From the NCBI RefSeq assembly GCF_022848905.1, contig NZ_JAFIRA010000001.1, positions 186,001 through 250,000 of the forward strand: a stretch of 64,000 nt of DNA, given 5' to 3'. Position numbers and translations under genes: made by a program. This document shows positions 1 through 64,000 of the stretch, one piece after another. Position 1 is the stretch's first letter; each line of letters opens with the position of its first letter. The notes beneath the pieces are model-generated. The model was not told the origin of the DNA. It saw only the letters and a program-made list of their open reading frames with translations, and ran no database searches. Source of the stretch: Thermostichus vulcanus str. 'Rupite'. Its GTDB lineage: Bacteria > Cyanobacteriota > Cyanobacteriia > Thermostichales > Thermostichaceae.

Positions 1-1
1 G

Positions 2-658
2 CCAGCGTTTGTGTCGCGGGGGGGCGAGAAACTGCAGGGGGCGCTGGAGAAGTTTCCGGTACAGGTGCAAGATCGCATTTGTTTGGATGCTGGCATTTCC
101 ACCGGCGGCTTTACGGATTGCCTACTGCAACGGGGAGCCAAACAGGTCTATGGTGTGGATGTCGGCTATGGACAGTTGGCCTGGTCTTTGCGTACCGATG
201 CTCGGGTGATCCTCAAAGAGCGGGTTAATCTTCGTTATCTTCAATCGGTGGATCTCTACGGGACGGAGTTGCCCCACGAGAACTGGCCGGATCTGGCAGT
301 GGTGGATCTGTCCTTTATTGCCTTGGCCAAGGTGCTGGATCCGCTGTGGAACCTACTGCGTTCGCCCCGCGAGGCGCTCCTGTTGGTAAAGCCACAATTC
401 GAGGCGGGTCGGGAACAGGTAGGCAAAAAAGGGGTAGTCCGGGATCCCGCCATTCATGCCCAGGTGATCGAGGCGGTAATTCAGTCGGCCTTGGCCCAAG
501 GTTGGCATCTGCAGGGCTATACGTGGTCCCCGATTACCGGCCCTGCGGGGAATATAGAATATTGGCTTTGGCTAGCCGAACAAGACGGGATCCCTGTGCC
601 TGGCCGCAGTGCGCTACAACAGATGAGCGAGCAGGCAAAAATACAGCTAGATGCATGA
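2..658 (+). CDS. tlyA: TlyA-family rRNA/hemolysin-like methyltransferase, 5' end outside window
   Basis: The frame is already open at the left edge and reads PAFVSRGGEKL, the junction between the S4 RNA-binding domain and the FtsJ/RrmJ-like methyltransferase domain of TlyA proteins. The S4 domain itself lies outside the window. The visible part holds an SAM-binding segment (LDAGISTGGFTDCL, then YGVDVGYGQL), a VDLSFI strand and the VKPQFEAGR segment typical of this family. The GTG at position 11 is inside the conserved motif and is not a start. Family members are 2'-O-methyltransferases of ribosomal RNA; the exact target here is not shown by sequence. The stop is a TGA at 656-658. Family assignment is solid; the substrate is inferred. 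Confidence 0.9.
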   Translation, partial: PAFVSRGGEKLQGALEKFPVQVQDRICLDAGISTGGFTDCLLQRGAKQVYGVDVGYGQLAWSLRTDARVILKERVNLRYLQSVDLYGTELPHENWPDLAVVDLSFIALAKVLDPLWNLLRSPREALLLVKPQFEAGREQVGKKGVVRDPAIHAQVIEAVIQSALAQGWHLQGYTWSPITGPAGNIEYWLWLAEQDGIPVPGRSALQQMSEQAKIQLDA

Positions 659-701
659 TTTGTCGATTTTGTCAATACGTTATTGTGCGTGATCTAGGGA
701 T

Positions 702-1127
702 ATGAGCGAAGAAATTGAAGAATTATTTCAGCAAGGTATTCGGCGCTACGAATCCGGGGAAGCTGCCAGGTCGCTGATTCCCTCCTTCGAGTCCATCTGT
801 AAGAGCTCCCCGAAAGCTGCTGCCGCCTGGACCTGTTTGTCGTGGTTGTACCTGCTGGAAGGACAGGCAGAAAAAGCCCTGAAAGCCTCGCAAACCGCCG
901 TCAAGCTAGATCCAGTGGATGCTCAGCCCCGCGTCAATTTGACCCTGGCCATGCTGGAACTGAAAAAAACAGGGGTGCGCCAACAGGTAGACACCATCAA
1001 ACAAATCCTGGTGCGGGATCCCGAGCAGATCGATGGCATCAAATCCAATTTGGCGGAAGGGGAAAATCGCCGCCCTACCTGGCCCCACTTGAGCAAGATC
1101 TACCGCTGGCTTTTTGAAGAAGATTAA
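702..1127 (+). CDS. Small TPR-repeat protein
   Basis: A 141-residue soluble protein built mainly from tetratricopeptide-like helical repeats. The first repeat covers roughly residues 4-37 (FQQGIRRYESGEAARSLIPSF), the second residues 38-72 (AAAWTCLSWLYLLEGQAEKA), where A, W, Y and A fall in TPR consensus positions, and a partial third follows. Two or three TPRs in so short a protein suggest an adaptor for protein-protein contact; no partner can be named. It starts 44 nt after tlyA on the same strand and may be cotranscribed. There is no signal peptide or membrane segment. Confidence 0.75.
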   Translation: MSEEIEELFQQGIRRYESGEAARSLIPSFESICKSSPKAAAAWTCLSWLYLLEGQAEKALKASQTAVKLDPVDAQPRVNLTLAMLELKKTGVRQQVDTIKQILVRDPEQIDGIKSNLAEGENRRPTWPHLSKIYRWLFEED

Positions 1128-1419
1128 GCAGCTCTGAGGACTATCCTGCAACAAGACTTTAGGAAAAGCTAGGAGCTGTTACAGCAGCCTACAACTCTTA
1201 ACAGGATCCTCATGAGGTGGGTGCTAGACTTCTCTTACCAAATCGCAGGATGGGATCAAATCACAGTTAGGGATTGGGTTTCATCGCTTCTCAAGCCTCT
1301 TTTTACTGGGCTTTTGAGTGGATGCGAAACGTTTAATGGCCATCGCACTTATTGTGTTGCATTGCCGTTCCTATTTTGAGTCTCACCTTTTTTTGACCCC
1401 AGATTGGAGGAACTTTAAG

Positions 1420-1596
1420 ATGAACCGTCAAACCGTTTGGCTCAAGGGCGACACCCGGAATCACCAGGGTCATTTCGTCCCTCAATCTGAATACACCTTG
1501 ATCGATGCTGACCAGAATGGCTGGGCCTTGATTTGTGTTGACAATGCCCGCTGCTACTACGTGGATCCTGAAGCACTCCGGTTTGAGGCGGGATGA
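1420..1596 (+). CDS. Conserved-looking 58-residue cyanobacterial protein of unknown function
   Basis: I chose the ATG at 1420 because GGAGG at 1406-1410 sits 9 nt ahead of it. An earlier in-frame ATG at 1318 has no ribosome site and would add an unlikely 34-residue leader. The product (MNRQTVWLKGDTRNHQGHF at the start) is small, soluble and rich in aromatic and polar residues, with two cysteines. It looks like one of the small conserved hypothetical proteins of cyanobacteria, but I do not recognise a domain. A stem-loop (1669-1708) and a terminator-like hairpin (1841-1863) lie downstream. Confidence 0.65.
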   Translation: MNRQTVWLKGDTRNHQGHFVPQSEYTLIDADQNGWALICVDNARCYYVDPEALRFEAG

Positions 1597-1668
1597 GACT
1601 TATTTGAGACTTGCCGCGTAGGTCAGCTTAGCTAGGCTTCTCAAGGCAGTCTTTTCCGACCTCAAGCA

Positions 1669-1708
1669 GGGTTTGTCAGGTTTGTAGCAACAAAGCTAGA
1701 CAAAACCC
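1669..1708 (+). other. Stem-loop in the spacer downstream of the 58-residue gene
   Basis: GGGTTTGTC (1669-1677) can pair with GACAAAACCC (1699-1708) with one bulged base, and inside it TTTGT pairs with ACAAA around AGCA. No T-run follows, so it is not a clean Rho-independent terminator; it may be a transcript-end stabiliser or part of a small RNA. The rest of the 332-nt spacer 1597-1928 shows only this and the hairpin at 1841-1863. Confidence 0.4.
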
Positions 1709-1840
1709 TTGGGGTACCTTACCGGGAAAGACATGAACCTGGGTCAATTGTACTGGATATCGCTGGCTGGATCTGTGGTCAAACTCCTAATTTAAGACTT
1801 CAATCCATACTCATTTCAATACTCAATTTAGTGGCCGACC

Positions 1841-1870
1841 GAGGAGCTAATCGCTAGCTCCTCTGCTTTT
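1841..1870 (+). terminator. Terminator-like hairpin between convergent genes
   Basis: Perfect 9-bp stem GAGGAGCTA (1841-1849) / TAGCTCCTC (1855-1863) with a 5-nt loop, followed by TGCTTTTT. It lies between the + strand 58-residue gene and the convergent minus-strand atpC, so it can end the + transcript and possibly both. Confidence 0.6.
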
Positions 1871-1928
1871 TGGCCGGCTTTTGGCCATCGGGATCCCTCA
1901 GTCAGAGGGAGTAGGTCGGGTCAAACCT

Positions 1929-2336
1929 CTAACTCTTGCTGCCCATTTCAGCGGCTTGGATTAAGGCGGTGGCCCGTTGCTGATCCAACTTGGCTTGCAA
2001 GCGTTCCTGCTTGTCGTTGCTGCTGCTGAGTACCCTGCTGGCTTCACTCAAAACGGCTTGGGCTGCTGCTTTATCCACTTTGTCACCCATCTCGGCTCGA
2101 TTCACCAGGATGGTTACTTCGTTATTCTCGACTTCAGCAAAGCCACCCATCACCGCGATAGCAGACCATTTGCCTCCGGCCCTAACCCGCATCACTCCAT
2201 TGCCGATGGCGGTTAAAAGGGGGGCATGCCCGGTCAGTATGCCCAGTTGACCTGAGGTGGCCGGGAGGATCACTTCCTCGCTAGGGGCATCCCAAACAGT
2301 GCGGTCAGGGGTGATCACACGAACCGTCAGCGTCAC
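1929..2336 (-). CDS. atpC: ATP synthase F1 epsilon subunit
   Basis: A 135-residue epsilon subunit of F-type ATP synthase, full length for a cyanobacterium. It has the N-terminal beta-sandwich ([20 protein letters not shown], then [16 protein letters not shown]) and a C-terminal helical hairpin ([19 protein letters not shown]). It links the gamma rotor stalk to coupling and inhibits ATP hydrolysis. The start is GTG at 2334-2336, preceded by AGGAG in the leader. In most cyanobacteria the gene follows the beta-subunit gene directly. Here nothing resembling beta precedes it: about 210 nt of non-coding sequence, a repeat and an IS element occupy that side. It must therefore use its own promoter. 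Confidence 0.95.
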
Positions 2337-2548
2337 AGCAGATTCTCCTGGAGGCTTGAGCTTAACGTCTTTGATCCTACCGGATTACGGGGATCCCTTG
2401 TGCGGCAGTTCTTTGGATGGGATCCGGCATTCCCAGGACAATGTTCTCTGGCTGGTTGACTGACGAAAGTTGGATGAAAGCTTCTGAGCAGCGTGTGACG
2501 CGGTAGTTTCAGGGATTTGAGGAGAGAGGGAAGCCAGCATTCTGAGCT

Positions 2549-2652
2549 TACAGCCCTTTAATGCTCCGCAGTCGCGTGTCGCGTAGCATTAGCGTTGCGT
2601 AGCAAAATGCCTACGGCAGGCTGCGCCCCCCCAAAAGTGAACGCGGGTTTGT
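2549..2652 (+). repeat. Short palindrome-rich repeat, copy 1
   Basis: Begins with ACAGCCCTTTAATGCTCCGC, the same 20 bases found at about 39964. It continues with alternating GCGTAGC/GCTACGC-like palindromic units (GTGTCGCGTAGCATTAGCG, then GCCTACGGCAGGC) and ends with AAAAGTGAACGCGGGTTTG, closely matching AAAAGTAAACGCGGGTTTG near 40000. It abuts the right-end hairpin of the IS element. Non-coding and of unknown role; it looks like a non-autonomous dispersed repeat. Confidence 0.6.
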
Positions 2653-2659
2653 TGACACT

Positions 2660-2680
2660 CCCCCGGTTAGAAACCGGGGG
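2660..2680. repeat. Right-end hairpin of the IS605-type element
   Basis: 9-bp arms CCCCCGGTT / AACCGGGGG with loop AGA, identical to 4032-4052. It lies just past the tnpB stop. A second stem, CCACAGC/GCTGTGG (2699-2717), overlaps the last tnpB codons. In characterised TnpB systems the omega/reRNA guide scaffold ends in exactly this region, so these two stems are its likely core. Confidence 0.7.
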
Positions 2681-2690
2681 ATTCTCCCTT

Positions 2691-3887
2691 CTAGCCCCCC
2701 ACAGCTTGAAGCTGTGGAGTATTCATGGAGTTCAGGGGATTGCCAACTACCCCATCCCCTGAGCCGACCGCACCCATTACAGATATGGCTTCTTTTAGAC
2801 TCAGAGGACATGAGAATCCGTCCCACTGGGCTAGGTTCATAGCCGCGTTCCAGTCGGCATCACAGCAATACCCGTCCTGCCCAGTGAACAGATGCCCACT
2901 CCTTTTCCCAATGGCCTCCGGCCCTGCGGAGCAGATCAATCCTGTCCTATGGTCGGTTTTGGATGTGTAGGCAGCAGGACGTTTATGCAGCGTCCTACCT
3001 GCCAGCTCCAGCTTGTAGGCAACCTTCCACTCCAAGTCGTAGTACGACCAGGTGTGCCGTGACTTACCGGCATCCGAACGCGCCTTTCGACTCTGTCTGG
3101 ATTGGCGGATACCCGAGAGGTCTTCCATCCACACATCCGCATTTACCGCCTTGGCAAACCGCACAATGCGGCGGCTCACGGTGTGGTTGACTGCCCTCAT
3201 CCACCGGGCTTCTTTGCGCTCCAGTCGCTTGAGTGCTCGGTATTTACCCGCCTGTTGCAACTGGGCACGACGCTTCTGGAAACGACGACGACGGTGGGCT
3301 ATCTCCCCACCGCCAAAAAACACCGCTCGACCCCAACGGGTGGCCGCTACTGCCAAACGGTTCTGCCCCCGGTCAACACCTAACCGCTCCGTACTCTTCA
3401 CTTCGGGAACTTCCCAAGTGATAGATAGAACGGCATACCAAGCCCCGCGTATTTGCATCAGCTTCAAGGTTCCCCGTTCACAATCCTGTTCGGCCAGGAT
3501 GCGCTCAAGACGCTCGGCATAGTAGGAACTGCTAACCTCAAGGGGAACCCGCTTGTCACCCTGAATTGTGGGAAAACTCACTGAGTAGGTGCTGCCTACT
3601 TTGTGCAGCTTCCAGTTTTGGTTGTTGACCTCTGGCCAGAATACTTTGAAGTGCTTGACCCGCTGGCCGGCTTTCCCCTTCAGGACACGAATCACCTGGT
3701 TGGAGAGGGCCGACTTGAGGGGTGTCACCACTTTGGCGGTTGTTAATGCTTTTCGTTCCTTTGGACTGATGCGGAGCAGTTCGTTTGCCAGTGCGGTTGT
3801 CGCCCAAACCGTCTGGGCAAACATCTCTGCTTTGACCGCGTTGAGATCAAGAAACTTGAGCTTGAGTGTGGTGGTGACCCGTTTCAT
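2691..3887 (-). CDS. tnpB: TnpB-type RNA-guided nuclease homologue of an IS605/IS1341-like element
   Basis: A 398-residue TnpB-like protein with a RuvC-type nuclease core. The three acidic residues are visible: D172 in GVDRGQNRLAV, E255 in WMEDLSGIR and D345 in DADWNAAMN. Known TnpB proteins use an RNA made from the transposon right end to cut DNA next to a short motif, which preserves the element at its donor site. The zinc-ribbon region between E255 and D345 is unusual. The normal two CxxC pairs are absent: the first reads TSKTDHRTGLIC and the second DGYCCDADW, leaving only C319, C341 and C342. The reading frame is intact, so the catalytic core may still be selected. The ATG at 3887 opens with MKRVTTTLKLKF, a good family N-terminus. 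Confidence 0.85.
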   Translation of the reverse strand: MKRVTTTLKLKFLDLNAVKAEMFAQTVWATTALANELLRISPKERKALTTAKVVTPLKSALSNQVIRVLKGKAGQRVKHFKVFWPEVNNQNWKLHKVGSTYSVSFPTIQGDKRVPLEVSSSYYAERLERILAEQDCERGTLKLMQIRGAWYAVLSITWEVPEVKSTERLGVDRGQNRLAVAATRWGRAVFFGGGEIAHRRRRFQKRRAQLQQAGKYRALKRLERKEARWMRAVNHTVSRRIVRFAKAVNADVWMEDLSGIRQSRQSRKARSDAGKSRHTWSYYDLEWKVAYKLELAGRTLHKRPAAYTSKTDHRTGLICSAGPEAIGKRSGHLFTGQDGYCCDADWNAAMNLAQWDGFSCPLSLKEAISVMGAVGSGDGVVGNPLNSMNTPQLQAVGG

Positions 3888-3931
3888 GGGGGCTATTGTA
3901 CTATTCCTGTAGATGCTTCGCCGTTATCTAC

Positions 3932-4006
3932 ATGACAGAGTACAAGCATTATCGGCATTCGGTTGGAAAGGTGTTGGAATACATCAACGACCCACACCAC
4001 GGCTGA
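3932..4006 (+). pseudogene. tnpA: Internally deleted relic of IS200-type tnpA
   Basis: A 24-codon frame reads MTEYKHYRHSVG joined directly to KVLEYINDPHHG and a TGA stop. The first half matches the conserved N-terminus of IS200/IS605 Y1 transposases (TEYKHYRHSVG) and the second their C-terminus (RYIEDPHHS-like). About 110 central codons, including the HUH motif and the catalytic tyrosine region, are gone in one in-frame deletion. Orientation is divergent from tnpB, as in complete IS605 elements. The palindrome GGCTGAAT-CA-ATTCAGCC at 4001-4018 overlaps the stop. No transposase activity is possible. Confidence 0.8.
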
Positions 4007-4031
4007 ATCAATTCAGCCTGTGCGCTTATAT

Positions 4032-4052
4032 CCCCCGGTTAGAAACCGGGGG
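4032..4052. repeat. Left-end hairpin of the IS605-type element
   Basis: Second copy of the arms CCCCCGGTT / AACCGGGGG with loop AGA, identical base for base to 2660-2680. It lies on the tnpA-relic side and marks the other end of the element. Confidence 0.7.
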
Positions 4053-4131
4053 CTTTACGCTGGTTTTCGTAAGCTTTTGCGCAGGGATCCACCCCGGATC
4101 TAGGTCTACCCTAAGGCAGGGAGGCAAAGAT

Positions 4132-5340
4132 ATGCTGAAAACAAAGCCAAGAATGCAAGCTATCCGCCGGGGAGTGGTCGGCGTAGCTGTTGGTCTTCTA
4201 TCCCTCCTCCACAGTCTTGCCGCTCAAGCTCAGATGATCCCTGTACGCACAGTGCAAGGGATCCATGTGTATCAGGAAGAAACTTGGGTTGGGGGGAATC
4301 GGATCCCAGTTTCTATTTTGACCCTTTCGCCATCTGCCGGTCGCCTGCGCCCGATTTGGGCTGAGCCAACGGGGTTGGTGGGTCTAGGAGAATTGACCTC
4401 CTTCGCCCGCGAACGAGGAGCCTTAGCCGCCATTAACGGGGGCTTTTTTAACCGCAATACCCGTCAGCCGCTGGGGGCGATTCGCTTGGATGGCCGCTGG
4501 ATCTCCAGCCCAATTTTGGGCCGTGGTGTTGTGGCTTGGTCGGATCAGGGATCGGTACGCTTCGGACGGCTACGGATGCAAGCCGAACTGCGCAATGGGA
4601 TTGGAGATCGCATCCCGCTCATGGGCATCAACACAGGCTATATCGTCGCTGGAATCTCGCAATTCACCCCCGACTGGGGATCCATTTACACGACGCAAAC
4701 CGACAACGAAACCCTTCTGCTGGTGCAAGCAGACCGGGTACAGGCCATTCTTTCCGCAGGTTTGGCAAGCAGTGTCAGTGTGCCGATTCCGGTGGGGGGC
4801 TATGTATTGGCGGCACGGGAGTTAGAGGGATCCCTGGAAGCCCAAAAACTGGTTGTCGGAGATCGTCTCAGCCTTCACTTGACTGTGGATCCGCCAGAGC
4901 TGGAAGCCTATCCTCATCTCCTGGGGGCCGGGCCTTTGTTGCTCTTGGATGGGCAGGTGGTGTTGGATGCCGAACTGGAGCGGTTTCAACCTACCTTTCG
5001 CGCTCAGCGAGCAGCTCGTAGCGCCATTGGCCAGCTGGACAGCGGACATCTGCTGTGGGTCACCGCAGGCAATGCTCAGGAAAGCCAAGGGCTCACCCTG
5101 CTAGAGATGGCCCAGTTGATGCAGCAGTTGGGCTGCCGGCATGCCTTGAATTTGGATGGAGGCAATTCTTCTACATTAGTGCTAGAGGGAGAAGCTATAA
5201 ATTTAGAGCGTCGATTCTTAGAAGCTAGTAACCCTGAAAATGCAACGGGTCATGAAACGGATAATGGATTGCCGGGATCCCGGCGAATTCTACCGAGAGT
5301 TCACAATGGTCTCGGCTTTTTCCCAACAACAGCTCAATAG
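4132..5340 (+). CDS. Secreted phosphodiester glycosidase (NAGPA/DUF2233) family protein
   Basis: Start chosen at ATG 4132, with AGGGAGG at about 4118-4124 ahead of it; the open frame runs back through the IS end and is not coding there. The N-terminus (RRGVVGVAVGLLSLLHSLAAQAQ) is a typical Sec signal peptide cut after AQA, so the protein is exported to the periplasm or beyond. The mature part has the hallmark features of the phosphodiester glycosidase fold: INGGFFN (about residue 103), LMGINTGY, and near the end LNLDGGNSSTLVL. Family members remove sugars from phosphodiester-linked glycans; the substrate here is unknown. The length of 402 residues is normal for cyanobacterial members. The gene is transcribed away from the IS element. 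Confidence 0.8.
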   Translation: MLKTKPRMQAIRRGVVGVAVGLLSLLHSLAAQAQMIPVRTVQGIHVYQEETWVGGNRIPVSILTLSPSAGRLRPIWAEPTGLVGLGELTSFARERGALAAINGGFFNRNTRQPLGAIRLDGRWISSPILGRGVVAWSDQGSVRFGRLRMQAELRNGIGDRIPLMGINTGYIVAGISQFTPDWGSIYTTQTDNETLLLVQADRVQAILSAGLASSVSVPIPVGGYVLAARELEGSLEAQKLVVGDRLSLHLTVDPPELEAYPHLLGAGPLLLLDGQVVLDAELERFQPTFRAQRAARSAIGQLDSGHLLWVTAGNAQESQGLTLLEMAQLMQQLGCRHALNLDGGNSSTLVLEGEAINLERRFLEASNPENATGHETDNGLPGSRRILPRVHNGLGFFPTTAQ

Positions 5341-5417
5341 AGATTTAATATAAAGAGCCGCTCGAATCCCAGCAATTTCTGCCACTTGTACTACCCGTAA
5401 CAGGGAATCTTTAACCG

Positions 5418-6713
5418 CTACAGAGAGGAGGAGCGAACGGTCTCCTTAGCCTGTTGTTGACGTGCTAAAATTTGCGGCCTTAGTGCCTCAATGGCAGCAG
5501 CATATTGCGGGTCGGCCAGAGTGGCCACCAGTTCCCGATTTTGGCTGAGGCGATTGAGATCCTCCTCCGAAAGCTCCACCAAAATGTCAGGGGTAATGCC
5601 TTTGTGGTCGATATCGGTGCCGTTGGGAGTGCGATAGCGGGCAATGGTGACCGCCAATCCCGACCCATCCGAGAGGGGATGCACCGACTGCACCAGCCCC
5701 TTGCCAAAAGTTGGGGTACCAATGATGACAGCGCGACGATTGTCTTGCAGGGCACCGGATAAAATCTCACTGGCGCTGGCGGAACCCCCATCCACCAAAA
5801 CAGCTAATGGTTTGTCGGTGAGAGCCGTGTTGTTGGCATTGAAGCGATCCTGTTCCCCTTGCCGATTCACCGTCGAGACAATCCCCCCCCGTTCAATCCA
5901 CATCCGGGCGATCTCGGCACTGGAGTAAAGCAGCCCACCCGGGTTGGCCCGCAGATCCAGTACATAAGCCACCACCCCTTGCTTTTCCATGTCGCGGATG
6001 GCTTGGCGCATCTTCTCGGCGGCATTGCCGGAAAACTGGGTCAGGCGGATATAACCAATGGGCAGGCCGTTTTCTTCGTGAATTTCGTAGCGCACGGTGG
6101 CCAGCTCGATTTTCTCCCGCACGAGGTCAAAAACCTTCAGCCCTTCCCCTTCGCGGCGGATCGTCAGGCGTACCCGGGATCCCGGCTCACCCCGAATCAA
6201 GCTGACGGCGGCGTTGGTGTCCATGCCCTCAGTGGATTGATCGTCAATGCGGACAATCACATCTTTGGACTTGATCCCGGCTCGGTCGGCAGGCGAGCCT
6301 TCAATGGGGGAGACCACCACCAACTCATTCGTCTCTTGATCCATGCCCAGCGTGATCCCAACTCCAGTGAGTTCGCCAGAGGTGTCAATCTGCATGCTGG
6401 CAAACTGATCGGGATCCAAAAAGCGGGTGTAGGGGTCATTCAGACCCTTCAGCGCCTCACGAATAGCGGCATAGGCATCTTCTCGAGTGGCATACTCCCG
6501 GCTCAGCAGATCGAGCCGAACGGCTTCCCAATCCAGAGCATTGAAAGAAGGGTCAACAAACTCCCGATTGACGATTTGCCAAACTTCGTCCACCACCTCT
6601 TTCGGGTCACTGCGAAACCCAGCCCAACCGGGCATGGACAGTTGCACACCAACAAGGGATACCGCCGTCACTACAGCAGCTGTTGCACTGACCACAAACC
6701 CACGCTTTCTCAT
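5418..6713 (-). CDS. ctp: C-terminal processing peptidase, S41 family (CtpA-type)
   Basis: A 431-residue protease with an N-terminal signal sequence (MRKRGFVVSATAAVVTAVSL). Then come a helical region with RFLDP, a PDZ domain (about residues 100-185: ELTGVGITLG, then DRAGIKSKDVIVRIDD), and the S41 catalytic core with GGSASASEILSGALQDNRR (serine) and GTPTFGKGLVQ (lysine), the Ser/Lys dyad. In cyanobacteria CtpA cuts the C-terminal tail of photosystem II protein D1 in the thylakoid lumen; CtpB and CtpC paralogues have less defined roles, and I cannot tell which one this is. The gene is convergent with the upstream glycosidase and divergent from proA. Confidence 0.9.
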   Translation of the reverse strand: MRKRGFVVSATAAVVTAVSLVGVQLSMPGWAGFRSDPKEVVDEVWQIVNREFVDPSFNALDWEAVRLDLLSREYATREDAYAAIREALKGLNDPYTRFLDPDQFASMQIDTSGELTGVGITLGMDQETNELVVVSPIEGSPADRAGIKSKDVIVRIDDQSTEGMDTNAAVSLIRGEPGSRVRLTIRREGEGLKVFDLVREKIELATVRYEIHEENGLPIGYIRLTQFSGNAAEKMRQAIRDMEKQGVVAYVLDLRANPGGLLYSSAEIARMWIERGGIVSTVNRQGEQDRFNANNTALTDKPLAVLVDGGSASASEILSGALQDNRRAVIIGTPTFGKGLVQSVHPLSDGSGLAVTIARYRTPNGTDIDHKGITPDILVELSEEDLNRLSQNRELVATLADPQYAAAIEALRPQILARQQQAKETVRSSSL

Positions 6714-6974
6714 TCGGCTCTCCTGGAAGACACGGTGCTAAAGGCTAAGGCTGGATACTGGGGGAGTCAGGGTTTTCCTAAAGTCTTCATCCCGGAACCG
6801 AGACGGACAAACAGAAAAGGATTCCATTGCCGCAACGAATGGGATGCAAATTTGGTAGGCTGCAAATGACACAGCCTGACTTTGCCCAACCTAGCATAGG
6901 GATCCGCCCAAGGGTGCTTTCCGGATCACATTCAAGACAACTCTTTCACCGTTACCCTTTCCTGCCCCATCCCA

Positions 6975-8342
6975 ATGACCCTTGCCACCGATCGCCCCAA
7001 CCCCTCGGCAACCGCCTCTACACCTCCCCTTGCCCAACAGGCTCGTTTGGCCCGCGCTGCTGCCCAACGGACGGCTACTCTATCGACCGCCAGCAAAAAT
7101 GCGGCGTTAGAGGCGATCGCCACTGCCCTGCTGCAGGATAAGGACGCCATTCTGGCAGCCAATCAAGCGGATCTGGCCCGAGCCGAGGAGATGGTGAAGA
7201 CGGGGAGTTTGTCGCCAGCGGCCTATGCTCGCCTGAAGTTGGATGCCGATAAGCTGACCGGGATGGTAGCTGGTGTTCGAGAGGTGATTCGCCTGGGGGA
7301 TCCGGTAGGGCGGCCGCTGCTGATCCGCCAGTTGGATGAGGGCCTGATCCTGGAGCGGCGCACCTATCCACTGGGAGTTTTGGGGGTGATCTTCGAGTCG
7401 CGGCCCGATGCGTTGGTGCAAATTGCGGCTTTGGCGGTGAAAACGGGCAACAGCGTTTTGCTCAAGGGGGGATCCGAGGCGCTGCTCTCCTGTCAAGCAT
7501 TGATGGCGGCGATCCAGCAAGGGTTGAGGAGGATCCCGGAGTTTCCAGAGGGATCCCTGCAACTGCTCACCAGCCGCGAAGAGATTAAAGCCCTGCTGCA
7601 ACTGGAGGGGCTGGTGGATCTGATTATTCCCCGCGGATCCAATGCCTTTGTGCGCTACGTCATGGACAACACCCGCATTCCGGTCCTGGGTCATGCGGAT
7701 GGAATTTGTCATCTGTACGTGGATCGGGCAGCCAATTTAGACATGGCGCTGGATTTGGCCGTGGATAGCAAAACCCAGTATCCTGCCGCCTGTAATGCGA
7801 TTGAAACCCTGTTGATTCACCAGGAGGTGGCGCCCCAGTTCCTGCCAGCGGTGGCTGTTGCCCTGCGCCAGAAGGGGGTGGAGTTGCGGGGGGATCCCCT
7901 TTGTCGGGAGTGGGTGCCGGATTTGATCCCGACTACCGAAGAGGACTGGAGCACCGAGTACGCGGATTTGATCCTCTCGATGAAGGTGGTGGACTCTCTC
8001 GATGGGGCCATTGCTCATATTCAGCAGTACGGATCCCGGCACACCGAGGCGATTGTAACGGAGGATACTGAAGCAGCCCAGCGTTTTTTGGATGAAGTGG
8101 ATGCAGCTGGGGTGTTTCACAATGCCTCCACTCGTTTTGCCGATGGGTTCCGCTATGGACTAGGAGCAGAGGTGGGTATTAGCACCCAAAAAATGCCACC
8201 GCGAGGGCCGGTTGGATTGGAAGGGTTGGTGACCTATCGCTACCAGTTGCGGGGGAAGGGGCAACGGGTTGCAGACTACACAGGCCCTCAGGCCCGTCCC
8301 TTTCAGCATCGGGATCAACTGAACAGCACCGGCTTAGCCTAA
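6975..8342 (+). CDS. proA: Gamma-glutamyl phosphate reductase
   Basis: A 455-residue aldehyde-dehydrogenase-fold enzyme that reduces gamma-glutamyl phosphate to glutamate semialdehyde with NADPH, the second step of proline synthesis. Diagnostic segments are [59 protein letters not shown] and the catalytic cysteine in [12 protein letters not shown]. The C-terminus ends in the usual GRGP-like segment ([18 protein letters not shown]) plus about 25 extra residues. The first ATG (6975) gives a Pro/Ala/Thr-rich leader of about 25 residues before the domain, so a somewhat later start is possible. No proB is nearby. It is monocistronic by spacing. Confidence 0.95.
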
Positions 8343-8397
8343 ACAGCTCCAAAACGGGATCCCGATTCATCCGGCTTGAATCCACCCACGGCTGAGA

Positions 8398-8754
8398 TTG
8401 GGATAAAATACAAGGGCTGTAAACTTGGGTGCCGCAGTGGAGTGAAAGTCTGTCAGGAGCACCCTACCGGTGAAGGAATGGGATAAAGAATGGGTGCACG
8501 GTGGGATTGTGTATTAATTGTTCAAAGTTGGTAACACAACCGATAACCAAGTTGTCCCACCTCCTTTCGGTCTCAAAGTTGAGGTAAATTAAAGAATGAC
8601 TTTATGATTTGCGAAGATTGTCGTTTGCGTCACGCTGGGATGTAAAAATAATCTCTGGGTTCTAGATGTCTTGCTTTTCGGGGCTGGATTCCTTTGAACT
8701 CGGCATCTTGGTTGTTCAACTTGTCGTTACTTCGATAGGGAGCTTCACTGCATC
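8398..8754 (+). promoter_or_regulatory. Long structured leader upstream of the RRM protein gene
   Basis: The 411-nt gap 8343-8754 holds no convincing gene. GCACCC at 8459-8464 can pair either with GGGTGC at 8427-8432 or with GGGTGC at 8492-8497, so two mutually exclusive hairpins are possible. Further on, GGTGGGA (8500-8506) pairs with TCCCACC (8555-8561) and encloses TTGGT/ACCAA. Cyanobacterial RRM genes often have long leaders involved in cold regulation, so a structured 5' UTR is plausible. An independent small RNA is an alternative. Confidence 0.35.
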
Positions 8755-9237
8755 ATGTCTGTTCGTCTGTATGTCGGGAATCTACCGGAAGAGGTGGATC
8801 GTCAGGCATTGGAGGAGCTCTTTACCTCGGCGGGTGAGGTGATCTCCACCAAGGTGATTCGAGATCGCAAGACAGGCAAATGTCGCGGCTTCGGCTTTGT
8901 AACAGTGAACACGCAGGAGCAAGCGGAACAGTACATCGAAAAATTCAATGGCCATAGCTTTGGTGATGCCAACCTGCGCATTGAGATTGCCCAACCGCGA
9001 GATAAGGGGGAAGAGACGGACTCTAGCGCCGCCAGTGCTGCTCACGAAGCCAAGGAATCTGGAGAGAAGTCTGGAGAAAGTCGCGCACCCAGCAAAAAAC
9101 AGCGCAACCGCGGCGGCAAAGGTGGAAGTGGCGCCAGTGCCACCGCAGAGGTAGGCAGTGCTTCCGGGCCGGATCCCCGGTGGGCTAGCCAGCTCCAGCG
9201 CATCAAAGAGCAGCTTTTACAGGCCACCAATTCTTGA
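8755..9237 (+). CDS. rbp: RNA-binding protein with one RRM domain (Rbp family)
   Basis: A 160-residue protein. Residues 2-80 form a single RNA recognition motif with RNP2 (LYVGNL) and RNP1 (CRGFGFVTV), as in the cold-inducible Rbp proteins of cyanobacteria. These bind single-stranded RNA and influence mRNA stability or localisation. The tail (about residues 85-160) is low-complexity, rich in Ser, Ala, Gly, Lys and Glu, with a short basic GGKGGSG stretch, rather than the strongly Gly-rich tail of the classic type. It ends in a helical WASQLQRIKEQLLQ segment. The long leader suggests post-transcriptional control. Confidence 0.9.
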   Translation: MSVRLYVGNLPEEVDRQALEELFTSAGEVISTKVIRDRKTGKCRGFGFVTVNTQEQAEQYIEKFNGHSFGDANLRIEIAQPRDKGEETDSSAASAAHEAKESGEKSGESRAPSKKQRNRGGKGGSGASATAEVGSASGPDPRWASQLQRIKEQLLQATNS

Positions 9238-9298
9238 ATCCCCCCAAAGGAGTGAATGGACGCAGGTGGGATCTGGCAGTAGGCTAGGTTCGGCTGCT

Positions 9299-10141
9299 AT
9301 GAGCCTACGCATGTTCTCCATTGGGTTTTCTGCAATGAATTGGCTTTCAAAGGTTTCTCGGGCTTGGGGGCAAAACTTGGCCAAGGTCGGCTTTTTGTGC
9401 GGTTTAGCCTGCTTGCTCTGGTTGGGAAGTGGAGTGCAACCCTTCCTGCCGGCGGCAGTAGCCAGCCCGGCGGATTTGGAAGAACAGGTTTTGCAGATCA
9501 TCCGCAACAACCCCAAGGTGATTCTTGAGGCCGTACAGGAGTATCAGCAGCGGCAGTACGAAGAACAGCAGCGACAACAGCAGCAGCTCTCGGAAGAATT
9601 TGGCCGTCAGTTGCGGGACAATCCTCGCGCTGTCATTGGGGATTCTCCCCGCATGGGTTCCGACTCTTTGAAGTTGGTGTTGGTGGAATTTTCCGACTTT
9701 CAATGTCCCTTCTGCGCCCGCGCCCACGACACTCTTAAGCAGTTCATGGCGGATCATGGCGATGACGTGACCTTGGTGTACAAGCACCTGCCCTTGACCA
9801 GCATTCACCCAGAGGCTATGCCTGCTGCTCGTGCCGCTTGGGCTGCCCAACGCCAAGGGAAGTTCTGGGAGTTCCACGATGAGCTGTTTGCCAACCAGTC
9901 GCAGCTCGGAGATGGATTTTATGTGGCCACTGCCGAAAAGTTGGGCCTGAATGTGGAGAAATTCAATCGGGATCGACGCAGTCGGGCGGCGGAGCGCTCT
10001 ATTCAGCGGGACATTGACATGGCCTCCCAGTTGGGCATTACGGGTACTCCCTACTTCTCTCTCAACGGCTTTTCCTTCTCAGGGGCACAGCCACTGCAGG
10101 TGTTCGAGCAGACTCTGGAGCAAGCTAAGCAGGCGCTCTAA
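9299..10141 (+). CDS. Exported DsbA/thioredoxin-fold oxidoreductase with CPFC active site
   Basis: Residues 1-55 form a hydrophobic signal or anchor segment (VGFLCGLACLLWLGSG, ending AAVAS). Next comes a glutamine-rich helix (EYQQRQYEEQQRQQQQLSEE), then a DsbA-like thioredoxin fold with FSDFQCPFCARAHDTL (cysteines near 136 and 139) and the cis-proline loop GITGTPYFSLNG. This layout matches BdbD/DsbA-like periplasmic thiol oxidoreductases that form or isomerise disulfides. The redox partner (for example a VKOR-type protein) is not in the window. The start is uncertain: ATG 9299, 9311 or 9335 all keep the hydrophobic segment and none has a strong ribosome site. Confidence 0.85.
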   Translation: MSLRMFSIGFSAMNWLSKVSRAWGQNLAKVGFLCGLACLLWLGSGVQPFLPAAVASPADLEEQVLQIIRNNPKVILEAVQEYQQRQYEEQQRQQQQLSEEFGRQLRDNPRAVIGDSPRMGSDSLKLVLVEFSDFQCPFCARAHDTLKQFMADHGDDVTLVYKHLPLTSIHPEAMPAARAAWAAQRQGKFWEFHDELFANQSQLGDGFYVATAEKLGLNVEKFNRDRRSRAAERSIQRDIDMASQLGITGTPYFSLNGFSFSGAQPLQVFEQTLEQAKQAL

Positions 10142-10167
10142 CTGGAACTGGCGAGAACTCGAGCACG

Positions 10168-10788
10168 ATGTCGGGCTTTTATCGGTGTCCTGAGTGTGGG
10201 GATCTGTTTTTGTTCCAGCCGGATCCCTGCCCTACTTGTGCCGCCCGACAACGACAAAAACAGCGGGCCACTCGCGCCAAAGAAAAGCGGGGCAGTTACG
10301 ACCTGACCGGGCAGATTGCGGCAAGAGAATTCTGGCAACTTTTGCGTTGGTACCCTTGCTGTCCCTGTTGTGGCAAGCCTTGGCCCCAAGTAGGATCCCT
10401 TCCTGCCCAAGATCACATAATCCCGATTAGCTGGGGTGGCCCCAACACCACCGCCAACCTGCAACCGTTGTGTCAGTCTTGCAACCTGTGGAAATCGGAT
10501 CACCTGATTTGCTTTGATGCGGCAGTTCCCGGCCAAGCCAAGGCCCTCCCCCCGCGCCTTTGGCCGCATGTTCAGCCGTGGCTGACTTTGCAACAACGTC
10601 AACCGGATTCGCCGCGGCAGTTGGATTGGTTGGACATAAAGGATCCCTTGAATCCCGATCCACCAGTTTTGCAACATTTGGCCTATCCCTTGGCCAGTCC
10701 AGCCCAATTGCAGGCGGAAACGCTGCGACTCACGCAAGTAGCGATGAACTTTTCAACGGATTGGGGATCCCTGCCGGTAACAGAATAA
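10168..10788 (+). CDS. HNH endonuclease-domain protein with zinc ribbon
   Basis: A 206-residue protein. The N-terminus has a zinc ribbon of two Cys pairs (YRCPECGDLF, DPCPTCAAR). The centre holds an HNH nuclease fold: CCPCCGKPW, then the core DHIIPISWGGPN and LCQSCNLWKSD, with Cys pairs framing the His-Asn-His metal site. The C-terminal 80 residues are Pro- and Leu-rich without a recognised domain. HNH proteins of this size occur in mobile introns, phage packaging and defence, and as stand-alone genes in cyanobacteria. No toxin, methylase or phage gene adjoins it, so I assign no system. It lies 26 nt after the DsbA-like gene. Confidence 0.75.
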   Translation: MSGFYRCPECGDLFLFQPDPCPTCAARQRQKQRATRAKEKRGSYDLTGQIAAREFWQLLRWYPCCPCCGKPWPQVGSLPAQDHIIPISWGGPNTTANLQPLCQSCNLWKSDHLICFDAAVPGQAKALPPRLWPHVQPWLTLQQRQPDSPRQLDWLDIKDPLNPDPPVLQHLAYPLASPAQLQAETLRLTQVAMNFSTDWGSLPVTE

Positions 10789-10874
10789 GAACGAGAAGAG
10801 AGAAGATCACTGAAGATCGCTAGAGGCTCCCCATCTGGGCACATCGCAACTTTGAGGCTGGATCCCAGGTCTGC

Positions 10875-12182
10875 TCAGAGGCTAAGTTCACCCCAGAGAA
10901 CCTTTCCCTGTCGCATCGTCATCAACACATCAGCCGGGGTGACCCGGGTCAGGATAGACGCAATCACATGCCGACTGGCCCGTAAATGGGGCCGTGTGAA
11001 ATCTAGCACCACCAAATCGGCGGGCAACCCCATCTCCAGGTAGCCATACACATCGGATCCCAGTAGGGGCCGCAACCCTTGGATATTACTGGTGACCATT
11101 TTCAGGATCTCCACCGGCTGGGGGCGCACCGCATCTCCAAATTGGCTTTTGGCCACTTTGTAGGTGAAGTCCAGTTCGGCTAAGAGGTTAGGGCTATTCA
11201 AAAGTCCATTATCGGTGCCCAGCAAGAGGTTGGCTTGGCTTTCCAGTAGTGGGGCAATGGGCGGCAGAGGCAGGCCCAAGTTGGCGTTGGCGCGAGGGTT
11301 CAGAGCCACATTGACGCGATGCTCCGAGAGCAATTGAATCTCAGCCGCATTGGCTACCGTGGCGTGGATCACCAAATGGGGATGGTAAAAATCGAGCGCT
11401 CGCTCCAAATCTCCCCGTCCACTGATGGCCAGACTCACCTGCCGATAGCCCTCGTTTTCCAGGCAGTGGATGGCCCGGATTTTGCCCCTCTCTTCGGTGA
11501 GGTGATGGATTTGTTTCCATGCGGGTTCTGTCAGGTCGTTCAGGGTGCTTTCGGAAAAGCCATCCGCCACCGCCAGAATGTCTTGCAATTCTTGATAAGC
11601 TCCCGCGCCTAAGGGATCCCGATTTTGCTGCAATTGCTCGGCTGTAAAGGGCACACTGTCGAATTGGCTCAGAATCACCGAATGAATTCCCGTCTGGGCT
11701 GCTGCTTCTCGGAGGAGGTGACAGCCATAAACGCCCTGCTCTCGAAAGTCAATGTGCCGAATTGTGCCAGTAGCCGCCATGTAGGTGAGGTGGGCGGTGA
11801 TGTGCTCCAGATGCTGTGGTCGCGACTGTTTGGCCAGTTCCCGATATTTGTAGCCATGGGGCCGGAAAAATCCCTCTTCCAAAGTCATGCCCGTCGCCCC
11901 ATCCGGCAGGCAGCTATCCCCCATGTGGGTGTGGCTATTGGTAAAGGCGGGTAGGATCACCCAAGAGCCTCTTTCCAAGCTTTGAACCGGATCCCCCAGT
12001 TCCATGCGGGTAATCGTATCTTGGTCAACCACAAAGTGAGAACAATGATGGGGAATGAGATCTGGACCAGCCAGAACCACACCGTCTCGTAAATGAAAAT
12101 TCATCGTTTCAAAGCTCAGGGAACGAGGGCAGACGGGAACCTTTGCGGGCAGAAGGGTCTTCTGCTGACACAAGGGCAGCAT
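10875..12182 (-). CDS. Amidohydrolase-superfamily deaminase/hydrolase, substrate unknown
   Basis: A metal-dependent hydrolase of the cytosine-deaminase / SAH-deaminase / chlorohydrolase branch of the amidohydrolase superfamily. The metal and catalytic residues can be followed: HxH in TNSHTHMGD, later histidines in RAIHCLENEG and LVIHATVANA, and the aspartate in LLGTDNGLL. The C-terminus (GLPADLVVLDFTRPHL) is the usual small beta-domain. The gene is divergent from the BMP transporter operon with an NtcA-type box between them, which suggests it acts on the imported compound or a product of it. Two starts are possible: ATG 12182 (435 residues), or ATG 12104 (409 residues), which begins where family similarity starts (NFHLRDGVVLAGP) and which I slightly favour. 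Confidence 0.75.
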   Translation of the reverse strand: MLPLCQQKTLLPAKVPVCPRSLSFETMNFHLRDGVVLAGPDLIPHHCSHFVVDQDTITRMELGDPVQSLERGSWVILPAFTNSHTHMGDSCLPDGATGMTLEEGFFRPHGYKYRELAKQSRPQHLEHITAHLTYMAATGTIRHIDFREQGVYGCHLLREAAAQTGIHSVILSQFDSVPFTAEQLQQNRDPLGAGAYQELQDILAVADGFSESTLNDLTEPAWKQIHHLTEERGKIRAIHCLENEGYRQVSLAISGRGDLERALDFYHPHLVIHATVANAAEIQLLSEHRVNVALNPRANANLGLPLPPIAPLLESQANLLLGTDNGLLNSPNLLAELDFTYKVAKSQFGDAVRPQPVEILKMVTSNIQGLRPLLGSDVYGYLEMGLPADLVVLDFTRPHLRASRHVIASILTRVTPADVLMTMRQGKVLWGELSL

Positions 12183-12205
12183 CAGCGCCTTGAACCTAAG
12201 AGATT

Positions 12206-12247
12206 GTAGCTGAGGCTACGAAAACTTGTGGATAGAGGTCATTAAAT
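12206..12247 (+). promoter_or_regulatory. NtcA-type promoter of the BMP transporter/formamidase operon
   Basis: GTAGCTGAGGCTAC at 12206-12219 matches the NtcA operator GTA-N8-TAC, with palindromic halves. A -10-like TTAAAT lies at 12242-12247, 22 nt further on, the spacing of class II NtcA-activated promoters. A nearly identical 14-mer (one base different) precedes cynA. The box is 24 nt from the outer start of the divergent amidohydrolase, so it may influence both directions. Binding is inferred. Confidence 0.7.
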
Positions 12248-12347
12248 CCAGTAGCAGCAAATTCGGGTTTACCACACCCTACCCATGTCAGAATCGCACA
12301 CCCTCCGCTGCCCTTAACCCCCTGTAGGAAGTTCCTTCACCCATAGG

Positions 12348-13508
12348 ATGCCCAAGATGAGCCAGTCCCCATTTCGCCATCTGTATACCCGCCGGCAGAT
12401 TATTCGTACCGGTGCTGCCGCCGCTGCTTTTACCCTAACTTCACAGCTATGGCGTGCCCAGGCCCAAAGCAAAGAGATCACCATCGGCTTCATTTACGTG
12501 GGTCCCAAAGATGACTTCGGCTGGAACCAAGCTCATGCGGAGGCCAATGTCGCTTTATCAAGTTTGGATTGGGTGAAAACCGTCGAAGAAGAAAGTGTAC
12601 CGGAAACGGTGGCTGTGGAAGAATCGATGCGGGCCATGATCGAGCAGGATGGGGCAACGGTGCTCTTCCCCACCTCTTTCGGTTACTACGATCCGCATGT
12701 TCTGAAGGTGGCGCGAGAATATCCAGAGGTGCAATTCTTCCATGCGGGCGGCCTCTATATCGAAGGGGTTCACCCCGAAAATGTCGGCACCTACTTTGGC
12801 TACCTAGATGAAGGTCACTACATCAACGGCGTGCTGGCCGGCTCTATGACCAAGAGCAACCGCCTTGGGTTTATTGCGGCTAAGCCGATCCCCCTGGTGC
12901 TGCGCAACATCAACAGCTTTACGCTCGGGGCTAAGAGCGTTAACCCTGACATCACCACTCAGTTGATCTTTACCGGAGATTGGGCCTTACCGGTTAAAGA
13001 GGCGGAAGCAGCCAACAGCATGGCTGACCAAGGAATTGACGTGCTCACCTGCCATGTGGACAGTCCCAAGATTGTTATCGAAACGGCAGAACGACGCGGC
13101 TTGATGAGCTGTGGCCACAACACCAGTCAGGCAGCTTTGGCTCCCAATGGGTATTTGACGGGTGCTGAGTATGACTGGACGAGTGTGTATACCCAGTTTG
13201 CTGAAGATATTCAGGCGGGCAAGACCTTGATGAACGGCGGGATCCCTCACCTGATTCGGGGGGGTATCAAGGAGAAATTCATCAAGACCTCTCCCTGGGG
13301 ATCCGCTGCCAGTGACGAAGCCAAACAGGCTGGGGAAGCGGCTCTGGCTCAGTTGCAAGCGGGATCATTGGTGATTTATAAAGGCCCCCTCAAAGACAAC
13401 ACCGGCAAAGAGGTAATACCTGCGGGGGTGGAATATGGCCAGCGGGCGATTGAGTTGGAATCCATGGATTACCTAGTGGAAGGCGTCATCGGGAGCACCT
13501 CCAGCTAA
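12348..13508 (+). CDS. BMP-family ABC transporter substrate-binding protein
   Basis: A 386-residue periplasmic binding protein of the Bmp/Med family, a group that often binds nucleosides or related heterocycles. It has a twin-arginine signal (YTRRQIIRTGAAAAAF, cut after AQAQ). The mature part starts EITIGFIYVGPKDDFGWNQA, the typical BMP opening with the conserved D-GWN segment. Other family segments are VLFPTSFGYYDPHV, GTYFGYLDEGHYINGVLAGSM and AKPIPLVLRNINSFTLGAKS. An alternative start at ATG 12357 has AGG closer upstream. It is the first gene of a four-gene operon and overlaps the first permease by one base (TAATG). Nitrogen control is suggested by the upstream NtcA-type box. Ligand unknown. 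Confidence 0.88.
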   Translation: MPKMSQSPFRHLYTRRQIIRTGAAAAAFTLTSQLWRAQAQSKEITIGFIYVGPKDDFGWNQAHAEANVALSSLDWVKTVEEESVPETVAVEESMRAMIEQDGATVLFPTSFGYYDPHVLKVAREYPEVQFFHAGGLYIEGVHPENVGTYFGYLDEGHYINGVLAGSMTKSNRLGFIAAKPIPLVLRNINSFTLGAKSVNPDITTQLIFTGDWALPVKEAEAANSMADQGIDVLTCHVDSPKIVIETAERRGLMSCGHNTSQAALAPNGYLTGAEYDWTSVYTQFAEDIQAGKTLMNGGIPHLIRGGIKEKFIKTSPWGSAASDEAKQAGEAALAQLQAGSLVIYKGPLKDNTGKEVIPAGVEYGQRAIELESMDYLVEGVIGSTSS

Positions 13509-14596
13509 TGGCAACCACCACTTCTCCTGTTTCACCCTCGGCTCCTCTGCGTTGGCGTTCTAGCCTAGAGCCGATCCTGCTGCCCTTTGGGGCTTTGTTG
13601 GCCTCGCTGGTGATCTTTGGTTTGTTCTGTGCAGTGGCTGGGGCTAACCCCTTCGCTGTTTATGGCTCCATTTACCGGGCCGCCTTTGGCAGTTGGTTCT
13701 CTTGGCAAAATACCTTGCAACGGGCCGCTCCCCTGATGTTGGCCTCGCTGTGTACGATCCTGCCTGCTCGCATGGGTTTGGTGATCATCGGCAATGAGGG
13801 GGCACTGGTCATGGGGGGAGTCGCGGCTGTGGCGATGGGACTCTGGGCGGGATCCCTCCCCCCTGCGGTGGTGGTGTTCCTGATGGCTTTGGCGGGCATT
13901 GTGGCGGGGGGCCTATGGATTATGGCGGTGGGTGCGTTGCGCCACTATCGGGGGGTGAACGAAACCATCAGCAGCCTGTTGATGAATTACATCGCCATCG
14001 CCCTGATGAACCACTTGGTCGGGGGGCCATTGCGGGATCCCAGTTTCCTCAGTAAGCCCTCCAGCTTTGCCATTGATGAGGCCAATATGCTGGGTCGGCT
14101 GTTTGGTACCCGCATTCACTTTGGCTTGGTGTACGGCATCGTTGCCTGCCTGATTGCCTATATCTTGATTCAACGCACGACGTTGGGCTTTTCGGTACGG
14201 ACGGTGGGAGGTAATCCGAAGGTGGCCCGGATGGTGGGCATTGCCGTGGGCAAACTCACGTTGCTGATCACCTTCTTGGCGGGATCCTGTGCTGGCTTGG
14301 CAGGGATGGTGGAGGTGGCAGCTGTACACGGGCGGGCCAATGAGTCCTTGAGTGTGGGCTATGGCTACAGTGGCATTCTGGTGGCTTTTATTGCTCGGCA
14401 AAACCCAGCGGCGGCAGTGGTGATGGCCATCCTGTTGGGGGGGATTCTGGCCAGTGGCAGCATTTTGCAGCGCTCCCACAATCTGCCGGATGCCACCGTG
14501 CTGGTGTTTCAGGGGATTGTCTTTTTGCTGATCCTTTACAGTGAGTCCCTTTACGGGCGGTTTGACTTTTTCCGGGATCGGGAGGCCGGAGAATAG
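13508..14596 (+). CDS. ABC transporter permease, BMP/nucleoside-type, first subunit
   Basis: A 362-residue polytopic membrane protein with about eight to ten hydrophobic helices, beginning LLPFGALLASLVIFGLF. It is a branched-chain-amino-acid-permease-like (BPD_transp_2) subunit of the YufP/NupB class: IIGNEGALVMGGVAAVAMG, then the loop VGGNPKVARMVGIAVGKLTLL with the ATPase-contact region, and GYGYSGILVAFIARQNP. Its ATG overlaps the stop of the binding-protein gene, so the two are translationally coupled. A partner ATPase (NupA/YufO type) is normally encoded between binding protein and permease, but there is none here. Confidence 0.88.
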   Translation: MATTTSPVSPSAPLRWRSSLEPILLPFGALLASLVIFGLFCAVAGANPFAVYGSIYRAAFGSWFSWQNTLQRAAPLMLASLCTILPARMGLVIIGNEGALVMGGVAAVAMGLWAGSLPPAVVVFLMALAGIVAGGLWIMAVGALRHYRGVNETISSLLMNYIAIALMNHLVGGPLRDPSFLSKPSSFAIDEANMLGRLFGTRIHFGLVYGIVACLIAYILIQRTTLGFSVRTVGGNPKVARMVGIAVGKLTLLITFLAGSCAGLAGMVEVAAVHGRANESLSVGYGYSGILVAFIARQNPAAAVVMAILLGGILASGSILQRSHNLPDATVLVFQGIVFLLILYSESLYGRFDFFRDREAGE

Positions 14597-14723
14597 CAGC
14601 ATAAGCCCATGAACTTTTAGAGTGATCAGACTTATCCGTTTTGGGTTTCTACTGCTTGCTTGAGCCCAGGAGTCAGCCGGATTTTGATCTCATAGTTCGC
14701 TTTTTCTTCGGAGATTTGGACAG

Positions 14724-15671
14724 ATGACAACAGAAGCGCTGGGATGGTGGGGAGTCCCTTTGGCGGTGGTGGCAGGAACCCTGCGGGGTAGCGCACCTTT
14801 TCTCTTCGTCAGTTTGGGGGAATGCCTGACCGAAAAGAGCGGCAAAATTAACCTGGGTTTGGAGGGATCCCTGTTGATGGGGGCGATGAGTGCCTATGCC
14901 ATTTCCTTCCTGACTCAAAATACGGCTGGCACCATAGTGGCCCCATGGTTAGGGGTATTGGTAGCTGGATTTGCTGGGTTGGTTTTGGGTGGGATCCACG
15001 CTTTTCTGGCTCAACAACCCCGAGTTAACGATGTCGCGGTGGGCATTGCCATGATTATTTTTGGCAGTGGGATGGCCTTTTATTTGGGTAAACCTTTTAT
15101 TCAACCCGTAGCGCCTCAGTTACCGGCTTTTGAGCTGGGCAATTGGAGCAGTAATCCTGCTATTCGTGCTGCCCTGAAACTCAGTCCACTGCTGTTGCTA
15201 GGGATCCTCCTCGCCTTTGCCATGCACTGGTTCTTTCGGGCCACCCGTTGGGGGCTATTTGTGCGGGCTGTTGGGGATAATCCGGATGCGGCACGGGCTA
15301 TGGCCATTTCGGTGCCCAAGGTACGGGCCTTGTGCATTATGGCGGGCAGTTTCTTTGCCGCTTTGGGAGGTGCTTATTTGTCGCTATACTACCCCGGCAG
15401 TTGGACGGAGCGCATTTCCAGTGGACAGGGCTTGATGGCGGTAGCTCTGGTGATCTTTGCCAAGTGGAACCCGTTGCAGTGTTTGTTGGCGGCCTTCTTG
15501 TTTGGGGGTGCACAGGCGATTGGGCCAGCCCTCCAGTCGGTGGGTGTACAGTCCAATTACTACCTGTGGAATGCCGCGCCTTATGTGCTGACCTTGGGGA
15601 TCATGATCCTCACCAGTTCTCCACGGCGGACTTTGGCGGGGATGCCTGGGGCTTTGGGTACCGGGAAGTAA
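14724..15671 (+). CDS. ABC transporter permease, BMP/nucleoside-type, second subunit
   Basis: A 315-residue membrane protein of the YufQ/NupC class. Recognisable segments are GSAPFLFVSLGECLTEKSGKI followed by NLGLEGSLLMGAM, QPRVNDVAVGIAMIIFG, VRAVGDNPDAARAMAISVPK and YPGSWTERISSGQGLMAVAL. These are the standard partners of BMP binding proteins. It lies 127 nt after the first permease on the same strand; the spacer shows no promoter I can support, so I treat it as part of the operon. The formamidase gene follows 40 nt later. Confidence 0.88.
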   Translation: MTTEALGWWGVPLAVVAGTLRGSAPFLFVSLGECLTEKSGKINLGLEGSLLMGAMSAYAISFLTQNTAGTIVAPWLGVLVAGFAGLVLGGIHAFLAQQPRVNDVAVGIAMIIFGSGMAFYLGKPFIQPVAPQLPAFELGNWSSNPAIRAALKLSPLLLLGILLAFAMHWFFRATRWGLFVRAVGDNPDAARAMAISVPKVRALCIMAGSFFAALGGAYLSLYYPGSWTERISSGQGLMAVALVIFAKWNPLQCLLAAFLFGGAQAIGPALQSVGVQSNYYLWNAAPYVLTLGIMILTSSPRRTLAGMPGALGTGK

Positions 15672-15711
15672 CCTAACCGATTCCATCTTCATTCGATAAA
15701 GGATTCTGATC

Positions 15712-16755
15712 ATGAGCGGACTTGGTGGCCTCAATAAAACCCCCAATGGCGTTGTACTAGGACTGGTACAACTACAGCTACCGAATGTCGTTACCCCTGA
15801 TGATCTGGCGGCGCAAACCCAAAAGGTGGTCAGTATGGTGGGGAAAGCCCGCCGCAATATGCCCAGCATGGATTTGGTGGTCTTTCCAGAGTATGCTTTG
15901 CACGGCCTGTCGATGGATACCAATCCTGAGATTATGTGCAAGTTGGATGGGCCGGAAGTGGCTGCCTTCAGTGCCGCCTGCCGAGAGCATGATCTTTGGG
16001 GCTGTTTTTCAATTATGGAATACAACCCCCACGGCAATCCCTACAACAGCGGCATTATTCTGGACAATAAGGGGGAGTTGCAACTGTACTATCGTAAGTT
16101 ACATCCCTGGATCCCAGTTGAACCCTGGGAACCGGGAAATTTAGGGATCCCCGTCTGTGATGGCCCCAATGGCTCCAAGATTGCCCTGATTATTTGTCAT
16201 GATGGCATGTTTCCGGAAATGGCGCGGGAATGTGCCTACAAGGGGGCGGAGATTATGTTGCGCACAGCGGGATACACGGCTCCGATTCGTCATAGCTGGC
16301 AGATCACCAATCAGGCCAATGCGTTTTGCAATTTGATGGTCACAGCTTCTGTCTGTATGTGTGGATCGGATGGCACGTTTGATTCGATGGGTGAGGGCAT
16401 GATTTGTAACTTTGATGGCACCCCTTTGGTGATGGGATCCCATCGCCCCGATGAGATTATTACTGCCGAGGTACGCCCGGATTGGGTGCGGGAAGCTCGC
16501 ATTCATTGGGGTGTAGAAAACAACATTTACCAGTTTGGCCATCGTGGCTATGTGGCGGTCAAAGGGGGAGCGCAAGACTGCCCCTACACCTATATGCAGG
16601 ATTTGGTGAATGGAGTCTACCGCCTGCCTTGGGAAGATGAGGTGATCCACAAAGATGGCAGCGCCTGCGGGTTTCCCCCTCCCACCCGTACCTATCAGGG
16701 ATCCTCCATCACAGAGGCGTCCTACAGCGGTTCTCCTTTGAAAGAAATCTCTTGA
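15712..16755 (+). CDS. amiF: Formamidase (nitrilase superfamily)
   Basis: A 347-residue nitrilase-fold amidase. It resembles the AmiF formamidase of Helicobacter closely along its whole length: VVFPEYALHGLS, FSIMEYNPHGNPYN, YYRKLHPWIPVEPWEPGNLG, ALIICHDGMFPEMARE, ENNIYQFGHRGYVA and RLPWEDEVIHKDG. The catalytic triad is visible as Glu in FPEY, Lys in YRKLHPW and Cys in ICHDGM. The enzyme splits formamide (possibly other short amides) into formate and ammonia in the cytoplasm. Being last in the BMP-type transporter operon under an NtcA-type promoter, it probably releases ammonia from an imported compound or its breakdown product. AmiE-type aliphatic amidase is the alternative; the C-terminal segments favour AmiF. 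Confidence 0.85.
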   Translation: MSGLGGLNKTPNGVVLGLVQLQLPNVVTPDDLAAQTQKVVSMVGKARRNMPSMDLVVFPEYALHGLSMDTNPEIMCKLDGPEVAAFSAACREHDLWGCFSIMEYNPHGNPYNSGIILDNKGELQLYYRKLHPWIPVEPWEPGNLGIPVCDGPNGSKIALIICHDGMFPEMARECAYKGAEIMLRTAGYTAPIRHSWQITNQANAFCNLMVTASVCMCGSDGTFDSMGEGMICNFDGTPLVMGSHRPDEIITAEVRPDWVREARIHWGVENNIYQFGHRGYVAVKGGAQDCPYTYMQDLVNGVYRLPWEDEVIHKDGSACGFPPPTRTYQGSSITEASYSGSPLKEIS

Positions 16756-16829
16756 TACTTCAACAGCTCAAACCCGACAAGATTTCGCTCAAACGTAATC
16801 GGTTTTGCAGGGATCCGTCTTTGCGCTAT

Positions 16830-16863
16830 CGGTAGAGTTTTAGAGGGGATCCCCTTTCTACCG
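16830..16863. other. Stem-loop downstream of amiF
   Basis: CGGTAGA (16830-16836) pairs with TCTACCG (16857-16863) and encloses a GGGGATCCCC palindrome. No T-run follows. It may end or stabilise the amiF transcript. The remaining spacer up to 16980 shows nothing I can name. Confidence 0.3.
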
Positions 16864-16995
16864 GTAGTCTGTCTTGCCATTTTGATGAGCATTTCTTGAC
16901 CGTGCCATGCTCTGAAACTCTGGCACAGGTCGGCAAGAAAACTCAGCCAGTGATAAAACAGGGGCAAATCGGCAGAGCTTAGGAGGTTTGTTGTG

Positions 16996-17145
16996 ATGGC
17001 TCCATTACAACTCAAAGTCACTCGCAAGATCTTGGCTGCATTGGTATTGCTCGTGGGTCTGGGGCTTTTGTCCGCCTGTGACGATGGCGGTGGCACTAGC
17101 ACCGTCAGCCCGCCCAGCATCACCCCTACACCAGTTAGCGAATAG
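16996..17145 (+). CDS. Very small lipoprotein (49 residues)
   Basis: ATG 16996 is preceded by AGGAGG at 16981-16986, a perfect ribosome site at a 9-nt spacing. The product has a basic start (MAPLQLKVTRK), a hydrophobic helix (ILAALVLLVGLGLL) and a lipobox LSAC at residue 28, then a short mature tail of about 21 residues rich in Gly, Ser, Thr and Pro (CDDGGGTSTVSPP). It should be a membrane-anchored peptide, released after lipidation as little more than an acylated tether. The next lipoprotein gene begins 7 nt after its stop. Function unknown. Confidence 0.65.
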   Translation: MAPLQLKVTRKILAALVLLVGLGLLSACDDGGGTSTVSPPSITPTPVSE

Positions 17146-17152
17146 TGCCAGT

Positions 17153-18274
17153 GTGTTTTTGCGCTTGTTAGCTAGGATCTGGATATCTGTTGTCTCAGGG
17201 ATCTTCTGCCTTTGCCTACTGGTTGCCTGTGGGGGAGGGGAGGGATCCCCTTTTCTGGTGGGGCCACCCCCGGCTGGGGAAGTCCCGATTGCTGAACTTC
17301 TGTGCCAACTGGATCGGGAAACTCGCAGCTTTTCTGGGCCAATTTATGCGGAGTTACCTGAGGTTGCCACCTGTAACCCCGGTCGCCTGACCCCAGCCGC
17401 TGCTCAGAAAATGATGGATCGGCTGAACTTTTTGCGGCTTTTGCATCTGTTGCCCCCAGTGGAACTCAATCCTGAATTTTTGGATGCAGCCCAGCAAGCA
17501 GCCCTGATGCAAGTGGCCAACGATGCCCTGAGTCACCAGCCTCCCCCTTCCTGGCGATGCTTTACCGCGGCGGGAGAAGAGGGATCCCGTTTGAGCAACC
17601 TGGCCATTGGCCCGATTTTAGAATTGAACGGCACCGACCCAGGTCGAGTTTTGGCCCGTCAGGTGGATATTTATTTTGCTGAGCCAGGAATAGAAAATGT
17701 GGTCGATGTGGGGCACCGTCGTTGGAATTTGTACCCTCAGTACAGCCAGGGAGCCTACGCCATTGTCTACGACCCACGCGCTGGGCGGGTGACCCAGGCC
17801 AATGCCAACTGGATCTTTGGCTTTGATGAATCGGTGCCGGATCCGGAGTTTATCGCCTTTCCAGAAAAAGATGGCTACCTTTACCGCCTGGAAGGATTTT
17901 CAAGTCAGCCCCTTTCCGCCTACCGTTGGTCTTTTTCTGTGCCCAGTCGTGGGGGCGTTTCCGACCTCAGTCAAGCACAAGTTCGCATCACCGATGCTCT
18001 GAGCGGGGATCCCGTTCCTGTGAGCAATATTCGAGTCGGGGATCCCGCTTTTGGCCTAGAAACCCTCACCTACTCTGTCGGAGCCGTGCAGCCCAATCGA
18101 GAGTACAACTTCGAGATCAGCGGCATTCGCCTAAATGGTGGGCCACCCCGCACCTACCGCTACAGCACCGCTTTGTACGATTGTGATCCCATCTCACCCG
18201 AACCCAGTTCGACCCTCATAGAAGGGTTGGGAGTTCCCCCTCGTTTGCTTCAGTCAAGGCCCTATCGTTCTTGA
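17153..18274 (+). CDS. CAP-domain (SCP/PR-1-like) lipoprotein
   Basis: Start chosen at GTG 17153 (VFLRLLARIW), which gives a clean lipoprotein signal ending LLVAC. The in-frame ATGs at 17078 and 17084 lie inside the preceding gene in another frame and would add a non-signal leader. After the lipid-anchored Cys comes a CAP-like domain: MMDRLNFLRLLHLLPPVELN, then AAQQAALMQVANDALSHQPP with the SH-P segment, WRCF, and later HRRWNLYP. CAP proteins are secreted and diverse in function. The C-terminal half (from about residue 240) looks like a beta-rich, Ig-like region. No clear ribosome site precedes it, so translation may be coupled to the small lipoprotein. Confidence 0.7.
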   Translation: MFLRLLARIWISVVSGIFCLCLLVACGGGEGSPFLVGPPPAGEVPIAELLCQLDRETRSFSGPIYAELPEVATCNPGRLTPAAAQKMMDRLNFLRLLHLLPPVELNPEFLDAAQQAALMQVANDALSHQPPPSWRCFTAAGEEGSRLSNLAIGPILELNGTDPGRVLARQVDIYFAEPGIENVVDVGHRRWNLYPQYSQGAYAIVYDPRAGRVTQANANWIFGFDESVPDPEFIAFPEKDGYLYRLEGFSSQPLSAYRWSFSVPSRGGVSDLSQAQVRITDALSGDPVPVSNIRVGDPAFGLETLTYSVGAVQPNREYNFEISGIRLNGGPPRTYRYSTALYDCDPISPEPSSTLIEGLGVPPRLLQSRPYRS

Positions 18275-18393
18275 CCCACCCCTTCAACTCCAAGGAATTG
18301 GGGCCGTTTGAAATCTTGACCAGCAAGCCCTAATCCAAATCATGCGTAAAGCGCAAGCTAAAAATGATAAAACTGCATACTCTGTGACAAACC

Positions 18394-18436
18394 GTAACGC
18401 TGAATACCAAAGTTAACGGTTTGTAATCGCTAAGGT
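18394..18436 (+). promoter_or_regulatory. NtcA-activated promoter of the nirA-nrt-nar cluster
   Basis: GTAACGCTGAATAC at 18394-18407 fits GTA-N8-TAC exactly. TAAGGT at 18431-18436 fits the -10 consensus TA-N3-T after a 23-nt spacer. This is the canonical class II NtcA promoter architecture, placed 28 nt before the nirA ATG. Confidence 0.85.
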
Positions 18437-18463
18437 GGCGTGCATTGACCCACGGCAGCGACG

Positions 18464-20017
18464 ATGGCGAACCAATTTGAACGCATTAAAAGCGAGAAGG
18501 ATGGCTTGGCAGTCAAGGCTGAATTGGAGGAGTTTGCCCGCCTTGGCTGGGAGAAGATTCCTGAAGACGACCGGGATCATCGCCTCAAGTGGTTGGGGAT
18601 CTTCTCTCGGAAGCGTACACCGGGCCAATTCATGCTGCGGCTACGCATCCCCAATGGGATCCTGACCAGTGGCCAAATGCGCATGTTAGGGGCCATCATC
18701 CACCCCTACGGATCAGATGGGGTTGCCGACATCACCACCCGGCAAAACCTGCAACTGCGCGGGATCCCGATTGAAGAAATGCCCCAAATTCTCGGCTATT
18801 TGAAGGAGGTTGGCCTGACCAGCGTGCAGTCGGGCATGGATAATGTGCGCAATATCACGGGATCCCCCTTGGCGGGTATCGATCCGGATGAGCTGATCGA
18901 TGTGCGCGGCCTCACCCGCAAAGTGCAAGACATGATCACCAACAACGGTGAGGGGAATGAATCCTTTAGCAACCTACCCCGTAAGTTCAACATTGCCATC
19001 GCTGGCTGCCGAGACAACTCCATTCATGCCGAGATTAACGATCTGGCCTTTGTCCCGGCCTTCAAAAACGGCAAACTGGGGTTCAACGTGCTGGTGGGGG
19101 GATTTTTCTCCGCTCGTCGCTGCGCAGAGGCAATCCCCTTGGATGTCTGGGTGGATCCTCGGGATGTGGTTGCCCTCTGTGAGGCAGTGCTGCTGGTCTA
19201 TCGGGATCACGGGTTGCGGGCCAACCGACAAAAGTCACGGCTGATGTGGTTGGTGGATGAATGGGGGATTGAAAAGTTCCGGGCCACCCTAGAACGTCAA
19301 ATCGGCCATGCCTTGCCCACAGCGGCGGAAAAAGACGAAGTGCTCTGGCACAAGCGGGATCTGATCGGCGTTCATGCTCAGAAGCAACCGGGTTTGAACT
19401 TTGTCGGTCTTCACGTTCCGGTGGGACGGCTGAGTGCCCTGGAGATGATGGAGCTGGCCCGCATGGCGGAGGTATACGGCTCCGGGGAATTGCGCCTGAC
19501 GGTGGAGCAGAACGTGCTGATCCCCAATGTGCCGGATTCTCGCGTGGCTTCTTTGTTAAAAGAGCCGCTGTTGAAAAAGTTTTCCCCTCATCCAGGCCCG
19601 TTGCAGCGGGGGTTGGTGTCTTGTACGGGCAATCAGTTTTGTAACTTTGCCCTGATCGAGACCAAAAACCAAGCGGTTGCCCTGATGGAGCAACTGGAGG
19701 CGGAACTGGAGATCCCGCAACCGGTGCGGATTCACTGGACCGGCTGCCCCAACTCCTGTGGTCAACCGCAGGTGGCTGAGATCGGCCTGATGGGAACAAC
19801 CGCTCGCAAAGACGGCAAACCCGTTGAAGCAGTGGATATCTACATGGGGGGAGAAGTGGGTAAAGATGCCAAGCTCGGTGAATGTGTGCGCAAAGGGATC
19901 CCTTGCGAAGACCTGAAACCAGTCTTGGTGGAGCTGCTGATCGAGCATTTCGGAGCCAAACTTCGTCACCCTCCATCCGTTGCTGAGTCCTCTTCTTGTT
20001 CCATGACCATCGGGTAG
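18464..20017 (+). CDS. nirA: Ferredoxin-nitrite reductase
   Basis: A 517-residue siroheme / 4Fe-4S enzyme that reduces nitrite to ammonium using six electrons from ferredoxin. It has the two ferrite-reductase half-domains. The cluster and siroheme ligands are in LVSCTGNQFCNFA and HWTGCPNSCGQPQVAEIG (CxxxxxC and CxxxC), and substrate-pocket segments include TTRQNLQLRG and NIAIAGCRDNS. The length suits the cyanobacterial enzyme without an extra C-terminal ferredoxin domain. It is first gene of the nitrate cluster, directly behind the NtcA promoter. The ribosome site is weak. The siroheme cofactor can be supplied by the cobA and cbiX-like genes at 54.7-56.3 kb. Confidence 0.95.
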   Translation: MANQFERIKSEKDGLAVKAELEEFARLGWEKIPEDDRDHRLKWLGIFSRKRTPGQFMLRLRIPNGILTSGQMRMLGAIIHPYGSDGVADITTRQNLQLRGIPIEEMPQILGYLKEVGLTSVQSGMDNVRNITGSPLAGIDPDELIDVRGLTRKVQDMITNNGEGNESFSNLPRKFNIAIAGCRDNSIHAEINDLAFVPAFKNGKLGFNVLVGGFFSARRCAEAIPLDVWVDPRDVVALCEAVLLVYRDHGLRANRQKSRLMWLVDEWGIEKFRATLERQIGHALPTAAEKDEVLWHKRDLIGVHAQKQPGLNFVGLHVPVGRLSALEMMELARMAEVYGSGELRLTVEQNVLIPNVPDSRVASLLKEPLLKKFSPHPGPLQRGLVSCTGNQFCNFALIETKNQAVALMEQLEAELEIPQPVRIHWTGCPNSCGQPQVAEIGLMGTTARKDGKPVEAVDIYMGGEVGKDAKLGECVRKGIPCEDLKPVLVELLIEHFGAKLRHPPSVAESSSCSMTIG

Positions 20018-20126
20018 GAATACGGGAGTTTATCCCTTTTCAATTCCTGTTCATCTTGGGTGTGTCTTGAGTGGGTCCTCTGCTGAATTGTCCTGATCTT
20101 CATTATTCAATATCTCGGAGTTCATC

Positions 20127-21449
20127 ATGTTCAACATGTTCAATGCTTCTTCAGCAGTATCGCGTCGGCAATTTTTGGCCGGGGCAGCGGCTCTTACAGC
20201 TGGGGCTGTCACGGCAGGGATCCCGCGGGCGCAGTCTCAGTCTTTGGGTAGTGGCTACTGGATTGCCCAAGCGGATACCCCAGAAACCACCCGTGCCAAA
20301 TTGGGGTTCATTGCTCTAACGGATGCAGCCCCCCTGATCATCGCCAAGGAAAAGGGGCTGTTTGAAAAGTACGGTATGAAGGATGTGGAGGTGGAAAAGC
20401 AAGCCTCTTGGGGCACCACCCGCGACAACCTGGTGCTCGGCTCCGGTGCCGGTGGCATCGATGGGGCGCATATTCTTACCCCGATGCCCTACTTGATTAG
20501 CACCGGGAAAGTCACGGATGGGCGGCCAGTACCCATGTACATCTTGGCCCGCTTGAACGTGAACGGGCAGGGGATTAGCGTTGCCAATACCTATCGGGAG
20601 CTGGAGATTGGCCTAGACAGTTCCCCCCTCAAAGCCAAGTTTGCCGAGATACGGGCTGCCGGTGGGGAGCCCAAATGTGCGGTGACTTTTCCAGGGGGAA
20701 CCCATGATATGTGGATGCGCTACTGGTTGGCGGCTGGGGGCATTGATCCCAACACCGATGTCTCCACGATTGTGGTGCCTCCCCCCCAAATGGTGGCCAA
20801 CATGAAATCCAGAACCATGGAAGCCTTCTGCGTGGGCGAACCCTGGAATGCTCAATTGGTCAACCAAAAAGAAGGGTACACGGCTCTAACCACCGGCGAA
20901 CTGTGGAACAATCACCCGGAAAAATCTTTGGGAATGCGGGCTGACTGGGTGGATGCTCACCCCAAAGCCACCTTAGCGCTATTGAAGGCAGTCCAAGAGG
21001 CGCAAATCTGGTGTGATCAACCGGAGAACAAAGAGGAGATGTGCCAAATCTTGGCGCAACGGCGCTGGTTCGGGATCCCTGTGGCCGATATCTTGGGTCG
21101 TTCCCAGGGCACCTTCGACTATGGCACGGGGAGAATTGTGGAAAACAGCCCCCATGTCATGAAGTATTGGAACGAGGAGGCTTCTTATCCTTTTAAGAGT
21201 CATGAACTGTGGTTCCTGACTGAAAATATCCGTTGGGGCTATTTCCCTGCTGATACCGATACCAAAGCTCTGGTGGAGCAGGTGAATCGGGAGGATCTCT
21301 GGAAAGAAGCAGCCAAAGCGATTGGGCAAGATGCGGCTATCCCAGCCAGTACCTCTCGCGGGGTGGAAACCTTCTTCGACGGGGTGCAATTTGATCCGGA
21401 AAACCCTGGGGCTTATCTCGATGCCCTGGCGATCAAAAAGCTGGCTTAG
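20127..21449 (+). CDS. nrtA: Nitrate/nitrite ABC transporter substrate-binding protein
   Basis: A 440-residue binding protein of the NrtA/CmpA family. The N-terminus has a twin-arginine motif (VSRRQFLAGAAALTAGAV) and a signal cut near AQSQS. The mature part shows the family pattern: LGFIALTDAAPLIIAKEKGL, GAHILTPMPYLIST, VTFPGGTHDMWMRYWLA, VVPPPQMVANMKS and CVGEPWNAQLV. NrtA binds nitrate and nitrite in the periplasm. CmpA (bicarbonate) is the close alternative, but the neighbours nirA, nrtBCD and narB decide for nitrate. It lies 109 nt after nirA, with no second NtcA site between them. Confidence 0.92.
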   Translation: MFNMFNASSAVSRRQFLAGAAALTAGAVTAGIPRAQSQSLGSGYWIAQADTPETTRAKLGFIALTDAAPLIIAKEKGLFEKYGMKDVEVEKQASWGTTRDNLVLGSGAGGIDGAHILTPMPYLISTGKVTDGRPVPMYILARLNVNGQGISVANTYRELEIGLDSSPLKAKFAEIRAAGGEPKCAVTFPGGTHDMWMRYWLAAGGIDPNTDVSTIVVPPPQMVANMKSRTMEAFCVGEPWNAQLVNQKEGYTALTTGELWNNHPEKSLGMRADWVDAHPKATLALLKAVQEAQIWCDQPENKEEMCQILAQRRWFGIPVADILGRSQGTFDYGTGRIVENSPHVMKYWNEEASYPFKSHELWFLTENIRWGYFPADTDTKALVEQVNREDLWKEAAKAIGQDAAIPASTSRGVETFFDGVQFDPENPGAYLDALAIKKLA

Positions 21450-21560
21450 TTCAACGAACTCTAGAAGAGAGAAGGGATCCGGCTGCAAACCGTTCAATCC
21501 AAACACCTTCTCTCTTCCACCTCCATTATCTTCACCCTAAATCTCAGCCCTAATCCACTC

Positions 21561-22562
21561 ATGAATCTGCTATTCCGACTCTTTCCTACGCTCCTAAAAA
21601 TGGGGATTTCTCTCCTTCATATTCTGGTGCCTGTACTCGCACTTTTGGGTCAATGGGTCTACAGAGCATGGCAAACCTATACCCTGCAACTCAAGGCAGT
21701 GACCCACTCTCGACCCAGTACGGGATCCCACGCTGCAAAGGACTCCGTCCCGCTGGCGCGAACGGCTTGGCTGCAACGGCTCAAACTCCACCAGACTTTA
21801 CGGCGCATCCTTTTGCCCATCACCGCTATTTTGGTGGTGCTGCTCCTTTGGCAAATCATCTACAGCCAACCGGGGGCCAACTTACCTACTCCGCTCCAAG
21901 TTTGGCAGGACACCTGGGATCCCTTAATTAAAGATCCCTTCTTCGATTTTGGCGGCAATGATAAAGGTCTGTTTTGGCAAATCTGGGCCAGCTTACAGCG
22001 GGTGGCGATTGGCTTTACCCTGGCTGCCCTGATCGGGATCTTAGGGGGCATGATCATTGGCGTGAACCGCTGGCTCCATGAGGCGGTGGATCCCATTTTT
22101 CAGGTATTGCGGACGGTACCGCCTTTGGCCTGGTTGCCCATCTCTCTGGCGGCTTTTCGGGATGCCACTCCTTCGGCCATTTTCGTTATTTTCATCACCG
22201 CCATCTGGCCGATTTTGATCAACACAACCGTGGGTGTGCAACGGATCCCGCAAGATTACCGCAATGTGGCTCGGATTGTGCGCATGTCGGGCTGGAAATA
22301 CTTTTTCAAAATTGTCTTTCCGGCAACTGTGCCTTACATCTTCACGGGCTTGCGGATTGGGGTAGGGCTGTCTTGGCTGGCGATCGTGGCAGCAGAAATG
22401 TTGATCGGCGGTGTGGGCATTGGTTTCTTTATTTGGGATGCCTGGAATAGCTCCCGGATTAGCGAGATCATTTTGGCTCTCATCTACGTCGGAATTGTCG
22501 GTCTTTTGTTAGATCGATTGGTGGCTTGGATCGGTTCGCTGGTCGTTGCCGAAGATCACTAA
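21561..22562 (+). CDS. nrtB: Nitrate/nitrite ABC transporter permease
   Basis: A 333-residue inner-membrane permease. The last 250 residues are a standard BPD_transp_1 domain with about six helices (LLPITAILVVLLLWQIIY, VAIGFTLAALIGILGGMIIG, then VARIVRMSGWKYFFKIVFPA as the ATPase-coupling loop). It carries about 60 extra N-terminal residues with one more hydrophobic segment (GISLLHILVPVLALLGQWVY) and a polar linker, longer than the roughly 280 residues usual for NrtB. The extension is in frame and starts at ATG 21561; a later start is possible but none is obvious. It works with NrtA, NrtC and NrtD. Confidence 0.92.
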   Translation: MNLLFRLFPTLLKMGISLLHILVPVLALLGQWVYRAWQTYTLQLKAVTHSRPSTGSHAAKDSVPLARTAWLQRLKLHQTLRRILLPITAILVVLLLWQIIYSQPGANLPTPLQVWQDTWDPLIKDPFFDFGGNDKGLFWQIWASLQRVAIGFTLAALIGILGGMIIGVNRWLHEAVDPIFQVLRTVPPLAWLPISLAAFRDATPSAIFVIFITAIWPILINTTVGVQRIPQDYRNVARIVRMSGWKYFFKIVFPATVPYIFTGLRIGVGLSWLAIVAAEMLIGGVGIGFFIWDAWNSSRISEIILALIYVGIVGLLLDRLVAWIGSLVVAEDH

Positions 22563-22621
22563 ATCAATCAAGCCTTATCACTCAAATCTTGAACAGGCTA
22601 AGGATCCCTTAGGTGAGCATC

Positions 22622-24622
22622 ATGAAGACCCAACCCTATATCGAAGTCGATCATATTGATAAGAGTTTTCCGCTCGGGAATGGTGAACTCTATCCCGCAT
22701 TGAAAGGGATCCACCTGGAGATCCAAAAGGGAGAATTTGTTTCTCTGATCGGCCATTCAGGTTGTGGCAAATCCACACTGCTCAATATCATTGCCGGCCT
22801 AGAAAAACCTTCTCAGGGGGGGATCCTTTTGGAAGGCCGACAAGTGACGGATCCCGGCCCCGATCGGATGGTGGTGTTTCAAAACTACTCCTTGCTGCCC
22901 TGGCTGACGGTACGGGAAAACATCGCCTTAGCAGTGAATGAAGTGCTGGGATCCCAGCCGAAAGCCGAACGACAGCAGATTGTGGAAGAACACATCCGCC
23001 GGGTGGGGTTACAAGCGGCAGCCGACAAACGCCCTGCTCACCTGTCTGGAGGCATGAAACAACGGGTGGCCATTGCCCGTGCTCTAGCGATTCGACCGCG
23101 AGTGTTGCTGCTGGATGAACCCTTTGGGGCCTTGGATGCCCTCACCCGTGGCAACCTGCAGGAACAACTGATGGACATTGCCCAGGCGGAACAGCTCACC
23201 TGCGTCATGGTCACCCACGATGTGGATGAGGCCCTGTTGCTTTCGGATCGGGTGGTGATGCTCACCAATGGCCCCGCTGCCCAAATTGGGCAAATTTTGT
23301 CTGTGCCTTTCCCACGACCTCGCCATCGCTTGGGGGTGATTAACCATCCCGATTACTACAGTCTGCGGGGAGAAATGATTTATTTTCTCAATCAACAAAA
23401 ACGAGCCCGCAAGAAAACTTCGGTCAGTGTGGCGATTGCCAAACATGGCCTCGAAAAAGTGAACCTGGAAATTGGTTTTGTGCCGCTGACCGACTGTGCC
23501 CCTGTGGTGATCGCCAAAGAAAAGGGCTTGTTTCAAAAATATGGCCTGGAAGAGGTCACTTTGGTGCGAGAGCCAGGCTGGAAAGTGTTGGCAGAAGGGA
23601 TCCGCTCCGGTCGCTTGGATGCGGCAGCGGTAGTGGCGGGGATCCCGTTGGCTTCTACTTTAGGGGTGGGGGGAACTCCGATACCTTTGGTGACGGCTCT
23701 TACCCTGTCACGCGGGGGCAATGCCGTTACTTTAGGCCACCGATTTTTGCAGCAAGGCATTCAAAGCCTGGAAGACTTTCGTCAGTATCTCCACCAAACC
23801 TCCGATCAAGTGCATACTTTGGCAGTGGTGCATCCGGCCTCCATGCACAATTTTCTCCTGCGCCATTGGTTGGCTAGTGGTGGCATTCATCCAGAACAGG
23901 ATGTGACCTTAACAGTGATTCCACCCCCCCAAATGGTCAGCAACCTCAAGGCAGGCAATATCGATGGCTACTGTGTTGGCGAACCCTGGAACTCCAGAGC
24001 TGTGCGGGAGCGGGTAGGCTTCATCGTCACCACCACTCCCGAGATTTTGCCCAGCCACCTTGAAAAAGTCCTGGCGGTGCGCCAAGATTGGGCGCAAAAG
24101 TATCCCCGAACCCATATTGCTTTGGTCAAAGCCCTTCTGGAAGCCTGTCAGTACTGTGATCAACCGCGGCACCGCCCCGAAATCATAGAATGTCTAGCTC
24201 AACCCCATTATGTAGGCGTAGCAAGGGAGGATCTCCAGCCAGGGCTAATGGGTACCCTCCAGCGAGGTATTCAAGATGAATCACAGGTCATTGTCGGGTT
24301 TAATCAGTTTGCCAATGGTCGCAACACCTGCCCGGAAAAGCTGGAACATCTTTGGATCTTGACCCAAATGGCCCGTTGGGGACTCTGTGCTTTTCCTCGC
24401 AATTGGATCTCGGTCATTGACCAAGTATTGGATACAGAAACCTACGCCCTTGCCGCCCAGGATTTGGGGTTGCCGGATCGAGCTCATGACCGGGGTGCGC
24501 TGATGTTTACGGATGGATCCCAGTTTGATGGACAGGATCCGATGGGTTATTTGGAGACAGTCCCCATTCGTCACGAGGTGCAGCTGCAAGAATACCGCCT
24601 CAGCAATCCAGTCTTAGCTTAA
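22622..24622 (+). CDS. nrtC: Nitrate ABC transporter ATPase fused to an NrtA-like regulatory domain
   Basis: A 666-residue two-domain protein. Residues 1-260 are an ABC ATPase with Walker [10 protein letters not shown], signature LSGGMKQR and Walker B LLLDEP. Residues about 275-666 resemble NrtA (LEIGFVPLTDCAPVVIAKEK, VIPPPQMVSNLKAGNIDGYC, CVGEPWNSR). In the characterised cyanobacterial system this C-terminal domain mediates ammonium- or nitrate-dependent inhibition of transport. The start is taken at ATG 22622, with AGGTGAG just upstream; a GTG at 22613 in the same frame is the alternative. Full length, no break. Confidence 0.95.
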   Translation: MKTQPYIEVDHIDKSFPLGNGELYPALKGIHLEIQKGEFVSLIGHSGCGKSTLLNIIAGLEKPSQGGILLEGRQVTDPGPDRMVVFQNYSLLPWLTVRENIALAVNEVLGSQPKAERQQIVEEHIRRVGLQAAADKRPAHLSGGMKQRVAIARALAIRPRVLLLDEPFGALDALTRGNLQEQLMDIAQAEQLTCVMVTHDVDEALLLSDRVVMLTNGPAAQIGQILSVPFPRPRHRLGVINHPDYYSLRGEMIYFLNQQKRARKKTSVSVAIAKHGLEKVNLEIGFVPLTDCAPVVIAKEKGLFQKYGLEEVTLVREPGWKVLAEGIRSGRLDAAAVVAGIPLASTLGVGGTPIPLVTALTLSRGGNAVTLGHRFLQQGIQSLEDFRQYLHQTSDQVHTLAVVHPASMHNFLLRHWLASGGIHPEQDVTLTVIPPPQMVSNLKAGNIDGYCVGEPWNSRAVRERVGFIVTTTPEILPSHLEKVLAVRQDWAQKYPRTHIALVKALLEACQYCDQPRHRPEIIECLAQPHYVGVAREDLQPGLMGTLQRGIQDESQVIVGFNQFANGRNTCPEKLEHLWILTQMARWGLCAFPRNWISVIDQVLDTETYALAAQDLGLPDRAHDRGALMFTDGSQFDGQDPMGYLETVPIRHEVQLQEYRLSNPVLA

Positions 24623-24651
24623 CCTTCACTCAGTTTATCTATCTTTTAACC

Positions 24652-25500
24652 ATGATGATGACCGGATCTCGCCTTTCCTCTTCTGCTTTATCCTCCGTGC
24701 CTGTGGTACCGGGGTTGCCCCTCCTTTCTCTTCAGAATGTGGGTAAAACTTATCCAACATCTGGTGGGTCGTTTGTCGCTTTAGAAAATGTCAATCTAGA
24801 GGTGGGATCCGGAGAATTTATTTGTCTGATTGGCCACTCCGGGTGTGGCAAATCTACCTTGATGAATATGGTGGCAGGTTTTTCCACCCCTACCTGCGGT
24901 TCCATTACTCTCAAGGGCCAACCAGTGGGATCCCCTGGCCCTGATCGCATGATGGTGTTCCAAAACTATTCTTTATTACCCTGGCTTACGGCTTTTGAGA
25001 ATATCTATTTGGTAGTGGATCAGGTTTATCCTGACAAGTCTCATGCTGAAAAAAAACAGATTGTTCAAGAACATCTGGATTTGGTGGGCTTGAGCGAAGC
25101 CGCTCACAAACGTCCCAAACAACTCTCCGGCGGCATGAAACAACGGGTGGCCATTGCCCGTGCCCTCTCGATTCGTCCAGAGGTGTTACTCTTGGACGAA
25201 CCTTTTGGCGCCCTAGATGCGATTACCAAAGAAGAACTTCAAGAGGAACTGCTCGCCATTTGGCGAGATCATCGCTGTACCGTTTTGATGATTACCCATG
25301 ATATTGACGAAGCCCTTTACTTGGCCGACCGAGTGGTGATGATGACCAATGGCCCTGCCGCCCATATTGGTGAGATCCTAACCATTCCCTTCGATCGACC
25401 CCGCATCCGATCCCGCATTATGGAAATGCCAGAGTTTTACGAACTGCGCAATTACGCCCTTGACTTCCTCTACCGCCGCTTTGCCCACCATGAGGACTAA
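24652..25500 (+). CDS. nrtD: Nitrate ABC transporter ATPase, second subunit
   Basis: A 282-residue ABC ATPase with Walker [11 protein letters not shown]-loop [11 protein letters not shown], signature LSGGMKQR, Walker [14 protein letters not shown] and the switch histidine in [10 protein letters not shown]. It pairs with NrtC to drive NrtB. It starts 30 nt after nrtC at a run of three ATG codons; the first is used here. It is the last transporter gene, followed by a 218-nt gap with a repeat and then the Uma2 gene. Confidence 0.93.
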
Positions 25501-25545
25501 ACCGGACTCCAGTATTTTGCAAATTCGATACAACGTAAGGATACT

Positions 25546-25615
25546 TACAGCCCTTTGCGCCAAGAGCTGTCGGAGACACCAACATTGTCGTAGGAAACCC
25601 GCAAAAAGGCTGTAG
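25546..25615. repeat. Short dispersed repeat, copy 2, in the nrtD-uma2 gap
   Basis: Bounded by an imperfect inverted pair: TTACAGCCCTTT at about 25546 and AAAAAGGCTGTAG at about 25604. Its interior contains, on the minus strand, TGCGGGTTTCCTACGACAA, which resembles the GCGGGTTTGCTACACCAA of the copy near 40005. Non-coding. Nothing else is recognisable between 25501 and 25718. Confidence 0.45.
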
Positions 25616-25718
25616 CTCCACTCCCAATGGATGTTAGGCAGCTCATTTTGGGAGTTGACTAAAGAAAGAGCTGTAAGCTGGAAAGGAAAGGACTCAGCAC
25701 ACGTGGAGATTCAGGTCA

Positions 25719-26309
25719 ATGGTCATTGCCGCGGTCCATTCAGATCAAAACCAGAAAACAGATCCCGAAATAGAGGATCTTTTCCTCACTTTGCCTAAAA
25801 CCCTTGAAGAGTATCTGGCAAACCCAATAGACAAAACAGAGTGGGTAAATGATCAGATTGCAGAGAAGTCAGGGCAAACACTTATGCATGCAAAGATACA
25901 AACCCGACTTCTGATTCGCTGGTCTGATTATGTTGAAACTCAGCAGTTAGGGGGTATGGTGTTAGTCGAGGCTCCCTGTCAAACACGAGGTAGAGTTAGA
26001 AGACCTGATGTTGCTTACCTTTCTCCAGATTTGATTGAGCGATTCAGGGATGATGTAGCTATATTATCCCAAAGTCATCCATTGATTGGAGAGATTATTT
26101 CTCCAACTGACTTTGGGGAAGATATTTTTCTAAAGTCTCAAGAATATCTGGGTTCTGGGGCCTTGGAAGTTTGGCTGGTTTTCCCAAAAAGCAAGCATAT
26201 TTTTATTCAAACTCAAGAGCAAAATCTTTGGCTGACTGAAAAGGAAACTGCCAAAACTCAGCTAGTGTTACCAGGATTTGAGATCGAAGTTGCTGAACTG
26301 CTGAGTTGA
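25719..26309 (+). CDS. Uma2-family (DUF820) nuclease-fold protein
   Basis: A 196-residue member of the Uma2 family, a PD-(D/E)xK-nuclease-like group greatly expanded in cyanobacteria. The fold core is visible: VNDQIAEKSGQTLMHAKIQ, VLVEAPCQTRGRVRRPDVAYL (the D of RPDVAYL), LIGEIISPTDFGEDIFLKSQEY (E and K-like positions) and LEVWLVFPKSKHIFIQ. The biological role is unknown; many members sit near mobile DNA. It is on the same strand between nrtD and narB and splits what is usually a tight operon. Its A+T-richer coding sequence than its neighbours suggests later arrival. Confidence 0.85.
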   Translation: MVIAAVHSDQNQKTDPEIEDLFLTLPKTLEEYLANPIDKTEWVNDQIAEKSGQTLMHAKIQTRLLIRWSDYVETQQLGGMVLVEAPCQTRGRVRRPDVAYLSPDLIERFRDDVAILSQSHPLIGEIISPTDFGEDIFLKSQEYLGSGALEVWLVFPKSKHIFIQTQEQNLWLTEKETAKTQLVLPGFEIEVAELLS

Positions 26310-26386
26310 GGGATCCTTGAGATCTCAATCAATACCAGTTGAAGTCGAATTGCGGGTCATCCTCCCAGGAGTTGAGTCGGAAGTTG

Positions 26387-28564
26387 ATGAGTCAACCAGT
26401 GATTAAAACCCAATGCCCCTATTGCGGAGTAGGCTGTGGATTAGAAGCCGTGCCGACCGCTTCGGGGGATTGGAAGATTAGAGGAGATCGAGATCATCCT
26501 TCCAGTTTGGGCATGGTGTGCGTGAAGGGTGCCACCGTTATGGAGTCGGTTAATCAAGATCGGCTGTTGTACCCGATGTTTCGGGAGCAGTTGGATCGCC
26601 CCTTCCGGCGCATTTCTTGGGAGCAGGCTTTTGACGAGATCACCTCTCGCCTTCAACATCTGAGAACCTCTCCAGATGCAATCGCAATGTACGGATCTGG
26701 ACAATTTTTAACTGAAGATTACTACGTGGCTCAAAAACTCATCAAAGGCTGCTTGGGAACCAATAACTTTGATGCCAATTCCCGCCTGTGTATGTCTTCA
26801 GCCGTTTCAGGATATATGCAATCCCTAGGATCCGATGGCCCGCCCTGCTGTTACGAGGATTTGGATCTGTGTGATTTGGCTTTTTTGGTGGGTACCAATA
26901 CAGCAGAATGTCACCCCATTCTCTTTAATCGGCTCAAAAAAAGACATCGGTTGGGATCCCCTCTCAAAATGATTGTGGTGGATCCCCGAAAAACTCAAAC
27001 GGCAGAAGCTGCAGATCTCCATTTGGGTATTCGACCGGGTAGTGACATTGATTTATTCAATGGAATTGCCCATTTGCTCTTGCGTTGGGGGGAGATCGAT
27101 AGCCTCTTCATCGAAGATTGCACGCAAGGCTTTGCTCGATATGCGGCCTTATTATCCAGTTATGAGCCTGAAACGGTGGCACAACGCTGTGGCATCTCGT
27201 TGGAGGATCTCATCCAGGCTGCCAAGCTCTGGCAGGGATCCCGAGCGGTTCTTTCCCTTTGGTCGATGGGTTTGAATCAATCCAGCGAAGGTACCGCCAA
27301 GATTTGTAGTTTGATCAACCTCCACTTAATGACGGGACAAATTGGCAAACCTGGCATGGGGCCCTTCTCGTTAACAGGGCAACCCAATGCGATGGGAGGT
27401 AGAGAAGCGGGTGGACTCTCTCATCTGTTGCCGGGATATCGCTCCGTGAGAAATTCTGCGCATCGGGCGGATGTAGAAACCTTTTGGGGGTTACCTAGAG
27501 GGTCTATATCTGCTCAACCGGGGCTGACTGCAACCGAAATGATCTCTGCACTAGAAGCGGGATCCCTAAAATTCTTTTGGATAGCGGCTACTAACCCTTT
27601 GGTGAGTTTGCCGGATCTGGAGCGAGTTAAAAAAGCCCTACGCAAGTCCCCTTTTACCATTTACCAAGAGGCTTATTACCCCACAGAAACAGCCGAATAT
27701 GCTCATCTGCTTTTGCCCGCCTGTCAATGGAGCGAAAAAACAGGGGTAATGACCAACTCAGAGCGTCGGGTTACCCTTTGTCAACGCTTTCAGGATCCCC
27801 CCGGAGAAGCCCGACCGGATTGGGAAATCTTTGCAGAAGTGGGGCGTCGCTTGGGATTTTCCCAACACTTTTCCTTTCAGAATGCGGCAGAAGTCTATGC
27901 AGAATTTGTTGCCCTGACGGAAAATCGCCCCTGTGATCACTCTGGCCTTAGTCATTCTCTTTTGGCTGAAGCAGGCCCTCAACACTGGCCTCATCCGAAA
28001 GTGCAAACCCAGGCTAAAATTCAGGATCCGGCCCGACTTTATACCGATTTGCGCTTTCCTACTCCTGATGGCCTTGCTCGGTTTATTCCCTACCATTCCC
28101 GTGGATTGGCTGAGCCGCCGGATCCCCAATATCCGTTTGTATTGACCACCGGCAGAGTTTATGGCCACTGGCACACCCAAACCCGCACCGGCAGAATTGA
28201 TAAAATCATCAAAATGCACCCACAGCCGTTTATTGAAATTCATCCTCACGATGCCGAAAAGCTAGCTCTTCAGGAGGGGGATCCGGTTCAGGTGCGTTCC
28301 CCCCGTGGGCAAGCCTATTTCCCGGCCAAGATTACCCGTGCCATTGCGCCAGGAACGGTGTTTGTGCCGATGCACTGGGGATCCCTGTGGGCCAACCAAG
28401 CGGAGTGCAATGCTCTCACCCATGACACCAGTTGCCCAGCCTCTGGCCAGCCGGAATTAAAAGCCTGTGCTGTTGCTTTGCGCAAAGCGGAGTCGTTTCC
28501 GTCAAAACAGGAGATCGAGCGGGTTGTACCTGAGGAAGGTTTGGATGTCTCTGTTTCAGTTTGA
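26387..28564 (+). CDS. narB: Assimilatory nitrate reductase, ferredoxin-dependent
   Basis: A 725-residue molybdopterin oxidoreductase that reduces nitrate to nitrite with electrons from ferredoxin. The N-terminus carries the 4Fe-4S ligands ([14 protein letters not shown], then [10 protein letters not shown]). The centre shows bis-MGD binding segments ([50 protein letters not shown]). The start is ATG 26387, which gives the typical short leader MSQPVIKTQ; an in-frame TTG at 26339 is less likely. It is cotranscribed with narM, whose start lies inside the narB 3' end. The frame is intact. Confidence 0.95.
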
Positions 28565-29018
28565 GCAAGAGTTTGCCGATTCTCTGCGCTGCATTCCCAT
28601 GAGTGTACGCCTCAAGTTAGATGTGTGTGGGATCAAGCTCAAGCTGCATCAGTGGGGACGATTTTCAATTCAGCAAAAGCAGCAGTGTGTCAACTGGCCC
28701 TTTCAAACCCCCCAGGATATTGAACAATTTGGTAGCTATTTGCGGCAGGTGATCCGCTCTACCTGTCATGAGGAGGCCACAGAAATTCCCCCCGACCCAC
28801 AACCCGAATGGCAAAATACCGATGGGATCCCGGTCAGTGTTCAACAAAAGGCCGAAGAACTGGGGATTCAGATAACCCTCGATTTCTGGAAAAACCTACA
28901 GGATCTGCAACGATTTGCCCTGATTAAACTGAGCCGCTCCAACCACGAAAACAAGAACTTTTTACCGGCCCTACAAGAATTGGGTTTGAAGCCGAAAAGT
29001 TTGAATGGGAATGGGTAA
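28545..29018 (+). CDS. narM: Nitrate reductase-associated protein NarM
   Basis: ATG 28545 overlaps the last 20 nt of narB, so translation is coupled. The 157-residue product begins [20 protein letters not shown] and continues [20 protein letters not shown], the signature of the nitrate-reductase-associated family found next to narB in cyanobacteria. In cyanobacteria where it has been studied this small protein is needed for active nitrate reductase, probably in cofactor maturation, but its biochemistry is not settled. It is soluble, with no known catalytic motif. Last gene of the cluster; a terminator follows at 29194. Confidence 0.9.
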
Positions 29019-29113
29019 GCCCTCTGCTCTGTGGATGGACTGATTGACTGTCAGCATAGGTATTCTAGGGACCGAGGAGTTCTTGTTGAGGAACATAAAC
29101 TAAAGTTGAGGAT

Positions 29114-29166
29114 TTGATACTTGCATTGCTTTCTTGTTACGGGAAGCGCTATTTTTTAAGTATCAA
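29114..29166. other. Long stem-loop after narM
   Basis: TTGATACTT (29114-29122) and AAGTATCAA (29158-29166) are perfect inverted repeats and enclose a weaker inner stem (GCTTTC / GGGAAGC). It lies about 100 nt past narM and just before the terminator, so it may protect the 3' end of the long nitrate transcript. Confidence 0.4.
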
Positions 29167-29193
29167 AACCCTTTTCAATACGGTCTTTACTGG

Positions 29194-29226
29194 CCCCGGA
29201 GGCGCAATCCTCTGGGGTTCATTTTT
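29194..29226 (+). terminator. Rho-independent terminator of the nitrate cluster
   Basis: CCCCGGAGG (29194-29202) pairs with CCTCTGGGG (29209-29217) with one G-T wobble and a 6-nt loop, followed by TTCATTTTT. It separates narM from the convergent purD. Confidence 0.7.
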
Positions 29227-29254
29227 GCGGGGTCATTTTTGTGCTGTAGATTCA

Positions 29255-30553
29255 CTAAACGGGCACTACCCCCCGACGAACCGCGGCTCCCAGCGCTCGG
29301 CTGCCAATATCAGAACGACAATAGGCTCCGGCAAACTGCACCTGATCCACCGCTGCATAGGCTTGGCCCAAGGCTTCCGATAGATTGGCCCCTTGCCCTG
29401 TAATACACAAAACGCGCCCACCATCGCTGAGGAGCTGCCCTCCTACCTGACGGGTACCGGCATGAAACACCAAGGCTCCGGTTTGGGTAGCGGCTTCCAA
29501 GCCCGAGATCGGGATCCCCCGTTCGTAGTTGTCTGGATACCCTGGGGCTGCCATCACCACACAGGCGGCATAACCCGGTTTCCATTTCAGTTGCACTTGC
29601 GCCAAACGCCCCTCCACACAGGCCAGTAGCACCTCGTCAAGCGGGTTTTCCAGCAGAGGCAGAATCACCTGGGCTTCCGGATCCCCAAAGCGGCAGTTGT
29701 ACTCCAGGACATAGGGATCCCCGCTGGGTGTAATCATCAGCCCGGCATAGATCACCCCTTGGTAAAGGATGCCCCGCTGCTGCAAGCCCCTCAGGGTGGG
29801 ATCCAACACTTGGGCTTGAATGCGGGCTAGCAATTCGGGAGTTATCAGGTGATCTGCTGGAGCATGAGCCCCCATGCCGCCGGTATTCGGGCCGGTATCC
29901 CCATCGCCGAGGCGTTTGTAGTCCTGCGCAGGCAGCAGGGGTACACAGGTTTGGCCATCGGTGAGGGCCAGGATCGAAACCTCTTGGCCGCTGAGGAACT
30001 CCTCTATCAGTACCTGTTGGGAGCCGGAAGGATGCGCCAGGGCCGCCCGCACAGCTTGCACCGCCTCTTCCCGATCTTGGGCAATGGTTACCCCCTTGCC
30101 TGCCGCCAGCCCATCCACCTTCACCACCAGAGGGAAGGTCTGGGAATCCAGATAGGCCATAGCCGCAGCCAGGGCTGTAAAGCCCACCGCCTTTGCCGTT
30201 GGGATCCCCATTTCTTGCATCAGTTGTTTAGCCCAGAGCTTGCTGCCCTCCAGCTGAGCGGCTGCACGGTTTGGCCCGAAAATAGGCAGCCCTGCCGCTT
30301 GAAAGGCATCAACAATGCCCTCGACCAAGGGAACCTCTGGCCCCACCACCGTCAAACGGATCCCTTGCACGGTAGCAAAACGGACTAGACCTTCAATATC
30401 GGTCGCCGCTAATGCCAAAGACTGGCAGCGGGGCATCTGGCGTGTTCCCCCATTGCCTGGGGCACAGTAAACCTGGGTAACCTGTGGGGATTGCAACAGC
30501 TTCCAGGCGAGAGCGTGTTCTCGTCCCCCAGAGCCGATGACCAGAACTTGCAT
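29255..30553 (-). CDS. purD: Phosphoribosylamine-glycine ligase
   Basis: The enzyme joins phosphoribosylamine to glycine using ATP, the second step of purine synthesis. It is an ATP-grasp protein of 432 residues. The start is ATG 30553, giving MQVLVIGSGGREHALAWKL, the universal PurD N-terminus; upstream in-frame codons are ignored. Other signatures are VVGPEVPLVEGIVDAF, VVKVDGLAAGKGVTIAQ, LPAQDYKRLGDGDTGPNTGG and YNCRFGDPEAQVILPLL. Convergent with the nitrate cluster; the frame is intact. Confidence 0.96.
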   Translation of the reverse strand: MQVLVIGSGGREHALAWKLLQSPQVTQVYCAPGNGGTRQMPRCQSLALAATDIEGLVRFATVQGIRLTVVGPEVPLVEGIVDAFQAAGLPIFGPNRAAAQLEGSKLWAKQLMQEMGIPTAKAVGFTALAAAMAYLDSQTFPLVVKVDGLAAGKGVTIAQDREEAVQAVRAALAHPSGSQQVLIEEFLSGQEVSILALTDGQTCVPLLPAQDYKRLGDGDTGPNTGGMGAHAPADHLITPELLARIQAQVLDPTLRGLQQRGILYQGVIYAGLMITPSGDPYVLEYNCRFGDPEAQVILPLLENPLDEVLLACVEGRLAQVQLKWKPGYAACVVMAAPGYPDNYERGIPISGLEAATQTGALVFHAGTRQVGGQLLSDGGRVLCITGQGANLSEALGQAYAAVDQVQFAGAYCRSDIGSRALGAAVRRGVVPV

Positions 30554-30677
30554 ATCCTTGCTATCCCACCCCCTATTCCACCTTTGGTGAACCCAACTGG
30601 GGAGCACCAGAACTGCTCCAAACACCCCTCATTAGACCATGTTCGGTTGCCTACTGGAGGGAAAGACTATGGGGGTA

Positions 30678-31898
30678 CTAGGGGGTGGCCAAAGAACGGC
30701 CCCGCCAGGTCCAGTTGTGTCCAGTGCTGGTACGAATCGCTGAGGCCAGAACAATGGCAGCCGTTACCCATCCCCCCACCGCTGTCAGCCACCAGTAGCG
30801 CAGCGGTAAATGGGCCCAATGTTTAAGGAGGAGTCGAATCCCCAATTGAGCCATAATCCCCGCCAAACTGGCCAACAGCACCCCCAGCGACTGAGTGGCC
30901 CAAGCGAGGATCAGTCCTAGCCAGGGCAGGCTACAAATCCCCAAAATAGTGACCATTGCCAATAGGGCCAGCACCCAATTGCGCTCCAGGCCCAAAAACC
31001 AATTTTTTGTCCACCCCTCCCAAAGGGCATCCCCATCGGCATACATACGGCTGCGAACCCGTGCCCCACCCAGACGGATCTTCAGGCCCAAGCCACTGGC
31101 CTTGATGCGCTGACCTAAGGTGACATCTTCCACCACCACATCCGCTACTCCGGCATGCCCCCCAATCTGCTCGTAAGCAGAGCGGCGAAACAACATAAAC
31201 GGGCCAAAAGCAAACGCCTTAGAGCTGTTGGGATCATTGACGGCGGCAAAGTTGTACCCAACCGCCAGGATGGTCATCATAATCGGTTGCACCAGCCATT
31301 CCGCCAGACAACCACACACCAACTGCGGCCCCACCGTTACCAGACCACTGTTGGTTTCTAGAAGCTGCCAGAGGGCGGCCTCAATCGCGCCGGATTCCAG
31401 CCGCACATCACAGTCAAGAAAGAGCAGATAATCCGCTTCAATCATCGCCACTGCCTGGGCACAGGCCCAGTTTTTGCCCACCCATACTTGTCCTTGCGGA
31501 CGGGGATCCCCCTTGAGTAGATGTAGGCGTGGACCATGGGGTTGTGTCATGCGAGCGGTGGCTAGGGTTTGCGCCAGCTCCCAGGTCGCATCTGTTGAGT
31601 CATCATCCACCAGCCACACCTGCATAGGGGCAGAGGTGCTCTCCAGGATACTGGTCAGGCAGTCCACCACGTTTTTGGCCTCGTTATAGGCGGGGACAAT
31701 CACCGCCAGCCGTTCCATGGCCGCCGCCACTTCAGCCGCTTTTTCCTCCGGGACATCTGTTAGCCAAGGGGAAGCCCGCAAAGCCCGCCACAACCGTACC
31801 GCCACCAGCCCAATCAAGAGGGCCGTCAAGGACAGCACCCCCATGAGCAGGCCAGGGATCCCAGCCTTGATTGGCTCCCACACTAAGCCCCCCAACAT
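30678..31898 (-). CDS. Membrane-associated family 2 glycosyltransferase
   Basis: A 406-residue protein. Start set at ATG 31898 because GGGAG precedes it by about 7 nt; an earlier in-frame ATG at 31940 lacks a site. It has one N-terminal membrane helix (IPGLLMGVLSLTALLIGLV), a GT2 catalytic domain (LAVIVPAYNEAKNVVDCL, VWLVDDDSTDAT, LLFLDCDVRLE, VVVEDVTLGQRIKASG) and three or four C-terminal helices. This layout fits the HpnB/CrtQ/CruG-like glycosyltransferases that act on lipids or carotenoids. CruG, which glycosylates myxoxanthophyll-type carotenoids in cyanobacteria, is a reasonable but unproven identity. The stop lies 42 nt downstream of the HD gene's end region, with both genes on the minus strand. 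Confidence 0.8.
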   Translation of the reverse strand: MLGGLVWEPIKAGIPGLLMGVLSLTALLIGLVAVRLWRALRASPWLTDVPEEKAAEVAAAMERLAVIVPAYNEAKNVVDCLTSILESTSAPMQVWLVDDDSTDATWELAQTLATARMTQPHGPRLHLLKGDPRPQGQVWVGKNWACAQAVAMIEADYLLFLDCDVRLESGAIEAALWQLLETNSGLVTVGPQLVCGCLAEWLVQPIMMTILAVGYNFAAVNDPNSSKAFAFGPFMLFRRSAYEQIGGHAGVADVVVEDVTLGQRIKASGLGLKIRLGGARVRSRMYADGDALWEGWTKNWFLGLERNWVLALLAMVTILGICSLPWLGLILAWATQSLGVLLASLAGIMAQLGIRLLLKHWAHLPLRYWWLTAVGGWVTAAIVLASAIRTSTGHNWTWRGRSLATP

Positions 31899-31939
31899 GT
31901 CTTTCTCCCGCCAATTCACATCTGAAATTCTGAAATGCA

Positions 31940-33229
31940 TTAGGCATACAGAAACCCTTCCACGATATCGCTATAGGGGCGGGGGAAGATCAACCAAACT
32001 TGTTGTTGGGTTTTCACCAGAGCGCGCACCAGGGGGGAAAGCTGGGCAATTTCTTCACAACCTCGCTCGGTTTGCAGCTGGATCCCTTGGGCATAAAGGC
32101 TGTAGCCCTGGGTATGAGCAGAGCGGATCCCGAGGTAACTTTCCGGATCCAGGCCCTCCCGCCGCATTTTTTCGCTCACGCTGGCAACCAAAGTTTGGCG
32201 GTCTTCTTCCGGCAAATGGGTGATGTTGCGGGCCTTAAACAGATCCCGATCCAGGTAGCGCCGTGACAAATCGGCCAAGATCGGATCCCGGCCCGACATA
32301 GCCCAAAAGCGAAAGGGATAGCTAAACAGCCCATCGTCAGCAGCCAAGTACAGGGGCAAAGGCAACTCAAAGGGATCCCCTTTTTGGGCAGCTATCGCAG
32401 CCCACAACCAGGCCGTCAGTACCGGATCCAGCTCAATTTCCCCCCTTTGCAGCAGCACCTGTGCGCGCTTAAACAGCCGATCCAAGATGAAGCGGGCACA
32501 CAAACTTTTGGGATGTTGATACACCTGGGTATACATGAAGTAGCGCACCACCAGATAGTGTTCAATCGCTCCTAACCCTTTGCGGGCTGGAATGGAGAGG
32601 GATCCGGTTTCCGGGTCATAATCCATCACCGTGACAATCCGATCCAGATCCAAATGGCCGTATTGGGCACCCGTGAGCAGGCTATCCCGCATCAGGTAGT
32701 CGAAGCGGTCGCAGTCCAGTTGGCTGGAGATCAACTGCCCCACCAGAGGTAAGGGAAACTGCTTTTGCAACACCTGCTGCATCTGTGCCGGCAGCTGCGG
32801 ATCGAACTCCGCCAGCAGAGTGGAAACTTGCGGATCCTCCCGCAAAATGCGCGCTGTCCAGGCTTCGTGGTGGCAACCAAAAATCTCTTCCCCGGCATGG
32901 CTAAAGGGGCTATGGCCAATATCGTGCAGTAGGGCAGAGGCCAGGGTCACCGCCCGATAGGGGCGCAACTCCGCATAGCGACGGGCCAATTTGTCGAACA
33001 GCCGCCGTGTGATGTACAACACCCCCACCGAATGGGTAAACCGGGATCCCTCCGCGCCATGAAAGGTGAAAAAGGCAGTATCCAATTGGCGAATGCGGCG
33101 CAAGCGCTGAAAAGCAGGCGTATCGATCAGGCGAATCAGCAGGGCTTCAACCGCATCCCCGCCATCGAGGCTGATGGCTCCATGCAGGGGATCGTGATAG
33201 GTTCGAGACTTGCAAAAACGCAGCGCCAT
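31940..33229 (-). CDS. HD-domain phosphohydrolase (dNTPase/SAMHD1-like)
   Basis: A 429-residue HD-superfamily metal hydrolase. The metal ligands follow the H...HD...D pattern: RFTHSVGV, then ALLHDIGHSPFSHAGEE and later LDCDRFDYLMRDSLLTG. The opening DPLHGAISL and the substrate-region segment RLRRIRQLDTAFFTF are typical of the bacterial YdhJ/SAMHD1-like group, often annotated as deoxynucleotide triphosphohydrolase-like. Activity on dNTPs is inferred from family. It is upstream of the glycosyltransferase on the same strand and likely cotranscribed with it. Confidence 0.88.
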   Translation of the reverse strand: MALRFCKSRTYHDPLHGAISLDGGDAVEALLIRLIDTPAFQRLRRIRQLDTAFFTFHGAEGSRFTHSVGVLYITRRLFDKLARRYAELRPYRAVTLASALLHDIGHSPFSHAGEEIFGCHHEAWTARILREDPQVSTLLAEFDPQLPAQMQQVLQKQFPLPLVGQLISSQLDCDRFDYLMRDSLLTGAQYGHLDLDRIVTVMDYDPETGSLSIPARKGLGAIEHYLVVRYFMYTQVYQHPKSLCARFILDRLFKRAQVLLQRGEIELDPVLTAWLWAAIAAQKGDPFELPLPLYLAADDGLFSYPFRFWAMSGRDPILADLSRRYLDRDLFKARNITHLPEEDRQTLVASVSEKMRREGLDPESYLGIRSAHTQGYSLYAQGIQLQTERGCEEIAQLSPLVRALVKTQQQVWLIFPRPYSDIVEGFLYA

Positions 33230-33297
33230 ACTCCCACCATCCTTCTTCCCTTCCCCATTCTTGGTTAGGATGCCCTAGTTGTTGATGGGTGTGTGAC

Positions 33298-34308
33298 ATG
33301 GGATCCCCAACCGGTAACCTGCAGTGGACATCCACAAGCTCCCTTGGTTTCATAAAGCTGGGGTTGATCTTGATCCTCAGCTTGAGTTTAGTCGCCTGTG
33401 CTGCAGCCTCTGAGTCGGTTCTGCCCACCCTGCCCAGTGTTATTCGCTATACCGCTCTAGGGGCTAGCGATGCGGTGGGGGTGAATGCCTCTGTGTCCTG
33501 CGATGGCCCTGCCAATGCCGCTGGCACCCGACCCCAACGCTCGGATCCCTTGCAGTGCCCAAATGGCACCGGCTATGTGCCCCGTCTGGCTCAATTGTTA
33601 CCGGCGCCGGTTGAGTTGACCAATTTGGGGCGCTCCGGAGCGGTGATCAGCCCTGCTATTCAATCTTTGGGGGACTTTATTCCCGCCAACCTACTCCAGG
33701 ATCAAGTGCCCCGCATCCCCCCCGATACCACCCTGATCACGATCTGGATTGGAGGGAACGACACCAACGCCATTACCCTGGCGGCTGCCCGTCTGGCTCT
33801 ACAGGGAGGGGATCCCTTGCCGTTTATCGATCAACAAATTGACCAGTTTGCCGCCGACTATCAAACGCTGCTGCAATCCATTCGCGCCCGTGCCCCGCAA
33901 GCCCGCATTGTGGTGGCCAACCTACCCAACTTCGCCCTCATCCCTTTGGGGCTCCAGCAACCTGGCAGTGTGCGTCAACTGTTGGCGACGATTTCTCTCG
34001 GCCTCACCCGACAGGTGATCAACCCCCTCAGCCAGCAGGGGATCCCGGTGGTGGACTTGCTTTGTGATCCCCGCTCCTACAGCCGCGACTCCTTTTTCCC
34101 CGGCCCGATTGCCGATGGATTTCACCCCAACGACCAGGGCTACGCTGACCTGGCTGAAGCTTTCTTGGGAGCGATCCAACAACCTACCCCACCCCAAGTC
34201 AGCTGTCCTCCCTTTAGCAATCCGGGATCCCTGCAGTTAGATGTGGAGGAGATCCTCAGCGCCAGTGAGACGGAGTTCTTTCGGAGAAGTGTTCTCGGCA
34301 AAAACTAG
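33298..34308 (+). CDS. SGNH/GDSL-type hydrolase lipoprotein
   Basis: The N-terminus has a hydrophobic signal (LGLILILSLSLVAC) with a lipobox ending at Cys, so the protein is lipid-anchored outside the cytoplasmic membrane. The mature domain is an SGNH hydrolase: block I YTALGASDAVG (Ser of GAS replacing GDS), block II NLGRSGAV (Gly), block III IWIGGNDTNA (Asn) and block V DGFHPNDQG (Asp/His). These esterases and lipases cleave acyl or acetyl esters; the substrate is unknown. Start at ATG 33298; a GTG at 33289 in frame is the alternative. The ancestral GDS serine context is kept apart from D to A. Confidence 0.82.
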   Translation: MGSPTGNLQWTSTSSLGFIKLGLILILSLSLVACAAASESVLPTLPSVIRYTALGASDAVGVNASVSCDGPANAAGTRPQRSDPLQCPNGTGYVPRLAQLLPAPVELTNLGRSGAVISPAIQSLGDFIPANLLQDQVPRIPPDTTLITIWIGGNDTNAITLAAARLALQGGDPLPFIDQQIDQFAADYQTLLQSIRARAPQARIVVANLPNFALIPLGLQQPGSVRQLLATISLGLTRQVINPLSQQGIPVVDLLCDPRSYSRDSFFPGPIADGFHPNDQGYADLAEAFLGAIQQPTPPQVSCPPFSNPGSLQLDVEEILSASETEFFRRSVLGKN

Positions 34309-34372
34309 GATCCCTGTGTCGAACAGGTTGAACAGAGGGATCCCGACAGTATTGATTGAGATTGCGTGTGGT

Positions 34373-36217
34373 TTAGGACGCCGCTACCGCTGCCGAGGAG
34401 CGTCGCCGCCGCCGAGTGGCATCGGGTAGCCGTTCTTGCCGAAGGTCGCCATCCGCAACGGGCACAGCAGGGGCTGATTCTTCCTCAGGAGATTGCACGA
34501 ACACCACCACCGTCGGTTTGCTGCGCAGTTGTTCCCGCACAAAGCGACGCACCACCCGTTCTAGTTCACCCTTGAGCCCAGCCCAGTCGATATCCACACT
34601 GCCCCGCTCTAGGGAGCGTGCAAAACGAGACCATTCCTGCTTCAGGGTCTCCTCCAAGAGGGGTTTCAGAGCAGAACCTTTCAGATCTTTGGCCTCACCC
34701 GCCAAGCCAAAGGTTTGTACTTGTGGAGTGTAAAGCAACTGGCCGCTGCTATCCAGGCTGAGCACCACCGTCACCATGCCATCTTTGGCGATCTGCTGGC
34801 GCTCTTGGAGCACTCTGTCCATCACCACGCCCGCACGGGAATCATCGATCATTTGCAGGCCAGAGGGCACCTTATCGACGATAGCAATGCGATCTTGGCT
34901 AACCTCCACCACATCCCCATTGTCGACAATCACAATGTTTTCCCGAGGGATCCCCATGCTCATGGCGGTTTCGGCATGCTTGAGCAACATGCGGTACTCA
35001 CCGTGGGTAGGCACGAAAAACTTGGGACGGGTGAGGGCCAGCATCAGCTTTTGATCTTCCTGGCAACCGTGGCCGGAGACATGCAAGCCTTTGTCTTTGC
35101 CGTAGATCACATTGGCCCCCAACTCCATCAGTTTGTCGATCACCCGCGACACCGCAATGGTATTGCCCGGAATTGGGTTGGCGGACCAAACGACTGTATC
35201 CCCAGGCTTAATTTGCAACTGGGGATGCTCACCGTTGGCAATGCGGGTGAGGGCGGCCAGCGGCTCTCCTTGGGATCCGGTGGTGAGAATGATCACCTGG
35301 TCATCCGGCAGGTTATTGATCACCTGCATCGGTTGCAGGGTTTCGTCCTTGCAGCGCACATACCCTAAGCGGCGGGCATGAGCCACCACATTCAACATGG
35401 AGCGGCCCAGCAGAGACACCACCCGCCCCTGTTGTTCAGCAACCTGGAGCACCAGATTCAGACGATGTACCGAAGAGGCAAAGGTGGTAATGATCACCCG
35501 CCCTTTGGCACCGGCAATCGCTTTGGAAAGACCGGGCAACACCGAGGCTTCGGAAGGGGTAAATCCCGGTACTTCCGCGTTGGTGGAGTCGCTAATCAAG
35601 CAAAGAACGCCTTTCTCCCCATGTTCTGCCAGCCGTTGCAGGTCAAAATACTCGCCATCCACGGGTGTATGGTCGATTTTGAAGTCACCGGTCTGGATAA
35701 TGACCCCAGCGGGTGTATGCAGAGCCACGGTAAAACTGTCGGCAAACGAGTGGGTGTTGCGAATAAATTCTGCGAAGAAATGTTTGCTCAAGGGCACAAT
35801 CTCACGGGGGGCAACGGTGCGTAATTCTGTACGGTTAAGTAGCCCCACGTCCCGTAATTTTTCTTCTAGTAAGGCCAGTGCTAATCTAGGGCCGTAAATA
35901 ACCGGAATATCAAATTCCCGCAGGTGATACGGGATCCCGCCGATGTGATCTTCGTGGCCGTGGGTAACCACCATTCCCCGTACTTTGTCCCGGTTTTGCT
36001 TGATGTAAGTCATGTCCGGCAGCACGATATTGACCCCGTGCATACTTTCATCCGGAAAGGCCAAACCGGCATCCAAGAGGATAATGTCATCTTCGTAGCG
36101 GAAGGCCCAAGTATTCTTGCCAATCTCCCGTTCTCCCCCCAGTGGAATCAGCTGAACGGAGGCCGTGGAGGGCAAAGCTGCAGGACGAGAAGCAACAGGA
36201 GTGCGTAATGTTGGCAT
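34373..36217 (-). CDS. rnj: Ribonuclease J
   Basis: A 614-residue metallo-beta-lactamase/beta-CASP RNase. The metal site is in VVTHGHEDHIGGIPYH, followed by VIIQTGDFKIDHTP, LISDSTNAEVPGFT, the beta-CASP segments VIITTFASSVHRLN and TGSQGEPLAAL, and VSGHGCQEDQKLML. RNase J has endo- and 5'-exonuclease activity and shares mRNA decay with RNase E in cyanobacteria. The C-terminal region (KPTVVVFVQSPEEES onward) has a basic tail RRRRRSSAAVAAS. It is downstream of dapA on the same strand after a 279-nt spacer, which shows no structure I can name. Confidence 0.95.
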   Translation of the reverse strand: MPTLRTPVASRPAALPSTASVQLIPLGGEREIGKNTWAFRYEDDIILLDAGLAFPDESMHGVNIVLPDMTYIKQNRDKVRGMVVTHGHEDHIGGIPYHLREFDIPVIYGPRLALALLEEKLRDVGLLNRTELRTVAPREIVPLSKHFFAEFIRNTHSFADSFTVALHTPAGVIIQTGDFKIDHTPVDGEYFDLQRLAEHGEKGVLCLISDSTNAEVPGFTPSEASVLPGLSKAIAGAKGRVIITTFASSVHRLNLVLQVAEQQGRVVSLLGRSMLNVVAHARRLGYVRCKDETLQPMQVINNLPDDQVIILTTGSQGEPLAALTRIANGEHPQLQIKPGDTVVWSANPIPGNTIAVSRVIDKLMELGANVIYGKDKGLHVSGHGCQEDQKLMLALTRPKFFVPTHGEYRMLLKHAETAMSMGIPRENIVIVDNGDVVEVSQDRIAIVDKVPSGLQMIDDSRAGVVMDRVLQERQQIAKDGMVTVVLSLDSSGQLLYTPQVQTFGLAGEAKDLKGSALKPLLEETLKQEWSRFARSLERGSVDIDWAGLKGELERVVRRFVREQLRSKPTVVVFVQSPEEESAPAVPVADGDLRQERLPDATRRRRRSSAAVAAS

Positions 36218-36496
36218 AAGAGTCTAGATCCTCAACAGTAAAACAAACAAAAAACTTGGAGTAGACTAAAACCCCAGCAAAAATGTGCGGATGCTGGATT
36301 CAGCTACTGCAGATCACCCGTTCCCCAGATTGAGAAACAGTGAAATCATGTCAGAGGCAAAATTGATCCACAGGTCAAACGCCACAAAAGAGCCCCATGC
36401 AAACCTCTCAAAACCTTAACCATAGTGGAGGCAAAACCTGAAAAGACGCAATCAAGATCACAATCAAGCAAGATCATCCAAGATTATCAACAACCA

Positions 36497-37417
36497 CTAA
36501 GAAATATTTGCCGCAATTCGCTCGGATCCCTTCAACTCAGTCAACAGCCCCATCTCTTCCAAAACCTGTCGCAAAGCCTGTAAGGAACTCGCCTGCAATG
36601 GAGCCAAGGGTAAGCGCACCCGCCCCACCTTCCATCCCTGCATCTCTAGTGCTGCTTTGACTGGAACAGGGTTGGTTTCAATAAACAAAACCTTGAACAA
36701 CGGAAACAGACGCAAGTGGTGAGCCAAAGCTTGGTCGTGCTGGCCCCTACTGTAGCTCTGGATCAACTCCTGCAACTGCAAGCCGACCAAATGGCTAGCT
36801 ACACTAACCACTCCACTTCCCCCTAAAGACAATATCGGCAAGGTCAGAGAATCATCTCCCGAGTAGATGCCGAAGCGAGAGGGGGTCAGTCGCCGAATTT
36901 CCGAAGCTACATCCATCATACCACTGGCTTCCTTAATAGCGACAATGGTTTCCAACTCCGCCAAGTTCGCCACGGTTTCCGGTTGTAAGCTAGCCCCCGT
37001 CCGACCGGGAATATTGTAGAGCAGGATGGGGAGATCGCTGGCTTCAGCAATGGCCTTAAAGTGCTGATACAAGCCTGCCTGGGTAGGCTTGTTGTAGTAG
37101 GGCACCACTTGTAAAGAGCCATCTAGACCCAACTGGGCGGCTTTTTTGGTGGCTTCGATGGCTTCACGGGTGGAGTTGGAGCCCGTTCCAGCTATCACCT
37201 TGGCCCGCCCGGCCACGGCATCCCGCACCACCCGAAAGAGCTCAAATTCTTCCTGCCAGGTGAGGGTGGGAGACTCGCCTGTGGTGCCGCACACCACCAA
37301 CCCATCGCTGCCATGGGTCACCAAATAATCGGCCAAACGAGCGGCTTCGTCGTAATTCAGCTCCCCCTCAGCGGTAAAGGGGGTAATCATCGCCGTCAGC
37401 ACCCGACCCCAATTCAC
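36497..37417 (-). CDS. dapA: 4-hydroxy-tetrahydrodipicolinate synthase
   Basis: The enzyme condenses pyruvate with aspartate semialdehyde at the start of lysine and diaminopimelate synthesis. I take GTG 37417 as start: GGGGAG lies about 9 nt upstream and the product then begins [14 protein letters not shown], the usual DapA N-terminus; an earlier GTG at 37441 adds eight unrelated residues. Signature segments are [42 protein letters not shown] (Tyr) and [14 protein letters not shown] with the Schiff-base Lys. The order dapA then rnj is common in cyanobacteria; asd is not in the window. Confidence 0.95.
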
Positions 37418-37697
37418 AGACTGTCTCTCCCCATCAACCACACCGCTCAGCGCAGAGTTCTTTTATGAACGCTACTGGCCTCTTCATCATAACTGCCCCT
37501 GGGTCAGGGATCCCGTCTGAGTCGATCCGGCTTGCGTCCCTATCGGCCCAGTCCATACCTCACGCATCGGCACAGGCTTAACAAACAGGAGGCAAACCAT
37601 TCAGACGCAGAAGAATAGCTAGTGAGCCAATTTTGGCCTTAGTCTATGGGAAGCAAATTTGTCTTTTTTGCTCCTAACTCTGTGGAGGATCGATCCG

Positions 37698-38324
37698 ATG
37701 GATGCCCTAACTGCTCTGAAAGAGCGCATCTCCGCCAACAAGTTTGACCCCAACCGCAGTTTATCCGCAGCAGAGATCAAAGAGCTGGTTGCCTATGCAA
37801 CAGAAGCCCCTTCTGCCTACAACATTCAGCACTGGCGGTTTGTTGCGGTGACAGAGGCGGATGCGAAAGAGCGTCTGAAGTCTGTAGCCTACAACCAACA
37901 AAAGGTAGCAGATGCGCCCGTGGTTTTTATCATCCTGGGGGATCTACAGGGTTACGAAAAGATGCCTCAGATCGTTGCACAAACCGTTGCTGCCGGGATC
38001 CTACCGGCGGAACAAGGGGAAAGCTGGGTGAAAATGGCGCAAAGTGCCTACCTTAACAATCCCACACTGGCGCGGGATGAGGCGATTCGCTCCGGGGCAA
38101 TGGCGGCCATGGCCTTAATGATTGCCGCTCAAGCGAAAGGGCTGGTGAGCGGGCCGATGATTGGGTTTGACCCGGAAGGGGTGAAGCGGGAATTCCACAT
38201 TCCCGACCGCTATGTGCCGGTGATGTTGCTGCCGGTCGGATATGCCGCCCCGGGGAATTGGCCACGGAAACCCCGTTTGAGTGTGGATGAGGTGCTGGCC
38301 TTTGGGCAAGGGCGAGAGTTTTAG
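37698..38324 (+). CDS. Nitroreductase-family flavoprotein
   Basis: ATG 37698 has GGAGG 9 nt upstream. The 208-residue product belongs to the FMN-dependent nitroreductase family: [39 protein letters not shown] (FMN-binding), [20 protein letters not shown] and [20 protein letters not shown]. Such enzymes reduce nitroaromatics or quinones with NAD(P)H; the physiological substrate is unknown. The last four bases overlap the convergent ndhD stop. Confidence 0.88.
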
Positions 38325-39922
38325 TCGTAGAGGGCGGGAGCCAAAGCCACCGTTTCGGTGGGTGGGGGGAGTTCTTGCCGCAGGGTGGCGACTAGAGCGT
38401 TGGTGGATTGGTCGTAGAGGGTGGTGACCAATTTTGGGTACAGCCCAATGCCAATAATCGGGATCAGCAAGCAGGCGATGATAAACACCTCTCGCGGTTC
38501 GGCATCCACCAGTTCCTCATGTTCAGTCAGGTCTTTGTTTTCCGGCCCAAAGAAGATCTGCCGCAACATGGACAGCAAGTAGATGGGGGTCAAGATCACT
38601 CCGACTGCCGCCAAGAAAACGATGACCACCTTAAAGGGGCCAGAGTAGGCATCCGTGGTGGCCATGCCGATAAACACCATGATCTCGGCCACAAAGCCGC
38701 TCATGCCTGGCAGTGCCAGAGAGGCCAGTGAGCAGGCGGTAAACATGGAGAAAATCTTCGGCATTTTCAGCCCCACGCCCCCCATTTCCTCCAGCTCCAG
38801 CGTGTGGGTACGGTCGTAGGTAGCTCCCACCAAAAAGAAGAGACTGGCCCCAATTAACCCGTGGGAGATCATCTGCAACATCGCCCCACTCATGCCGATC
38901 TCCGTCAGACAGCCGATGCCGATCAGCACAAAGCCCATGTGGCTGATGGAGGAGTAGGCGATTTTGCGCTTCAGGTTACGCTGCGCAAAAGAGGTCAGGG
39001 CGGCAAAGATGATGTTGACCACCCCCAACACGATCAACACCGGCGCAAAGTAAAGGTGGGCATCCGGGAGCATCCCCACATTCATACGCATAAGAGCATA
39101 TCCCCCCATTTTCAGCAAGATCCCGGCCAGCAACATGTGGACTGGTGCAGTGGCCTCTCCATGGGCATCCGGCAACCAAGTATGCAGAGGGAAAATCGGC
39201 AGCTTCACCCCGTAAGCAATCAGAAAGGCCCCGTAAATGAGTAGCTGGAAGGTGAGGGGATAGGTTTTCTGGGCCAGATCCGTCATGTCAAAGCTGATGG
39301 TGTTGCCGTAGAAAGCCATGGCCAAAGCCGCCACCAAAATAAACAGGGAGCTGAGGGCGGTGTAGAGAATGAACTTGGTGGCCGCATAGAGACGGTTTTT
39401 CCCACCCCAGATGGAGAGCAACAGATACACCGGGATTAGCTCCAATTCCCACATCAGGAAAAAGAGCAACATATCCTGTACGGCAAACACCCCGATCTGG
39501 CCGCCGTACATGGCCAACATCAGGAAATAAAACAGGCGCGGCTTCAGGGTGACGGGCCAGGAAGCCAGGATGGCCAGGGTGGTAATGAAGGCGGTGAGCA
39601 GGATCAAGGGCATCGAGAGGCCATCAGCCCCCACCGACCAGCTCAGGCCCACCTGGGGTACCCAGCTATAGCGCTCAAACAGTTGCAGCCCGCTGAGGCT
39701 GGGATCATAGCCGTAGTAAAACCCGGCCAGCAAAATCAGCAGATCCGTGACCCCAATGAATAATGCAAACCAGCGAATCCGTTCCGCCAGCTTTTGGGCA
39801 TGGGCACGGCTGTTGGGATCCCCTGCCGGAGCCGGGATCAACGGAATGAATAGGGAGGCGACAATCGGGTAGAAAATCACCGTCGTCAGCCAAGGAAACT
39901 CGCTCAAGCTGGGCAGTGCCAT
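38321..39922 (-). CDS. ndhD: NAD(P)H-quinone oxidoreductase chain 4 (NDH-1 subunit D)
   Basis: A 533-residue antiporter-like membrane subunit of the thylakoid NDH-1 complex with about 14 helices. Clear markers are [77 protein letters not shown] and [13 protein letters not shown]. It takes part in proton pumping during respiration and cyclic electron flow. Cyanobacteria have several NdhD paralogues; NdhD1/D2 (NDH-1L) seems likelier than the CO2-uptake forms, but I cannot prove it. No ndhF lies next to it. Confidence 0.92.
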
Positions 39923-39961
39923 GAATGCAACCTCGTTACGCCAAGTTCACTCCAAACCACC

Positions 39962-40190
39962 AATACAGCCCTTTAATGCTCCGCATCCCAAAAGTAAACG
40001 CGGGTTTGCTACACCAACAGTTGTGTCCTTACCCTTTTACCCTATTTTGAAAGGGCTAGAGTGCTCCGCACCGCTGTCGCGAAGGGGATTCCCCCGTGCT
40101 AGGTGACTAGCAGTCGCGCTAGCGTGCCCTTCGCGCAAAGGGCTGTATCGGGGGATCCCTGTCGACGGTTCCGCGACAGCCCTTTACCAG
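39962..40190. repeat. Palindrome-rich dispersed repeat region, copy 3
   Basis: Starts with ACAGCCCTTTAATGCTCCGC, as at 2549, then AAAAGTAAACGCGGGTTTG. It contains TCGCGAAGGGG, the unit AGCAGTCGCGCTAGCGTGCC and CTTCGCGCAAAGGGCTGT. The terminal ACAGCCCTTT (about 39964) and AAAGGGCTGT (about 40136) form an inverted pair about 170 nt apart, and a further ACAGCCCTTTACC follows at about 40176. It fills the 464-nt gap between ndhD and the next gene; no coding signal is seen. Confidence 0.6.
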
Positions 40191-40386
40191 AATCACCCCT
40201 GAGTATCGATGCTTAGCAAATCTACAGGATTATCTTAAGGCTCGAACTCCGGTTTCGAGGGATTTAGAGGGGATCCCTGAAAGCAGTCCCTATTGCATAG
40301 GGAGTAGGTGCAGTTGCGGATCGTTGTGCCCGAGAATGGATCCAGAAACCCAACCGTACACCTGCTCGCAAGGGATCCCAATCATC

Positions 40387-41265
40387 ATGCCTCAGCCCAA
40401 ACTGATCATCCACGGTGGAGCCGGTAGCGCCCTGGATGGGGAAAACAGTGTGGAAACTGTGAGGGGATCCCTGCGGCAGGTAGTGGAGAGCACCTATGAA
40501 TTGCTGCGAGCAGGGCAAAGTGCCGAAGCGGCGGTGCTGCATGCCTGTCAATTGCTGGAGGATGACCCCCTCTACAATGCGGGTACGGGTTCGGTGCTGC
40601 AATCGGATGGACAAATTCGCATGAGTGCCGCCCTCATGAACGGGGCAAACCAGGCCTTCAGTGGGGTGATTAACGTCAGCCGCGTTCAACATCCGATTGT
40701 AATGGCCCAAGCCTTGCAATCTAGCCCCGACCGAGTGGTGGCCGAACAAGGCGCTGCTGAGCTGGCCCGGGAACTGAAATTACCTCTCTACGACCCGGCC
40801 ACCTTGAAACGGGTTCAGGAATGGTTGCAGTTGCGCCAAGCTCATCCCCCGGCACGGGTGCTCACCTCTTTGGCGATGGGCACGATTGGCGCTGTTGCCC
40901 TCGATCAACAGGGGCAAATTTCTGTAGGAACCTCCACGGGCGGGCGGGGGTTTGAGCGCTTGGGTCGGGTGAGCGATTCGGCGACCCCAGCCGGAACCTA
41001 TGCCAGTGCTGAGGCAGGGGTGAGTTGTACCGGCGTCGGGGAAGATATCTTAGATGAGTGCCTAGCGGCGCGGATTGTGGTGCGGGTGGAGGATGGCATG
41101 AGCCTAAAAGCGGCAGTGGCCAAGTCTTTTCAAGAGGCCCGCCAACGCAGCCGTGCCTTTGGGGCCATTGCCCTATCCCGATCCGGTGAGATTGCCTGGG
41201 AGACCACCACCGATATGCTCCTGGCTGCCTATCACGATGGGCAGGGGATCGGCTTCACGATCTGA
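40387..41265 (+). CDS. iaaA: Isoaspartyl peptidase / plant-type L-asparaginase
   Basis: A 292-residue N-terminal-nucleophile hydrolase. It begins PKLIIHGGAGSALDGE, the family signature, and has the self-cleavage site before Thr166 in AMGTIGAVALDQQG, which becomes the N-terminus of the beta subunit. GTSTGGRGFERLGRVSDSAT and GVSCTGVGEDILD complete the active site. It hydrolyses isoaspartyl dipeptides and asparagine, and in cyanobacteria related enzymes degrade cyanophycin dipeptides (beta-aspartyl-arginine). Start at ATG 40387; an in-frame upstream ATG at 40324 would add a non-homologous leader. Confidence 0.92.
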   Translation: MPQPKLIIHGGAGSALDGENSVETVRGSLRQVVESTYELLRAGQSAEAAVLHACQLLEDDPLYNAGTGSVLQSDGQIRMSAALMNGANQAFSGVINVSRVQHPIVMAQALQSSPDRVVAEQGAAELARELKLPLYDPATLKRVQEWLQLRQAHPPARVLTSLAMGTIGAVALDQQGQISVGTSTGGRGFERLGRVSDSATPAGTYASAEAGVSCTGVGEDILDECLAARIVVRVEDGMSLKAAVAKSFQEARQRSRAFGAIALSRSGEIAWETTTDMLLAAYHDGQGIGFTI

Positions 41266-41421
41266 AGGATTGATCTCGAGGATTTGATCTCAAGGATCGA
41301 GCCAACCCCAAGCTTGCGGAACTCCTCCTGGACAAGCCCGCCGCCGTTGGATAAGAGTGGAAATAGTACTTAAACAAACCAAGCCCACTCCCCAGTGGGC
41401 CACTATGGGAAACCCCAATTT

Positions 41422-42465
41422 ATGGCACTTCATGCTGAGTTGCACCGCCACCTGGGCGGCTCTGTTGTACCGAGAATTCTGTGGCGCTATTTTCATCGCC
41501 AGGGATCCCCTTTGGCGGAGCGCTTTCCCACCTATCCCGAATTTGAAGACTTTTACACTCGCCCCCGCAACACCCTTGAGGATTACCTGGAACTGCACAC
41601 CCTGGTGGAGCATGTGCAAACCCTAGAGACTCTGCCCTATTTCATCTATCGTTTGTTGCGGGGGGCCTATGTGTTCGAAGATTTGGCCTATCTGGAAATT
41701 CGCTATACCCCCTATCTGCGCACGGATCCCAGCCTAGATGAGGCGGATCGGCTCAAGCAAATGCGCCAGGTAATCGAGACGGTTGGCCAAGCCAGCCAAC
41801 AGCAAGAGTACCCGATCGTCACCAGCCAGATCCTGTGTTTGCACTCCCGCCTGCCTAGCCACATTAATCGAGCCATGCTGGAGGCGGCTGTCGAGTCAGA
41901 CTATGTGTGTGCCATCGACCTAGCTGGAGGAGACAAACCCTATCGGGAGCGCATGGAGGAGTGGATTGAGCTGTACAAATACGCCTTGGCTCGGGGCCTC
42001 AAAACCACCGCCCACCTCTACGAAACCTTGGATGGCTGCCACCCGGAATTGTTGCCCTATGTCTCGCGGATCGGGCATGGCATCCAAATTCCGCTGCATT
42101 ACCCGGAATTGCTCCCGGAACTGGCGCGCCGCGGACAATGTTTGGAAGTGTGCCCCACCACCTATCTGAAAACGGGCACTCTACCCAGTCTGGATCCCCT
42201 CAAGATTGTCTTTGATCGCTGCTTTGAAGCGGGAGTCGATATTGCCATCTGTACCGACAATGCCGGTTTGCACAATGTGCGGTTGCCTTTTGAATATGAG
42301 AACCTGCTCACCCACGACATTATTAACTTTGAACAGTTAAAACTTTGTCAGGAGGCGGCCTTCCGCCATGCTTTTGCTTGGCCCTACAAGGATCGTCCGG
42401 CCTCGCTGTTGTCGGAGTTGCAGCAGGGGGTAGCGGCGGCATCTTTGGTGGCGCTCGAAGCCTGA
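41422..42465 (+). CDS. add: Adenosine deaminase family protein
   Basis: A 347-residue TIM-barrel deaminase. Metal and catalytic segments are visible: LHAELHRHLGGSV (HxH), DLAGGDKPYRERME, KTTAHLYETLDG, RIGHGIQIPLH, LEVCPTTYLKTGT and ICTDNAGLHNV. It converts adenosine (or a close relative such as adenine or a modified base) to inosine and ammonia. The start is ambiguous between GTG 41395 and ATG 41422; the HxH motif lies only a few residues in, so the shorter form is taken. The DUF3095 pseudogene follows 70 nt later on the same strand. Confidence 0.88.
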   Translation: MALHAELHRHLGGSVVPRILWRYFHRQGSPLAERFPTYPEFEDFYTRPRNTLEDYLELHTLVEHVQTLETLPYFIYRLLRGAYVFEDLAYLEIRYTPYLRTDPSLDEADRLKQMRQVIETVGQASQQQEYPIVTSQILCLHSRLPSHINRAMLEAAVESDYVCAIDLAGGDKPYRERMEEWIELYKYALARGLKTTAHLYETLDGCHPELLPYVSRIGHGIQIPLHYPELLPELARRGQCLEVCPTTYLKTGTLPSLDPLKIVFDRCFEAGVDIAICTDNAGLHNVRLPFEYENLLTHDIINFEQLKLCQEAAFRHAFAWPYKDRPASLLSELQQGVAAASLVALEA

Positions 42466-42535
42466 GTCGTGGGACAGACGGGATCCCTGGCAATTCGGGT
42501 TCTCCTAGAGTAGGAAAGGGATCCATCCTGGGGCT

Positions 42536-43693
42536 ATGGCCAATTTTTACGAGCAATTGGCGGTGATGGAGAGCCTACAGGATGTGGCCAACCTCGATCA
42601 GTTCGCGCGGATCCCGGAAGACTGGTGGGTGGTCATCACCGATATTCGTGGTTCTACCCAGGCGATTGCGGCAGGTCAGTACAAAGCAGTGAACCTGATC
42701 GCGGCCTCCTCGATTGTGGCTGTTCTGAACGGGGCCAGGAATGTCGGGATCCCGTTCGTGTTTGGCGGGGATGGGGCTTCTTTGGTGATTCCGGCGCAGT
42801 TGTTAGAACCGACTCGGCAAGCCCTAGTGGCAACCCAAGCTATGGCTAAGCAAGCCTTTCAACTGGAGCTGCGGGTGGCTTTGGTGCCGGTGGCTGTTGT
42901 TCACCAAAGCCCCTATGAGTTGCGGGTGGCCAAGTTGCGGGTGTCGCCTGAATATACCCAGGCCATTTTTATGGGCGGGGGATTAAAATTTGCCGAGGCG
43001 TTGATCAAGGATCCCCGCACTGCCCCTCAATTTGCCGTGCAGTGGCCTCAGGGATCCAAGCCACAAGCAGACTACAGTGGGCTGGAGTGTCGATGGCAGG
43101 ATATCCGTAGCCCCTATGGAGAAACCCTCAGTCTTTTAATCAGTGCCACCAGTCCGAATGAACGACAAAGCACCCAGATTTACCAGGAGGTTCTGGAGCA
43201 GATCAAGCGCATCTATGGAACGGGATCCCAGCGTCGCCCGGTGAGCTTGCAGTCTTTGCACCTAACCTGCCAAGACCGACAGTTGCAGTTAGAGACCTTG
43301 GTGCATCAGGGTCGGCAACCTCTGCTTGTACAGGCTTGGTATCGGCTCCGGCTGAAGTTGGAAAACCTTTTGGGTTGGTGCCTGATGCGCTTGCACTTGG
43401 GGGTGTAGGGAAACTATCCCCAGCTGGTGGTATCCGCCACCGATTTCGAGGAGCTGGACGATTTGCTGCGCATGGTGATCGCCAGTAGCCCCGACTAACG
43501 ACAGCGGTTGACCCAATACTTGGAAACCCGCTTTCGCCAGGGAGAACTGGCCTACGGGATCCACATTTCCGATCGGGCTTTGTTGACTTGTTTGGTGTTT
43601 GAGCGGGATGGTCGGCAGGTGCATTTTGTGGATGGAGCCGATGGCGGCTATGCTTTGGCGGCCAGGGACTTGAAAACTCGCCTCAACCTCTGA
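42536..43693 (+). pseudogene. DUF3095-family gene interrupted by two in-frame stop codons
   Basis: The first 290 codons encode a DUF3095-like protein with cyclase-like segments (WWVVITDIRGSTQAI, then VFGGDGASLVIPA) and end at TAG 43406-43408. The same frame continues as family-like sequence (GNYPQLVVSATDFEELDDLL), meets a second stop TAA at 43496-43498, and goes on (LTQYLETRFRQGELAYGIHI, HFVDGADGGYALAARDLK) to TGA 43691-43693. There are no frameshifts, so the original gene of about 385 codons was hit by two point mutations, or is read through. The N-terminal part could still be expressed as a truncated protein. It follows the adenosine deaminase gene. Function of the family is unknown. Confidence 0.8.
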
Positions 43694-43776
43694 GTCCAGC
43701 TCTTGCGCAGGTTTTCCACAACAAGGCTGGCACCCTTGAGGAACCTTGAAAGGTTGTAAAAGAGTCCTGGGGTGGC

Positions 43777-45462
43777 TCAAGGGGTAGGGGCCAAATCCCG
43801 ATACCGATAATGCCGGGGCAAGCGAACCCGAAAGGTGGTTCCTGCTCCCACTTGGCTACTCACCTCGATATGGCCCGCCAACAAATCGATCAGCCGCTTG
43901 ATGATGGCTAAGCCTAGCCCTGTTCCCGGAATCGTGCTGACATTGCTACCCCGATGAAAAGGGTCGAACAGGTAAGGTTGATCCTCCAATGGGATCCCAA
44001 TGCCCTGATCTTCCACTTCAAAAACAAACCATTCCTGCTGACACAAGAGACGAAATTGGATCACCTGTTCTGGGTTGGAATACTTAATGGCGTTGGAGAG
44101 CATGTTTAGCAGAATCGAGCGCAGCATGGAGGGATCTAAGTAAGCATTTTGCTGTGGGCAATCGGACTGGAATTGGATGTTTGCAGCCGTGTGGGTGAGT
44201 TGTAGCTCACGAATTACATCTTGACAACACTGAACCAGCTCAATTTGAGCTGGCTGGGGGGAGAGTTTACGAGCATCAGTGCGACCGATCAACAACACGT
44301 CATCCAGCATTTGCGTCATGTGTTGAATATCCGCTTGGATCCCTTGCACATAGCGATTTTGGTCAGCCTCGGAGAGTTGATGTCGATAGCGTTCTAGGCA
44401 GGTGACGGCGAAGAGAATGGTATTGAGAGGAGTGCGAAATTCATGACACACCATTGAGACAAACCGCGATTTCATCTCGTTCAACTCTTGTAGTTGTTGA
44501 TTGGCCCGTTGTAGTTCAGCTGTTCTTTCCTGCACTTTTCGTTCTAGATCTTCGTGGGCTTGTTTCAAGGCTGCTTCTGCCCATTTGCGTTCCGTGATGT
44601 CTCGAAAGGTGACCACTGCTCCCACCAAGCGGCCTTGCACATCTCGCATCGGAGTACTGGTGTACTCAACCGGAAAAGAACTGCCATCTTTGCGCCAAAA
44701 CACTTCATCCACCACATGATGTACCTGTCCATCGCGGAAGGCAGCATAGATTGGGCACTCAGTGCGAGGATAGGGGGTACGGTCGGGATGGCTGTGGTGC
44801 AACAGATCGTGCATAGAGCGTCCGATCAATTCTGCGGTTGACCAGCCGATCATGCGGGCGGCGGCAGGGTTGGCAAAGGTGACCATGCCATTGGCATCGA
44901 GGCCGTAGATTCCTTCCCCGGCTGAGTTGAGGATCAGTTCATTTTGTTGCCGCAGCTGATTAAGGGTTGCATCAGTCTGGCTAGGTGCAAGGGATCCCTC
45001 AACTCTCATGCATTGCCACAGATGAGGCGTGGGATCCCATAATCCCCAACCTTGCGGGCGTGGAATCGCGATCCAAAGCGGGGGCACTGGATGGTCATGC
45101 GGACGAGCTAAGAGCGTAGCTAGGGCTTCCTCCACCGTCAGGGATCCCTGTAAAACCTCCGCGGGCAGCCAGTTCTCTTGCATGTCTTCTAGGCTGAGTG
45201 TGCTCAAGGGATCCCATCGGGCCGGATCCAGCCGCCAGTCAGCCACCTGTGCACGGGTGAGGATCCCCCGCAGAGATAGAGGATCGAACTCATGCTCAGC
45301 ACCGACAATCACCGCCCCAACAGTACCTGGCGTGTGGATCAAGGCATCGGCCAACTGCGCTAGGCTCCATTCTGGGTGGGCAACCAGAGCTGGTTGGGCC
45401 ATTGGTGCTAGGTGGGAGCAAGACTTCCATAGGATCTCATTCGAAGAAAGTCGTGTGGACAT
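43777..45462 (-). CDS. PAS-domain sensor histidine kinase
   Basis: A 561-residue cytoplasmic kinase. The N-terminal 160 residues look like a degenerate CBS-pair module (LAQLADALIHTPGTVGAVIV, SLRGILTRAQVADWRL). Next come a PAS domain (NELILNSAGEGIYGLDANGM, then FRDITERKWAEAA), a coiled coil, HisKA with the phospho-His in MVCHEFRTPLNTIL, and HATPase_c (LLNMLSNAIKYS, DQGIGIPLED, GTGLGLAIIKRL). There are no membrane helices. Start at ATG 45462; an upstream TTG is ignored. It is divergent, with a 111-nt gap, from the AraC-type response regulator, its probable partner. The signal is unknown. Confidence 0.9.
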   Translation of the reverse strand: MSTRLSSNEILWKSCSHLAPMAQPALVAHPEWSLAQLADALIHTPGTVGAVIVGAEHEFDPLSLRGILTRAQVADWRLDPARWDPLSTLSLEDMQENWLPAEVLQGSLTVEEALATLLARPHDHPVPPLWIAIPRPQGWGLWDPTPHLWQCMRVEGSLAPSQTDATLNQLRQQNELILNSAGEGIYGLDANGMVTFANPAAARMIGWSTAELIGRSMHDLLHHSHPDRTPYPRTECPIYAAFRDGQVHHVVDEVFWRKDGSSFPVEYTSTPMRDVQGRLVGAVVTFRDITERKWAEAALKQAHEDLERKVQERTAELQRANQQLQELNEMKSRFVSMVCHEFRTPLNTILFAVTCLERYRHQLSEADQNRYVQGIQADIQHMTQMLDDVLLIGRTDARKLSPQPAQIELVQCCQDVIRELQLTHTAANIQFQSDCPQQNAYLDPSMLRSILLNMLSNAIKYSNPEQVIQFRLLCQQEWFVFEVEDQGIGIPLEDQPYLFDPFHRGSNVSTIPGTGLGLAIIKRLIDLLAGHIEVSSQVGAGTTFRVRLPRHYRYRDLAPTP

Positions 45463-45573
45463 AACCCAGTCAGTCAAACCCTTAGGATGCTTCTCACTTA
45501 ACGGTATCTCCCGATACTACAAGAGTTCGTAAGACTGGCTACCAAGAGACCCATATCCTTAACCATCGCGACT

Positions 45574-46365
45574 GTGTCCAGAGTATTGGTGATCGAAGAC
45601 GAGCCCCGTACCCGCCAGATCTTTCTGCATTGTTTACAGCTGGAGGGATTTGAGGTGTTCGGGGCAGAAAATGGCCGTCTGGGACTGGAGCAAGCCCGTA
45701 CCCATCGACCCGATCTGATTATTTGCGACATTATGATGCCGGAGTTAGATGGCTACCAAGTTCTGCAGACTTTGCAACAGGATCCTACAACAGCATGGAT
45801 CCCGGTTATCTTTCTGACGGCGAAAGTTGCTAGGCAGGATGTGCGGCAGGGGATGGTGTTGGGGGCTGATGATTATTTAACCAAGCCCTGCACCGTGGAT
45901 GAGTTTTTGACCACGATCAATGCCCGCTTGCGCAAACAGGCTTTTCTCCACCACAGGGCTTCGCTAACTTCAGCCATTAACACTGCCGATAGCCATTCCA
46001 CCGATTCCAAAAGAGACTTTCAGTATCCCACTCATCCTAAGCTAGCTGCCGTTTTTGAGTATATCGAGGCCCATTATGCCGAACCGATTGACTTGACGGA
46101 TGTTGCTCGTGCAGTCGGCTATTCACCGGCCTATTTGACCACCCTATTACGCAAACAAACTGGTCACAGTGTCAAAGATTGGATCACCGAACGACGCATG
46201 GCAGAAGCCAGGCGACTTTTACGACACAGCCAAGCCTCGATCAAGCACGTTGGACAAGCTGTGGGATATGTGGATCCCGCCTATTTTGCCCGCCATTTTC
46301 GACAAAGGCACGGGATCCCACCACTTCTTTGGCGAGAGCAACAGGGGAGGTTCTTCCAGGCTTGA
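45574..46365 (+). CDS. Response regulator with AraC-type DNA-binding domain
   Basis: A 263-residue regulator. Residues 1-120 are a receiver domain (VLVIEDEPRTRQI, LIICDIMMPELDGYQ with the phospho-Asp, VIFLTAK, YLTKPCTVDEF). Residues about 160-260 are an AraC/XylS double helix-turn-helix (IDLTDVARAVGYSPAYLTTL and IKHVGQAVGYVDPAYFARHF). Start is GTG 45574. The divergent kinase gene suggests a two-component pair. The next gene downstream on this strand is cynA, so control of the cyanate operon by this regulator is possible but unproven. Confidence 0.9.
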   Translation: MSRVLVIEDEPRTRQIFLHCLQLEGFEVFGAENGRLGLEQARTHRPDLIICDIMMPELDGYQVLQTLQQDPTTAWIPVIFLTAKVARQDVRQGMVLGADDYLTKPCTVDEFLTTINARLRKQAFLHHRASLTSAINTADSHSTDSKRDFQYPTHPKLAAVFEYIEAHYAEPIDLTDVARAVGYSPAYLTTLLRKQTGHSVKDWITERRMAEARRLLRHSQASIKHVGQAVGYVDPAYFARHFRQRHGIPPLLWREQQGRFFQA

Positions 46366-46430
46366 ACCCATACAGAACCCATACAATTGTGTTTTTGTAC
46401 CTCATGCCTCAGGTTATTCATGTTTTTGCC

Positions 46431-46475
46431 GTAGCTGATGCTACAAAACAAGCCAAAAGCGTAATCTTCTAAATT
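46431..46475 (+). promoter_or_regulatory. NtcA-type box upstream of the cyanate operon
   Basis: GTAGCTGATGCTAC at 46431-46444 fits GTA-N8-TAC with perfectly palindromic halves. It differs by one base from the box at 12206. TAATCT (46462) and TAAATT (46470) are -10 candidates, but neither has the ideal 22-23 nt spacing (17 and 25 nt). The remaining 357-nt gap 46366-46722 would be a leader of about 240 nt with no gene I can support. Confidence 0.6.
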
Positions 46476-46722
46476 TTGTCCTGATTTAGAGAAAATATCT
46501 CCTTGTGATCGGGAACGGTATTTCCAAAAGAAGCCGCTAGGATATTCTCAATGCTGAAGGAAACATTGAAGCGGGCCTGGGTGCGCCTCATTTGCGGATT
46601 GCGGTGAGCGGGATACCAGAGAGAGTTTGGTTTGCTTTCCCACAGATCCTGTTACGCGGGCCCAGGTTAGATCTGACTGTCTGTTCTCCCTCGTTTGCCC
46701 TTTTGAGATGGGTACAGGTTTT

Positions 46723-48276
46723 ATGCAATTCTCCATGGACAAACTCTTCACTCTTGATTTACAACGCTGCGCCTGTGGGGGCTTTCATGCTTCCCAAGAT
46801 CACAGTGAATTTTTCGCGTCCATGCCCCAAAATCCAGCGGACTTGGCAGATGACTTGATCAAAATGGGGGTTTACAAGCCACAGGTGTTGAAACTGGCGG
46901 ATCAGATCAGCCGCACTGAGATGCTAGAGATGCTGGTTTTGGAGCGGTTTAGTCGGCGCAACCCCGAAAAGGAGCCGATCTTGCGGGAGATGATCCGGCA
47001 GGCGGGGGGCCTCGATCAAGCGATGGTGGCGGCATTTGGCCCCCAAGCCTCTGAGTTTTTCACGGATACCCTACGGGCTGGCCCCTACTCGCGGCGGCGC
47101 TTTTTGACCCAGGTAATGGTGGCAGCTTCGGTAATCGGGTTGACGGCCACGCAAGGGCACCCGGAACTGTCTACTCAAGCTCAGGGATCCCTGGAAAAAA
47201 CGGATCTGCGAATTGGGTTTATCCCCATCACCTGTGCCACTCCGATCATCATGGCGGAACCCCTAAAGTTCTACGAGAAGCACGGGCTGAATGTGCAGGT
47301 GGTAAAAATGCCCAGTTGGGCTGCCGTGCGGGATTCGGCCATCGCTGGGGAACTGGATGCCTATCACATGCTCTCCCCGATGCCCATTTCCATCACATTA
47401 GGCCTGGGATCCACTGCTTTCCCCATTAAGCTGGCCAGCATCGAGAACATCAACGGCCAAGCCATTACTGTGGCCAACAAGTACAAAGACACCCTCAAAG
47501 GCCCTGCCGACTTCAAAGGCTTCACGATTGGGGTTCCTTTCCCCTACTCGATGCACAACCTCTTGATCCGCTACTACCTGGCCACGGGTGGTCTTAATCC
47601 CAATACCGATGTGCAGATCAACCCCGTGCCACCTCCGGATAGCGTGGCTCGTCTGACGGTGGGGGATATTGACGCCATGTTGATGCCGGATCCCTTTAAC
47701 CAGCGGGCGGTGTTTGAGGGGGTGGGCTTCCTTCATATGGTTAGCAAAGATCTGTGGCCGGGACACCCCTGCTGTGCGTTTGCGGCCAGCCAAAGCTGGA
47801 TCGATGCCAACCCCAACACCTTCCGCGCTGTGAACAAGGCGATCATTGATGGGGCCAACTACGCCAGCCAAGCAGAAAATCGAGCCGAGATCGCCAAAGC
47901 CATTTCCCCACGGGAGTTCCTCAATCAGCCGGAGGAAGTGGTTGCTGCTGTGCTGACGGGCCAGTTTGAGGATGGCTTGGGCAATACCTTCGACATCCCC
48001 GACCGCATTGATTTTGATCCCTACCCGTGGCAGAGCTTTGCCTACTGGATCACCAGCCAGTTGGTGCGCTGGGACTTTTTGCCTGAAGCCGATGCCGATT
48101 ACTCTCAGATTGGTCAGGACATCTTCTTGACGGATCTGGCCCGTGAGCTGGCCCAGGAACTGGGACAAACCCCACCGACAGAAACGCTGCGAACCGAGAC
48201 CCTGATGTTCGATACGTTCGATCCCAGCGATCCGGCTGCCTACATTCAGGCTCAGATCGAGCGGTTTGGGGTTTAG
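46723..48276 (+). CDS. cynA: Cyanate ABC transporter binding protein with unusual N-terminal extension
   Basis: An NrtA/CmpA-type binding protein of 517 residues. The binding domain starts LRIGFIPITCATPIIMAEPL and shows AYHMLSPMPISITLGLGS, IGVPFPYSMHNLLIRYYLA, PVPPPDSVARLTVGDIDAML and DPFNQRAVFEGVGFLH. Genes for a permease, an ATPase and cyanase follow, which makes cyanate the likely ligand. A twin-arginine motif (YSRRRFLTQVMVAASVIG) appears only after about 120 residues; ahead of it is a soluble segment with RCACGGFHASQDHSEFF. No plausible start codon lies just before the Tat motif, so the extension is really coding. ATG 46708, 46723 and 46735 are all possible starts. Confidence 0.82.
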   Translation: MQFSMDKLFTLDLQRCACGGFHASQDHSEFFASMPQNPADLADDLIKMGVYKPQVLKLADQISRTEMLEMLVLERFSRRNPEKEPILREMIRQAGGLDQAMVAAFGPQASEFFTDTLRAGPYSRRRFLTQVMVAASVIGLTATQGHPELSTQAQGSLEKTDLRIGFIPITCATPIIMAEPLKFYEKHGLNVQVVKMPSWAAVRDSAIAGELDAYHMLSPMPISITLGLGSTAFPIKLASIENINGQAITVANKYKDTLKGPADFKGFTIGVPFPYSMHNLLIRYYLATGGLNPNTDVQINPVPPPDSVARLTVGDIDAMLMPDPFNQRAVFEGVGFLHMVSKDLWPGHPCCAFAASQSWIDANPNTFRAVNKAIIDGANYASQAENRAEIAKAISPREFLNQPEEVVAAVLTGQFEDGLGNTFDIPDRIDFDPYPWQSFAYWITSQLVRWDFLPEADADYSQIGQDIFLTDLARELAQELGQTPPTETLRTETLMFDTFDPSDPAAYIQAQIERFGV

Positions 48277-48375
48277 ACCCCCGGGTGGGATCCCATCTGT
48301 TTGGCTTGAACAGTTGTTGCGGATCCCGTCCTTTAAGATTTCTTTAGGTTTTCTCCTTCACCCGTCGGAGGTAGT

Positions 48376-49206
48376 ATGGCGTCTTCTTCCGTGTCGCCAG
48401 GGCGATGGATCCGTTCAATTTTGCCCGATACCAATCAGCAGGCATTGGCCTTGTTCGTGCTCTCGTTCCTCCTTATTTTGGGGGTGTGGGAAGCTGGAGC
48501 CCGCTGGGGTTTGTTTTCTCCGTTAATGCCCCCCGCCAGCAAGACCCTGGTGGCCATTTGGGAGTGGATTTCGGATCCCTTTTATGATTATGGCCCCAAC
48601 GACAAGGGGATCGGCTGGCATCTGCTGGTGAGTTTGCGGCGGGTGGCGATTGGTTTCACGATCGGCTCCTTGATTGCGATCCCGTTGGGGGTGCTGGTGG
48701 GCCTTTCAGAGGTAACCTCACGGGCGATTGACCCCTACATTCAACTGTTGAAGCCGGTCTCGCCCTTGGCCTGGCTGCCATTGGGTTTGGGGATCCTGAA
48801 AAGCTCGGAAAATACCGCCCTGTTTGTCATCGCCATTACCAGCATTTGGCCGACTCTGATCAACACCAAGTTTGGGGTCAGCAATGTGGATCAATCCTAT
48901 TTGAATGTGGCTCGTTCCCTGGGGGCTTCTCGGTGGCGCACCATATTCAAGGTAATTTTGCCTGCTGCTGCACCCAACATTGTGGCTGGTTTGCGCATCA
49001 GCATTGGGATTGCTTGGTTGGTGATTGTGGCTGCGGAGATTCTGGTGGGGGGAACCGGCCTTGGCTATTTTGTGTGGAATGAATGGAATAACCTGCAAAT
49101 CACCAGCATCATCACCGCAATTGTTGTTATTGGCATGGTGGGTTTGTTGCTGGATCGCTTATTTGGTTTGTTGCAGCAATGGGTCGCGTTTGGGTCCAGA
49201 TCATGA
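48376..49206 (+). CDS. cynB: Cyanate ABC transporter permease
   Basis: A 276-residue BPD_transp_1 permease with about six helices (ALFVLSFLLILGVWEAGARW, VAIGFTIGSLIAIPLGVLVG, ISIGIAWLVIVAAEILVGG) and the coupling loop NVARSLGASRWRTIFKVILP. It resembles NrtB but lacks the N-terminal extension seen at 21561. GGAGG stands 4 nt ahead of ATG 48376, a rather short spacing. It overlaps cynD by four bases (ATGA). Confidence 0.88.
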   Translation: MASSSVSPGRWIRSILPDTNQQALALFVLSFLLILGVWEAGARWGLFSPLMPPASKTLVAIWEWISDPFYDYGPNDKGIGWHLLVSLRRVAIGFTIGSLIAIPLGVLVGLSEVTSRAIDPYIQLLKPVSPLAWLPLGLGILKSSENTALFVIAITSIWPTLINTKFGVSNVDQSYLNVARSLGASRWRTIFKVILPAAAPNIVAGLRISIGIAWLVIVAAEILVGGTGLGYFVWNEWNNLQITSIITAIVVIGMVGLLLDRLFGLLQQWVAFGSRS

Positions 49207-50093
49207 TGGTTACCTCGACTGCTTATTCTTCGTCCTCTGGCTCTGTCGGCTCGGAGCGGATCCCGCAACTGCAACTACGCCAGGTCACCAAGATCTATTC
49301 CGGTCGGCGTGGCCTGATGGATCGAATCATTGGTCGGGCTTCGGTTGATTATGCGGCCCTCTCTCCCATTGATTTGGTGGTGGAGGCCAATACCTTTGTC
49401 TCGATCATCGGCCCCTCTGGCTGCGGTAAATCTACATTGCTAAATATCATCGCTGGGCTGTCGCAACCGTCTACTGGCCAGGTGCTGATCAACGGTGAGG
49501 AAGTTCACTCTCCCGGCCCAGATCGCGGCATTGTCTTTCAAAACTATGCCCTCATGCCCTGGATGACAGTGGAGGAAAATATCCGCTTTGCAGTGGAAAC
49601 GGTTCACCCCCAAATGCCCTTGGCTCAGCAGAAACAGGTGGTGCAATCGTTTGTCGACTTGGTGGGGTTGCGGGGGGCAGAGAAGAAACATCCTCATGAG
49701 CTGTCGGGTGGGATGAAACAGCGGGTGGGTATTGCTCGGGCACTGGCGATTGATCCACAAATTTTGCTGATGGATGAACCGTTTGGAGCCTTGGATGCCT
49801 TGACCCGTGGTTTTCTTCAGGATGAAATCGAGCGGATCTGGGAGTCACAGCGGAAAACCGTCATTTTGATCACCCACAGCATTGAGGAAGCCCTGTTGTT
49901 GTCGGATCGGATTGTGATGATGACCCGAGGGCCAGGAGCACGTATTGCTCAAATTTTGGATGTGCCATTTGCCCGTCCGCGTCACCGAGATAGTTTGGAT
50001 CAGCAGCCAGGCTATCACGAGCTGAAGGCAGCGATGGAACAGCATCTCTCCCAAGAAACCCGTGCCGTTGAGGAATCACGCATCCGGGTTTGA
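49203..50093 (+). CDS. cynD: Cyanate ABC transporter ATPase
   Basis: A 296-residue ABC ATPase with Walker A GPSGCGKST, Q-loop VFQNYALMPWM, signature LSGGMKQR, Walker [14 protein letters not shown] and switch VILITHSIEEALL. I take ATG 49203, which overlaps the cynB stop as ATGA, as the coupled start rather than the in-frame ATG 49179 inside cynB. An unusual insert before Walker A (RRGLMDRIIGRASVDYAALS) also occurs in some NrtD/CynD-like ATPases. cynS follows after 72 nt. Confidence 0.88.
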   Translation: MMVTSTAYSSSSGSVGSERIPQLQLRQVTKIYSGRRGLMDRIIGRASVDYAALSPIDLVVEANTFVSIIGPSGCGKSTLLNIIAGLSQPSTGQVLINGEEVHSPGPDRGIVFQNYALMPWMTVEENIRFAVETVHPQMPLAQQKQVVQSFVDLVGLRGAEKKHPHELSGGMKQRVGIARALAIDPQILLMDEPFGALDALTRGFLQDEIERIWESQRKTVILITHSIEEALLLSDRIVMMTRGPGARIAQILDVPFARPRHRDSLDQQPGYHELKAAMEQHLSQETRAVEESRIRV

Positions 50094-50165
50094 GAGCTCC
50101 ATCCAAGTTGAGTCAGTTGCACAGTTAGCACAGTTACTTGTTTAGGCATCGTTTAGGAGTTTGTA

Positions 50166-50612
50166 ATGAGCATAGCCATTCCCGAGATCACCGAAAAACT
50201 CTTGGCAGCAAAGGCCGAGAAAGGTCTAACATTCGCTGATTTAGAGCAGAAGATAGGGCGGGATGAAGTATGGATTGCAGCGGTTTTTTATCGCCAGGCC
50301 AGTGCTTCCCCAGAAGAGGCGAGTAAAATCACTGAAATTTTGGGGTTGGATGCTGCGGTGGCCAAACAATTAACCGAGTGTCCCCTGAAAGGCTTGGGGC
50401 CAGTGGTGCCGACGGATCCCTTGATTTACCGCTTTTATGAGATTATGCAGGTCTATGGTATGCCAATTAAAACGGTAATTCATGAGAAGTTTGGTGATGG
50501 CATCATGAGCGCGATTGACTTTACGTTGGACGTGGAAAAGGAAGAGGATCCCAAGGGGGATCGCGTCAAGGTGATCATGTCTGGCAAGTTCTTGCCCTAC
50601 AAGAAGTGGTAG
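50166..50612 (+). CDS. cynS: Cyanase (cyanate hydratase)
   Basis: A 148-residue enzyme that converts cyanate and bicarbonate to carbamate and CO2, giving ammonia. The N-terminal half is a helix-turn-helix-like bundle ([20 protein letters not shown]). The C-terminal half carries the catalytic residues R89 and E92 ([14 protein letters not shown]) and S115 ([14 protein letters not shown]), offset by seven from the E. coli numbering. The C-terminus GKFLPYKKW is standard. AGGAG precedes ATG 50166. The last operon gene, followed by a strong terminator. Confidence 0.97.
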
Positions 50613-50673
50613 AGGGCTGTACTGTGTCGGGGTAATGCCTGATAGCAGCTGATGATCTAACACAAAGACCAGC

Positions 50674-50710
50674 GGCTGAGATAGAACTTCCTATCTCAGC
50701 CTTTTCTTCT
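50674..50710 (+). terminator. Strong Rho-independent terminator after cynS
   Basis: Perfect 11-bp stem GGCTGAGATAG (50674-50684) / CTATCTCAGCC (50691-50701) with loop AACTTC, followed by TTTTCTTCT. It closes the cynABDS operon 61 nt after the cynS stop. Confidence 0.9.
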
Positions 50711-50728
50711 CATTTCATTCCTGATTCT

Positions 50729-51016
50729 ATGAATCCACAATCTGAGTCAAAGCCTCCTTTCCCTCCCTTTAGTCTAGAAACAGCCGCTCTCAAAGTGCGG
50801 ATGGCAGAGAATGCCTGGAATAACCGGGATCCCCACAAAGTTGCCTTAGCCTATACGATCGATAGTCTGTGGAGAAATCGATCTGAATTCATCACCGGAC
50901 GGGAGCAAATTATCCAATTTCTTACCCGAAAGTGGAATAAAGAACTGGAGTATCGCCTGATCAAAGAGCTTTGGGCCACCACGGATAACCGTATTGCAGA
51001 AAGACGGGTCAACTAG
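50729..51016 (+). pseudogene. Truncated DUF1348 (NTF2/SnoaL-like) gene
   Basis: The 95 codons match the N-terminal half of DUF1348 proteins very well: [60 protein letters not shown] and [18 protein letters not shown]. Complete members run to about 150-160 residues and continue with a WHDD-type second half; here the frame ends in ERRVN and a stop. The missing half is not present in other frames, because the convergent DUF4359 gene occupies that DNA. The fold is therefore incomplete and probably non-functional. Confidence 0.75.
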
Positions 51017-51414
51017 GGGGTTTCTCGAATTTCGACAATCTCGTAGGTATAAAACCGGCCTGCTCCTGCAAGGGTGGCAAAGCGATAGGTGGGCAGGGAT
51101 CCGCCGAGGGGGCCGAGGTTGAGCAAGGATAAATCTGTCGTGTAGAGACTGAATATTCCAAAGTTTTGCCGGCGGGTTTGGCGAATAAACAGGGCTTTGA
51201 GTTCGGGTTGCAATTCTTGCACGAGGGCCTGACATTCCCCGATCAAGCTATTCAGAAAAGCCGGGATTTGCGCACAGTACTCCTGCGTAACATAGGCGGC
51301 CAGTTGTTCCCCTGCATAGGCTCCGTACTCTTCTAAAGTCGGGTTGGTCAGGACCAAAGTGGTGATGCCTGCTGCCAAGATAAAGCCTGAAAGCAGCGAT
51401 AGCCTGTTCAGCAT
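51013..51414 (-). CDS. DUF4359-type small membrane-anchored protein
   Basis: ATG 51414 has GGAG about 10 nt upstream and gives a 133-residue protein; an earlier in-frame start at 51480 adds an unrelated leader. It has an N-terminal hydrophobic anchor or signal ([18 protein letters not shown]), then [20 protein letters not shown], which I associate with the DUF4359 family common in cyanobacteria, and a beta-rich C-terminus ([29 protein letters not shown]). Function unknown. Its 3' end overlaps the truncated DUF1348 gene by 4 nt. Confidence 0.72.
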
Positions 51415-51610
51415 ATCTGGCTCTCCAAAACGGGATCCCTCCCCATGCTCCTGCGCAACATGGCATTCGGCCAGGGGCATCGGGGCAAAAGCCCTTTCCT
51501 AAAGTCACAGGATTGCCAGCAGCAGCAAATGCTGGGTTACGGGTGAGCCTCAGAGGTTAGGATGGGATCCCAAGCGCAGACACTACAGACACCGTTCAGA
51601 TCAGAATCCT

Positions 51611-52739
51611 ATGGAACTTGCCGACTTGAGACGGACTCTGGAATCGCTCACCTTACGCCTGGGCAATGCTCAGGACTATCTTTGACCTGCCTAACCTGGA
51701 GCAGCAAATTGCCATCATGGAGCAGGAGGCCTCGCAACCAGAATTTTGGAATGATGCCGAAGCCGCCCGCCGCCAAATGCAGCAACTGAATAGCCTAAAA
51801 GCCTCTTGGGATCAGGTGCACCGCTGGAAAGACCGCCTCGCCGATGCCGAAAGTGCACTGGAACTGCTGCAGGAGGAACCCGATCCAGATCTGTTGGCTG
51901 AGATGGAGGGATCCCTGGCTGGGGTGGATCAAGAACTTAGCCAATGGGAACTGCAACAGTTGCTCTCCGGCCCCTACGACAAAAATGGCGCCATCCTGAC
52001 GATTACGGCGGGTGCAGGGGGAACCGATGCTCAGGACTGGGCGGAAATGCTGCTGAAAATGTACAGCCGCTGGGCGGAAAACCAGGGATACAAGGTGAGC
52101 CTATCGGAATACTCGGAGGGATCCGAAGCCGGGATTAAGTCCGCCACCCTGATGATCGAAGGCCCTTACGCCTATGGCTACCTCTCGGCTGAGAAGGGCA
52201 ACCACCGCATGGAGCGAATTAGTCCCTTTAATGCCAATGGCAAACGGCAAACCAGCTTTGCCGGGGTAGAGGTGATGCCGATTCTGGAACCGGAAAACGA
52301 GTACGAACTCAAAATGGAGGAGTTGGAGTTTGAGACTTCCCGTTCCGGTGGAGCGGGTGGCCAAAACGTTAACAAAGTAGAAACAGCCGTCCGCGTGATC
52401 CACAAACCCACAGGTATTGCTGTGCGCTGTACCGAAGAACGCTCGCAACTGCAAAACAAAGAGCGGGCCATGCAAATTTTGAAGGCCAAATTGATCGAAC
52501 TTGAGGAAGAAAAACGGCGGCAAAAGCTAGCGGAAATTCGGGGTGGCATGGTGACCCAGGGCTTTGGGGGGCGCATCCGCACCTATACCTTTGATCCCTA
52601 CAAGCTGATCAAAGATCACCGCACCAACGCCGAAACCTATAACGTCGATGCTTTCATGAACGGGGAGCCGAGTGAGCTGATGCACTTTATCCATTCTTAT
52701 CTGCGGCAAGAGACCGCCAAAGAACCTGTCCCGATTTGA
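51611..52739 (+). CDS. prfB: Peptide chain release factor 2, expressed by programmed +1 frameshift
   Basis: Two frames make one protein of 375 residues. Frame one starts at ATG 51611 ([20 protein letters not shown]) and reaches CTT-TGA at 51680-51685. A +1 slip at CTTTGAC moves into the frame [20 protein letters not shown], which runs to 52739. This is the conserved autoregulatory frameshift of RF2; AGGA shortly upstream acts as the internal Shine-Dalgarno. Functional motifs are present: SPF in [12 protein letters not shown] for UGA recognition and GGQ in [15 protein letters not shown] for peptidyl-tRNA hydrolysis. RF2 reads UAA and UGA. Starting translation at 51666 would miss the first 23 codons. 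Confidence 0.95.
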
Positions 52740-52819
52740 CATCTCCATGTAAACGAGGCATGGAGTACTGCAGGCTTTGTTGGAGGTCGTCTGCAGAGAA
52801 GGCTAGAATCCCTTACTAT

Positions 52820-53536
52820 ATGGATGCTCTCCAGCCGCTCCCTCAACCTTACCGATCCAGCATGTACACCATTTCCGAGTTTGATCGCCTGATCCAGTTT
52901 CTCCCGGTGGAGATCCGTCCTGAAGTTCAGATCGAGATCGGTACTCCCGACCAATCTCGAATTGTGCAGCCCCTGTGGCGCTTCCCGTGGCAAAAGTATT
53001 CCCGCTTCGCCATCGACCTCAGCCGCTGGCAAAAGCTGAGCAGTGATCAGCAGAAGATCTACTTTTTGCGCGAGGCAGTGATGGCCACTGAGCTGGCTTT
53101 GGGGGATAACTGGTCAGCGTTGTTGCTCTACCCGGCGTTGATCGGGGCGGGCAGTATGGGCATTTTGGTGGAGCTACAGATGGGGGATAACCTTGGCGTT
53201 GGCTTGGCAGCAGGGTTGGCTGCTTCAGCGGTATTTCTGTTGCGCAAAGCGGAAAAAGGTCAAAAACCTCAGGTGGCTGCTGATGAGTTTGCAGTGCGCT
53301 ATGCTTCCCAGAATGGCTATACCTCCGAGCAAGCTGCTTCCATTTTGCTGAGTGCGCTACAACAGGTGGCGATGATGGAAGATCGAGTTAAAAACGACTA
53401 TGACACCACGATGCGCCGCCGCAACTTGGAGTTCTTAGCCCAGCGGGGCCTGGGTACTGGTACTTTAACCATCAACCCCAAGTACCGCAACAAAGGCCAA
53501 GGCTCTAACCCCAACCCCAATCCTTATCAGCGTTGA
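52820..53536 (+). CDS. DUF3318-type cyanobacterial protein
   Basis: A 238-residue protein from ATG 52820 (MDALQPLPQPYRSSMYTISEF); ATG 52862 would also work. It has a soluble N-terminal domain (EFDRLIQFLPVEIRPEVQIE, WRFPWQKYSRFAIDLSRWQK), two adjacent hydrophobic segments (WSALLLYPALIGAGSMGILV, then LGVGLAAGLAASAVFLL), a helical DEFAVRYASQNGYTSEQAA region and a polar Asn/Pro-rich tail. I associate this pattern with the DUF3318 family of cyanobacteria; function unknown. It starts 80 nt after prfB. Confidence 0.7.
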   Translation: MDALQPLPQPYRSSMYTISEFDRLIQFLPVEIRPEVQIEIGTPDQSRIVQPLWRFPWQKYSRFAIDLSRWQKLSSDQQKIYFLREAVMATELALGDNWSALLLYPALIGAGSMGILVELQMGDNLGVGLAAGLAASAVFLLRKAEKGQKPQVAADEFAVRYASQNGYTSEQAASILLSALQQVAMMEDRVKNDYDTTMRRRNLEFLAQRGLGTGTLTINPKYRNKGQGSNPNPNPYQR

Positions 53537-53567
53537 GCCTTGGGCCTTGGGACAATCCGCAATCCCA

Positions 53568-54521
53568 TCAGGCCATGCGCAGCTCCCCTTCTACCTCCAG
53601 ACGGGTATAGGGGCCAACGGAGAGAAAGCGTTCCCCTAGCATTTCGGCAGCCGCCGGTTGAATCCAGCCCATGCGCTGGAGTAGGTGCAGGGCAAGGGCA
53701 TATTTGGCACGTGCGGCTCCATCTTGCACTTTAATGGCCAAACCCATGCCTTCTCCCACACGGCCAATACACTGGATCCCTTCCGCACCGGACTTGCTGA
53801 CTAGCTCCCCCTGGGTGGCTCGCATCAGCTCGGTATCGAAGTGCCCACTGCCGGCCACCATTTCCGGCTGATGAGTCATGGCCCGCGCCACCAATTCCAG
53901 ATCCGCCCGCTCTCCAGCCGTCAGTTGGGCGAAGAGGGAGGCCATTTGGTTTAGTTGCAACTGGTAGGTGGGCACACCACAGTCATCCCGGGCACATAAA
54001 AATTCTTCTGAGGGCATTTGCAACAGTTCCGCCAACTTGGCCCGCACCAGCGCTTGGACCGGATGTTGCCGCTGAGCGTAGTCCTGTAACGTCCAGTTTT
54101 GGGTACGGCTGGCCATGAGCATACCCGCATGTTTGCCGGAGCAGTTGTGACACAGAGGACTGGGCTTCTCGGGTGGGGTGGGGCAGATCAACAGCTCTGG
54201 AGCCAGATCCGCTCGCCACATCATGCCGAAGACTTGCCGAGCATGGGCCATGGTGCCCTGATGGGATCCGCACATAATGGCAATATCTTTTTCGCTCAGA
54301 CGATAGCGCTCTCGGATGCCGGTGGAGAGCATTGCCAGCGCTTGAAAGGGTTTGAGGGCAGAACGGGCAAAAACCGCAGCCGTACTGTTGCCAGCCATCG
54401 CTAGAGAACGTCCACGGCTATCGGCCACAACCGCTTGGCAATGATGGGTAGATTCGGTCAAGCCCTCCCGCAGCACATGGATCAACAATTCGGGGGTAGC
54501 GGAACGATTCTCAAATGACAT
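53568..54521 (-). CDS. L-asparaginase II family protein
   Basis: A 317-residue member of the PF06089 asparaginase family. Markers are IHVLREGLTESTHHCQAVVA, VFARSALKPFQALAML, IMCGSHQGTMAHARQV, PLCHNCSGKHAGMLMASR, DDCGVPTYQL and a GVGEGMGLAIKVQDGA-like segment (RVGEGMGLAIKVQDGA). These proteins are annotated as thermolabile or serine-type asparaginases giving aspartate and ammonia; biochemical proof within the family is limited. Together with the isoaspartyl peptidase at 40387 it gives the region two asparagine-cleaving enzymes. It is convergent with the DUF3318 gene and divergent from the chelatase gene. Confidence 0.88.
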   Translation of the reverse strand: MSFENRSATPELLIHVLREGLTESTHHCQAVVADSRGRSLAMAGNSTAAVFARSALKPFQALAMLSTGIRERYRLSEKDIAIMCGSHQGTMAHARQVFGMMWRADLAPELLICPTPPEKPSPLCHNCSGKHAGMLMASRTQNWTLQDYAQRQHPVQALVRAKLAELLQMPSEEFLCARDDCGVPTYQLQLNQMASLFAQLTAGERADLELVARAMTHQPEMVAGSGHFDTELMRATQGELVSKSGAEGIQCIGRVGEGMGLAIKVQDGAARAKYALALHLLQRMGWIQPAAAEMLGERFLSVGPYTRLEVEGELRMA

Positions 54522-54666
54522 GAAATCCTAGGGAAGGGCTGATTAAGCCGGACAACAGGATGTACACCATCCAAATCATACGCGAGGAGTTGTTGTGATC
54601 TTTCTGTAATCTTTCAAAATGGAACATCAGAATGGAACAGTCCTGTTTGGATCCCGAATCCTGGCC

Positions 54667-55443
54667 ATGCCCTTATTTCCACTGGTGTTTTTGGTTTGCC
54701 ATGGCAGCCGGGATCCCGAGTATCAACAGGCTTTGGCGGATTTGTTGGCGCGGGTGCGGCAGCGGATCCCGTTGACGGTGGAGCTAGCCCAGCTGGAAGG
54801 GCAGCCTCTGAGCTTGGCAGACCAAATCGATCACCAGCTCCAGGCCCGTTTGCCGCGTCAGGTGGGGTGGTCGCCCGGTCGGGTGGTGCTGCTGTCGCTG
54901 TTCATGGGGGGGGGATCCCATGTGGAGGAGGATTTGCCCGCAGCGCTGCAACAGGTACAGGCCCGCTGGCCACACCTGAAAATCCGGCTTACCCCTCCGA
55001 TTGGAAGCCATCCGGCTGTGTGGGATCTGCTGGCGGCTCGTATTCATACCCATCTGCAGGATGCTTCCGAGCGGGCGGATGCCTGGATTGTGCTGGCCCA
55101 TGGCAGTCGTCTGCCGGGGTTTGCGGCTCAGTTACAGGCCGGGATCCAACAATTGGAGCAGCGCTTGCCCGGGATCCCCTTACACATGGCCTTTGTCGCC
55201 CAACCACCGATGTTGGAAGCGGCTGTCATTCATTGCTTGCGCTTGAGCCAACATCACCTGCGGTTGCTGCCGTTTTTTCTGTTTCCAGGCGGGCTGCTGC
55301 GCGCTTTGCACTCTCAAGCCCAGCAGTTACAACGGGAATGGCCGCTGCTGAAAATCCAGGTGGAGCCGCCCCTCTGGCAAGATCCACTCTTGATCGAGGC
55401 GATTGCCGACACAGTTGAGGGGGCTTTTCCAGCGCTAGAATAG
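54667..55443 (+). CDS. CbiX-type sirohydrochlorin chelatase, tandem domain
   Basis: A 258-residue protein with two CbiX half-domains in tandem: FLVCHGSRDPEYQQALADLL (first His) and later WIVLAHGSRLPGFAAQL. Other chelatase segments are VVLLSLFMGGGSHVEEDLP and LRLLPFFLFPGGLLRAL. The family inserts Fe2+ (SirB) or Co2+ (CbiX) into sirohydrochlorin. The adjacent cobA, and the need for siroheme in NirA, favour ferrochelatase activity here. ATG 54667 follows a possible upstream ATG 54619, whose extra 16 residues look unrelated. Confidence 0.85.
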   Translation: MPLFPLVFLVCHGSRDPEYQQALADLLARVRQRIPLTVELAQLEGQPLSLADQIDHQLQARLPRQVGWSPGRVVLLSLFMGGGSHVEEDLPAALQQVQARWPHLKIRLTPPIGSHPAVWDLLAARIHTHLQDASERADAWIVLAHGSRLPGFAAQLQAGIQQLEQRLPGIPLHMAFVAQPPMLEAAVIHCLRLSQHHLRLLPFFLFPGGLLRALHSQAQQLQREWPLLKIQVEPPLWQDPLLIEAIADTVEGAFPALE

Positions 55444-55528
55444 GGCTTCCCTAGAACTCCACGAGGGTTTCCATCACCATCATTTCCATAGGCATTCTCC
55501 TGTATTCTCCGAAGGACTGAAAAACCGT

Positions 55529-56275
55529 ATGGGCAAGGTGTATTTGGTGGGGGCAGGGCCAGGGGATCCGGGGTTGCTGACGGTGAAGGGGAAAGCCCTG
55601 CTGGCCCATGCGGATGTGGTGATTTACGATGCCCTGGTGGGGGGGCCAATTTTGGACTTGATCCCAGCCAGCGCCGAACGGATCTATGCCGGCAAAAACC
55701 GGGGCGCTCATACGCTGCCTCAGGAGCAGATTACAGCCCTACTGATTGAAAAGGCCCAGACTGCAGCGGTGGTGGTGCGCCTCAAGGGTGGGGATCCCTT
55801 CGTGTTTGGGCGGGGCGGGGAAGAAATGCTGGCTCTAGTACAGGCGGGGATTGCCGTAGAGGTGGTGCCGGGCATTACGGCGGGAATTGCGGCCAGTGCC
55901 TATGCCGGGATCCCCTTGACCCATCGGGAGTTCAGCTCTTCGGTAGCCTTTGTCACGGGGCATGAAGCAGCGGGGAAATATCGCCCTGAGGTGAACTGGC
56001 GGGCTTTGGCGACGGCGGTGGAAACGCTGGTGGTGTACATGGGTATGCACAACCTCAGCCATATCGTGGCGGAATTACTGGCAGGCGGTAAGGCCCCCGA
56101 TACCCCGGTTGCCCTAATTCGCTGGGGTACGACTCCGCAGCAAGAGATTCACCTGTACCGGTTGGATCAGTTGCAGAGGCAGCCACCCGATGTCGCTCCA
56201 CCGACGGTGGTGGTGATTGGTGCGGTGGTCAATTTGGCCATGGTATTGCCCCACTTTAGCCCCTTAGGGTTGTAG
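55529..56275 (+). CDS. cobA: Uroporphyrinogen-III C-methyltransferase
   Basis: A 248-residue SAM-dependent enzyme that methylates uroporphyrinogen III at C2 and C7 to give precorrin-2, the branch point to siroheme and cobalamin. All family motifs are present: VYLVGAGPGDPGLLTVKG, VVIYDALV, VVRLKGGDPFVFGRGGEE, EVVPGITAGIAASAYAGI and PLTHREFSSSVAFVTGHE. There is no fused CysG-type dehydrogenase domain, so a separate precorrin-2 dehydrogenase must exist elsewhere. It lies 85 nt after the chelatase gene on the same strand; likely cotranscribed. Confidence 0.95.
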   Translation: MGKVYLVGAGPGDPGLLTVKGKALLAHADVVIYDALVGGPILDLIPASAERIYAGKNRGAHTLPQEQITALLIEKAQTAAVVVRLKGGDPFVFGRGGEEMLALVQAGIAVEVVPGITAGIAASAYAGIPLTHREFSSSVAFVTGHEAAGKYRPEVNWRALATAVETLVVYMGMHNLSHIVAELLAGGKAPDTPVALIRWGTTPQQEIHLYRLDQLQRQPPDVAPPTVVVIGAVVNLAMVLPHFSPLGL

Positions 56276-56297
56276 AACATAAAACTCTGATGCAAGG

Positions 56298-57086
56298 ATG
56301 CAAGCCTTCTTTCGCAAACTGGGTGCTCTCTTTTCCACCTACTACGCCTACATGCTGGAGTATCGGGCTGAGTTGATCCTGTGGGTCTTGGCCGGATCCC
56401 TGCCTTTGATCATGATGGGGGTATGGAGTGAAGCAGCCCAGACAGGGGATTTTTCCCTCTCCTCACTGGAATTCATCCGCTATTTCCTGGCAGTGTTCAT
56501 TGTGCGGCAATTCACCATCGTCTGGGTGATCTGGGAGTTTGAACGGGAGGTGGTGGAGGGCAAGCTATCGCCGCGGCTGTTGCAACCGATGGATCCGGTG
56601 TGGCACCACGTCACGAGCCATGTGGTGGAGCGCTTAGCTCGCCTACCCTTTACCCTGCTTTTGATTGGCCTGTTTTTTGGGCTTTACCCGCGAGCCTTTT
56701 GGATCCCGTCCCTGATGCAGGTGGGGCTGGGATCCCTGGCGGTGCTGATGGCGTTTACGCTGCGCTTTTTGATGCAGTACACTCTGGCCCTACTGGCCTT
56801 TTGGGTAGAACGGGTAACAGCAGTAGAGCAATTTCACTTTTTGGTGTACCTGTTTCTGTCGGGGGTGATCGCCCCGCTAGAGGTGTTTCCGCCTGGGTTG
56901 CGGCAGATCGTCTCCTGGACGCCGTTCCCCTACTTGGTTCATTTTCCCGCCAGCCTTTGGGTAGGGATCCCGGTGGATATAGGGCGTGGCTTTGTGACCG
57001 GATTGGCCTGGATTGGGCTTTTTTGGGTTGTGAATCGCTGGTTATGGCGGAAAGGGTTACAACAATACTCGGGGATGGGAGCTTAA
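56298..57086 (+). CDS. ABC-2 type (DUF990-like) exporter permease
   Basis: A 262-residue membrane protein with six predicted helices (YRAELILWVLAGSLPLIMMG, RLPFTLLLIGLFFGL, GVIAPLEVFPPGLRQIVSW and others). The pattern LEFIRYFLAVFIVRQFT, WEFEREVVEGKLSPRLLQP and PFPYLVHFPASLWVG is that of the DUF990/ABC-2 permeases, which normally work as two permeases plus one ATPase. Neither partner is adjacent. The substrate is unknown. It starts 22 nt after cobA, probably same transcript, but a link to siroheme is not implied. Confidence 0.82.
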   Translation: MQAFFRKLGALFSTYYAYMLEYRAELILWVLAGSLPLIMMGVWSEAAQTGDFSLSSLEFIRYFLAVFIVRQFTIVWVIWEFEREVVEGKLSPRLLQPMDPVWHHVTSHVVERLARLPFTLLLIGLFFGLYPRAFWIPSLMQVGLGSLAVLMAFTLRFLMQYTLALLAFWVERVTAVEQFHFLVYLFLSGVIAPLEVFPPGLRQIVSWTPFPYLVHFPASLWVGIPVDIGRGFVTGLAWIGLFWVVNRWLWRKGLQQYSGMGA

Positions 57087-57193
57087 ACGGCCTAGAGCTG
57101 AATTTGAGCTATAAGATCTTGATCATGATCAGTAGTTCACCTCCACAGGCACTGTGGATCCAGCAAGACAGCCTCGGATTCAGTCACTATCAT

Positions 57194-57224
57194 GGGGCAA
57201 GAATCTATTCCTAAGTCTTGCCCC
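57194..57224. other. Stem-loop in the leader of the LuxR-type regulator gene
   Basis: GGGGCAAGA (57194-57202) pairs perfectly with TCTTGCCCC (57216-57224) around a 13-nt loop. There is no T-run. It lies between the ABC-2 permease gene and the response regulator gene; it may end one transcript or regulate the next. Confidence 0.4.
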
Positions 57225-57279
57225 GCTTGGCAGATAACCCCCTCTTTCTTTCCCCGACAGCTTCCCCCTTGAGTCAGCA

Positions 57280-57945
57280 ATGAAGCGTGTACTGGTCGTA
57301 GATGACGATCCCCTGTCACTAAAGGTGCTGAGCCGCCACCTCACTCAGCATGGCTATCGGGTTTACACAGGTGCTTCCGGTATAGAGGGCTTACGCCTTT
57401 TTGCCCAGGAACAACCGGATGTGGTGGTTTCGGATGTGGTGATGCCGGAAATGGACGGCTTCGAATTCTGTCGGCAACTGCGTCAGCAGCGGGGCGGAGA
57501 GCTCGTCCCCTTCATCTTTCTTTCGTCGCGGGGGGAAGTGGATGACCGAGTGCAGGGCTATGAATGGGGGGCAGATGACTACATCATCAAACCCTTTGAA
57601 CCACTGGAATTGGTGGCCAAAATCGAAGCCCAGATTGAACGGTCTCGCCGCACCCAATCGGAAATTCTGCGCCTGATCCAACAGCAACCCCAGGCAAAAC
57701 CCGAAGCGTCGCCCCGCCCAACTCCGGCTGAGCTGCCCCTAACCGCTGCCGAAGAACGGGTGTTTCGGGAGGTGATTCGCGGCTCCACCAACAAGCAAAT
57801 TGGCGAGAAACTGTTCATCAGCCCGCGCACGGTACAAACCCACCTGACCAATATTCTGAGCAAGCTCTCTTTAGAGAACCGCTCGCAGTTGGTTCGTTTT
57901 GCCTATGAACGGGGCTACAGCGCCGAAGAGGAACCGACGGAGTGA
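57280..57945 (+). CDS. NarL/LuxR-type response regulator
   Basis: A 221-residue regulator. The receiver domain covers residues 1-122 (VLVVDDDPLSLKVLSRHL, VVVSDVVMPEMDGFEF with the phospho-Asp, FIFLSSRGEVDDRV, YIIKPFEPLEL). A Pro-rich linker of about 35 residues and a LuxR helix-turn-helix (STNKQIGEKLFISPRTVQTH, then LTNILSKLSLENRSQLV) follow. It resembles the Ycf29-type regulators of cyanobacteria and red algae, an uncertain match. No kinase gene adjoins it, so the partner is unknown. Confidence 0.88.
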   Translation: MKRVLVVDDDPLSLKVLSRHLTQHGYRVYTGASGIEGLRLFAQEQPDVVVSDVVMPEMDGFEFCRQLRQQRGGELVPFIFLSSRGEVDDRVQGYEWGADDYIIKPFEPLELVAKIEAQIERSRRTQSEILRLIQQQPQAKPEASPRPTPAELPLTAAEERVFREVIRGSTNKQIGEKLFISPRTVQTHLTNILSKLSLENRSQLVRFAYERGYSAEEEPTE

Positions 57946-57981
57946 TGGGATCCTCTAGGGTTGACCAGGGAAGGGATCCCG

Positions 57982-58245
57982 TCACGCCAAATGCAGTTTC
58001 AAAACAGCACGCGGCGCCTTCCGGACTCGACAAGGGATCCGCTCTTTGCCCAACCGGGTAAAAGCTTCGTAACGGTGACAGCCCGAAAACCCGTAATATT
58101 CTCCTTCCACCTCCAGAACCTCAATCGGTTCTTGCAGGCCAATTTCATCGATGGAAGCCATCAGCGCTAGCACCTTATCCGGATCCGTTTGACGCGGCAG
58201 CGGACGGCGAATTTGGGCAAGCGGAATTTCTCGAATCTGAGCCAT
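57982..58245 (-). CDS. srx: Sulfiredoxin
   Basis: An 87-residue ParB/sulfiredoxin-fold protein. The catalytic signature FSGCHRYEAF with Cys56 is exact for sulfiredoxin, which uses ATP to repair over-oxidised (sulfinic) 2-Cys peroxiredoxins. REIPLAQIRRPLPRQTDPDK at the N-terminus and IGLQEPIEVLEVEGEYYGF complete the domain. Full length for the family. It is convergent with the LuxR-type regulator gene. Confidence 0.93.
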   Translation of the reverse strand: MAQIREIPLAQIRRPLPRQTDPDKVLALMASIDEIGLQEPIEVLEVEGEYYGFSGCHRYEAFTRLGKERIPCRVRKAPRAVLKLHLA

Positions 58246-58411
58246 CGGGAGTTCACTCTCAGTTGACGATAAGCTCCTTAATCATACTCATTATGACTTT
58301 GCTCTATCAAGATATGAGCAGTAGGGATGGATTCTCCAGTCAGGGCATGGCAGGATAACACCATTCGCAGCTGCGCCTCCTTCACCCCTTCGATCAGGAG
58401 CCAATACAGTC

Positions 58412-59335
58412 ATGTGGCAAGCCCTCAAAGCTTTATGGGCAAAGATCGCTGGTCAAGCCCCCCCAGTTCCCCCTACCTCCTCGACCCGCAAGCCTGTCCC
58501 TTCGCCATCCCCTCAACCCAAGCAGCCTCCTGCCAAAGATCTCTCCACTCGCGCTACAACTCCAGTTCCACGACCTGATCCCAAAGCGGCTACCTCTGGT
58601 CGGGATCGGGATCCCTTGTCGACATTGGATGCAGTCTCGACCAAAACCCCCACTGCCCCTGATAAAGCTTGGGATGCCTTTTCCGCCATGAGTGCCACCG
58701 CAGACAAGAAGGAATCCACCGGGTTGGAATCGGGTAAGCCGGCTGAGGATGCCACCGATGACTTTATGCAAATGCTTGTCGGCAAGCGCCCAGCCCCAAC
58801 GGCAGAAACGGCCCCCCCCGAACCGCAAGCACCAGAGGAGAAAGCCGTACCAGAACCTATCTCTGAATCCCCTGACTCCTCTGAGATCACTTCGGACATT
58901 TCCCCCCCAACCGGAGAAGCTCCGAAAATGGTTTCAGGGTTTTCTGAGCCTGGGGTGATTCCCCCTGTTCAGCCAGCGGAAAAACCGACAGACTCACCAA
59001 CGGGCGAAGCGTTTCCCAAGGCTGTGCAGTCCCCCATTCTGCCAGCTCGACCCACGCCCACTGCCGAGAGCATCAACAGCTTCGGGGCCAAGAGCAATAT
59101 TGGATCCCGGATTTCCAGCATCGCTTCCTCCACCAGCAGTGATCGGGCTGTTAGCTCTATTTCCACTGCCCGACTGCGCCAACCGGAATATGCGCCAACC
59201 GGAATAAAGCATAAAGATAAAGCCAAAGGATCATCCCTCTGGCTTCAAAAAAACTCTAGACAAAAACAGGCGCATCCCCATCTGGAGAACACCTACTTAA
59301 TGTCCATGCGCAATCGCCCATTCTTTAATTTATAG
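58412..59335 (+). CDS. Pro/Ser/Thr-rich, probably disordered protein
   Basis: A 307-residue protein that begins with a short amphipathic helix (MWQALKALWAKIAGQ), followed by over 250 residues of low-complexity sequence rich in Pro, Ser, Thr, Ala, Glu and Lys (for example PVPSPSPQPKQPPAKD, SESPDSSEITSDISPP). The last 35 residues are more ordered (SSLWLQKNSRQKQAHPHLEN, then TYLMSMRNRPFFNL). I do not recognise a family. The ordered ends with a long flexible middle suggest a tether or a phosphorylatable linker. The frame is long with no stops over 920 nt, and opposite-strand frames are shorter, which supports coding. Confidence 0.6.
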   Translation: MWQALKALWAKIAGQAPPVPPTSSTRKPVPSPSPQPKQPPAKDLSTRATTPVPRPDPKAATSGRDRDPLSTLDAVSTKTPTAPDKAWDAFSAMSATADKKESTGLESGKPAEDATDDFMQMLVGKRPAPTAETAPPEPQAPEEKAVPEPISESPDSSEITSDISPPTGEAPKMVSGFSEPGVIPPVQPAEKPTDSPTGEAFPKAVQSPILPARPTPTAESINSFGAKSNIGSRISSIASSTSSDRAVSSISTARLRQPEYAPTGIKHKDKAKGSSLWLQKNSRQKQAHPHLENTYLMSMRNRPFFNL

Positions 59336-59366
59336 GGATCCCTTCCCTAGAACAAACAGGGATCCC
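59335..59366. repeat. Pair of GGGATCCC iterated palindromes
   Basis: Two full GGGATCCC octamers (59335-59342 and 59359-59366) lie in the 47-nt gap between the Pro-rich gene and ocp, with a near copy GGGATCCT after them. They represent the palindrome that recurs throughout the window, in coding and non-coding DNA alike. Confidence 0.8.
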
Positions 59367-59382
59367 TTGGGTCTTGGGATCC

Positions 59383-60342
59383 TCAACGGATGAAATTCAG
59401 CAGTTCCTTGGGTGAGGCCAGCAGGTCAATCGCCACAAAGAAAATCTGATTCTCCGGGTTCAACAAAAATCGCCAGGCCACATTCATACCGACATTGCCA
59501 CCAAACCAGGGGGTCTGCACTTTTCCAGTCACCTTAATCTGTGTGTAGCCATCTTCGGCAGGCTCAGACACCCCCCGCTCCGGCAAAAGTTTCAAGTTCT
59601 GGCACTCCTCTCGGAAGAAGCGCAGGATGGCCTCAGTGCCGACGATCGGACGCTGGAAGGGTGGCTGTAGAGCTCCATCTGGCGTGAACAGCTTGATCAG
59701 AGCATCGAAATCGTTGGCATTGAGGTTGTCCATATAGTTGAGGACGGTGGGATTGGTGATCCCCTCAATAGAAACCTTGGTGCGCTCCGACATGGATTTG
59801 GGAGGCACTACGGGTTCACTGACGCGGTTAAACTGGCCCAACTTGGCCGGGTCGTAGCCCATGTCCACCACTGCATTGCGCAAAATCGTGATCTGTTGGC
59901 CGGAATCAGCCGCTTGAATAGCTTGCAACACAGCAGAAGCATTGGCGGAGAGGCGGTATCCCTCCGGAATGGGGGCAACGATCCCTTCCTCCATCCACTT
60001 GCCCAACTGGTACCAGAACCCCAACTTGACGTTCGGTGACCAAACAGCATAGGTGCGACAAATGGGAGTATCGGCGCGGTTGGCCAAGTCGCACATGGCT
60101 TGGGTTTGCTCCCGGAAGGACATTTTCCGGAACTCTTCGAGGGTACGCTCGGCCAGAACCATACTGGCTGCACCAGGGGCGGCAATGGTGATGGTTTTGC
60201 CCATTTCTAGATATGCAAACCAGATCAGGGCCAGTTGGTCTTCTGCACTGAGCTGGTTAAATCGGGCAATGGTTGCAGGGACAACATCCGCAGCAAGAGT
60301 CTCCGGAAAGATGGTGCGAGCGGTCTCTACGTTGTAAGGCAT
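59383..60342 (-). CDS. ocp: Orange carotenoid protein
   Basis: A 319-residue photoprotective carotenoprotein. Residues 1-165 are the helical N-terminal domain, and residues about 195-319 the NTF2-like C-terminal domain. Key residues are in place: Y44, W110 and R155 of the N-domain, and Y203 and W290 of the C-domain, equivalent to Tyr201 and Trp288 of the Synechocystis protein with a two-residue longer linker. Blue light converts OCP to its red form, which binds phycobilisomes and quenches excitation as heat. The minus-strand neighbour frp supplies its recovery factor. AGGA precedes the ATG. Confidence 0.97.
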   Translation of the reverse strand: MPYNVETARTIFPETLAADVVPATIARFNQLSAEDQLALIWFAYLEMGKTITIAAPGAASMVLAERTLEEFRKMSFREQTQAMCDLANRADTPICRTYAVWSPNVKLGFWYQLGKWMEEGIVAPIPEGYRLSANASAVLQAIQAADSGQQITILRNAVVDMGYDPAKLGQFNRVSEPVVPPKSMSERTKVSIEGITNPTVLNYMDNLNANDFDALIKLFTPDGALQPPFQRPIVGTEAILRFFREECQNLKLLPERGVSEPAEDGYTQIKVTGKVQTPWFGGNVGMNVAWRFLLNPENQIFFVAIDLLASPKELLNFIR

Positions 60343-60459
60343 GATTCAGTCCTATCGGTAAGGGGCTTCAAACGTTCAAGCTCCATTCCTCACCTTACCG
60401 TTAGTTACGAAAAATGTAAAAAAATGTAAACAAGCAAACAGGCTCAAGGGTGGGATCCC
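60343..60459 (-). promoter_or_regulatory. Probable ocp promoter region
   Basis: On the minus strand the gap between frp and ocp contains a tandem TTTACATTTTT / TTTACATTTTTCG motif, A+T-rich against its surroundings, about 60-70 nt before the ocp ATG. It could carry an ocp promoter separate from that of frp. No known operator is recognised. Confidence 0.35.
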
Positions 60460-60780
60460 CTACATGCGCGCCAACGAGGTAATCTTGGCCAGTTTGTCGC
60501 GGCTGAGTCCCTCCAGATCTCCTAAGTGCAGCCAGCCCTCCCGTAGCAACTCCGCAAACACAAAAATCAAACTCGGGTAACTGTAGTCATACTTGCCGTC
60601 AATCTCGTGGCGACGGGCACTGAGAAAGTCATGCAGCCGCCAAAGATCTTCTAAGCGGGCGATGGAACCGGCTTTGGCCCGTACATCCTGAATCAGAGTG
60701 GAGGTTTCGCGATCGTAGGCGTTCTTAAAAGCAGCTTGAGCAATTTGCTGTTCGGCGGTGGACCAATCGTGAGCGTTCAT
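60460..60780 (-). CDS. frp: Fluorescence recovery protein
   Basis: A 106-residue all-helical protein. The signature LEDLWRLHDFLSARRHEIDG matches fluorescence recovery protein, with W47, H50, D51 and R57 at the positions of W50, H53, D54 and R60 of the Synechocystis protein. IFVFAELLREGWLHLGDLEG forms the distal helix. FRP binds the C-terminal domain of active OCP and speeds its return to the orange form, ending quenching. The gene is directly upstream of ocp on the same strand, with a 117-nt gap; in many cyanobacteria it lies downstream. Confidence 0.95.
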   Translation of the reverse strand: MNAHDWSTAEQQIAQAAFKNAYDRETSTLIQDVRAKAGSIARLEDLWRLHDFLSARRHEIDGKYDYSYPSLIFVFAELLREGWLHLGDLEGLSRDKLAKITSLARM

Positions 60781-60850
60781 GGGCGATGCAAAGGCAAGAG
60801 TTTATTAAAAATGCTTTACATAGATTAACATCTTTGTTCCACGGATCCCC

Positions 60851-61168
60851 TCAAGCGCTTTCCCCAGCAGCCCGTTTTTGCAGAGTGAGCAACAAAGCTT
60901 GCCATTCTACGGGATCCCGATAGACCGAAAGCAGATCCTCCATCAGGCCCGCATCCTCTTCAATGTCCTGTCTAGCCCAAGCGGAGGGAGTTGTTCCAAA
61001 GTCTCGCTGTACAGTTTTGGGATCCCTGCGGGTTTCTCGATCCAGGGCTTTGACGCGAGTGCGTCGCAACAGGTAAATCACTTCATCCAAAAGCTCCTGC
61101 AGGGGTTTGCCCTCTTCTGCGGCAATGGCTTGTAGTTGGTCAAGCGGCGAGAGGGACTGCGTTTCCAT
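60851..61168 (-). CDS. Small hypothetical protein upstream of frp
   Basis: A 105-residue soluble protein. ATG 61168 has GGAG about 6-9 nt upstream, while ATG 61180 in the same frame lacks a site. The sequence is helical and charged (SPLDQLQAIAAEEGKPLQEL, LDEVIYLLRRTRVKALDRET, VYRDPVEWQALLLTLQKRAA). I do not recognise a family. It is on the same strand as frp and ocp, 71 nt ahead of frp, so all three might be cotranscribed. Whether it belongs to photoprotection is unknown. Confidence 0.6.
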   Translation of the reverse strand: METQSLSPLDQLQAIAAEEGKPLQELLDEVIYLLRRTRVKALDRETRRDPKTVQRDFGTTPSAWARQDIEEDAGLMEDLLSVYRDPVEWQALLLTLQKRAAGESA

Positions 61169-61419
61169 CCTGATCTCCATAAAAGACTCTGATCTGCACG
61201 AAAGATCTGCACGCCAGGATCGTAATTCTATTTGGGTGTGGTGCAGCTTGCCGTGGGCAATTGGATAGCGTCAAAGGGCTGGGCGGAGGTCATCTATTCG
61301 AGCAAATGAGATTATTGGAAATGTCATTTTTGTGTAGAGCATGTGTAGAGCAGCACCAAGAACCGTTTTCCGACAGCAACCCGCGAGCTTAGGTGATTGA
61401 GATTTGAGTCTTAGGTTTT

Positions 61420-62148
61420 ATGTCTGAGTCTGAGCTGATCCCGCCCCGTCGCCGTGCCCTGGAGCACCTTCTGAGCCGTCTTGGGTTCAAGGATGCGGCT
61501 TTGCTGGCGCAACTGCGCTGGGATCTGTTGGATCAGGCCCTAATTCACCCCTCTCTGGATAGTCAGCGAAATAATGATCGTCTGGAGTTGTTGGGGGATT
61601 CTGTCCTACGGATTTTGGCCACGGAATTCTTGTTTGAGTCTTACCCAGATTTGTCGGTGGGAGAGTTGACCGCCATTCGCTCCGATTTAATCAGTGATGC
61701 TCATTTGGCGGAACTGGCGGATCTGCACGGCTTGGAGCGCTACCTGGAGTTGGGATCCAGCTCCCAGAAAGATTTGGCTGGACGGGATCGCCGACTGGCA
61801 GATGCCTTCGAGGCGCTTCTGGGATCCTTTTACCTCAGTTGGGGGATCCATACCCTGCCCAACCTACATCCTTGGTTGGATCCCTATTTGCGCCGGCGGG
61901 TGGAGGAGTGGTTTCAGGATCCGACCCGGCGCAACCCAAAAGCAGCATTGCAAGAGCTTACCCAACGCCTGTGGGGGGAGCTGCCAGAATATCGCCTTGT
62001 GGCGGCGGAAGAACATCCACCCCACTTCACTGTAGAAGTTTGGGGTAATGGGCGATGCTGGGGCCGAGGTGAGGGCCGTTCGAAAAAGGCTGCTGAAATG
62101 GCTGCTGCCGCTGTAGCCTATGGGCAGTTACACTCGGAGGAAGCATGA
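61420..62148 (+). CDS. rnc: Ribonuclease III
   Basis: A 242-residue double-strand-specific endonuclease. The catalytic signature NDRLELLGDSVLRIL contains the acidic metal-binding residues, followed by RSDLISDAHLAELADLHGL and DAFEALLGSFYLSWG with the second acidic set. The C-terminal dsRNA-binding domain spans about residues 165-238 (NPKAALQELTQRLWGELPEY, GRGEGRSKKAAEMAAAAVAY). It processes rRNA and structured mRNAs. ATG 61420; the stop overlaps the next gene by four bases. Confidence 0.95.
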   Translation: MSESELIPPRRRALEHLLSRLGFKDAALLAQLRWDLLDQALIHPSLDSQRNNDRLELLGDSVLRILATEFLFESYPDLSVGELTAIRSDLISDAHLAELADLHGLERYLELGSSSQKDLAGRDRRLADAFEALLGSFYLSWGIHTLPNLHPWLDPYLRRRVEEWFQDPTRRNPKAALQELTQRLWGELPEYRLVAAEEHPPHFTVEVWGNGRCWGRGEGRSKKAAEMAAAAVAYGQLHSEEA

Positions 62149-62345
62149 GACACCTCAGGCAAACCAGCCGCCACTACGAGCTGGCCAGTTGGTTGTTCTT
62201 GGTGGGGAGCAGCCTGTTTGGGGTGAGCGAGTTGATGAATTTGGGTACTGATTTGAAGGTCATGCAAACGCTGCTAGGGGTAGTGGCCAGTCTGCTGTTT
62301 ACAGTGGGCAGTGGTCTATTTGTGCTGGATGCGCGGCAGCGCTGA
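62145..62345 (+). CDS. YrhK-like small membrane protein
   Basis: A 66-residue protein with two membrane helices (SWLFLVGSSLFGVSELMN and MQTLLGVVASLLFTVGSGLF). The layout and the YELASWLFLVGS opening fit the YrhK-domain family of unknown function. Its ATG overlaps the rnc stop (ATGA), so it is translationally coupled to RNase III. The product is too short to suggest catalysis. Confidence 0.7.
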   Translation: MRHLRQTSRHYELASWLFLVGSSLFGVSELMNLGTDLKVMQTLLGVVASLLFTVGSGLFVLDARQR

Positions 62346-62397
62346 AGAAAACATGTGCCAGAACAGAGTCAAAGCCGTGGGTGGCTGGGGTAGCGGA

Positions 62398-63849
62398 TCA
62401 ACCCAAGCGGGGCAGGATCACCCGGAACACTGTGCCCTGATGGAGACTGCTGCTAACGCTGATCCGGCCACCATGAGCTTCGACAACCTGCTTGGCGATC
62501 GCCAGTCCAAGACCGAAGCCATCCCCTGATCCGACGCGGTAAAAGGGCTCGAAGATGTAGGGCAGATGTTCAGCAGGGATCCCACAGCCGTCATCTGCGA
62601 TGGTGATCATCAAGGGATGCAACGTTAAGGTCAGTGTGACCTCGCTGCGGCAATAGCGCTCGGCATTGCGAAGGATATTGTCCAAAGCCTGCCGCAGTAA
62701 GCCGACATCGGCCTGAATCCAAACCGGTTCTTCTGGTAGGAACCTCTTGACCCGCCCCTGCCAGGATTGCAGTAGAGCCGTCAAATCGGTAGGTATCAAG
62801 TTCAGTGAGCCACCCTGAGCGCGTGCCAACTGCAATAAGTCGTGCACCAAACCACTCATTCGCTTCGCCGTAGCCACCACGGTTTCAAAGCAAGCCAAGC
62901 TCTGCTGCCGATTGGCAGCGGCTTCCTCCGGATCCGCCACCGGACTGTGCAACAGCATCAAACCCACCTGGGTATTGCTCAACACCGCCGCCAATGGCGC
63001 CCGCAGCTCATGGGAAGCATTGGCCGCAAAACGCCAAAGTTGCTCATTGGCCAGCTCCAACTGTCGCGATCGGGATCGGAGCTCTTGCTCCTGCCGACCA
63101 AACAGCACCATTGCTCCCCCAACTGCGCCAAGCCCGATGAGAGCCAAGAGATAGAGACTGTTTTCGCTGCGGCGATAGCGAGCTTGCAAACGGGCCTGGC
63201 GCTCCCGCAGATAATCGGCCTCAAGGGCAGCAAACTCCTGCAGTTGGTTGCGAGTGAGGGTCAACGTGTCGGTCGCTTGGCTAAGCCAGACAAACAACTC
63301 CTCTGCTGTCATCTCATAAGCATCCGCGGGCCCTAAACTCAGCAGTTGCCGATCGAGCAGAGCCACACTCTGAACCAGCAGATCCCCCAACCTCTGCAGA
63401 CGCTCGTATTGGGTAGGATTATCCCGCACCTGCTCTAGAAGTTGCCCTTGGGTAACCGTCAGCTCCTGAATTGCCGCCTGGTAAGCGTCAAGATAGGGTT
63501 GCTCCAGGGTTAGGCCATAGCTCTGCGCATTCACCTCCGCCTCAAGCAACTGTCGGTTCAGCATTTCCGTGGCCAGCATCACTTCCAGCGTATGGGCCAC
63601 CCAGCGCTGATCCGCCCGATACCAGCGCTGAAAATTGGCAAATGTCAACAGGGCTGCCCCGAAGCAGGTAATCGGTATGGCCAGGATCAGCCAACCGACT
63701 CGGCGATCCAACCAGATGGATGGAGACGGTAGCCTAAACCATGGACGGTTTCGACCCAGTCGTTGCAACCCAGCGGGCTGAGCCGTTGCCTGAGTCGATA
63801 AATCAGGCGACTGATGGCGTTGCTCTCGGGCTCCGATCCCCATTCCCAC
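62398..63849 (-). CDS. Membrane sensor histidine kinase with CHASE3-like sensor
   Basis: A kinase with two membrane helices (GWLILAIPITCFGAALLTF and LYLLALIGLGAVGGAMVLFG) around an extracytoplasmic helical domain like CHASE3 (LNRQLLEAEVNAQSYGL...). HisKA follows with the phospho-His in ANASHELRAPLAAVL, then HATPase_c (DNILRNAERYC, ADDGCGIPAEHLPYIFEPFY, GFGLGLAIAKQVV). The start is uncertain. GTG 63849 has GGAGG 7 nt ahead but would overlap the regulator gene by 163 nt; the membrane domain begins near codon 50, so a non-ATG start near 63711 is also possible. Probable partner of the overlapping response regulator. Confidence 0.85.
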   Translation of the reverse strand: MGMGIGAREQRHQSPDLSTQATAQPAGLQRLGRNRPWFRLPSPSIWLDRRVGWLILAIPITCFGAALLTFANFQRWYRADQRWVAHTLEVMLATEMLNRQLLEAEVNAQSYGLTLEQPYLDAYQAAIQELTVTQGQLLEQVRDNPTQYERLQRLGDLLVQSVALLDRQLLSLGPADAYEMTAEELFVWLSQATDTLTLTRNQLQEFAALEADYLRERQARLQARYRRSENSLYLLALIGLGAVGGAMVLFGRQEQELRSRSRQLELANEQLWRFAANASHELRAPLAAVLSNTQVGLMLLHSPVADPEEAAANRQQSLACFETVVATAKRMSGLVHDLLQLARAQGGSLNLIPTDLTALLQSWQGRVKRFLPEEPVWIQADVGLLRQALDNILRNAERYCRSEVTLTLTLHPLMITIADDGCGIPAEHLPYIFEPFYRVGSGDGFGLGLAIAKQVVEAHGGRISVSSSLHQGTVFRVILPRLG

Positions 63850-64000
63850 AAATTCGCCTCCAGATAATCACGACTGAACACCCGTTGGGGCTGGCGCATC
63901 AGCAACTCCAGCAGTCGGAACTCCTGCGGCGTCAGCATTACGGTTTGGTCACCATAGCGTGCTACCAGTGTCATCAGATCCAACTGCAACCCAGCAACCG
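63687..64000 (-). CDS. OmpR-type response regulator, C-terminal part only
   Basis: The frame is open at the right edge; only the winged-helix output domain is visible (LDLMTLVARYGDQTVMLTPQ, EFRLLELLMRQPQRVFSRDY, RLIYRLRQRLSPLGCNDWVE, TVHGLGYRLHPSG). The receiver domain lies outside the window. The start must be beyond position 64000; the TTG at 63989 is internal. It precedes the histidine kinase gene on the same strand and overlaps it, the usual order of a two-component operon. Confidence 0.9.
   Translation of the reverse strand, partial: VAGLQLDLMTLVARYGDQTVMLTPQEFRLLELLMRQPQRVFSRDYLEANLWEWGSEPESNAISRLIYRLRQRLSPLGCNDWVETVHGLGYRLHPSGWIAESVG

Follow-up and report, generated by a model that had tools for sequence, protein, structure and literature searches.

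A putative uptake and amidase gene cluster behind an NtcA-type box in Thermostichus vulcanus str. 'Rupite', probably the front half of a split biuret/triuret-type operon

The parent system of the gene cluster reported here has already been described in proteobacteria. According to the passages on the pathway in PMC7948467 and PMC12625717, triuret degradation in Herbaspirillum follows the scheme TrtA-(TrtB)-BiuH-AtzF, which in nitrifiers is accompanied by bmpA-nupABC; biuret and triuret are stated in the corresponding part of PMC7948467 to come from oxidised uric acid and urea fertiliser. What becomes of the allophanate that BiuH produces in Rhizobium 3841 is left open in the relevant passages of PMC5806882. 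No paper in the open-access PMC text combined 'biuret hydrolase' with cyanobacteria or with formamidase, and none of the open-access PMC papers on biuret, Rhizobium and cyanuric acid mentioned formamidase; two of those on formamidase and NtcA in cyanobacteria concern, in the passages retrieved, FmdA, which belongs to another family. These searches agree with the original prediction, according to which no cyanobacterial system with this combination of genes was known.

The window, i.e. the whole stretch of 64,000 nucleotides that was analysed, holds the cluster on its + strand. An NtcA-type box, GTAGCTGAGGCTAC (12206-12219), is followed after 22 nt by the -10-like element TTAAAT (12242-12247), and then by the genes for a BMP-family substrate-binding protein (12348-13508; PF02608 (Bmp), 125.7 bits), ABC permease 1 (P1; 13508-14596; PF02653 (BPD_transp_2), 111.1 bits), ABC permease 2 (P2; 14724-15671; PF02653, 122.1 bits) and an AmiF-family amidase of a BiuH-linked clade (15712-16755; CN_hydrolase, 130.4 bits); this succession on one strand, as first proposed, is borne out by the sequence and the open reading frames. 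The leader of the BMP protein is presumably twin-arginine-like, and its relatives in the PDB, 3s99 and AtzT (6pi5), were used for a comparison of the binding pockets. P1 and P2 are 63-77% and 64-82% identical, respectively, to their counterparts in mapped cyanobacterial loci, and no ATPase gene was found within the BMP-P1-P2-AmiF cluster of the window. The opposite flank of the promoter carries a divergent, possibly accessory amidohydrolase gene (10875-12182, - strand; PF01979, 80.3 bits), which, judged from the sister species, probably starts near 12107; it was present in two of the 30 relatives searched, the same two of six genus members that have AmiF. Scans of positions 12000-17100 returned two terminators (6.0 expected), neither of them after AmiF, and three promoters (3.3 expected), and were not informative.

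NtcA-activated promoters, which we take to combine GTAN8TAC with a -10 element of the form TAN3T about 20-24 nt downstream, have the layout seen here, with TTAAAT differing from TAN3T at one position. Box and -10 element sit in an 81-nt block that is identical in the sister species, while coding dS is 0.5-0.8. The box alone is weak evidence, because the window contains 10 copies of GTAN8TAC where 2.7 would be expected. Regarding other cyanobacterial loci, 18 of 60 have GTAN8TAC within 400 nt upstream of BMP, versus 2.5 expected from Markov sequences, 6.4 from plain shuffles and 3/60 in a coding control; TAN3T at the expected distance was found in only four of these 18. In the window's own genome an exact box is located about 134 nt upstream of the AH_C gene; no exact box was found upstream of BiuH (500 nt covered) or TrtA (400 nt covered). 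The proposal that an NtcA-type promoter would drive nitrogen scavenging, taken over from the original prediction, is supported at the level of sequence.

A gene order unique to this one genome would have refuted the original prediction; instead, BMP-P1-P2-AmiF was found to open operons in proteobacteria and in cyanobacteria of other families, which continue with BiuH, the transporter ATPase and TrtA, a relative of triuret hydrolase. Because the order recurs so widely, the cluster is more than a chance assembly. The order in cyanobacterial operons is BMP-P1-P2-(AH_C)-(AmiF)-BiuH-ATPase-(cupin)-TrtA; at one such locus (L041), BiuH reaches 417.6 bits (cut-off 370), its nearest relative being the crystallised BiuH, and the TrtA-like protein is nearest to 6xix. 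Among 386 cyanobacterial genomes, BiuH exceeds the cut-off in 13, all of which belong to the 15 genomes with a close BMP, and AmiF of the window type (at least 83% identity) is present in six, all with BiuH, one copy of which is broken; three genomes with a 44-45% AmiF were left out of the latter count. Fisher's test for the co-occurrence of AmiF and BiuH gave 7e-10 with the broken BiuH counted and 1e-7 without it, kinship being ignored. In every locus that holds both genes, the first mapped gene behind AmiF is BiuH (13/13 cyanobacterial, 8/8 proteobacterial). Of the BiuH loci, 11 of 24 in cyanobacteria and 11 of 19 in proteobacteria yielded no AmiF, so the biuret pathway can run without AmiF nearby.

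The remaining genes of such an operon are present in the window's genome on other contigs. BiuH (85% identical to that of L041, 424.8 bits) and the adjoining ATPase (68%) are on contig C34, TrtA (69%) is on contig C22 and AH_C (64%) on contig C49; since BiuH, ATPase and TrtA are not contiguous with the transporter, the operon is split. By alignment, the Asp-Lys-Cys triads of BiuH and TrtA are intact. The cluster probably represents, with an NtcA-type promoter in front, the uptake half and one hydrolase of an operon for scavenging nitrogen from oligo-ureas (biuret/triuret type) that has become split. NtcA would switch on transcription under nitrogen limitation; judging from family and gene order, a small, planar oligomer of urea would be bound by the BMP protein and imported through the two permeases together with the ATPase of contig C34. 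The TrtA-like protein and BiuH would, going by orthology and their triads, convert triuret to biuret and biuret to allophanate, and the AmiF-clade enzyme would, from its place in the gene order, cleave an amide of the same pathway to ammonia. If this is true, it would constitute a cyanobacterial route to the nitrogen of oligo-ureas, e.g. biuret and triuret.

That a remnant has been put to new use, the front half of the split operon being retained for another ligand, is unlikely. The split itself and the likeness of the front half in two species, with the same gene order, are consistent with this, as are two unusual residues in the pocket of the window BMP protein, His157 and Leu183. The latter corresponds to the purine-contacting Glu165 of AtzT; most rows have Gln there, both where BiuH was in view (47 of 51) and where none was (40 of 45), and as Gln is the rule in both, it does not single out biuret. 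The ligand of the window protein may be shifted, as among the 96 other close rows Leu183 is shared only by L052, which comes from G286, the sole close-BMP genome without any BiuH match. Against a new use, the orthologues of BiuH, ATPase, TrtA and AH_C persist in the genome, the triads of both hydrolases being intact. Between the window and the sister species, dN/dS is 0.025-0.042 for BMP, P1, P2 and AmiF versus 0.060 for nirA; the four genes are under purifying selection and therefore in use, a result that does not tell the ligand.

Likewise unlikely is a dedicated, biuret-independent uptake of short amides in which AmiF is a true formamidase that frees ammonia from formamide. The window AmiF scores 578.6 bits with the NCBIfam formamidase equivalog NF009803 (cut-off 406), is of the same family as the formamidases of H. 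pylori (2dyu) and B. cereus (5g3o), and is encoded apart from BiuH in its own genome, and the window BMP protein has an unusual pocket; Glu60, Lys129, Glu137 and Cys162, presumably the catalytic set of the family (Glu-Lys-Cys plus a second Glu), are kept in 33/33 operon rows and 6/6 canonical rows. The 33 operon rows nevertheless form a BiuH-linked clade set apart from the canonical formamidases, a side of only six rows, with a support of 100/100, and differ from all six at positions 131, 190, 191, 193, 205, 225 and 226; the window AmiF is 41-53% identical to canonical formamidases. Compared with 2dyu and 5g3o, the window AmiF falls into this separate group and is altered after Lys129 and in the loop after Tyr188 (TAPIR vs STQVS/N). 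Canonical forms were met elsewhere, on a K. pneumoniae plasmid following urtABCDE and in a marine picocyanobacterium beside FmdA, whereas gene order links the window type to BiuH. Because of this clade, this degree of identity and the changes near the catalytic residues, formamide is doubtful as the substrate. 'Formamidase' is accordingly a doubtful name for this gene, though common on plasmid records: 494 matched, 125 of them at 60-90% identity to the window AmiF, and 33 of the best 40 of the 494 bear that name.

Least probable is an importer of purines or heterocycles resembling AtzT and 3s99, in which the divergent amidohydrolase would act as a deaminase. Of the nearest solved relatives, 3s99 holds adenine and AtzT guanine or 2-hydroxyatrazine in the published passages on them; the window protein has the family, the aromatic sandwich and the Ser-Phe contact in common with them, Trp, His and Asp are shared with 3s99 at three positions of the pocket, AtzT Asn220 is Asp both here and in 3s99, and the amidohydrolase weakly matches atrazine chlorohydrolase and deaminase families, but the purine-contacting Glu, kept in AtzT, 3s99 and 8/8 distant cyanobacterial BMP proteins, is lost, and an amidohydrolase of at least 40% identity occurs in 0/100 other mapped loci (the sister species has one).

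Within the preferred reading, that of a split oligo-urea operon, breakdown to formamide, as put forward originally, survives as one option among several, weakened by the company of AmiF with BiuH in the mapped loci and its place outside the canonical clade. The first candidate substrate, itself tentative, is allophanate, with the free-standing AH_C finishing the job; formamide from N-formylurea-like compounds is less likely, as is, to the same degree, another short ureide. In the passages on substrate range in PMC7948467, TrtA has only 0.3% of its triuret activity on formylurea, which counts against the formylurea route. The regions surrounding the 24 cyanobacterial BiuH genes, like the 10 kb about the locus in Rhizobium 3841, yielded no AtzF-type allophanate hydrolase, and the best match in the window's genome reaches about 222 bits against a cut-off of 511. 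The idea that AmiF simply substitutes for AtzF is weakened, as AtzF is present in 8/8 proteobacterial AmiF loci (and on two further AmiF plasmids), and neither enzyme is in view in 11 of the 24 cyanobacterial BiuH loci. On five rhizobial plasmids, AmiF is accompanied, at a distance of about 200 kb, by a 49% AtzF relative. Genome-wide, AtzF occurs in 1/13 BiuH genomes versus 7/373 others (Fisher 0.24), so a depletion is not significant. A second amidase-signature protein of the window's genome, on contig C23, is a tentative candidate for the missing allophanate hydrolase; it is found at E 1e-80 in 63/386 genomes, among them 8/14 BiuH genomes (the broken copy of G215 counted; Fisher 4e-4, kinship ignored) but none of the other six. 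It is rather doubtful that the BiuH-linked 'formamidase' acts, as an amidase of the nitrilase superfamily, on allophanate or another carboxylated ureide, whereby it would replace AtzF, together with free-standing AH_C, in some cyanobacteria and Rhizobium 3841 and would be widely misnamed on plasmids and chromosomes.

Compared with the triuret pathway of Herbaspirillum and nitrifiers, as far as the passages on it in PMC7948467 and PMC12625717 go, the cyanobacterial loci have in common the BMP-type transporter (nitrifiers) and two isochorismatase-like hydrolases, and differ in having no AtzF in view, a free-standing AH_C, AmiF in about half of the loci and, in the window's genome, a split operon. 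On pRL10 of Rhizobium leguminosarum (johnstonii) 3841, the published locus for BiuH and AtzD, unlike the window, keeps BiuH, AtzD, ATPase, TrtA-like and cupin genes contiguous with the transporter, and a GntR-type regulator adjoins it. This locus shows the same BMP-permease-permease-'formamidase' order as the window, with an AmiF 77% identical to the window AmiF and BiuH immediately after it, and the question of allophanate in this strain, as worded in the relevant passages of PMC5806882, becomes directly testable at the neighbouring gene amiF.

Re-reading and family searches upheld the anatomy of the original prediction: a GTAN8TAC box (12206-12219, + strand) lies 5' of the BMP gene, with a -10-like TTAAAT (12242-12247, +) between the two, and is followed on the same strand by a BMP-family binding protein (12348-13508), two BPD_transp_2 permeases (P1, 13508-14596; P2, 14724-15671) and an AmiF-family amidase (15712-16755). 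No ATPase gene adjoins BMP-P1-P2-AmiF in the window. A CAP-domain protein, nirA and an NMT1-family (NrtA-like) binding protein were identified by family search 3' of AmiF; beyond them, the apparent remainder of a nitrate-assimilation cluster was recognized by eye. nirA (18464 onward) is itself preceded by a GTAN8TAC box (18394-18407). The sister species (L226) likewise has nirA and the NrtA-like gene 3' of the operon, and the biuret locus of Rhizobium 3841 (L229), too, adjoins a CmpA/NrtA-type transporter. A single base separates GTAGCTGATGCTAC (46431-46444) from the box at 12206; downstream of it lies what by eye appears to be another NrtA-like gene with a permease and an ATPase gene (46627-50093). 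A 398-aa ORF at 2691-3887 resembles a TnpB/OrfB transposon protein and has a near match at another site of the genome (L217, from 12881), the two agreeing by eye at 47 of their first 50 residues.

Checked in other cyanobacterial genomes, the BMP-P1-P2 order recurs, with AmiF in part of them. The arrangement at the loci fetched is BMP-P1-P2-(AH_C)-(AmiF)-X-ATPase-(cupin)-Y, where AH_C is the C-terminal domain of allophanate hydrolase (AtzF), encoded as a free-standing protein (domain search). In L041, X scored 417.6 bits with the NCBIfam biuret amidohydrolase profile (cut-off 370) and is nearest to 6azo, the crystallised biuret hydrolase (BiuH); Y scored 241.5 bits, under the cut-off, and is nearest to 6xix, a cysteine hydrolase which we take to be the Herbaspirillum triuret hydrolase of PMC7948467. 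The window's genome carries BiuH (85% to L041) adjacent to the ATPase (68%) on contig C34, a triuret hydrolase (TrtA)-like gene (69%) on C22 and AH_C (64%) on C49; the window would thus carry the leading half of an operon that in other genomes continues into BiuH. Aligned to the solved proteins, the BiuH and TrtA-like hydrolases retain an intact Asp, Lys, Cys triad, as published in PMC5806882. The window's genome also encodes a second, more divergent free-standing AH_C (L220, 6060-6455; 30% to the operon form), which adjoins an apparent regulator gene, seen by eye.

In a phylum sample of 386 cyanobacterial genomes, AmiF was found at E 1e-60 in nine, six of them (the window's included) at ≥83% and three at 44-45%. 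A BMP relative at E 1e-30 occurred in 23, of which 15 were close (57-67%, the window's own counted) and eight distant (33-37%). BiuH exceeded its cut-off in 13 genomes, all of which have a close BMP. Of the two remaining close-BMP genomes, G215 has BiuH in two pieces (two ORFs with an internal stop, L044 6221-6909) and G286 gave no BiuH match at E 1e-40. In G215 the reading frames of AmiF, the ATPase and the TrtA-like gene are uninterrupted despite the broken BiuH; locus L052 of G286 (5840-9149) holds BMP-P1-P2. AtzF exceeded its cut-off in 8/386 genomes, one of which (G060) also has BiuH.

A scan of one genome per species (84,980 species) gave a BMP relative at 220 places, and the best 80 (by titles, 60 cyanobacterial and 20 proteobacterial) were mapped by tblastn; since many are short contigs with flanks of at most 10 kb, presence counts are lower bounds and absences cover the mapped stretch. 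BiuH was in view at 24 cyanobacterial loci, accompanied by AH_C in 9, TrtA in 18, cupin in 11 and AtzF in none of the mapped stretches. AmiF was present at 14: 13 with BiuH, the other at the end of a contig. Of the proteobacterial loci, 19 had BiuH (AtzF 17, TrtA 17, cupin 16) and eight AmiF, all with BiuH and AtzF. Among the tracked genes, AmiF follows the second permease (or AH_C) and precedes BiuH in 13/13 cyanobacterial and 8/8 proteobacterial cases. A large protein akin to the WD40 protein of L041 is divergent and upstream of BMP at 17/60 cyanobacterial loci (e.g., L139 5932-9540), and its L042 form carries an NB-ARC domain; it could be a sensor or regulator specific to the operon, a role that would be unexpected for its protein type. 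A tandem pair of BMP genes heads one operon (L141, 8620-11190).

GTAN8TAC was found in the 400 nt preceding the BMP match at 18/60 cyanobacterial loci, related loci not being independent in this count, as compared with 2.5 expected from first-order Markov sequences (maximum 7 in 300 simulations), 6.4 when a slightly longer stretch was simply shuffled and 3/60 in a coding control. Proteobacterial BMP genes had 0/20 upstream boxes versus 1.8 expected. A well-placed TAN3T occurs in only 4 of the 18 box-bearing loci. In the sister species (G388) gene order is unchanged, and an identical stretch of 81 nt begins 36 nt ahead of the box and extends beyond the -10 element, with dS of 0.51-0.77 in the genes; dN/dS was 0.025-0.042 for the four operon genes, 0.067 for the divergent amidohydrolase and 0.060 for nirA. 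For the candidate box, this conservation is stronger evidence than the counts across loci. AH_C of the window's genome has an exact box about 134 nt upstream; none was found close upstream of its BiuH or TrtA. The amidohydrolase (10875-12182, divergent from the operon; probable start near 12107 by sister-species comparison) is present in the window's genome and G388 and was not found in the other 28 relatives (E 1e-60) or at 100 other mapped loci; the two genus members of six that have it are those with AmiF. As a lead only, it may serve as an accessory enzyme for a related heterocycle.

Using AtzT contacts from PMC6834077, the window's BMP was found to keep the aromatic sandwich (Trp59, Trp212), Ser110 and Phe111, while AtzT Asn218 and Asn220 are replaced by His236 and Asp238, as in 3s99. 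The position of AtzT Glu165 is Glu in AtzT, 3s99 and 8/8 distant cyanobacterial BMPs, Gln in 47/51 rows with BiuH in view and 40/45 without, and Leu183 in the window. Loss of the Glu fits a neutral, non-purine ligand. Among 96 other close rows Leu recurs only in L052, from G286, the sole close-BMP genome without a BiuH match, which warns that the window's ligand may differ from that of the typical operon; the L052 transporter is possibly of the same family with another ligand.

We consider it likely that the cluster is a split, NtcA-linked cyanobacterial version of a biuret/triuret utilisation system. Plasmid pRL10 of Rhizobium 3841 is annotated, in this order, with BMP, two permeases, formamidase, isochorismatase family hydrolase, atzD, ATPase, cysteine hydrolase and cupin. 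According to PMC5806882, BiuH and AtzD are co-located there, curiously without a nearby atzF, and its authors called for further study of allophanate's fate; in agreement, tblastn found no AtzF within 10 kb on each side. PMC7948467 disagrees, mentioning in passing an R. leguminosarum operon with TrtA, BiuH and AtzF. Two gammaproteobacterial plasmids have the order AtzF-BMP-P1-P2-AmiF-BiuH-ATPase-TrtA-type. At least five rhizobial plasmids (CP049733, CP050083, NZ_CP071681, NZ_CP140843 and CP140834) among the matches listed (40 of 494 and 60 of 279 records) carry AmiF together with an AtzF relative (49%) some 200 kb away.

Judged from sequence, transport and the first hydrolytic step match what is usual in a biuret/triuret system, and the interest of the cluster centres on the AmiF-clade enzyme. 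The 33 operon AmiF rows (32 distinct, some from identical or sister genomes; the truncated AmiF of L138 left out) and six canonical formamidase rows form separate groups with support 100/100. Catalytic Glu60, Lys129, Glu137 and Cys162 are present in 39/39 rows; His131, Ala190, Pro191, Arg193, Phe205, Ser225 and Met226 in 33/33 operon and 0/6 canonical rows; His64 and Asp224 in 32/33 operon rows. His131 and Arg193 may contact the substrate. Identity of the window's AmiF to canonical formamidases is 41-52.5%, highest with Priestia; on a Priestia plasmid the canonical gene stands without adjoining transporter genes. The canonical form of a marine picocyanobacterium adjoins FmdA, with further neighbours resembling fmdB and urt genes by eye, and that of a Klebsiella plasmid is located after urtABCDE, unlike the BiuH-linked AmiF.

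Follow-up and report, generated by a model that had tools for sequence, protein, structure and literature searches.

The cynA gene of Thermostichus vulcanus str. 'Rupite' raises the question of what a long segment placed ahead of an internal Tat signal does, and of what becomes of it when the protein is exported. We studied it in a window of 64,000 nucleotides, i.e., the whole stretch of DNA that was analysed, to which the positions below refer unless a contig or locus is named. The open reading frame 46723-48276 (+ strand) encodes a CynA of 517 residues (MQFSMDKLFTLDLQRCACGGFHASQDHSEFF...AGPYSRRRFLTQ...). Its substrate-binding domain (47191-48276, +) belongs to the NMT1_2, NrtA/CmpA family (PF13379, E 3e-79), and the nearest PDB proteins are 2g29 (NrtA) and 2i48 (a bicarbonate transporter binding protein, CmpA-type). 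Because the next genes of the shared operon encode a nitrate-type permease (CynB, 48376-49206, +, TIGR01183 over cut-off), a nitrate-type ATPase (CynD, 49179-50093, +, TIGR01184 over cut-off), and a cyanase (CynS, 50166-50612, +, TIGR00673 over cut-off), CynA is a sound name, and the gene context points to a cyanate binder encoded in a cynABDS operon. The operon is kept in relatives, with CynB and CynD each present at 64 of 65 loci and CynS at 59 of 65. The binding domain also has three cysteines that are invariant in 38 aligned CynA proteins (residue 171, at 47233-47235, and residues 350 and 351, at 47770-47775), which sit in ITCATP and HPCCAF.

A preliminary description of this DNA had placed a segment of about 120 residues ahead of the Tat signal of CynA and regarded the motif YSRRRFLTQ as internal. 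Both points were borne out: about 123 residues precede the RR motif, whose arginines (R124-R125) are encoded at 47092-47097. We delimited an N-terminal leader domain at residues 1-121 (46723-47085, +), using the translation, alignments, dN/dS, and co-occurrence with CynA. A scan of genome contigs provided 67 loci, 65 of which are close relatives. When homologues were aligned, as the preliminary description had proposed, all close relatives had the extension, and in nearly all relatives it lies in an open frame upstream of the binding domain. It is alignable across 46 cyanobacterial sequences, well outside what chance would produce, and the spacing from the first Cys of its Cys motif to the RR is almost constant at about 108 residues (106-109 in all but a few of the cyanobacterial sequences). 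The invariant positions include C16, C18, P35, P38, D44, M48-G49, A94-G95-G96, A103, F105-G106, F112, and R124. For pairs of relatives whose synonymous change is not saturated, dN/dS averages 0.106 in residues 15-47 and 0.065 in residues 48-121; the signal region has 0.125 and the binding domain 0.10. The extension is under purifying selection comparable to that on the binding domain, and it is a genuine translated domain, so far unnamed.

These results bear on the position of the start codon. The candidates are ATG 46723, ATG 46735, and an upstream TTG, and the conserved part begins at about residue 15. The extension itself holds further in-frame ATG codons (residues 34, 48, and 101), from which one could argue that the true start lies just before the Tat motif and that the extension is an artefact of the gene model. 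We consider this extremely unlikely and rejected it: M101 is an ATG in just 9 of the 46 sequences, M48 is conserved but embedded in an equally conserved stretch, and purifying selection spans residues 15-121. Because the internal ATGs are either non-conserved or inside equally conserved sequence, the internal start near the Tat motif that the preliminary description had considered finds no support.

The leader begins with a cluster of Cys and His (RCACGGFHASQDHSEFF, residues 15-31), whose putative ligands are arranged as C16-x-C18-x3-H22-x4-H27 (46768-46803, +). The four-ligand pattern C-x(1-2)-C-x(1-4)-[H/C]-x(3-9)-[H/C] is matched by 59 of 62 sequences; the exceptions (L022, L079, and L118) have three ligands only. 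The usual spacing is C-x1-C-x3-H-x4-H or C-x2-C-x3-H-x4-H, and most sequences can be summarised as C-x(1-2)-C-x(2-3)-[H/C]-x(4-8)-[H/C], where His and Cys replace each other at the third and fourth ligands. The third ligand is a Cys in Cyanobium, Synechococcus, the small-genome members L107 and L109, and L043, and the fourth is a Cys in the Moraxella, Variovorax, and Bosea (L114) forms. Since metal sites show such exchanges of His and Cys at ligand positions, the cluster is probably a metal site, with zinc as the likely ligand-bound ion. The earlier suggestion of a possible metal site can thus be raised to a probable one, given the conservation of the ligands and their swaps. The CCHC zinc knuckle (C-x2-C-x4-H-x4-C) likewise packs four Cys/His ligands within about 13 residues, but the CynA members are mostly of the type C-x(1-2)-C-x3-H-x4-H and have no zf-CCHC match, which places them outside that class. 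Matches of the extension to SCAN, zf-ChsH2, and Fur_reg_FbpA were at noise level and were discarded.

Most of the remaining leader is predicted to be helical (46792-47079, +, as delimited from AlphaFold2 models and conservation), including a conserved AGGLDQA..AAFG segment. The AlphaFold2 model of the leader has seven helices (at about residues 24-33, 38-47, 53-61, 64-77, 83-93, 97-105, and 109-119) ahead of the signal helix, and the Cys motif forms a hairpin that is predicted weakly. Confidence is moderate for the leader with the signal (mean pLDDT 74, pTM 0.45). Averaged over blocks of 10 residues, it is about 69-86 when the domain is modelled alone and 60-80 for the full-length protein, in whose model the link region 134-152 falls below 50. 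The full-length model shows no confident packing of the leader on the binding domain, the inter-domain error not being part of the output. A Foldseek search of the PDB with the leader gave no Tat chaperone-like or other fold (best E 3, which is meaningless), and sequence searches of Pfam, NCBIfam, and the PDB gave no significant family over the extension. We found no description of it in the literature searched, whose coverage was partial, so that this absence is not proof of novelty.

The distribution of the leader follows that of CynA. Its profile (A1) matches 30 of 386 well-assembled cyanobacterial genomes, and the CynA binding domain, searched separately (E <= 1e-100), is found in 29 of the 386. 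All 29 genomes with a close CynA have the leader, and the two lists differ solely by one genome (G283). We rejected the idea that the domain is reused in other proteins: the profile search of the 386 genomes matched CynA-sized open reading frames only and no other intact one, bar the remnant in G283. This remnant (L112, contig 5, 77070-77394) is a leader broken by a frame change, no intact CynA was found with it, and it is probably what is left of a decaying cyn operon. Because cyanase is present in 103 of the 386 genomes vs 30 for the leader, the leader tracks the transporter and not the cyanase. Neither the leader nor CynA occurs in two relatives assigned to the same genus. Some genomes encode a second, more diverged CynA-like protein (L014, 8472-9550; G164, contig 5; and the upstream part of loci L020, L026, L034, and L035); the second copies of L014 and G164 also carry the leader. 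NrtA and CmpA have the binding domain and Tat export in common with CynA, but the three paralogues of this type that we read in the window's genome (L069, L070, and L074) have a normal Tat signal, in which the n-region is short and lacks Cys, and no Cys/His leader.

We also read CynA loci on plasmids of alpha-, beta-, and gammaproteobacteria, a survey that comprises a handful of loci, four of which have cynS in the operon (L115, L117, L118, and L120). Nine proteobacterial binding domains are 41-55% identical to that of the window. At their N-termini these proteins have CxCGxxH-type clusters, followed by a short helix-like segment and by RRxFL, and the stretch from the cluster to the RR (about 35-70 residues) is much shorter than in cyanobacteria. 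In a joint alignment of the cyanobacterial and proteobacterial forms the clusters coincide, as do the segments preceding the RR, and a conserved helix adjoins the RR in both. A profile-profile comparison of the two sets of leaders aligned the Tat region alone, and hence the case for homology rests on position and on the Cys motif in the joint alignment. On these grounds, common descent is likely. The simplest picture would be an old leader made of a Cys/His cluster and a helix, to which about 70 helical residues were added in cyanobacteria. Three proteobacterial CynA-like proteins (L079, L082, and L114) are encoded beside nitrilase, aldoxime dehydratase-like, and molybdopterin genes and may bind a different substrate; in L079 and L082, which lie beside nitrilase-type genes, the Cys/His cluster has decayed and is partly lost.

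The Tat signal (47086-47150, +) consists of YSRRRFLTQ and a hydrophobic region, i.e., an RR-x-F-L motif and then a hydrophobic stretch (SRRRFLTQVMVAASVIGL for the two together). Of 58 sequences, 57 have RR in this motif and one has RK, and the genome encodes TatC. The model TIGR01409 matches the signal above cut-off at the same internal position in the relatives L003 and L058; the CynA of the window gave no match to this model at E 0.01. With its RR at residue 124, CynA does not have the short n-region of a usual Tat signal. A lipobox follows the signal in about 54 of the 58 sequences examined (46 identified by a regular expression and eight MASC/MSSC cases that it missed, added by reading). 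Among these 58, the lipobox Cys is absent from L002, L028, L064, and the CynA of the window, which does not class as a Tat lipoprotein and has a possible signal peptidase I site near LTA/TQ. The proteobacterial forms have AxA-like sites after the Tat signal.

Where would this leave the leader? Tat signals bind with their twin arginines on the cytoplasmic side (PMC7317946), and in the TatBC-MdoD structure the signal helix starts at the outer edge of the complex and extends towards its interior (PMC13323110), a geometry from which we infer that there is room for an N-terminal domain. Tat can also work from an internal signal, as it does with the Rieske proteins of Streptomyces (PMC13186574; PMC5449189), and FecR is cited in PMC11533796 as a known protein with an internal Tat signal. 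Given this published topology and these cases, the leader could stay cytoplasmic and be cut away, and since a lipobox or an AxA-like site follows the Tat signal, it is probably left in the cytoplasm and removed together with the signal. FecR and the actinobacterial Rieske proteins resemble CynA in that the sequence before the RR precedes an N-in signal helix and the C-terminal part crosses by Tat; they are, however, membrane proteins, whereas the members of the CynA family, with their cleavage site or lipobox, should be released or lipid-anchored outside.

The preliminary description had left three fates for the extension: to be processed, to act as a cytoplasmic sensor, or to prevent export. 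The anatomy of the signal favours the first. If the extension blocked export, CynA would stay in the cytoplasm; the usual shortness of Tat n-regions is in line with this, but the RR, the h-region, and the lipobox are conserved behind the extension, Tat can use internal signals (PMC13186574; PMC5449189), and an ABC importer would have no use for a binding protein that stays in the cytoplasm. A block is thus very unlikely, and this part of the description was not supported, most relatives examined having a lipobox or AxA-like cleavage site after the Tat signal; the conserved domain with its probable metal site was.

The reading that we prefer, with a probability of roughly 0.42, is that the leader is a cytoplasmic (N-in) domain that controls or licenses Tat export in cis and is removed with the signal. 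CynA would be a Tat precursor with an unusually large leader, composed of a Cys/His knuckle (probably binding zinc), a helical domain, and the Tat signal. The signal would insert with its N-terminus facing the cytoplasm, so that the leader remains inside while the folded binding domain crosses. A cut after the signal, by signal peptidase II in most cyanobacteria and by signal peptidase I in this genome and in proteobacteria, would yield a mature binding protein without the leader. Before this, the leader, folded around its metal beside the RR motif, may hold or license the signal peptide, as the separate Tat chaperones of other substrates do. Export licensing is our best guess for its role; our analyses gave no connection of the leader with Tat or with the binding of signal peptides. 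A further reading, and a doubtful one, is an export gate built into CynA itself. The leader would then be a cis-acting Tat proofreading domain, cytoplasmic, dependent on metal or redox state, and covalently linked to the Tat signal; it would permit export only when the metal, redox, or cyanate state is right, and would afterwards be cut off.

The leader is selected as strongly as the binding domain, beyond the need of a throw-away peptide, and this could reflect a role after cleavage, in which a free or membrane-held cytoplasmic zinc-knuckle peptide binds CynB/CynD or another partner. A role before cleavage would also explain this selection, however, and our searches found no partner or fold match, which makes a function of the cleaved peptide rather improbable. 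The extension could also be compared with ESPR (PF13018, type 5 secretion), a conserved N-terminal addition to a cleavable signal peptide that is reported to modulate export and, in some substrates, to slow inner-membrane transport (PMC8151025). A similar brake on the export of CynA is conceivable on this precedent, if unlikely: ESPR has 25 residues and belongs to the Sec pathway, whereas the leader precedes a Tat signal, has about 120 residues, invariant Cys, and a predicted helical fold, and CynA does not match PF13018. The likeness to TIGR04519 (MoCo_extend_TAT), an extended or variant TAT region, is by name only: its matches are weak and non-significant (6 of 47 leader members, best E 0.02), and it is found in molybdopterin oxidoreductases, whereas CynA has no molybdopterin domain and falls outside that family. 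We know of no metal motif in the TIGR04519 extension.

Directly upstream of cynA are genes for a histidine kinase (43777-45477, -) and a response regulator whose DNA-binding region is of the AraC type (45574-46365, +). The pair occurs in 47-50 of the 65 cyanobacterial cyn loci, in an identical arrangement where the contig reaches, and also on a Pseudanabaena plasmid, where the kinase is annotated as a PAS sensor kinase. Its recurrence at cyn loci, including this plasmid, suggests a dedicated cyanate two-component regulator. The main rival to export control is that the leader is a FecR-like cytoplasmic sensor or signalling domain, of which an uncleaved fraction, or the membrane-held cleaved leader, would report the metal, redox, or cyanate state, for example to the transporter ATPase or the adjacent two-component system. 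Its cysteines might respond to metal or to redox conditions, or they might react with cyanate, as cysteine is known to do. The internal Tat signal of FecR, as cited in PMC11533796, offers a precedent. Against such a sensor, which we hold to be tentative and somewhat unlikely, the lipobox and AxA sites point to removal of the leader and not to its retention, the leader is kept without the kinase/regulator pair in Cyanobium and Synechococcus loci (L056-L060, L062, and L065) and in proteobacteria, and no sigma factor is linked.

Cyanate uptake matters for the nitrogen supply of bacteria, cyanobacteria among them. The binding protein of this uptake system appears to contain a module that has not been described, that is retained consistently, and that is probably never exported to the periplasm. 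At the least, signal-peptide predictions and recombinant constructs will go wrong for the CynA family where they presuppose a short signal at the N-terminus. If the module controls export, CynA would be a case of a Tat substrate that contains its own proofreading domain, and hence a compact system in which to study how a Tat signal is held and released.
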